Virus record (IMG/VR): IMGVR_UViG_3300006874_000158
Span: 1 to 22,552 of that record
Length of the DNA: 22,552 nucleotides
Direction: 5' to 3' (one strand)
Origin: a virus
The notes beneath the pieces are model-generated. The model had not been told where the DNA came from. It was given only the letters and a program-made list of their open reading frames with translations, and did not search any database. Made by a program: the position numbers and the translations under genes. Positions 1 to 22,552 of the stretch are shown here, one piece after another. The first letter of the stretch is position 1; each line of letters begins with the position of its first letter.

Positions 1-11
1 AACCAATAAGA

Positions 12-590
12 ATGGAAAGAGTAAAAGGTATCATACACACGAATGAAAAATGGCTCAAGAAAGGTGTCATATTCGATTCCGCAGGAGACTCCATAGACCT
101 TAACGATCTGGACAGTTTTTGGCCTTCCACAGATGCCATAGCCATGGCACTTAGCAGAACCTGCAGATTCCGAGGTGTGACAGCATATACAGTTGCACAA
201 CATTGCGTTAGGGGAGCAGATGCTTTTTTGGTCATGGGAGATGTGGAAAAAGCATACCAGTTTTTGTATCATGATTCTGTGGAGTATGTGGTGGGTGATG
301 TGCCTGGGCCAGTTATCAAGATGATGCCTGAGATTGACGATCTCCAGAACAAAATCCTGGAGAGGCTGTCGAATGTTTTTCATTTCAAATTCCCGTTTGA
401 CCCTGAGGTGATAACCATGGACAATAATCTCGCAGAGATTGAAATGAGCACCTACATCCATGCTCCAGAAGAATTCGCCCATTCCATATGGTCACAGCAG
501 GAAGCTTATCTTCGATTTCTGGAGATGGATAGAACCCTGCAGAAAATGTACAATCTTCAACAACATATACCAACAAAAGAGACTGTTTGA
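12..590 (+). CDS. HD-domain phosphohydrolase (YfbR-like nucleotidase family)
   Basis: The 192-residue protein shows the metal-binding pattern of small HD-domain phosphohydrolases: VAQH (His64), YHD (His87-Asp88) followed by the family-typical VEYVVGDVPGPV, and a later acidic position (Asp137 in ITMDNNLAEIE). Family members such as YfbR remove phosphate from deoxynucleoside monophosphates, which would suit a phage nucleotide-pool role; the exact substrate cannot be read from sequence. The ATG at 12 lies two bases after an in-frame-looking TAA, so an upstream gene may abut it. The stop TGA (588-590) shares one base with the ATG of the clamp-loader gene, so it is probably translated together with the replication genes downstream. 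HD superfamily is fairly sure, the nucleotidase assignment less so. Confidence 0.8.
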   Translation: MERVKGIIHTNEKWLKKGVIFDSAGDSIDLNDLDSFWPSTDAIAMALSRTCRFRGVTAYTVAQHCVRGADAFLVMGDVEKAYQFLYHDSVEYVVGDVPGPVIKMMPEIDDLQNKILERLSNVFHFKFPFDPEVITMDNNLAEIEMSTYIHAPEEFAHSIWSQQEAYLRFLEMDRTLQKMYNLQQHIPTKETV

Positions 591-1540
591 TGAAAGACAA
601 GATATTCACCGTAAAATATGCTCCTGCATCCATTGGTGATGTGGTTCTCCCAGAGAGATTGAAAAGCACCCTGGTCAAAGGTGCATACACCAACATTCTG
701 ATGTACGGAAATCCAGGCATTGGTAAATCCCTGACTGCCAAGCTGCTTGCGAAGGATTTCATTTCCCACTATGTGAATGTTTCCAAAGATGGCCGTATAG
801 ACAACCTCAGAGATGACATCAACGATTTTTGTTCACAAATCCAATTTGGAGAAGATCAATCCGGTGTGAAGGTTCTCATCCTTGATGAGATTGATGGGGC
901 GTCTTCCCAGTTTTATGATGCCTTACGTGGTTTCATGGACCAGTATCCAAATGTGCGGTTCATTGCTACCTGTAACTACATACACAAAGTTCCAGCTCCT
1001 ATCCAGAGCAGGTTTGAATTGATGAACTTTGATTTTGAATCCCAGGAGGAAAATGACGAGATGTTCAAGCTCTATCTCAAACGGGTTGCAGGCATCATGA
1101 AGAAGGAGGGAATGGCAGTTAACAAAGAGCTTCTCCCCAATATTGTGAAAATGTGTCGCGCTTGTTTCCCCGATTGGAGAAAGGTTCTACAGTTCCTACA
1201 AAATCTGGTGGTGAGTGGTACGCTGGAAGTTCCGCCAGATGTCGATGTGGTGGCCTATGGCATGGAGGAAATCAGAGACATCTGCCTTTCCAAGCCTGAT
1301 CCTGTGGGAAACTATGAGAAGTTGATGAAATATGCCACCCAGTCAGACAAAGTGCTGCTTTATCTGGGTGAGTCCTTGCCCAGGTTCATCATGGACAGCA
1401 AGCCTGAACTCAACCAAAAAGTGCCACAGATAGTGATGGCGGTAGCAGATCATCAATACAAGCAGAACTTCATGGTGGATGTCTCACTGGCTATGCTTGC
1501 CTGTGTGTTCCATATCCAATCTATAATCAACAGCAAATGA
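590..1540 (+). CDS. 44: Sliding-clamp loader ATPase subunit, T4 gp44-like (AAA+)
   Basis: This 316-residue AAA+ ATPase has Walker A GNPGIGKS (residues 40-47), Walker B LILDEID (96-102), a sensor-1 TCN (127-129) and SRF (140-142), the position of the arginine finger in clamp loaders. Length matches T4 gp44 (about 319 residues), which with gp62 opens the gp45 clamp and places it on primed DNA. The ATG at 590 is preferred over a TTG at 587 because it overlaps the preceding stop by one base. Its own stop overlaps the next start as ATGA (1537-1540). The next genes encode a 5' nuclease and a probable gp62, so this is a compact lagging-strand replication operon. No clamp gene (gp45) is in the window. 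Confidence 0.9.
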   Translation: MKDKIFTVKYAPASIGDVVLPERLKSTLVKGAYTNILMYGNPGIGKSLTAKLLAKDFISHYVNVSKDGRIDNLRDDINDFCSQIQFGEDQSGVKVLILDEIDGASSQFYDALRGFMDQYPNVRFIATCNYIHKVPAPIQSRFELMNFDFESQEENDEMFKLYLKRVAGIMKKEGMAVNKELLPNIVKMCRACFPDWRKVLQFLQNLVVSGTLEVPPDVDVVAYGMEEIRDICLSKPDPVGNYEKLMKYATQSDKVLLYLGESLPRFIMDSKPELNQKVPQIVMAVADHQYKQNFMVDVSLAMLACVFHIQSIINSK

Positions 1541-2661
1541 GCACAACCCTGATAATAGACTCCAGCAAGTATATGTACCATGCTGCATATGGGTGTTGGC
1601 AGAACGACAAAAAGTTTCTAACAAAGATGTCCGATAAAAAGCGGTTCATCAAGAAATATATGAAAGAGCTTGGTGATGTCATCAAGCTCAATTCCTTTGC
1701 AAAGCGTGTTGTAATAGCCACTGATTCGAGAAGGTCTTGGAGACACGAAATACCATCTGATTTCGAGTACAAAGGCAACCGCAAGAAAAAGAAGGAAAAC
1801 AAGTTCGACTTCGGGCTGCTGAATGAGGTGATGAGGGAAGTGGAAGAAATAATGGTGGAGAAAAACATATGTGTTTTCAGTGTTCCAGGTGCGGAAGGTG
1901 ATGACATCATGGCTATCGTTTCCCAGGTTCTCTTCGATAGAGGCGAATCTTCTGTGCTCATCACCAACGATGGAGACATGAAACAGTGCGTGAAACATCA
2001 TGAGAAAGGCCATTTCGTGGCCACGTACAGCCCTGACAAAGAGACATACTATGTAAGTAGCCTGCAGGAAGACAAGCCCAAGGTAGACCCTTTCGAAGCT
2101 CTCTTCGAAGGTCTTTCCATGGACGATCCCTTCTCCTCCATGGAGCCTAAAGAGTTGGTGAATCCGGTATTGGTTTTGTTCGAAAAACTGGTGGCAGGTG
2201 ATCCTAAGGACAACATACCATCCATCTACTATAGACCATACGGTAAAGGCACTGCCAGGATCACAGAGGATAGAGCAAACATCTTGTGGGCAAAGTACGA
2301 CATAGCCAGCCACATAGATACGGTTGACAGATTCCTCAGGGAAATGGGCATGAAAGATGGGGTGATAAGAAACCTCATACACTCCATCAAATTGATGTAC
2401 CCAAGAAAATCTGGAGAGGATGATGTCAAGACCATAGCCAAAAACATTGTTCGAAACTTGAGGTTCCTTTGTCTACATAAATCCATATACGACAACATGG
2501 AGTTGTCAAAGGACATGTATCAGAAGATAGTGGGAAAGATGGACGAGAAAACATTTGGGGCTGGAGTAAAAGCCCTCACTGTGAACCCACTGGACATTTT
2601 TGATGGTACCAAGTACGACTTTGGTGAATACAAGGATTCGGTTTACTACAAAAACGCATAA
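1537..2661 (+). CDS. rnh: 5'-3' exonuclease / flap endonuclease, T4 RNase H-like
   Basis: The 374-residue product carries the acidic-site motifs of the FEN1/T4 RNase H family: LIIDSS (Asp8), ATDSRRSWRHE (Asp63), a basic KGNRKKKK stretch (79-86), GAEGDD (118-123), ITNDGDMKQ (142-150; Asp145, Asp147) and GDPKDNIPS (221-229), the helix-hairpin-helix region that contacts DNA. Such enzymes remove RNA primers and flaps during Okazaki fragment maturation. It is somewhat longer than T4 RNase H (about 305 residues); part of the excess is an acidic linker around residues 176-210. It starts inside the ATGA overlap with the clamp loader and ends two bases before the next gene. In T4 the rnh gene is not located between genes 44 and 62, so the order here differs. 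Confidence 0.85.
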   Translation: MSTTLIIDSSKYMYHAAYGCWQNDKKFLTKMSDKKRFIKKYMKELGDVIKLNSFAKRVVIATDSRRSWRHEIPSDFEYKGNRKKKKENKFDFGLLNEVMREVEEIMVEKNICVFSVPGAEGDDIMAIVSQVLFDRGESSVLITNDGDMKQCVKHHEKGHFVATYSPDKETYYVSSLQEDKPKVDPFEALFEGLSMDDPFSSMEPKELVNPVLVLFEKLVAGDPKDNIPSIYYRPYGKGTARITEDRANILWAKYDIASHIDTVDRFLREMGMKDGVIRNLIHSIKLMYPRKSGEDDVKTIAKNIVRNLRFLCLHKSIYDNMELSKDMYQKIVGKMDEKTFGAGVKALTVNPLDIFDGTKYDFGEYKDSVYYKNA

Positions 2662-2663
2662 GC

Positions 2664-3200
2664 ATGGCATTCAAGACCAAGAGAGAAATAGAAATGAATA
2701 CGAAGAGGGAAGCCCAGAAGATGGGACTCTTTGATTTCATATGCTACGTGTTCACCGATAACAGGTTCAGGTACGTGCCTGATAACATCAAAAACAAATA
2801 CTTCTTCATGACAATGAGGAGGTTGTCTATCATGTACCCAATCCAGGCAGAAGCTCTTTCTCTACTTCATGCCCCCAACAAAGCGGTTATCTTGGACTAT
2901 TGGAACAGGATGTTGTCAAGGCAGATGACCAAAATGCCAAAATGGGCATACACCAAGGCAGAAAAAGCTGAGAAAAAAGCCAAAAACAAAATCGAGCCTC
3001 AGATGGTCAGGGAATATATCAACTTCCATCGGCTATCAGAAAAGGACTTCGACTTTACCTTGAAACTCCATCCTAAAGAGTTTGAAAAAGAGGTTCTTGG
3101 TTTTTGGTACGGGAGACATCCGAAAGTAGAACAGATGAAACGTATTGGCAAAGCCACCAAGCATCAATCAGATCATCAGACGGACTTTTCATTACTTTGA
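2664..3200 (+). CDS. Probable clamp-loader small subunit, gp62-like
   Basis: The 178-residue protein has no catalytic motif. The stretch around residues 45-95 (FFMTMRRLSIMYPIQAEALS, then DYWNRMLSR and PKWAYTK) matches in spacing and hydrophobic pattern a segment of T4 gp62 (KFMVENALSQFPECMP ... GKWAK), and both length (T4 gp62 is 187 residues) and position in an operon with gp44 fit. That alignment is from memory and weak, so the call rests largely on context. A Lys/Glu-rich helix (about 95-112) follows. The last 128 bases lie antisense to the 3' end of the RuvC-like gene, so the C-terminal tail (about residues 137-178) is constrained by the other strand. It could instead be an unrelated replication accessory protein. 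Confidence 0.55.
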   Translation: MAFKTKREIEMNTKREAQKMGLFDFICYVFTDNRFRYVPDNIKNKYFFMTMRRLSIMYPIQAEALSLLHAPNKAVILDYWNRMLSRQMTKMPKWAYTKAEKAEKKAKNKIEPQMVREYINFHRLSEKDFDFTLKLHPKEFEKEVLGFWYGRHPKVEQMKRIGKATKHQSDHQTDFSLL

Positions 3201-3843
3201 TTTCCGTTTTCACCTTCCTGATGGTTTTCATCTTGGGTTTGGTGAAATAATCCCTGTTCTCCTTGCAGAAGTTTAGATATGAGTCACCATCATCTTTGTT
3301 CCTGGCAATCCAAGCTTCGTACATTTGGTGCTTATCCATATTGCCTTTGCCTGCAAACTTCTTAATGGTAGGACCGGACACCACATAAAATCTCTCCAAA
3401 TCTCCCTCCAGCAGATCGTAGCAAACCCAATCCCTCACATAGGTTCCCAGCTCTGCAGCTTCAACTAGGGTATTGGGGTTAGAACCATATGAATAACCCT
3501 CAGTGACCACCACCAATTCTTCCCTATTGATTTTGTACATCTCAAGCAGGTTATCGATTGCCTTGGCGACAATGTGGAAAAGTTTCTTGTTGTTGTTCAG
3601 GGAAAAACGCTGTGCGATCTCATACTTCATCTTGGGTGATTTTGGTTCCCTCACAAATGGTATGAAAGTGACATTATCAAACCCCTTGATGGTTTCTATG
3701 AGTTCGTTGGTGTAGTTGTCGGTGGTAAGGTCTTTCTTCTTGCTGAACCTTCTCAGGTTCAAGATGGAGACGTAATGGGATTTGCCATTAACCATTAGAC
3801 AAATCCCTGGTGAGTTCAAACTGAGATCGATTCCTAGTACCAT
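3073..3843 (-). CDS. RuvC-like RNase H-fold nuclease (Holliday junction resolvase-like)
   Basis: The 256-residue protein has the RuvC/RNase H arrangement of acidic residues: LGIDLSLNSPG at the first strand (Asp6), VVVTEGYSYGSN (Glu115), and SPSDDLIDAWW (Asp223/224, Asp227) in the C-terminal helix, with the IKKFAGKGNMDKHQMYEAW segment (160-178) typical between them. This family resolves branched DNA; in a T4-like phage it could debranch replicating DNA before packaging, as endonuclease VII does in T4. The start ATG shares one base with the stop of the HTH gene upstream (TAATG), so the two are co-translated. Its last 128 bases, including the codons for the catalytic Asp pair, overlap the opposite-strand gp62-like gene. 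Fold call is firm; precise substrate is inferred. Confidence 0.75.
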   Translation of the reverse strand: MVLGIDLSLNSPGICLMVNGKSHYVSILNLRRFSKKKDLTTDNYTNELIETIKGFDNVTFIPFVREPKSPKMKYEIAQRFSLNNNKKLFHIVAKAIDNLLEMYKINREELVVVTEGYSYGSNPNTLVEAAELGTYVRDWVCYDLLEGDLERFYVVSGPTIKKFAGKGNMDKHQMYEAWIARNKDDGDSYLNFCKENRDYFTKPKMKTIRKVKTEIKVMKSPSDDLIDAWWLCQYVSSVLLSDVSRTKNQEPLFQTL

Positions 3844-4064
3844 TAGTCTTTCTTTTTATTGAGATTCTTCTTGACGTTGACCACTCTCTGCTTACTTATG
3901 TGATGCCCAGGCTTCGTTTTTGATTCTATTGCCCTGGCTATTTCCATTACGCGGTAATTCTTTCCTAATAGGAATTCAACTTTCTTGTTGATAGAAATAA
4001 AACTTGATAGTTCATTCAAGTCTTTTTCGTCTATATTGGTGGTGTTAAGTTCTGTTGATTTCAT
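3843..4064 (-). CDS. Small helix-turn-helix DNA-binding protein
   Basis: The product has 73 residues from the ATG at 4064; an in-frame ATG at 4079 would add MLCIN. The C-terminal half reads as a helix-turn-helix: VEFLLGKNY, VMEIARAI, then ISKQRVVNVKKNL as recognition helix, ending in a Lys-rich tail (NLNKKKD). This pattern is common in small phage proteins of the resolvase-like or sigma-like HTH type. It is cotranscribed with the RuvC-like gene (one-base overlap). A perfect 15-base palindrome sits 5 to 20 bases upstream of the two candidate starts, which would suit autoregulation. Role as transcriptional regulator is inference; binding targets unknown. Confidence 0.6.
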   Translation of the reverse strand: MKSTELNTTNIDEKDLNELSSFISINKKVEFLLGKNYRVMEIARAIESKTKPGHHISKQRVVNVKKNLNKKKD

Positions 4065-4083
4065 GTTTATGCATAACATTTTA

Positions 4084-4098
4084 CACCATTGTATGGTG
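4084..4098. promoter_or_regulatory. 15-base palindrome upstream of HTH gene (operator or hairpin)
   Basis: CACCATTGTATGGTG is a perfect inverted repeat with six-base arms and a three-base centre, placed just before the HTH gene on the minus strand and just after the stop of the gene at 4123-5469. On the minus strand it is followed by TAAAATGTT, not a good U-tract, so an operator is at least as likely as a terminator. Confidence 0.35.
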
Positions 4099-4122
4099 GC
4101 GTATTTGATATGGTTTCTGTGA

Positions 4123-5469
4123 TCAGCTACTTGGTATTACCCATTTTGGTTTTACCACCAAGTCGTTTATGACATTAGAACTACCACGCCTGTCATAAAG
4201 AGGTGTTCTAGTCATGTCGAGTCCACCACCGATTTCTATATTTGGTGATATGGTTTCCACATCTGAATAATTCAATAATAGATTACCGCCTATTCTTATA
4301 TTCCCCCGCAGATGGGTTATGGATGATCGCATCATATCGAGTTTTCTGGCGACATACATTTCTCCTTGTGATGGGAATGTGGCATTCTCCACGCTGTTCA
4401 TGTCTAGATGACCGCCTATCCTAATTCCTTTTTCTGGGAATATGACATTTTTGGTGCCGGACAATACCAGATTGTTGTCAATGGTTAATGTGTCTTTCAT
4501 GATGACATCTACACAATCTTCCATATATAAGCCCCAATGCATTTTCGCCTTGGGCATTTTTATTTTTTTGAGACCTCTTGCATATATGTCTCCATAAACA
4601 GTTAGTTCACTTGGTAGTTCTGTGATGAGTGTGTTGCTTATATTCAAATCTCCATTTATTATTAGACCATTCGGCAACATTCTTATACTGGTGTTGGCGA
4701 GGTCCAAATTTCCAGAAAATGTTTTTTCCCATTCATATAAAGTGGATGGTTCATGAGTTATCTTGAAAATGGTAGGCAGATCGTCTATTTGGCGCTCCCT
4801 CTCAAGGTATTTCATCATCTTATAAAACAAGGTGTTGCCGTAATCAACAGGGTTATCATCCTTGTCCATGAAATCATCACCACTATATTGATACTTTGTG
4901 CCTCTGTCATTTATGAAAATGAAGATATCATCAGCCTTATTGTATGTGTCGTAGTATCTACGGGTATTGCCAGTGGCAGTGCACCATTCAGTTCCGGAGC
5001 CAAGCTCACAGGAGGCATCATAGAGGTCTTCCCTGCCTTGAGGTATTTTATAAACATCAAAGCCCTCTACTTTACCCACCAGGAGACTTTTGTATTTGTC
5101 TTTTTTGGATTTGCCTGATGCCAGGGATGGGTTGCTTTTCTCCTGGTCTTTCAGAAAGAGTATTTCCTTCCTGAACAGGTAGACATCGTTCGCTGTTTTA
5201 TACTTATTGATATCAGAGTGATTAAAATCTCTCTTCCTTCTGTTGAAAATCTCAAGGTATTCTTTCCATTTATAGATATCTTCTGGTAATATGAACCCAT
5301 CAGCAACCTTTTTGGCCAACCAGATGGCATACGCAGTTTTACCGTTCGCAGCATCTATGATAGATGGGAATTCTGATTGAGGGATTTTACCAGTATCAAC
5401 AAACTGTCGCCTCACCCTCATGATGTTTATCTCATTGACGAATTGTTCAAATAATGGTAATCTTCTCAT
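4123..5469 (-). CDS. Phage protein with capsid-targeting-like N-terminus, GTEWCTA domain and C-terminal beta-repeats
   Basis: This 448-residue protein starts MRRLPLFEQFVNE, the module shared by many genes here (candidate capsid-targeting sequence with a possible prohead-protease site after VNE). Residues about 150-205 contain SGTEWCTATGN, YYDTYN and KYQYSGDDFMDKDD, a conserved block I recognise from uncharacterised phage proteins; I know no assigned activity. From about residue 250 to the end there are roughly eight irregular repeats of 20-25 residues (for example INGDLNISNTLITELPS, GGHLDMNSVENATFPS, IGGNLLLNYSDVETISPN) that look like a beta-solenoid or leucine-rich-like stack. The ATG overlaps the stop of the gene upstream as ATGA (5466-5469). 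I infer a structural or internal-head protein; function unknown. Confidence 0.75.
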   Translation of the reverse strand: MRRLPLFEQFVNEINIMRVRRQFVDTGKIPQSEFPSIIDAANGKTAYAIWLAKKVADGFILPEDIYKWKEYLEIFNRRKRDFNHSDINKYKTANDVYLFRKEILFLKDQEKSNPSLASGKSKKDKYKSLLVGKVEGFDVYKIPQGREDLYDASCELGSGTEWCTATGNTRRYYDTYNKADDIFIFINDRGTKYQYSGDDFMDKDDNPVDYGNTLFYKMMKYLERERQIDDLPTIFKITHEPSTLYEWEKTFSGNLDLANTSIRMLPNGLIINGDLNISNTLITELPSELTVYGDIYARGLKKIKMPKAKMHWGLYMEDCVDVIMKDTLTIDNNLVLSGTKNVIFPEKGIRIGGHLDMNSVENATFPSQGEMYVARKLDMMRSSITHLRGNIRIGGNLLLNYSDVETISPNIEIGGGLDMTRTPLYDRRGSSNVINDLVVKPKWVIPSS

Positions 5470-5915
5470 GAGTATTTGAGTCTTTCATTGAAATTTTCGT
5501 AATCTTGTTCCTCTATTAGGATCATGTCCGGAGAGAATTTAACATTTGGTATTTTGGTGAAAGTGTACCCAGCACCAGTTTCGTAGTTCCTAAATGGGAT
5601 GTCTATCTTAATGACTATTTGCTTTTCATCATCAACTGCATAGGCTGAGGTGTGATACTCGCTGGGTTCATATAGTGTTACACCGTCCATGCCCAGGTAG
5701 AGTTCAATACAATCAGTTATTTTTGCTGCGATATCATCACAAATACCTCCAGTACCATAGTACTCACAATACCCATCAACCTGTGTCCATCCGAAGTACA
5801 CCTCCTGCGCCTTGTCTATAACGCAGTCAATGAAGCGTTGGTTGTTTCTGATACTTTTCTCAAGAGGAGATTCGTACCAGCTTTCGTTGATGAATTGTTT
5901 GAATGAAGGTATCAT
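5466..5915 (-). CDS. Conserved phage protein with capsid-targeting-like N-terminus; possible Cys/His/Asp fold
   Basis: The 149-residue product begins MIPSFKQFINES, the closest match in the window to the T4 internal-protein propeptide (MKTYQEFIAE followed by Ala). The mature part has GTGGICDDIAAKITDCIE, then EYHTSAYAV, then KIDIPFRNYETGAGY. A Cys in a Gly-rich turn at a helix start, followed by a His strand and an Asp strand, is the order seen in papain-like and transglutaminase-like hydrolases; this is pattern reading only. It is the first gene of a two-gene unit with the 448-residue protein (ATGA overlap). Could equally be a non-enzymatic internal head protein. Confidence 0.65.
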   Translation of the reverse strand: MIPSFKQFINESWYESPLEKSIRNNQRFIDCVIDKAQEVYFGWTQVDGYCEYYGTGGICDDIAAKITDCIELYLGMDGVTLYEPSEYHTSAYAVDDEKQIVIKIDIPFRNYETGAGYTFTKIPNVKFSPDMILIEEQDYENFNERLKYS

Positions 5916-5932
5916 GGAATGTTTCGCAGAAT

Positions 5933-5977
5933 AAAAAGAGGGGGTGTATAAAGATCGTTGATCCCTAAAGCACCCTC
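5933..5977 (-). terminator. Intrinsic terminator after tail tube gene
   Basis: On the minus strand, 18 bases after the tube stop, GAGGGTG pairs with CACCCCCTC (arms 5971-5977 and 5938-5946, two-base bulge) and is followed by TTTTT (5937-5933). A small inner GATC/GATC hairpin lies in the loop. Confidence 0.65.
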
Positions 5978-5995
5978 ACTGCACTTCACCGAGTT

Positions 5996-6544
5996 TTATG
6001 CTGTTATGTCTTCGTAGTAGTCAGCCGCGAAATTGACTGTTGGCTGGTAGATGGCCTCAGTGGTGTAATCCAGAGGCATCTCATTGAGTGCTGTTGATGG
6101 CCAAATCTCTGGGAAATGCCACTTGCGCACCACTTGGCCTGCTTTGTCATGTAGCTCAAGGGTGAGCTTCCCAACATAGTCTCTCTTGAGACCCTGGGCA
6201 CCAGTGGCAGGATTGTATATCAACTTACTCCAGTCACGGATGATGTTGTAAGGGATGATTTGATTTTGCTGATTGACGTTCGCCTCAAAGGTCATTGCTA
6301 AGTCAACGAATGTCTGCACCACAGTACCACCGAATCTACGGCTAACATGGCGGTATTTCTGCTCCACCAATTCTGGGAGTTTATCAGTTGCCAGACCACT
6401 AACGTTGATTAACTGCTCCTGCAAAAGACTGGCATCATGTACTGCCCGAATTGCTTCCGGAAGCACGAAAGTTGCCAACCAAAGAGACTGAAACACAGGC
6501 TCATCGTTTGACTGGCTCGTTCTAGAATTTGTATAATGGTACAT
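5996..6544 (-). CDS. 19: Tail tube protein, T4 gp19-like
   Basis: The 182-residue protein has the C-terminal signature of T4-type tail tube proteins: IPYNIIRDWSKLIYNPATGA, then LKRDYVGKLTLELHDKAG, then FPEIWPSTALNEMPLDYTTE and a final strand VNFAADYYED. Length is close to T4 gp19 (163 residues). Rings of this protein stack into the tube through which DNA passes, inside the sheath. Unlike T4, where genes 18 and 19 are adjacent, the sheath gene here is 5.7 kb away. It is transcribed alone between an AAATAAATA motif 26 bases before the ATG and a terminator, which fits high-level late expression. Confidence 0.8.
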   Translation of the reverse strand: MYHYTNSRTSQSNDEPVFQSLWLATFVLPEAIRAVHDASLLQEQLINVSGLATDKLPELVEQKYRHVSRRFGGTVVQTFVDLAMTFEANVNQQNQIIPYNIIRDWSKLIYNPATGAQGLKRDYVGKLTLELHDKAGQVVRKWHFPEIWPSTALNEMPLDYTTEAIYQPTVNFAADYYEDITA

Positions 6545-6569
6545 CGAACTTAATTTATGTTTGTTTCTC

Positions 6570-6579
6570 TATTTATTTC
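6570..6579 (-). promoter_or_regulatory. Candidate late promoter element (GAAATAAATA)
   Basis: On the minus strand GAAATAAATA lies 25 bases before the tail tube ATG. It resembles the T4 late promoter box TATAAATA. Similar AATAAATA strings occur before genes at 8820 and 18580. A/T-rich context makes chance occurrence possible. Confidence 0.35.
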
Positions 6580-6585
6580 TATCAT

Positions 6586-6616
6586 TTGTAACCTCTTGAT
6601 TGGACTCCCTATAAAA
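6586..6616 (+). promoter_or_regulatory. Candidate promoter for dUTPase gene
   Basis: TTGTAA, an 18-base spacer and TATAAA are followed about 35 bases later by the dUTPase ATG. This fits a sigma-70-like promoter in the divergent intergenic region, but Bacteroidota promoters follow a different consensus, so support is modest. Confidence 0.3.
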
Positions 6617-6650
6617 GGGCATTAACATCATTTAACAAAAACGGAAAGAT

Positions 6651-7166
6651 ATGACCGAAATGCAAAAACTAGTAGAAAGAGTGGAAGCTCTGGAAGCAAG
6701 ATTCAAAAAACCCACCATCGATGTGGTATCCTTGTCTGGTAAACTCCCACAATATGAATCAGAAGGTGCAGCAGGGCTTGACCTGGAATACTATGGTGGG
6801 GAGGATGCAAAACCCATCGTATTCGAACCTGGAGAAAGAAAGCTCATCCCTACTGGTATATTTGTCTCCCTGGTTGATTGGGATCATTACGTTATGGCCA
6901 TTCGTCCTCGATCTGGTCTTGCTATCAGAGAAGGATTCACTGTTCTCAACTCCCCAGGCACCATCGACTCTGATTACAGAGGCGAGATAAAGGTGATAGG
7001 CATCAACCTGTCAAGGGAAACTGTTGTTATTCAGCCAGGAGAAAGATGTGCCCAGGCGGTCATTCATCGCCAAGTGCAGATCGGATGGAACCAGTTGAGT
7101 TCTGTAGAGCTTCTTTCAGACACTAAGAGAGGGGATGGTGGTTTCGGTCACACCGGAAAGAGCTAA
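6651..7166 (+). CDS. dut: dUTP diphosphatase (dUTPase)
   Basis: All five motifs of trimeric dUTPases are present in order in 171 residues: GAAGLDL (39-45), RPRSGLAI (85-92), NSPGTIDSDYRGEI (100-113, with the catalytic Asp106), ERCAQAVI (131-138) and the glycine-rich RGDGGFGHTG (160-169). The enzyme converts dUTP to dUMP, keeping uracil out of phage DNA and feeding dTMP synthesis. The first 20 residues (MTEMQKLVERVEALEARF) form an amphipathic heptad helix not found in short bacterial enzymes; it may be a trimerising or docking extension. The A-rich leader before the ATG lacks a strong Shine-Dalgarno. The last bases overlap the stop of the opposite-strand gene (7163-7165). Confidence 0.93.
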   Translation: MTEMQKLVERVEALEARFKKPTIDVVSLSGKLPQYESEGAAGLDLEYYGGEDAKPIVFEPGERKLIPTGIFVSLVDWDHYVMAIRPRSGLAIREGFTVLNSPGTIDSDYRGEIKVIGINLSRETVVIQPGERCAQAVIHRQVQIGWNQLSSVELLSDTKRGDGGFGHTGKS

Positions 7167-7531
7167 CCCTGAAATCCGTATCTATGATCATATGAGCATC
7201 GTCTAATGGCGATGCTTTTTGCTTTTTCAGACATCCCTTCATGAAATTCTCTCCCATTGTACATCTCCTCACCATAAGCCTTTATGTCCTCTATCTCTCC
7301 TGTGATGTCGTAGTACCTTCCCTTGATCTTTGTCACTACATGCTCTATTAGGGTATCCTCATAACCGAAATAGCAGGGGATGGCCTCTGGGAACGCTGTC
7401 TTGAGTATCTTGTATAGCCTGTAACATCCACCATTGGTAAATATGAATTCAGCGTACCAAATAGTACGCTGATTCCTTATTGTTATTTTACCTGCTGAAT
7501 GCCTTATGGCCTGGATGAGTGAAAGTATCAC
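7163..7531 (-). CDS. Small protein with possible papain-like Cys-His-Asp arrangement
   Basis: From a GTG start at 7531 the product has 122 residues. FTNGGCYRLYKILKTAFPEA (Cys36), LIEHVVTKIKGRYYDITGEI (His64, Asp75) gives Cys at a helix start, then His and Asp on consecutive strands, the order of NlpC/transglutaminase-like hydrolases. This is pattern recognition, not a family match. The GTG overlaps the upstream stop (GTGA), and AAGGAG (7543-7548) lies 11 bases before it, one of the few clear Shine-Dalgarno sequences in the window. That AAGGAG is itself inside the FKEF codons of the upstream C-terminal motif. Coupled to the large gene upstream, so the two products are expected to work or be packaged together. 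Confidence 0.6.
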   Translation of the reverse strand: MILSLIQAIRHSAGKITIRNQRTIWYAEFIFTNGGCYRLYKILKTAFPEAIPCYFGYEDTLIEHVVTKIKGRYYDITGEIEDIKAYGEEMYNGREFHEGMSEKAKSIAIRRCSYDHRYGFQG

Positions 7532-8820
7532 AATATGCAGAACTCCTTAAACGATGGTAACCTATGGCTTTCGTTCTTTTTCTTGGGGAACCATTTGGTG
7601 AATGATCTCTTCACCTCGGGGGATGTATTCAAGTTGAAGGTGGCCTGGGTTGGATAACCTGTTCTTGATGGTATTCTGAGCTTTATTATGGGCATCTTAT
7701 ACCAAGCTTCTGCTGCCACATATTCAGAGTCTTTCCTGATGACATTGTATTTGGTGGGAACCCCTGCAGGTATACCACCCACAACAATGGAATCAGGTCT
7801 CTTAGAGTATTCTATGATGTTCTCTATGGTCTGCCTCAGCACTTGGTCGTCCAACATCCATAGACTTTCCACCACCTTGTGTCTATGATCCCTTTCGAGT
7901 GGGTGATAGAATTTGTCGCCTTTTGAATCTCTGTAATGACTAACATCCTTGAATCTCTCTATGAGAGGTGCAAGCATATCAAAGAAGATTTTTGCCTGCT
8001 GATATGCTTGTTTATTGGTTCTACTCATAGCCTCATAAACGTTTTCAGTTTTATTGTGTAATTCTTCTAGGGTGTCTGTGTATACCATTTCTCCGGTCTC
8101 CTCATCCTCTATTTCAAATCCGCTTCCATGGCTGAATTCTGGAAACCTGGGGTCAGATATGTCGTTGCCCAGGAATATGACTTGGTATTCTTCGTCACCA
8201 TGGTGCCAAATGCGCACCGCATCTTTCACCTTGAATGAGATGAGATGGCTTCCATATTTGTAACCGTTGCCCTTTGTGCCATATTTCTTGAAATCACGCT
8301 CGGTATATCCAAAAACAAAACCTCCCTTTTTGTGGGTCATTGTTCTGTTGAAACGGGTGGTGTATGCCAACTGTGTGAAATCCGTGACTCCGTGGAACCC
8401 ACCATGACTAATGGCATCATGAGGAAAATCTGAGGCTCTGATCACATAAACATCTTCCAATTTTTCTGGAGAATCCATGAAATACCACGCTGGGATATCA
8501 GTCTCATGAACACCTCCATTGGCCATGAAATTGCTTATGTTCTTTATGAGCCATTTCCCGAAATCTTCCACCAGATGTTCATGCTTTTCTATACCGTCCA
8601 GTAGGTTTATGATTTCGTATGATTCCATGTCCTCAGTGAGCGCTATTATTTCTGGTTTGTTCATGGCATCGAATTCATCCTCAAACCAGTCCTCCCAGTA
8701 ATAATGCAGAGAATATGCAGCATCTTGCGCCTTTTGTTGGTCTGTCATGGACAGGTAATCCACCACTGCATCGAGGTCTTGCTTGTCCAGATTTTCCAGT
8801 ATGTTAGTTCTCCGAGGCAT
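7528..8820 (-). CDS. Large phage protein with possible ADP-ribosyltransferase-like segment and C-terminal targeting-like motif
   Basis: This 430-residue protein is not assigned with confidence. An acidic helical N-terminus (1-100) precedes a segment (about 122-220) with VYVIRASDF (Arg128), ISHGGFHGVTDF, GGFVFGYT, YGSHLISFKVKD and HHGDEEYQVIFLG. An early Arg strand and a late GDEEYQVIF strand are reminiscent of ADP-ribosyltransferases (Arg ... Ser/Tyr ... ExE); T4 Alt is a packaged enzyme of that type. The remainder (265-430) is unrecognised. It ends KKKNESHRLPSFKEFCIL, a copy of the RLPxFxxF module found at the N-termini of other proteins here. Its stop overlaps the next GTG. AAATAAATA lies eight bases before the ATG. 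Gene is certain; enzymatic reading is speculative. Confidence 0.6.
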   Translation of the reverse strand: MPRRTNILENLDKQDLDAVVDYLSMTDQQKAQDAAYSLHYYWEDWFEDEFDAMNKPEIIALTEDMESYEIINLLDGIEKHEHLVEDFGKWLIKNISNFMANGGVHETDIPAWYFMDSPEKLEDVYVIRASDFPHDAISHGGFHGVTDFTQLAYTTRFNRTMTHKKGGFVFGYTERDFKKYGTKGNGYKYGSHLISFKVKDAVRIWHHGDEEYQVIFLGNDISDPRFPEFSHGSGFEIEDEETGEMVYTDTLEELHNKTENVYEAMSRTNKQAYQQAKIFFDMLAPLIERFKDVSHYRDSKGDKFYHPLERDHRHKVVESLWMLDDQVLRQTIENIIEYSKRPDSIVVGGIPAGVPTKYNVIRKDSEYVAAEAWYKMPIIKLRIPSRTGYPTQATFNLNTSPEVKRSFTKWFPKKKNESHRLPSFKEFCIL

Positions 8821-8864
8821 GTTTTCTGTATTTATTTGGGATGGCTTTCATGTTCACATATGGA

Positions 8865-8896
8865 GAAGGCCAAGAAAAGTATCTCCCTTGGCCTTC
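8865..8896 (-). terminator. Strong hairpin between gene units (possible terminator)
   Basis: GAAGGCCAAG (8865-8874) and CTTGGCCTTC (8887-8896) form a perfect ten-base-pair stem with a 12-base loop, downstream of the gene ending at 8923 on the minus strand and before the start at 8820. There is no clear U-tract on either strand, so it may be a processing or factor-dependent signal. Confidence 0.45.
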
Positions 8897-8922
8897 CTTG
8901 CTTTCCGGTATGTTAAGCCCAC

Positions 8923-9705
8923 TTAAGGCTCCTGAGGCAAAGGAAGGGCCATCGTCTGGCCTTCCTTGAGCCAGTCAGATAGGTAAAGTCCGCCAGCCAC
9001 CGCTATGAGTCGTCTACTGGGTATCTTGGTGGCACTCCGCAGGTCTTTGGTGTGGATAAATGAGAATTCTTTGGTATCTATGAGAAAGTTCATCATTGAG
9101 TATACCCAGGTTCCCCCCAGGAATCTTTCATTATGGACCACTTTACCACACAGGATGCCATGCCCTCCAATTCTCTCTATGACACCATGAACCCACTTTT
9201 TAATGAAATGTTCCTCACATTCGCTGAACACCCCATACTCTTCATCCACCAGATTGCGCACGGATCGGGGGAAAAGCAAAGTGAACGCTATCCAGCAACA
9301 AAGCTGGTAGAAATAATCACCAGGGTTGTGCTGAGATACCACTTCATCAAAATGTTTCAACAAATCGTTGAAATCATAGGCTCCATAATTGGTCATATGG
9401 TTCTCATTGATGAATCTATTGGCCATGAAAATGGAGGCGTTCACCATCACCTTTTCATACGGCATATCTTCGTTATCATGAAGGGTTTGAAATACACCCT
9501 CCAACGCTTTTTGGGAGAGAACCCTTTCATTCTGATTGGAAATCTCCCCATAAAGCTGCATGATTGAGATTCCACATTTCCAATTGCCGAACCCCATGAG
9601 GTTGTACGCAAGCTTGATAATGTCGCTGGAATTCATGTGACCCCAGGTGTCCGCTCCTGTCTTAGGAACGTTTTTGTGTTTTTGTGTAAGTAGTGCTGTG
9701 ATCAT
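8923..9705 (-). CDS. Hypothetical phage protein, 260 residues
   Basis: I do not recognise this protein. It is largely helical by composition, Trp/Tyr/Phe-rich, with Cys spread through it (QLCCWIAF, FSECEEHF, GILCGKVV), a Gly-rich IERIGGHGIL segment and a short proline-rich end (ALPLPQEP). No signal peptide is present; a hydrophobic stretch (FYQLCCWIAFTLLF) could be buried or membrane-touching. The ATG at 9705 overlaps the upstream stop as ATGA, which supports this start over the internal Met24. It does not carry the N-terminal targeting-like module of many neighbours. A strong hairpin follows its stop. Confidence 0.6.
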   Translation of the reverse strand: MITALLTQKHKNVPKTGADTWGHMNSSDIIKLAYNLMGFGNWKCGISIMQLYGEISNQNERVLSQKALEGVFQTLHDNEDMPYEKVMVNASIFMANRFINENHMTNYGAYDFNDLLKHFDEVVSQHNPGDYFYQLCCWIAFTLLFPRSVRNLVDEEYGVFSECEEHFIKKWVHGVIERIGGHGILCGKVVHNERFLGGTWVYSMMNFLIDTKEFSFIHTKDLRSATKIPSRRLIAVAGGLYLSDWLKEGQTMALPLPQEP

Positions 9706-9968
9706 TCCTGTGTAATTTCGTAAAGTTTAGCGAATACTTTTTCCTCAGTTGCCCTACTCAAATCCTGGGTGACCCCATTACCAGTATGGAAACTGAGTGG
9801 CCAAAATCGGTGAATATCATAGAGTCCATTCCATTTGGAAATCACCACCCATTCTGGAGAATCAACTGTGTGAATGTTTTCACAAAATTGGACATCACCT
9901 TTTACCCATTTCTTGAATTCTGGTGATTCTTTGAAGGTTTGTTTGTTTGCTAATGTGTGTACTGGCAT
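9702..9968 (-). CDS. Small hypothetical protein
   Basis: From the ATG at 9968 the product has 88 residues (MPVHTLANKQTFKESPEFKKW ...). Upstream in-frame starts (ATG at 9998, TTG at 10007) exist, but an intrinsic terminator ends at 10013, leaving little leader, and the A-rich AAAACAAAA just before 9968 fits the starts of other genes. It is rich in Trp and aromatic residues (EWVVISKWNGLYDIHRFWPLSF), no known domain. Its stop overlaps the start of the 260-residue gene (ATGA), so the two form an operon. Confidence 0.5.
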   Translation of the reverse strand: MPVHTLANKQTFKESPEFKKWVKGDVQFCENIHTVDSPEWVVISKWNGLYDIHRFWPLSFHTGNGVTQDLSRATEEKVFAKLYEITQE

Positions 9969-10012
9969 TTTTGTTTTAATACTCCAGGACAGTAACATGT
10001 GTTTCAAATATG

Positions 10013-10039
10013 AAAAAGCCTGGACTCATCGCCCAGGCT
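10013..10039 (-). terminator. Intrinsic terminator closing the 12192-10081 operon
   Basis: On the minus strand AGCCTGG, a nine-base loop and CCAGGCT (arms 10033-10039 and 10017-10023) are followed by TTTT. It lies 41 bases after the stop of the gene at 10081. Confidence 0.75.
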
Positions 10040-10080
10040 CCATACACACATCCATTATGGATAAAGGAATTCGTGATTTC

Positions 10081-10443
10081 TTAAATGTCCGCTTCGTTGG
10101 CAAATAGCCAATTGTAGAAAGAAGGTGGTTCATCACCCATCATGAAGACCTTGCCGTATTTATCCACGCTTTCTTTGAAGAATGCTGCCACTGCTGCTAC
10201 GAGTTCGATGTGAGAGGTGAACCCTGTGACTGCTGCATCATACATCAACGCCTCAATGATCTTGCGGAACACTTGATCAAGTATCCATCCGGAAGATTCT
10301 GATGGGCTGATACCAGCAGGATAAGTCTCCTGGAACGCCATGATGATGGTTTTGATGTTCTTTGTGAGGTTGTCAGATGTTGCCATCATGGCAGGATTCT
10401 TTGTAGCGAATTGCTCGAACATTGGGAGCCTGTTTTTCTTCAT
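10081..10443 (-). CDS. Small phage protein with capsid-targeting-like N-terminus
   Basis: The 120-residue protein starts MKKNRLPMFEQFATKN, sharing the RLPxFEQF module, though without the Asn-Glu cleavage-like pair seen in several relatives. The rest is helical and unrecognised (NIKTIIMAFQETYP, WILDQVFRKIIEALMYDAA, ELVAAVAAFFKESVDKYG), ending PPSFYNWLFANEADI. The start overlaps the previous stop as ATGA (10440-10443). It is the last gene of an operon ended by the terminator at 10013-10039. A packaged internal-head protein is inferred only from the N-terminal module. Confidence 0.65.
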   Translation of the reverse strand: MKKNRLPMFEQFATKNPAMMATSDNLTKNIKTIIMAFQETYPAGISPSESSGWILDQVFRKIIEALMYDAAVTGFTSHIELVAAVAAFFKESVDKYGKVFMMGDEPPSFYNWLFANEADI

Positions 10444-11240
10444 CTTTTTACAAATTCAATTTCTTTATCTTTATTTATTGTTTCTATGATTTTTGGATTC
10501 TGGAGATGTTCTTCGAAAATCTCAATACAAACGTATTCTTCACCTGCAGCGATAGCAGCTTTTAACCTGTGGTTGGAATCTCTTATCTGGATGTCGATGT
10601 TGCCCAGGTCTCCCTCACCTTTCTTTATACCTTCCAACATCTCCAGTTGGAAATTCATCCACACATCAAATGCTTCCATGTCTTCCTCATCATCATGGTA
10701 TGGAGTGTCTTTCCACAATTCTTTGATGAGTTCAGGTGACTTCCCATACTTCACGATGTCGAGCCTGTGCTTCGAGAAAAACGCTTCTGTTTCCCTGTAA
10801 ACGCTCGGCCACATAAGCTTCTCGATTATCAGTTCAAAATCCTCCTGGCCCAGGTAGTAGTCCCAATCCTCATCTCCAGTGCTTGCGGGTACACTCAAAC
10901 CATAGTCATGGGAGAGGTAGCCACCAATGTGGGCCGCTTGCTGCTCAATAACGTCTATGATTTCAATGACAGAAGCAAATGCATATGAGCACTCCACATC
11001 CACCCTTTCTCCTCTCCAGTCAGCTTCTTTGAAGAAGTTCTTGAACCTTTCCACTTTCTCAGGATAGAAGATGTTATCAACCCTGTGGTTGATGCGATCT
11101 TTATGGACCACCACCATTTGCCTGGGGTCGCCCCACCAGCGAATCATCCTGGTATCATGAAAGACGCGATGCTTTTTGGTTTCCTCGGGCATTTCATACC
11201 CAGGGTCGAACTCTTCAAATATTGGTAGTCTATTGCTCAT
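10440..11240 (-). CDS. Phage protein with capsid-targeting-like N-terminus and ParB-like motif
   Basis: I place the start at the ATG at 11240 (266 residues) because it yields MSNRLPIFEEFDPG, the shared module; a longer frame reaches 11339 but overlaps the upstream gene. The mid-region is acidic and aromatic and unrecognised. Residues about 215-245 read IQIRDSNHRLKAAIAAGEEYVCIEI, close to the ParB/sulfiredoxin-fold signature (D-G-x-HR-x-x-A-A ... G), where the Arg/His loop binds nucleotide in CTP- or ATP-using relatives. The usual first strand and Gly-Asn are not clear, so it may be a divergent or partial ParB-like domain. The Asp at the usual Gly site is replaced by Ser. Function unknown. Confidence 0.65.
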   Translation of the reverse strand: MSNRLPIFEEFDPGYEMPEETKKHRVFHDTRMIRWWGDPRQMVVVHKDRINHRVDNIFYPEKVERFKNFFKEADWRGERVDVECSYAFASVIEIIDVIEQQAAHIGGYLSHDYGLSVPASTGDEDWDYYLGQEDFELIIEKLMWPSVYRETEAFFSKHRLDIVKYGKSPELIKELWKDTPYHDDEEDMEAFDVWMNFQLEMLEGIKKGEGDLGNIDIQIRDSNHRLKAAIAAGEEYVCIEIFEEHLQNPKIIETINKDKEIEFVKR

Positions 11241-11280
11241 TGTTTTTGAATTCTTCAAATAAAGGTAGTGACTGTTTTGT
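11233..11280 (-). other. Targeting-like peptide in frame after a stop codon (TKQSLPLFEEFKNNEQ)
   Basis: Directly after the TAA of the repeat protein (11283-11281) the same frame stays open for 16 codons and spells another copy of the LPxFEEF module, ending at TAG (11232-11230). It has no good start codon of its own. It may be a readthrough extension, or the remnant of a duplicated module: 21 bases at 11248-11268 match 18 of 21 bases of the MSNRLPIFEEF coding segment at 11208-11228. Confidence 0.5.
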
Positions 11281-12192
11281 TTACATTGGTATAGATTGAA
11301 ATTGCTCGAAGTCATCTGTGTCTCCAGATGCGTCTGCAACGTTTATCATGACAGGATTGGCCAAATCCACTGTCAGCTTCAAATTAAGGCGTTTAGCTAC
11401 ATTGGGCAGTTCCTGGAGTCTGTCACCAAAATCAGAAGACTCATTTATCCGCTTCTTTGCTTGCTTGCCACCTTTTCTTTCGAACACCCCCTGCAGCTGC
11501 TCTGGACTCCATCCTTGCATGTTGCCGTTCCATAGAGTGTTACCATCAACATCCTCCAGGTAATAGGCATAGACCGTATCGCTTGTAAGATCGGTTTTGG
11601 ACACCATCATACCAATCTGGCCAGTGCTCTTCACCTTGTACTTCTGGCGAGTGTCATTGAGACGATTGTTTCTGAGGGTGATGTCACCTGCTACCGATCT
11701 TGGGAATCCCTGGAGATTGGTGAGCAGGTTGTCATCAGCATAGAAATCATCACCCACCACTTCTGGTGCACCATCCAATGAGGTGATTCTGTTATTGGAT
11801 ATGTTGAAGATACCAGGAACTTTCCTTGGGCAGCCCTGGAGATTGGTGAGTTTGTTATTGGCAACATTAAAATCCCTACCAACTTCTCTGGGGGCACCAA
11901 ATAGTGATGTGAGTCCACACCCATTGACGATGAAATCACCAGTCACTTTCCCGAACTGGAAAGGGAGTTGTCTCATCTCTTTATCAAACACCACCACTGA
12001 ACCAGTAACATCCACCACACCATCTGGAGAGATGTATGTTCCTGTTTTTCCTGGTATATCAGAAATCTCACCTCCGACTATATCGGAAGTCATCAGGTAA
12101 ATCCTGATACTCTCTGGATCAGTGAGGAAGGTGGAATTGCTTTCGTTCACTGAACGTCTTTTTTTGTTGGTTTCTCCGAATTTCTTAAGCAT
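11281..12192 (-). CDS. Leucine-rich-like repeat protein with capsid-targeting-like N-terminus
   Basis: The 303-residue protein starts MLKKFGE and has KKRRSVNESN at 10-19, so a gp21-type cut after VNE would free the rest. Residues about 75-185 hold four or five repeats of the form L-x-G-A-P-x-x-V-x-x-D-F-x-x-x-N-N-x-L-T-x-L (TSLFGAPREVGRDFNVANNK, LTNLQGCPRKV, ITSLDGAPEVVGDDF, LTNLQGFPRSV), a short leucine-rich-like repeat common in uncharacterised phage proteins. After a WNGNMQGWSPEQLQG segment there is a second KKRINESSDFG (247-256), another possible cut site. The protein ends DDFEQFQSIPM; a targeting-like peptide follows in frame beyond the stop. First gene of an operon downstream of the sheath terminator. 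Confidence 0.7.
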   Translation of the reverse strand: MLKKFGETNKKRRSVNESNSTFLTDPESIRIYLMTSDIVGGEISDIPGKTGTYISPDGVVDVTGSVVVFDKEMRQLPFQFGKVTGDFIVNGCGLTSLFGAPREVGRDFNVANNKLTNLQGCPRKVPGIFNISNNRITSLDGAPEVVGDDFYADDNLLTNLQGFPRSVAGDITLRNNRLNDTRQKYKVKSTGQIGMMVSKTDLTSDTVYAYYLEDVDGNTLWNGNMQGWSPEQLQGVFERKGGKQAKKRINESSDFGDRLQELPNVAKRLNLKLTVDLANPVMINVADASGDTDDFEQFQSIPM

Positions 12193-12221
12193 TGTTTGTC
12201 GCTTTTTATTATTTTAACATT

Positions 12222-12261
12222 AAAAAAGGGAGATGGTCACCAATTAAGGTGCCCTTCTCCC
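12222..12261 (-). terminator. Intrinsic terminator after tail sheath gene
   Basis: On the minus strand GGGAGA ... TCTCCC (arms 12256-12261 and 12228-12233) with an inner GGTG/CACC pairing is followed by TTTTTT (12227-12222), 19 bases past the sheath stop. Confidence 0.8.
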
Positions 12262-12279
12262 TCAGAACCAAAAGCTATA

Positions 12280-15200
12280 TTACGCAGAAACAAATCCACC
12301 AGAGCTAACTCCACCGGAATTTGTGATGGTAATACGGTTGATGAACACCGAGTAAACCCCAGTAGGTGTGATGCTGATATCAACAATTCCAACGTTGGAA
12401 TTGGCAGCAGCCTCTGGGTTGTTGGTGGCATCCATTGTCACTTCAAACTCCTGGATGGCGTTGTATCCATTCTGGAGAGTGGTAAGATAAGCATCCAAGA
12501 GCGTTTTGATTTCATTCCTGATGCTATTATCGTTGAATTCAAATAGGTAGTTGCGAAGGATTCTCTCCGATTCCGTCTGTACCGAGATCAAAAGATCACG
12601 AACGTGGAGCTGGTTCAATGAACTCGCCAGGGTCTGGTATGCTGTTCTGTTACCAAACACCACAATGTTACCATCATTTCTGCGGTAGATTGGGTTGATC
12701 CCTTTATCCTCCAGATAACCACGATCGGTAACGTTCAACTGGTATTCAACCCCCTGGATTCCAGTGGTGGAAAGAATTCCACGTCTGATACCTGCAACAG
12801 CAGAAAATGGCTGATTATTGGCGTGCTTCTGCATGAACTGATTGGATACCAATGCTGCAGGTGGCATGCTCACCACACCATCTCCATCCTGGATGAGGAT
12901 GTTGGGTGTGAAAAATCCTGCGAAGTCAGCACCTTGATCCTGGGTGGGCATGGTGTACAAGAAATCAGGATTCTCAGAAAGGTTGCCACCATCCTTAATG
13001 TAGCGGACGTTCATTGCTGGTTCTGGGTCTGCAGCAGTTGCAGAATCCGTGAATCGTGGGTTGAGTGAATCACCAAACTCCTTGAAAGATGGCGTGTTAC
13101 ACAATGCCATGCACTTCTGGCGACCTTTGGCCAATCTGGTGAGGATCGATTTCGATCCTGTCTCCAGCCCATTGTTGAACGTATCCACAATGTAACGGAA
13201 GTTGATCATATCAGAATCAGTCAAGGCAGCGAACAAGTTTGTGTCTTCCATCACCCCGTAAATCTCGTTGGTACGAGCGGTGGTGTTATTTGGCATGTGG
13301 GTGGTGTTGACCTTGAACCCTGCCAGATATGTCATATCAAAGTTCGTAAGGAAGCTTTCAAACGGTTTATAAACCTCGATCTGGTCACCATTGGTTCCTG
13401 AGAGTGCAACTGCATCCAGGATGGTGGTGATTTCAATGTGAGTTGGTGTTGGAGTTCCATAACGCTTGATCCTGGAGATTCGGCTCAGCACCGGATTTCC
13501 GTCTGAATCTGTGGCTCTGATGTAGTCAGTGGTGGCTATGTTTGCCTCATTGGCAATTGCAACCCTGATGGTCTTGCTGTCCACGAAAGTGGCATCATAC
13601 CGAGTGCGGAATCCACCTGATGCGCTGATGATGGCAACTCCAGTTGCAACTGCAAATCCGGAAGCATCATAACTGTCTGTGAATCCAACCAAGTTTCCGG
13701 TGGAAATTGGTGTGGAAAGAGCTGCATCTGTGTAAAGCTCCACCTTCAATACTTCCCTGTTATCATTCCACTCCAGGGTGTTGTCCCTGGTCTCTGTGAA
13801 TTTCAGGTAGTAGTTATCAGTTCCATCATTGATGATGTCACCATTGGTGATGGTACCCGCCTTGAAGTCCTTGTAAACCTCGGAGTCCTTGTCTGCCACG
13901 AAGAAGGTATCAGTACCATCCTCTTTAAGCGAGTTCCTTACGAGGGCCACCGTGTAGTTCCCTGTGGTCACTTTCATATCAACAAAGCTGCCAGATGCGG
14001 CAGTTTCATTGGCCTTATAAAGGGAAGTGACACTGAATGTCACACTGGATGCTGTCTTGGAGACTTTTGTGACCTCAAGTCCAGGGTTCGCTATTGGAAC
14101 ACCAGCATTGTTACCAGCAGTCGTTCTCTCACCCTCGAAGATGCTACCAACGGTGAGCAAGTTGTAAAGGGTCTGATAGCTTGCGTGGGCAGCAGGAACC
14201 TTAATGGTGAGCGTATTATCACCAGTGTTCGATGTGAGAACCGTTCCAGTGGTTGCCACCTGATAATTTGACTGGGCGATAACTGTGGTGGTGACTGCGA
14301 ATCCATTTGGTCCATCTCCTGCTCCAGCAGCCGCAGTGATTGTGATGACATTTCCATTTGCTGTGGCATCGTAATCCGGTGCGCTGGTGTTGCTATTGAT
14401 CTCGCTCACAATATCCGCCACGGTCTGGTTGATACTGGTGTTGAATGCAATGTTCTGGGAAAGAATGTTCACTGAATTGATGGTGATAGCACTCACTTGA
14501 CCAGATGTTCCCCCATCCAGGCTGATGGTGATTTGCGACTTCACCTCATCCACCCCACCAGTCATGGTGGCAGACGATAGCGCAGCAGTCATGGTGGTTG
14601 TGTTCACTGTGACCGCTTTGCCATTTGGCGTGCTTCCAGAAAGTGCAGCACCTACGATAGTGACCACTGCACCTGCAGCAGTTGCGGTATAGTTGGGGGA
14701 ACTGGTATTGCCAGTGATGCCAGCCGCCAAATCCGTTGCAGTTTGCTCAGGGCTGGTGTTGAAGTTGACCGCACCAGATGTGATGGTGACTCCATCTATG
14801 ATAACAGAATCGACTGATCCAGAAGCTCCTGCCAGTGTGACCTGAACACTTGCCAGATTTTCATCTGCACCACCATCCATGATACCAGGATTGGTGAAAA
14901 CGAGGTCTGCGCCTGGATTGTTTTCGTAAATCAGTGTCTCTTCTGCTTTACCTTTATATGACAGCATGTCAATGGCCTGCACATCCTCTGTGAGGAATCG
15001 GTGGCCAACTGTGTCCAGATAATTGCTGTTGGTGCCATCAGTGAAGTTGTTCAACTCAGTGATGTCAATTGCGCAAAGGATTCCATTCGCTGTAACATCG
15101 CTGTTGATGATGTCCTCAATGTAGCGTGTTTTCCCCTCCAGGTCAACGAATTTCGGGATGATACAACCAGAATAGATGGCTCTCAAGCTAACTTCCGGCT

Positions 15201-15984
15201 GATCGAGGAACGAATCTATGCTGGATGTCACCAGACCATCAGAATTGAAGTAAGCACCAAACACAGGGTCTTTTGCAAGCTGATCGTATCTGTCTGGCCC
15301 ATAGTTACCGTTCAATACGATAACATCAATGAAGTAGTCAGAAATGAGATCGTCTGGACGAACGTAGTCCGGAATGTCTTTGCCCTGGATACCATACCAC
15401 TCTCTTGCAGAAATGTCAAACCCAGCAACAGTGGATTTGCGTGTGATGAGCGTGCAAGGATTCTGGGAAATGTTTACAAGATTGAAAAGCTTTCCGGCAT
15501 CCTGGGTGGCTCTGGTTGCAAGGAATTTGTCCTCATCTGGAAACCAGAAGTTGTCTTTGTTGTAGAAGCTACTGAAAAGTTTGCTTCTATTGATGCCATT
15601 TTTAGCTGCCACATCCAATGAGAATGAGCGGTAGTTGATCACATCTGCTGTCGCGGTGGGTTCTCCGCCTGATGTGGTGTTGTCCAGGTTCATGAGGTTA
15701 AGAGCCAGGATTGGTCCTGCTTCCAGTGCCATTTCAGCACTTCTATGGAAGAATGATCCCAACTTCTCCAAGTTGCGATCGATCTCGCCAAAAATAGCCC
15801 TAAATCTCTTTTTGTCATTGGCATCGATATAAACAGGTGCGTTGAACACCCCATTTCTTGAGAAACCAACGACCAACCTGAGAATTTGATTTCCGATCAA
15901 CGCAGGGCTTTGTGTAGCATCCACGTATATCGTGTAGACGCCAGCTGCGCTATATTTCGAAAGATTAATAACAGATGTTGCCAT
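12280..15984 (-). CDS. 18: Tail sheath protein, T4 gp18-like, with large inserted domains
   Basis: The 1234-residue protein has sheath features at both ends: an N-terminal PALIGNQILRLVVGFSRNG region, and a C-terminal domain with GIRRGILSTTGIQGVEYQLN (1065-1084), LEDKGINPIYRRNDGNIVVF and ESERILRNYLFEFND (about 1138-1152), typical of contractile sheath subunits. T4 gp18 has 659 residues, so this one is almost twice as long. The excess sits in the middle (about 355-850) and includes two tandem copies of a roughly 105-residue Thr/Ser/Ala-rich beta domain (371-475 and 476-577) plus further beta-rich segments, presumably displayed on the outer tail surface. It is transcribed alone, ended by a terminator, and divergent from the terminase fragment. 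Confidence 0.88.
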   Translation of the reverse strand: MATSVINLSKYSAAGVYTIYVDATQSPALIGNQILRLVVGFSRNGVFNAPVYIDANDKKRFRAIFGEIDRNLEKLGSFFHRSAEMALEAGPILALNLMNLDNTTSGGEPTATADVINYRSFSLDVAAKNGINRSKLFSSFYNKDNFWFPDEDKFLATRATQDAGKLFNLVNISQNPCTLITRKSTVAGFDISAREWYGIQGKDIPDYVRPDDLISDYFIDVIVLNGNYGPDRYDQLAKDPVFGAYFNSDGLVTSSIDSFLDQPEVSLRAIYSGCIIPKFVDLEGKTRYIEDIINSDVTANGILCAIDITELNNFTDGTNSNYLDTVGHRFLTEDVQAIDMLSYKGKAEETLIYENNPGADLVFTNPGIMDGGADENLASVQVTLAGASGSVDSVIIDGVTITSGAVNFNTSPEQTATDLAAGITGNTSSPNYTATAAGAVVTIVGAALSGSTPNGKAVTVNTTTMTAALSSATMTGGVDEVKSQITISLDGGTSGQVSAITINSVNILSQNIAFNTSINQTVADIVSEINSNTSAPDYDATANGNVITITAAAGAGDGPNGFAVTTTVIAQSNYQVATTGTVLTSNTGDNTLTIKVPAAHASYQTLYNLLTVGSIFEGERTTAGNNAGVPIANPGLEVTKVSKTASSVTFSVTSLYKANETAASGSFVDMKVTTGNYTVALVRNSLKEDGTDTFFVADKDSEVYKDFKAGTITNGDIINDGTDNYYLKFTETRDNTLEWNDNREVLKVELYTDAALSTPISTGNLVGFTDSYDASGFAVATGVAIISASGGFRTRYDATFVDSKTIRVAIANEANIATTDYIRATDSDGNPVLSRISRIKRYGTPTPTHIEITTILDAVALSGTNGDQIEVYKPFESFLTNFDMTYLAGFKVNTTHMPNNTTARTNEIYGVMEDTNLFAALTDSDMINFRYIVDTFNNGLETGSKSILTRLAKGRQKCMALCNTPSFKEFGDSLNPRFTDSATAADPEPAMNVRYIKDGGNLSENPDFLYTMPTQDQGADFAGFFTPNILIQDGDGVVSMPPAALVSNQFMQKHANNQPFSAVAGIRRGILSTTGIQGVEYQLNVTDRGYLEDKGINPIYRRNDGNIVVFGNRTAYQTLASSLNQLHVRDLLISVQTESERILRNYLFEFNDNSIRNEIKTLLDAYLTTLQNGYNAIQEFEVTMDATNNPEAAANSNVGIVDISITPTGVYSVFINRITITNSGGVSSGGFVSA
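14254..14559 (-). repeat. Sheath insertion domain, copy 2
   Basis: Residues 476-577 of the sheath: starts GGVDEVKSQITISLDG, contains ITINSVNILSQNIAFNTSIN, QTVADIVSEI and DYDATANGNVITITAAAGAG. Parallel to copy 1 but clearly diverged, so the duplication is not recent. Confidence 0.6.
14560..14874 (-). repeat. Sheath insertion domain, copy 1
   Basis: Residues 371-475 of the sheath: starts GGADENLASVQVTLAG, contains VIIDGVTITSGAVNFNTSPE, QTATDLAAGI and NYTATAAGAVVTIVGAALSG. Aligns by eye with the following copy at the GGxDE start, the I-NFNTS strand, the QTxxD helix and the TAxGxVxTI strand. Confidence 0.6.
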
Positions 15985-16028
15985 ATTTCAAATGATTTGA
16001 TTAATTATCTTTTGCTTATGTATCGCTT

Positions 16029-16054
16029 GGAAACCCATAGAAACCCATACCCAT
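16029..16054. promoter_or_regulatory. Short direct repeats in the sheath/terminase divergent region
   Basis: GAAACCCATA occurs in two near-copies (GGAAACCCATAG and AGAAACCCATAC) followed by ACCCAT within 26 bases, in the 85-base gap between two divergently transcribed late genes. A regulator-binding site is possible but not shown. Confidence 0.3.
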
Positions 16055-16069
16055 AACTAAAACAAAAGG

Positions 16070-16561
16070 ATGGCACAAAATAACCGTTGGAATACCAGAA
16101 AAGTAGAGGAACTTATAGAGAATTACAAGCTCACTGGTGTCATACCCATGGTAAACCCATTTTGGAAGAGAAATCTTCAATGGAGAAAGCCAAACATAGT
16201 ATTCGAATACACCGAGGAGGAGATAGCGAAAATGGCCTATTATAATGACGATCCTGTGTCATTTGGCCAGAATGAATGTAAGGTGATGACGGATGATGGT
16301 GTGAAGAATGTGAAATTGAGGGACTATCAGATAGACCTTGTTAGGTCATTCAATGATTATCGTAGGAATGTTGTTATGGCCTCCAGGCAGTGCGGAAAGT
16401 GTGTGACATTTGATACAATGGTGGATGTCATATCTGCGGAAGGTAATGAAACAAAAATCCCGATATTCGAACTTCACTATTTAATGAAAGAACAAACATC
16501 GGGATTGAGTGCCGTAGACAAACTGAAACGATGGACTTATCGACAGTTGATGAAAAATTAA
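16070..16561 (+). CDS. 17: Large terminase N-terminal fragment fused to split-intein N-half
   Basis: Residues 1-110 resemble the N-terminal part of T4-type large terminase (gp17), the packaging ATPase: LRDYQIDLV (adenine-side motif) and VVMASRQCGK, matching the gp17 P-loop SRQLGKTT but stopping after the Lys. Residue 111 is Cys and starts CVTFDTMVDV, an intein block A, with IPIFEL further on; the ORF ends 53 residues into the intein at KLKRWTYRQLMKN. Beyond the stop only antisense genes follow, and no C-half intein or terminase remainder is in the window. I read this as a fractured gene whose product must join a partner by protein trans-splicing to rebuild GK-T. The terminase part is well supported; a decayed truncated gene is the alternative. 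The stop overlaps that of the convergent gene. Confidence 0.85.
   Translation: MAQNNRWNTRKVEELIENYKLTGVIPMVNPFWKRNLQWRKPNIVFEYTEEEIAKMAYYNDDPVSFGQNECKVMTDDGVKNVKLRDYQIDLVRSFNDYRRNVVMASRQCGKCVTFDTMVDVISAEGNETKIPIFELHYLMKEQTSGLSAVDKLKRWTYRQLMKN
16400..16558 (+). other. Split-intein N-terminal fragment (53 residues)
   Basis: Begins at the Cys codon TGT (16400-16402) right after the P-loop Lys codon. CxxxDTMVxV and the later IPIFEL fit intein block A; block B (TxxH) is absent, so it would have to lie on the partner. The end is basic and helical (AVDKLKRWTYRQL). At 53 residues it is shorter than usual split-intein N-halves (around 90-120) but longer than the about 25 residues of the atypically split AceL-TerL intein, also from a phage terminase. 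Confidence 0.8.
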
Positions 16562-17031
16562 GGGTAGATGTCGGTGTCCCAGCTGATTTCAACTTCTGAC
16601 ACCACAACGGTAACATCACCTTGATCCAGGGCCACATTCACAAAAGATGGTGCCTTCTTCACAACAAATCCATCAACATTTCCATCCATGTACGAGTGAA
16701 TTTGTATGATCTTTTTCTCCAGGGCTGTTAAAAGGATGTACACTTGCTGTGGTGTCATAGCAGCAACACCATGGTTGTCCATCCAATCTTCCCATGCCTC
16801 TTCTGATTTATCATCATTTGCTTCCCAATCTGATCTGAAACTTGACGCTTTAATACCCGCATCTAGCAATGCTTCTGGATACAGCACATATACACCATCT
16901 AATAGGTCATAATCCAGGTTGGAGGGATTGATGTCTGGTGAAAAGTTTTCGTTGATGGCCTTTTTGTTGCCTTTTTTAATGGATTTGGTTCCATCAAAGG
17001 ACTCGAATTTCTGCAATTTTTTCTTTTTCAT
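16558..17031 (-). CDS. Paralogous internal-head-like protein A1
   Basis: The 157-residue protein starts MKKKKLQKFESF, with KKAINENFSPDINPSN at about 23-38, a candidate cut after INE. The mature part shares a frame with the gene at 17648: DIxPxNxD, FxxxWxxxxDxSExxWxxW and MTPQQVY followed by a helix with E-K, so the two are tandem paralogues. Nothing enzymatic is visible. Last gene of a five-gene leftward unit; eight bases separate it from the gene upstream. Its stop TAA overlaps the stop of the terminase fragment on the other strand (16558-16561). Confidence 0.65.
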   Translation of the reverse strand: MKKKKLQKFESFDGTKSIKKGNKKAINENFSPDINPSNLDYDLLDGVYVLYPEALLDAGIKASSFRSDWEANDDKSEEAWEDWMDNHGVAAMTPQQVYILLTALEKKIIQIHSYMDGNVDGFVVKKAPSFVNVALDQGDVTVVVSEVEISWDTDIYP

Positions 17032-17039
17032 GAACTTTG

Positions 17040-17597
17040 TTATTTGTATGATGGTGAATAATGAGGATCAACTCCTCCAAAAAACAGGACGACAGTTGCA
17101 GCATTTAAACCTTTTCTGTGATCATATGCTGCTGCATTAAAGAACGATCTATCATCCAGTTTACCGTTTTTCTGAACACCAACGAATGGGCCATCATAGT
17201 CTGTGCATATGATAATGCTTCCCTCCTGGATTCTCTTGGCTATGATCTCCAGCTTTATAAGCTGAATATTGACATCAAATCCATTGAGTTGGATTTGTGG
17301 TTCGCTGTTGTACTTCTTCACAAGATTTTGTAAAGGGAAGTTGTTTTCAACAGCCCATTTCACGTAAAGCAGAAAACTGGTGTCGTATTTGTTCAATGGT
17401 AAAATGTCTCCATCCTGCAACCTTCTGAGGAATTCCTTCTCTTCTGGTTCCAGATTTCTACCTTCCATAGAATCGAGGTAACCATTAAGTGTGGCTTGAT
17501 TTGCCATGGACGGATCAACACCCGTCACCAGTTTAAATTGATGGGCAATGGCTTCCTTATGGTTTTGACTCATCCATCCAGCATCTTCTGGTGACAT
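17040..17597 (-). CDS. Paralogous internal-head-like protein B1, frame broken near start
   Basis: The open frame from the ATG at 17597 gives 185 residues (MSPEDAGWMSQNHKEA ...). A better start, ATG at 17635 encoding MLKKFGEK, lies upstream in another frame, with GAATTCGG-type context identical to its neighbours. Moving one base back at the run of five A on the minus strand (17612-17616) would join them as MLKKFGEK-ISESIMSPEDAG, closely matching FGEISESKKP of the gene at 18122. So either a one-base deletion or sequencing error disrupted the module, or a -1 frameshift is used. The C-terminal part (SFFNAAAYDHRKGLNAATVV) resembles YDYRRNLSIAMII of that same paralogue. Function unknown. Confidence 0.65.
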   Translation of the reverse strand: MSPEDAGWMSQNHKEAIAHQFKLVTGVDPSMANQATLNGYLDSMEGRNLEPEEKEFLRRLQDGDILPLNKYDTSFLLYVKWAVENNFPLQNLVKKYNSEPQIQLNGFDVNIQLIKLEIIAKRIQEGSIIICTDYDGPFVGVQKNGKLDDRSFFNAAAYDHRKGLNAATVVLFFGGVDPHYSPSYK

Positions 17598-17647
17598 GAT
17601 GGATTCGCTGATTTTTCCCCGAATTTCTTAAGCATTTTTATTGGGCA

Positions 17648-18115
17648 TTAGAATAATCCTGAAAACTCGATTTCATTTTTAGAGAATATGAGGCTTATGT
17701 CCTCATCAAATTTTACACACTGGCCGTATTTCATGCCTGGAGGAACAGTGAATGCAGATTCTTCCTGGAGAGGAAAACATTTCATCTCACCTTTCTCTAC
17801 CAACAGTTTGGCTGTAAACACTTGCTGTGGTGTCAATTCAGACAAAGTGTAGATTTCATTAAGTTCTATTTCAACGAAATGATACCATCCACCCTCTGAT
17901 TGGTCTGAATAATCATTCCATTTTTCCATGAATTCCTTGGAGGTTCCACCAGCTCCTCTACAAGCCAGTACTATGGCCTGGGCATCTGCGTATTCCAATG
18001 TTTGGAAGTCATCGTTGGTGGGATCGATGTCCATTGAATAGAACGCGTTTTCGTTCATCTTCTTGGGTGATTTTTTTGATTTAGGGTTTTCCCCGAATTT
18101 TTTGAGTCTGTTCAT
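17648..18115 (-). CDS. Paralogous internal-head-like protein A2
   Basis: The 155-residue protein begins MNRLKKFGENPKSKKSPKK followed by MNENAFYSMDIDPTND, with a possible cut after MNE. It is the paralogue of the gene at 16558: DIDPTNDD against DINPSNLD, EFMEKWNDYSDQSEGGW against FRSDWEANDDKSEEAW, LTPQQVFTAKLLVEKGE against MTPQQVYILLTALEKK. No catalytic pattern is evident. It lies between two genes of the B type, separated by 12 and 6 bases, so an ancestral A-B pair may have been duplicated. Confidence 0.65.
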   Translation of the reverse strand: MNRLKKFGENPKSKKSPKKMNENAFYSMDIDPTNDDFQTLEYADAQAIVLACRGAGGTSKEFMEKWNDYSDQSEGGWYHFVEIELNEIYTLSELTPQQVFTAKLLVEKGEMKCFPLQEESAFTVPPGMKYGQCVKFDEDISLIFSKNEIEFSGLF

Positions 18116-18121
18116 TGTCTG

Positions 18122-18580
18122 TTATATTTGGTCAGTTAACACCATGTGCTCATCGAAAGGCTGTCTGCTGACGATTATCATGGCGATTGAAAGGTTTCTG
18201 CGATAGTCATATGATTGCGGAACCATAATCATGTCATTGTTTATTTTACCAATTTCCTGGAATGGGAAGTTGTCAGTGTTCTCATGCAACAATGTTACCT
18301 CTCCGTATCTGAGGGATTCTGCAAGCTCATACACCTTATCGTCATCCATATCGAGGTTGAGATCGACATTCATATGATCGCTGACATACCCACTGAACAT
18401 CTCTGCCAATTCTGCGGTTGCTGGGGCATCCTCTATGAGGCACATTTGTCTGAGGAAAAGAAGAAAGCTGGGAGGATAAGAATTAAATTGTCCGTTTATC
18501 ATATCAACCACACCAGCCAAATCCTCATTGATGGGTTTTTTGGATTCTGATATTTCCCCGAATTTTTTAAGTCTGCTCAT
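18122..18580 (-). CDS. Paralogous internal-head-like protein B2
   Basis: The 152-residue protein begins MSRLKKFGEISESKKPINED, giving the shared module, a short basic linker and a candidate cut after INE. The rest is acidic in the middle (DLNLDMDDDKVYELAES) and ends with VPQSYDYRRNLSIAMIIVS, which parallels the end of the gene at 17040. No known domain is recognised. An AATAAATA string lies 15 bases before the ATG and overlaps the end of the upstream gene. First of the four tandem paralogues. Confidence 0.65.
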   Translation of the reverse strand: MSRLKKFGEISESKKPINEDLAGVVDMINGQFNSYPPSFLLFLRQMCLIEDAPATAELAEMFSGYVSDHMNVDLNLDMDDDKVYELAESLRYGEVTLLHENTDNFPFQEIGKINNDMIMVPQSYDYRRNLSIAMIIVSRQPFDEHMVLTDQI

Positions 18581-18595
18581 GATGTAAATTTTTTA

Positions 18596-18603
18596 TATTT
18601 ATT
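18596..18603 (-). promoter_or_regulatory. AATAAATA motif before the paralogue cluster
   Basis: Minus-strand AATAAATA followed by an A-rich stretch, 15 bases upstream of the ATG at 18580. Similar to the motif before the tail tube gene; may be a late promoter or only an A/T-rich translation leader. Confidence 0.25.
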
Positions 18604-18811
18604 ATAAGGACCATTTGAGGTTGGAAGGATTGCAAGCTTCGCCATTTGGGCCTCTGAACCTCACAAACACGTATCTGGAATTGAATGATATGATCTCTCC
18701 CTCTTCTGATTCTGGTGAACCATCTGGGAGATGCGGTGGTGTATACATGACTTTTCTACCCACATCGTTCACGCCAACTATTTTGTCTTCGATCTTGAGA
18801 TTTCCTGTCAT
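18602..18811 (-). CDS. Small SH3/KOW-like phage protein
   Basis: From the ATG at 18811 the product has 69 residues. The in-frame start at 18859 falls inside the terminator stem of the upstream gene and is less likely. The sequence KVMYTPPHLP, EEGEIISFNSRYVFVRF, GEACNPSNLKW has the small beta-barrel look of proteins that bind or stabilise a partner through an SH3-like fold, with strand-turn-strand and a final Trp. No activity can be assigned. It precedes the paralogue cluster by 21 bases and may head that transcript. Confidence 0.55.
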   Translation of the reverse strand: MTGNLKIEDKIVGVNDVGRKVMYTPPHLPDGSPESEEGEIISFNSRYVFVRFRGPNGEACNPSNLKWSL

Positions 18812-18832
18812 GGTTTCTAATGTTTTTGATAT

Positions 18833-18869
18833 AAAAAAGGCCGAGGTCTCCCAACCCAATAGGGAGATT
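18833..18869 (-). terminator. Probable terminator after secreted-protein gene
   Basis: On the minus strand TCTCCC and GGGAGA (arms 18862-18867 and 18847-18852) form a stem with a nine-base loop, followed after a short GC-rich gap by TTTTTT (18838-18833). Confidence 0.5.
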
Positions 18870-18923
18870 ATAGAAAATCAAAACCTCCTGTTATGAATCT
18901 TACGTTCTCTGTTGATAAACCAA

Positions 18924-19724
18924 CTACTGAACGATTACTATCTTTCTAACTTCCCCGCTTTCAATGCCTCTTATTATTATAAGGCTGTTACGGGGCATGG
19001 TTTCAAATTGGAGTTCTCCCAAGTATTGATAAGAGAAGTTCCATACTTTGAATCTGAATTCGTATTGTTCAGGATTCCACAAACTAAATGTTCTGGAGAA
19101 ACTAACAGAACCGTCCATATCAATGGCACTAACCCCAATGAGGTTTTCTCCAGGCTGTGACATCTTAAACTCAACTTCATACACTTTGGTGCGGCTGGGG
19201 TCATCAGAAGGTTTCAGGATGATGGTGTCATTCCCAACTGTAAGCTCATATCTGGATAGATTCACCTCATCACGAACCCTCATCCTGAATCTACCAAGGT
19301 CTTTATTGATGATATTCACATCTGCAGCAAGGACATCAACCGGAAATGGATTTAGCCTGCATGCTCCAGGAAATGGATTCTGGAAAATGTTATTCATTGT
19401 CCAGAAGGAACATTGCCCAAGATTGGGAGTGAACAATCCTGCAGTGATGGTCACGTAGTTGCCATTCTTAGGGAGATCAATACCAAACAAGGTGGCTTCC
19501 TTTGGTGAGGTAACGATCTGGGACTGCCCATAGGCGGTGACCGCCAGCATGTAGTTGGGCTGTGGGTTTGATATGCTCACTTCCACAAACCGTGTGTAAG
19601 ATGAGGCTGTGTCGGTGCACGATACAGAATCCACAACTCTCACTTGGTAGATTTGGGATGTGCATTGACCGTAGATTTCTGAAAATAACGAGAGCAGGGC
19701 GAATAATGAAAATAAAAGTCTCAT
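18924..19724 (-). CDS. Secreted phage protein with signal peptide and T9SS-like C-terminus
   Basis: The 266-residue protein starts with a signal peptide (MRLLFSLFALLSLFSEIYG, then QCTSQ); no lipobox is seen, so signal peptidase I cleavage is likely. The mature protein is beta-rich (EVSISNPQPNYMLAVTAYGQ, YELTVGNDTIILKP, GSVSFSRTFSLW) like adhesin or fibronectin-type domains. The last residues, SLIIIRGIESGEVRKIVIVQ, resemble the end of type A sorting domains used by the Bacteroidota type IX secretion system (G-x-Y-x-x-x-I ... KKxxxx). That match is partial and from memory. A phage product placed on or outside the host cell could act in superinfection exclusion or receptor masking; this is inference. 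Confidence 0.65.
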   Translation of the reverse strand: MRLLFSLFALLSLFSEIYGQCTSQIYQVRVVDSVSCTDTASSYTRFVEVSISNPQPNYMLAVTAYGQSQIVTSPKEATLFGIDLPKNGNYVTITAGLFTPNLGQCSFWTMNNIFQNPFPGACRLNPFPVDVLAADVNIINKDLGRFRMRVRDEVNLSRYELTVGNDTIILKPSDDPSRTKVYEVEFKMSQPGENLIGVSAIDMDGSVSFSRTFSLWNPEQYEFRFKVWNFSYQYLGELQFETMPRNSLIIIRGIESGEVRKIVIVQ

Positions 19725-19758
19725 GTTGCTGTGGTTAAAATGGTCATGGCTGTTGACC

Positions 19759-20178
19759 TTAAAATTTGAATTCTTCTTCGTGAATCTTCAATGCAATGAA
19801 CATGGAAAAGTTGGCCACGTCAGCACATTTTCTCAAAATATCAATGTTATCCTCTTTATTTACTCCTTTCAACAATTCCGTATGTAGCTTTTCCGTATAG
19901 GTACACAGAGAGTTATACAGCTCATCCAGTGTGGAGAACTTCCAGCTATCCCCTTTTGTCCTCTCGTTGAGTGACATCTGGGCTTCCATGAACCCCGCAA
20001 ACTTGAGCACATCCACCCGCAGTCGTGTGGGCACCTTCTCAAACAATTCCTTCATGTTGTTGAATGCAGTGGAATCATCGATGGCGGTTATCAGATCGTA
20101 TGCATTTTCTGCATCTTTCTCTGGGTGCTGGGGAAAATTCATTTCATCCAGGTTTATGTTTCCTCGTTTTTTACTCAT
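19759..20178 (-). CDS. Hypothetical phage protein, 139 residues
   Basis: It is unrecognised beyond a C-terminal helix DILRKCADVANFSMFIALKI, a pattern (ADVANFxMxIA) found in small uncharacterised phage proteins. The rest is helical and charged (NMKELFEKVPTRLRVDVLKF, NERTKGDSWKFSTLDELYNS). The N-terminus MSKKRGNINLDEMN has no targeting-like module. The leader contains a perfect seven-base inverted repeat (20188-20209) directly before the ATG. The secreted-protein gene starts 34 bases after its stop. Confidence 0.6.
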   Translation of the reverse strand: MSKKRGNINLDEMNFPQHPEKDAENAYDLITAIDDSTAFNNMKELFEKVPTRLRVDVLKFAGFMEAQMSLNERTKGDSWKFSTLDELYNSLCTYTEKLHTELLKGVNKEDNIDILRKCADVANFSMFIALKIHEEEFKF

Positions 20179-20187
20179 GTTGGTTGG

Positions 20188-20209
20188 TTTGTACGGGTTT
20201 TAGTACAAA
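20188..20209. promoter_or_regulatory. Inverted repeat in leader of the 19759-20178 gene
   Basis: TTTGTAC (20188-20194), an eight-base centre and GTACAAA (20203-20209). The arms end ten bases before the ATG on the minus strand, so it could be an operator or a translation-controlling hairpin. Confidence 0.35.
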
Positions 20210-20295
20210 AGACGTGCCATGGTTCCCAATCTACAGTAAACAGAAATCCATTGGTTGGCATCTAAATAAAACAAAGGCACCGTTGGTGTAATACG

Positions 20296-20601
20296 ATGGA
20301 ACGAATTCACACAAGCTTAGAATCTTTGCTATACCATCAACACAACAATCATCTAACGTACAAGGTAACTGAGACGGCTGATACCATATTGGTGGAAAGT
20401 CTCATATTTCGCGTACCTGCGTTGGTTAGGGTTGTGCTTGAGGACATATGCGACTATGCAGACAATTTCCAGAAAACCATCATACTTGAATCAAATCAAG
20501 TGGGGTATGCTGGGGAAATAAAGGTCATAAAATTGATCTGTAAACACAATTATGGATTCATAAGGCTCAGGAAAGTGGGTATGATGAGGATGGCATCATG
20601 A
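20296..20601 (+). CDS. Small hypothetical protein
   Basis: The 101-residue frame is the only rightward candidate gene in the last 6 kb. It begins MERIHTSLESLLYHQHNNHL and ends with KVIKLICKHNYGFIRLRKVG; the last part is faintly like the final strand and helix of GNAT acetyltransferases (LYxKxGF), too weak for a call. No competing gene lies on the other strand. It is followed by 128 bases with no gene or clear terminator that I can see. Confidence 0.45.
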   Translation: MERIHTSLESLLYHQHNNHLTYKVTETADTILVESLIFRVPALVRVVLEDICDYADNFQKTIILESNQVGYAGEIKVIKLICKHNYGFIRLRKVGMMRMAS

Positions 20602-20729
20602 CACCATCTCCCTTATAACAGCCTTATACTCCCTGGTACGATCTGATAATAAACTGATGCCATAATGTGTGTTATTAAAAAGGAACTGAGATGAAAAATC
20701 ACCCCAGTCCCACCGAAGCGTGCTACAGC

Positions 20730-21023
20730 CTAAACCTCCGGTATTTGTATTTCTTCTACGAATTTCCATTTGGTATCCACCAACTCACTAACGGAAACTT
20801 TGTCTACAACATTTCCCTTGATGATGGGATAATTTTCCACTATCGCCTGGATGACGGATTCATAATCACCATCAATGGAATCGAAGGTTCTATTGACTGG
20901 GTGTGGTGAATTGTCCTTGAATAGAAAAGTCGCAGAAAATCTCCTGTTGGTTTTCTTGCCAAATCTTCCATAGGTGGAGTTTGATGCAAATCTCAGTGCA
21001 GATGCTACAAAACGTTTGCTCAT
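20730..21023 (-). CDS. Small hypothetical protein
   Basis: From the ATG at 21023 (MSKRFVASALRFASNSTYG) the product has 97 residues; the longer frame to 21056 runs into a hairpin. It is basic at the N-terminus (GRFGKKTNRRFSATFLF) and acidic later (TFDSIDGDYESVIQAIVENY). No family recognised. The opposite-strand frame 20691-20909 overlaps it and is judged a shadow. Confidence 0.5.
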   Translation of the reverse strand: MSKRFVASALRFASNSTYGRFGKKTNRRFSATFLFKDNSPHPVNRTFDSIDGDYESVIQAIVENYPIIKGNVVDKVSVSELVDTKWKFVEEIQIPEV

Positions 21024-21042
21024 TGTGATGTTGATAAAATGC

Positions 21043-21064
21043 AAGAGGGGTGTCACCCCCTCTT
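21043..21064. terminator. Hairpin upstream of the 20730-21023 gene
   Basis: AAGAGGGG (21043-21050) and CCCCTCTT (21057-21064) form a perfect eight-base-pair stem with a six-base loop. On the minus strand it is followed by GCATTTT, a weak U-tract. Confidence 0.4.
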
Positions 21065-21147
21065 ACGGTGCCTATGTGCTAACACGATTCCTCATGTCTC
21101 ACACATCATGGTATGTCATCCATGCAACATCTGTTTCAAATATAAAT

Positions 21148-21176
21148 TGAGGGAACCACGTTTGATGATCCCCTCA
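21148..21176 (-). terminator. Weak terminator-like hairpin after the 21204-21392 gene
   Basis: TGAGGG and CCCTCA arms (21171-21176 and 21148-21153 on the minus strand) with a 17-base loop, followed by AATTTATATTTG. The 80 bases from here to the next hairpin hold no gene that I can see. Confidence 0.35.
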
Positions 21177-21203
21177 GGTAAATCGAAATCTCTAAAGAGT
21201 AGG

Positions 21204-21392
21204 TTATAGAAAAGAACGGTCAACTTTGGGTGTGACATTCAACACCGCTAAATCTCTTTTGCTTGATTCCATTCTCAAAAGACGCATGTACCTGCTTTTC
21301 ATGTCATCATGGTGTGATGGTTGAGGTTTCTTTCCCTTGGATTCGGAGTGTGGCCGTATTTTCTGGAATTCCTCAAACATTCTCAAGCTCAT
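21204..21392 (-). CDS. Short basic protein with targeting-like N-terminus
   Basis: The 62-residue protein begins MSLRMFEEFQK, a degenerate copy of the module shared with other genes, then is strikingly basic and His/Ser-rich (ESKGKKPQPSHHDD, KSRYMRLLRMESSKRD). The start overlaps the methyltransferase stop as ATGA (21389-21392), which supports it as a real gene despite its size. A small basic peptide inside the head would be reminiscent of T4 internal proteins, but no cleavage-like Asn-Glu pair is visible. Function unknown. Confidence 0.5.
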   Translation of the reverse strand: MSLRMFEEFQKIRPHSESKGKKPQPSHHDDMKSRYMRLLRMESSKRDLAVLNVTPKVDRSFL

Positions 21393-22351
21393 GATTTTTT
21401 CAATTTGATGATTGTTGTTGATATGTTCGTTCCGGAATCCTTGAAGGTTCCTTTTGGTATATCGATGGTATGCGCACCATATATCCTCATCAACCTTCTA
21501 AAATCTTCATATTTGTTACCTTTTCTGGTTTTCCACGACCCCATGGATAGAGTGACAAGCACTCCCCCTGGACGAAGATGGTCCACCATCTTGGTTATGT
21601 GTTCCACATCCAACCCATTTTTGAAAGGAGGATTGGCTATTATTCTGTCGAATTTATTGGTGATGGGAAAATGCATGAAGTCATCGCCAACAGTGATGTT
21701 ATCGAATCTGCTGAGTTTGTCTCTGTATGATGCTATCTCAAATGCAGTGATGTGGGTAATTGGTAAAACCTCTCTTATGGCTTCAATGATGGCACCCTCT
21801 CCTGCAGAAGGTTCCAGGATTTTGGCACCGTTGTATAGTTCAGCCATTCCCACCATCTGGCGTGCCACCTTTTGGGTGGTGAAATAAGACTGGTTGATTT
21901 TCTGGAAGTAATACTTGCCGGATTGTAACAGATCATATGCTTCTTCTGCATTCATTCCGGTCTCGAACCCACCTATTCCGTTTACCTTGGAATAAGGCCA
22001 ATCTGCTTTACGAAGTTCCCTTTTTATGACAGCAAACGCATCTTGGTTGATGCTATACCTTGGGAATTCCAATCTGGTGCCATTGGGAACCAACAAAGCC
22101 AGGGAATCGAAAGGTGTAGGTAAAGAAAAACTGCCTCTGAACTCTACCCAATCAGCACCATCTAGGAGTTGCTGCTTTTCATGGTGTGTCAGTTCATAAT
22201 CGTTACCATCGGCACAGGGAGCATGCCCAGTTCTGATGGCCATGGGTATATCATCCACTACGCAGGTGGTGACTCCATATAACCCAGAATGTACTGTGAA
22301 CTCCATGGGAAGGTCTCTATCTTCGAGTATGGCTTTGAATTCAGGCATCAT
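21389..22351 (-). CDS. SAM-dependent methyltransferase, NPPF type
   Basis: From the ATG at 22351 the protein has 320 residues; a GTG at 22387 lies inside a hairpin and is less likely. The C-terminal half is a class I methyltransferase: YFTTQKVARQMVGMA, motif I KILEPSAGEGAIIEAI, an acidic ITAFEIA at the end of strand 2, VGDDFMHF, and the catalytic RIIANPPFKNG (motif IV), then RPGGVLVTLS. NPPF-type enzymes methylate the amino group of adenine in DNA, or less often other planar amines. The N-terminal 150 residues are unrecognised and may hold target recognition. No restriction enzyme is nearby, so a solitary phage methyltransferase is likely, for example to protect phage DNA. Coupled to the short basic gene downstream. 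Confidence 0.8.
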   Translation of the reverse strand: MMPEFKAILEDRDLPMEFTVHSGLYGVTTCVVDDIPMAIRTGHAPCADGNDYELTHHEKQQLLDGADWVEFRGSFSLPTPFDSLALLVPNGTRLEFPRYSINQDAFAVIKRELRKADWPYSKVNGIGGFETGMNAEEAYDLLQSGKYYFQKINQSYFTTQKVARQMVGMAELYNGAKILEPSAGEGAIIEAIREVLPITHITAFEIASYRDKLSRFDNITVGDDFMHFPITNKFDRIIANPPFKNGLDVEHITKMVDHLRPGGVLVTLSMGSWKTRKGNKYEDFRRLMRIYGAHTIDIPKGTFKDSGTNISTTIIKLKKS

Positions 22352-22375
22352 GTCGTTTATATTATTTAACAAATT

Positions 22376-22406
22376 GGGGAAACCCACCCATTTGATGGAT
22401 TTCCCC
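22376..22406 (-). other. Hairpin in the leader of the methyltransferase gene
   Basis: GGGGAAA (22376-22382) and TTTCCCC (22400-22406) form a perfect seven-base-pair stem, 24 bases before the ATG at 22351. No strong U-tract; it may be a leader structure or weak terminator. Confidence 0.35.
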
Positions 22407-22439
22407 TCAACCTATTAAAAATGAGAAATAAGGGTGTCT

Positions 22440-22478
22440 AAAAAATTGGGGAGGGGCTTCAAGCCACGCCACCTCCCC
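22440..22478 (-). terminator. Intrinsic terminator after the gene ending at 22513
   Basis: On the minus strand GGGGAGG and CCTCCCC arms (22472-22478 and 22448-22454) enclose a further GGCT/AGCC stem and are followed by AATTTTTT (to 22440). Confidence 0.75.
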
Positions 22479-22512
22479 TGGAACCCCCAAGCCCTAATGG
22501 ACTGGGAAATCT

Positions 22513-22552
22513 TTAAGCCGGAGCATCCTCCTGGGGAACATCAAAAATCTTC
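22513..22552 (-). CDS. C-terminal end of a gene cut by the window edge
   Basis: The minus strand from the edge reads KIFDVPQEDAPA and stops at TAA (22515-22513), with the strong terminator 35 bases later. The short acidic, Pro/Ala tail is typical of a protein end, and the position before a terminator supports it. Too little is present to name the protein. Confidence 0.5.
   Translation of the reverse strand, partial: KIFDVPQEDAPA

Follow-up and report, generated by a model that had tools for sequence, protein, structure and literature searches.

The C-terminus of an orphan protein and the gene that follows it

The window, by which we mean the whole 22,552-nucleotide stretch analyzed here (positions 1 to 22,552 of IMG/VR record IMGVR_UViG_3300006874_000158), contains a 430-aa orphan ORF whose C-terminus reads ...PKKKNESHRLPSFKEFCIL, that is, NESHRLPSFKEFCIL or, in another extent, ...EVKRSFTKWFPKKKNESHRLPSFKEFCIL. 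The features of this region are listed below; the arrow marks a putative cleavage position here and throughout.

7528..8820, minus strand: orphan ORF of 430 aa with a C-terminal module; it has no N-terminal module and starts MPRRTNILENLDK
7567..7575, minus strand: N-E-S adjoining the core on its upstream side, a putative prohead-protease site (E↓S) with predicted cleavage and an atypical K at P3
7540..7563, minus strand: targeting-like core RLPSFKEF, C-terminal, read from the sequence; profile score 19.0
7543..7548, minus strand: AAGGAG, which encodes K-E in the module and resembles a Shine-Dalgarno site, possibly for the next gene, whose GTG lies 11 nt further on
7528..7539, minus strand: tail CIL and the stop codon TGA, which shares bases with the start codon GTG of the following gene (GTGA)
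7163..7531, minus strand: next gene, a complete YunG-like protein of 122 aa (PF24591, E = 2.4e-17) with no module

The first-pass annotation had described the end of the 430-aa protein as an RLPxFxxF module also present at N-termini in the window, and this is what we read in the sequence. Its remark that the GTG of the next ORF overlaps the stop codon (7528-7530) by four bases is likewise borne out. The core lies three residues from the C-terminus, not at the N-terminus as in a T4-type capsid targeting sequence (CTS), and its SFKEF segment carries the aromatic residues at positions 4 and 7 that are characteristic of a CTS.

We searched for relatives of the 430-aa protein in phage records, IMG/VR, GTDB genomes and the related records and found no homologue, and a separate search with its 127-aa middle region gave the same result. 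A 735-kb phage yielded only weak matches (E = 0.004), and comparisons with Pfam, PHROGs, NCBIfam, PADLOC and the sequences of the PDB returned sub-threshold matches only. The structure prediction had a pLDDT of 32. For the middle region (VYVIRASDF...GDEEYQVIF) we considered an arrangement of the ADP-ribosyltransferase type, like that of T4 Alt; it found no support in the searches and is not claimed.

Two origins had been proposed for the module in the first-pass annotation: a signal that is active at the C-terminus as well, or a piece of the next gene that a frameshift had moved. The four-base overlap of the two reading frames is compatible with the second proposal, in which the module is the former N-terminus of gene 7163-7531, moved by a frameshift or an assembly error. 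However, that gene encodes a full YunG-like protein (63 bits against PF24591, compared with a curated cut-off of 27), and its homologues in phiH2 and GN1 have no module and start at nearly the same position, to within a few residues. YunG-like proteins carrying the module were sought and none was found. In addition, a stop codon closes the frame of gene 7163-7531 five codons before its GTG, and in the frame of the module no start codon occurs from codon 403 to the core at codon 420 (15 codons upstream); because of these two features, at least a frameshift plus the loss of a start codon would be needed. Finally, C-terminal modules recur beside other neighbors in other contigs. We therefore regard a displaced N-terminus as having a practically negligible probability. 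The first proposal fared better, since C-terminal copies recur, are conserved in unrelated families and usually have E↓S on their N-terminal side, as described below.

N-terminal modules and a candidate protease site

Several other ORFs of the window begin with a module of the same kind:

5431..5469, minus strand: N-terminal module MRRLPLFEQFVNE of the 448-aa ORF 4123-5469, read from the sequence
5880..5915, minus strand: N-terminal module MIPSFKQFINES of the 149-aa ORF 5466-5915, read from the sequence
10408..10443, minus strand: N-terminal module MKKNRLPMFEQF of the 120-aa ORF 10081-10443, read from the sequence
11208..11240, minus strand: N-terminal module MSNRLPIFEEF, within ORF 10440-11339
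17648..18580, minus strand: ORFs 17648-18115 and 18122-18580, with the RLKKFGE flavor, a basic linker and [IM]NE

ORF 10440-11339 probably begins in fact at the ATG at 11240, because the module directly follows this codon. The second flavor (RLKKFGE, a basic linker and [IVM]NE, with variants) begins four further ORFs of the window, with similar starts at 12192 (MLKKFGE...SVNES) and 17031 (KLQKFESF...AINEN).

We scanned IMG/VR with the exact pattern M-x-x-[IL]P-x-F-x-[EQ]-F-[VI]-N-E, and in most of the contigs retrieved the match lay at or near a protein start. Reading whole contigs, which are fragments and in which genes were called as the longest non-overlapping ORFs, yielded about a hundred N-terminal modules. 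The N-terminal design of this phage group, M-x(1-4)-[IL]-[PK]-[ST]-F-x-[EQ]-F-[ILV]-N-E↓[SAGN], is abundant in the related contigs. In the three columns that follow the core, which the search left unconstrained, 104 N-terminal modules have I/L/V (92), N (66) and E (84), respectively. The RLPxF form is not used in the relatives identified by tail sheath, MaF61 (the closest isolate), Lak and the 735-kb phage, and querying annotated phages with the module peptide alone gave nothing useful. The megaphages LR756501 (L006, L016) and LR745206 (L028) have diverged N-terminal forms (MIKKYNTYINEG, LVKNYSTYINEA and MKYLKLFNES), which are probably the same signal.

Among 25 related records, an S77 prohead protease (PF03420) scored above the cut-off in 16 and gp23 (PF07068) in 18. 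The window, a fragment, encodes a T4-like terminase large subunit (TerL) and a tail sheath, and neither an S77-type prohead protease nor a gp23-type capsid protein was found within its 22.5 kb. In related contigs (L248-L259), protease and scaffold form a single ORF of ~630 aa, most of which have an [RS]VNE↓[SA] site directly after the protease domain. The pattern [VILM]NE[SAGN] occurs 6.3 times per 1000 aa in these protease-scaffold ORFs vs 0.51 in the interiors of other proteins, a 12-fold difference. From such sequence comparisons, and independently of the module, we infer that [ILV]-N-E↓[SAGN] is the protease site of this phage group. The KNE↓S of the 430-aa protein fits this site at P2, P1 and P1΄ but not at P3, and because P3 is K rather than an aliphatic residue, a cut in this protein is uncertain.

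We then asked how exceptional the C-terminal match is. A log-odds profile was trained on 101 N-terminal modules taken only from the contigs of other phages, and with this foreign profile the C-terminus of the 430-aa protein scored 19.0, the highest of 1,809 C-termini. Shuffled C-termini (36,180) never reached this score, and interior windows did so once in 22,623; the window's own RLPxF/IPSF N-terminal modules, with scores of 15.7-20.4, bracket it. With an earlier profile that included the window's modules, none of 200,000 random 25-mers attained the score of the target.

These figures bear on the possibility that RLPSFKEF is the chance end of an orphan ORF, aided by the Shine-Dalgarno sequence of the next gene. 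The protein is indeed an orphan, and the distance from AAGGAG to the GTG at 7531 is 11 nt. However, a Shine-Dalgarno sequence would account for K-E alone, and no shuffled C-terminus matched the score. Furthermore, the R before LP is specific to this phage: three of the N-terminal modules in the window have it as well, and in other phages N or H is usual at this place. A chance origin thus appears improbable.

C-terminal copies in other proteins

A retrieval with the spacing pattern of the window's C-terminus returned 15 contigs, among which L118 offered the sole convincing C-terminus. Because this lone match could be due to chance, we carried out a wider survey with the profile. Scores of at least 12 were obtained for 10 of 1,809 C-termini vs 19 of 22,623 interior windows, and several of these 19 are modules inside fused RNA-ligase-like proteins. 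The 10 C-terminal matches represent five unrelated families, although most C-terminal examples come from a single RNA-ligase-like family. An endolysin match (G034, LDDRIKHFNEY), which looks like an ordinary part of the enzyme, is probably fortuitous.

A nucleotidyltransferase-like protein of 323 aa (L118, G022), named by eye from its GSVGKKPTSGDIDLAID motif with no family model matching, ends KLNES-KVLPGFKEF-LTENDV, and a 44%-identical homologue of G022 in Flavobacterium phage immuto stops before this tag. A homologous pair of 152 and 153 aa ends VNEGSSS-HTKTFIQF-LIQD and IYES-HRALSFDQF-INS. Most C-terminal copies have E-S in front of the core, so that the order is reversed relative to the N-terminal design (site-core vs core-site).

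The RNA-ligase-like family, a tentative name given that PF09414 matches only at E = 0.06, is encoded at 54 IMG/VR loci. Its members of 406-408 aa carry the module at the C-terminus (e.g. KES-SFPTFEEF and GES-NSFPTYEEF); among the short members, the core stands at the end in 10 of 10 and E-S directly precedes it in 9 of 10. In many contigs (L147-L190) the RNA-ligase-like protein is fused to an NMNAT/cytidylyltransferase domain, and the module and a protease-like site lie between the two domains. Some fused members have the core at the new C-terminus (G012, TAES-HLMTFEQF-ITKL; L179, ETEASTDVLTFEQF); in others it remains at the end of the ligase domain and is now internal (VYEG-LFPSFSEF, LNEA-FFPTFNQF). 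The head protease might cut the fused protein into two enzymes. Across 32 distinct members with a core and an upstream E[SGANT], P3, which the search did not ask for, is V/I/L in 29 against a background of 0.22, with the reservation that these members are related and do not represent independent events.

We also considered that the C-terminal peptide is a real short linear motif for an assembly partner, which would remain uncut and serve no propeptide loading but might anchor the protein at the scaffold or keep it inactive. This would suit the K at P3 in the window, the presence of a core without a convincing upstream E↓S in L138 and in a 646/583-aa pair (G037/G033), and the tail after the core that the short RNA-ligase-like proteins have kept as a clade (KIKD/KIQD); for Alt, too, the C-terminal propeptide is given as having no known role (PMC5694885). 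On the other hand, E-S or an equivalent precedes most C-terminal copies, and the preference for V/I/L at P3 in the RNA-ligase-like members is what a protease site demands. We consider an uncut motif unlikely, though deserving some weight.

Another reading takes the peptide for a sliding-clamp-binding motif that merely resembles a CTS, like the C-termini of the T4 polymerase and late sigma factor. The carriers do include nucleic-acid enzymes (RNA-ligase-like and nucleotidyltransferase-like proteins), but the polymerase C-termini of MaF61 and of related contigs differ (...SLAYTVSLF, ...LF), and the upstream E↓S site would be left unexplained. Clamp binding is, in our view, very unlikely.

A probable capsid targeting sequence at the other protein end

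The tail of the 430-aa protein is thus, on balance, best read as a C-terminal CTS of the T4 kind, a reading that we hold with some confidence; observations against it are the K at P3, a position at which I/L/V prevails in N-terminal modules, the concentration of C-terminal examples in one RNA-ligase-like family, the probably fortuitous endolysin match and the lack of the module in MaF61. Loading can probably be directed from either end of a protein. In its C-terminal form it would keep the aromatic core (x-P-x-F-x-E-F) with a protease-like site (x-E↓S) in front. Inside the prohead, the core would attach the protein to the scaffold, the protease would then cut between E and S and free the mature protein inside the head, and this protein would stay there until it is ejected with the DNA. 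We infer capsid entry, cleavage and the application of both to the 430-aa protein from the motifs and their distribution. More tentatively, the CTS may be position-independent throughout this phage group, standing at the N-terminus with the site after it, or at the C-terminus or an internal domain boundary with the site before it. The cargo would then include the RNA-ligase-like/NMNAT enzyme, injected as a repair kit, the fused form of which would possibly be cut in the head into two enzymes.

The T4 internal proteins offer the closest comparison. IPII and IPIII start MKTYQEFIAE↓A and IPI starts MKTFKEF. Mutational work on IPIII assigned targeting to residues 4 and 7 and processing to residues 8 and 10 (PMC9026906), and the targeting and processing positions of the group's N-terminal module are those of IPIII. 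The three proteins share with this module two aromatic residues three positions apart (Y4 and F7 in T4), an [EQ] before the second aromatic and an aliphatic-x-E site, and a T4-type protease and gp23 are encoded in the related contigs. However, the CTS of T4 is N-terminal and its site ([LI]-x-E) follows the core, whereas the core in the window is C-terminal, with the site before it and K at P3.

C-terminal propeptides also have precedents. T4 Alt is a head protein from which gp21, the prohead protease, removes 63 C-terminal residues at LTE-619; this propeptide is longer than the tail described here, has no clear PxFx[EQ]F core, and its role in targeting was left open by the authors (PMC5694885). 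The prohead protease gp245 of SPN3US similarly loses a C-terminal propeptide during head maturation (PMC10052503), but this is autocleavage of a protease, which removes 64 residues at an A-x-E site and involves no common peptide core. The ejected protein DarB of P1 is likewise directed to the head by a terminal peptide, which is also effective on a reporter (PMC9024508), although this peptide is N-terminal, comprises 10-30 residues and is unrelated in sequence.

In the T4 head-assembly literature, CTSs are N-terminal propeptides, and the role of the C-terminal one of Alt is left open (PMC5694885). The C-terminal signature described here is searchable and could be used to predict injected proteins that escape N-terminal scans, and the question of whether the signal works from the other end becomes directly testable. 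If the proposal is true, it would provide a C-terminal tag for loading cargo that needs a free N-terminus.

Two split genes were also observed. At 16070-16561 on the plus strand, the window encodes the N-terminus of a T4-like terminase large subunit that matches the TerL of many phages; its Walker A region reads SRQCGK-CVTFDTMVDV and a stop codon follows about 55 residues later. This looks like an N-intein-like block in a split terminase gene, and no intein match was obtained in NCBIfam or Pfam. In several related contigs (G004, G005, G006, G009, G023 and G030), the DNA polymerase gene is divided between ORFs of ~460 and ~398 aa, the second of which ends in an ...LF peptide.
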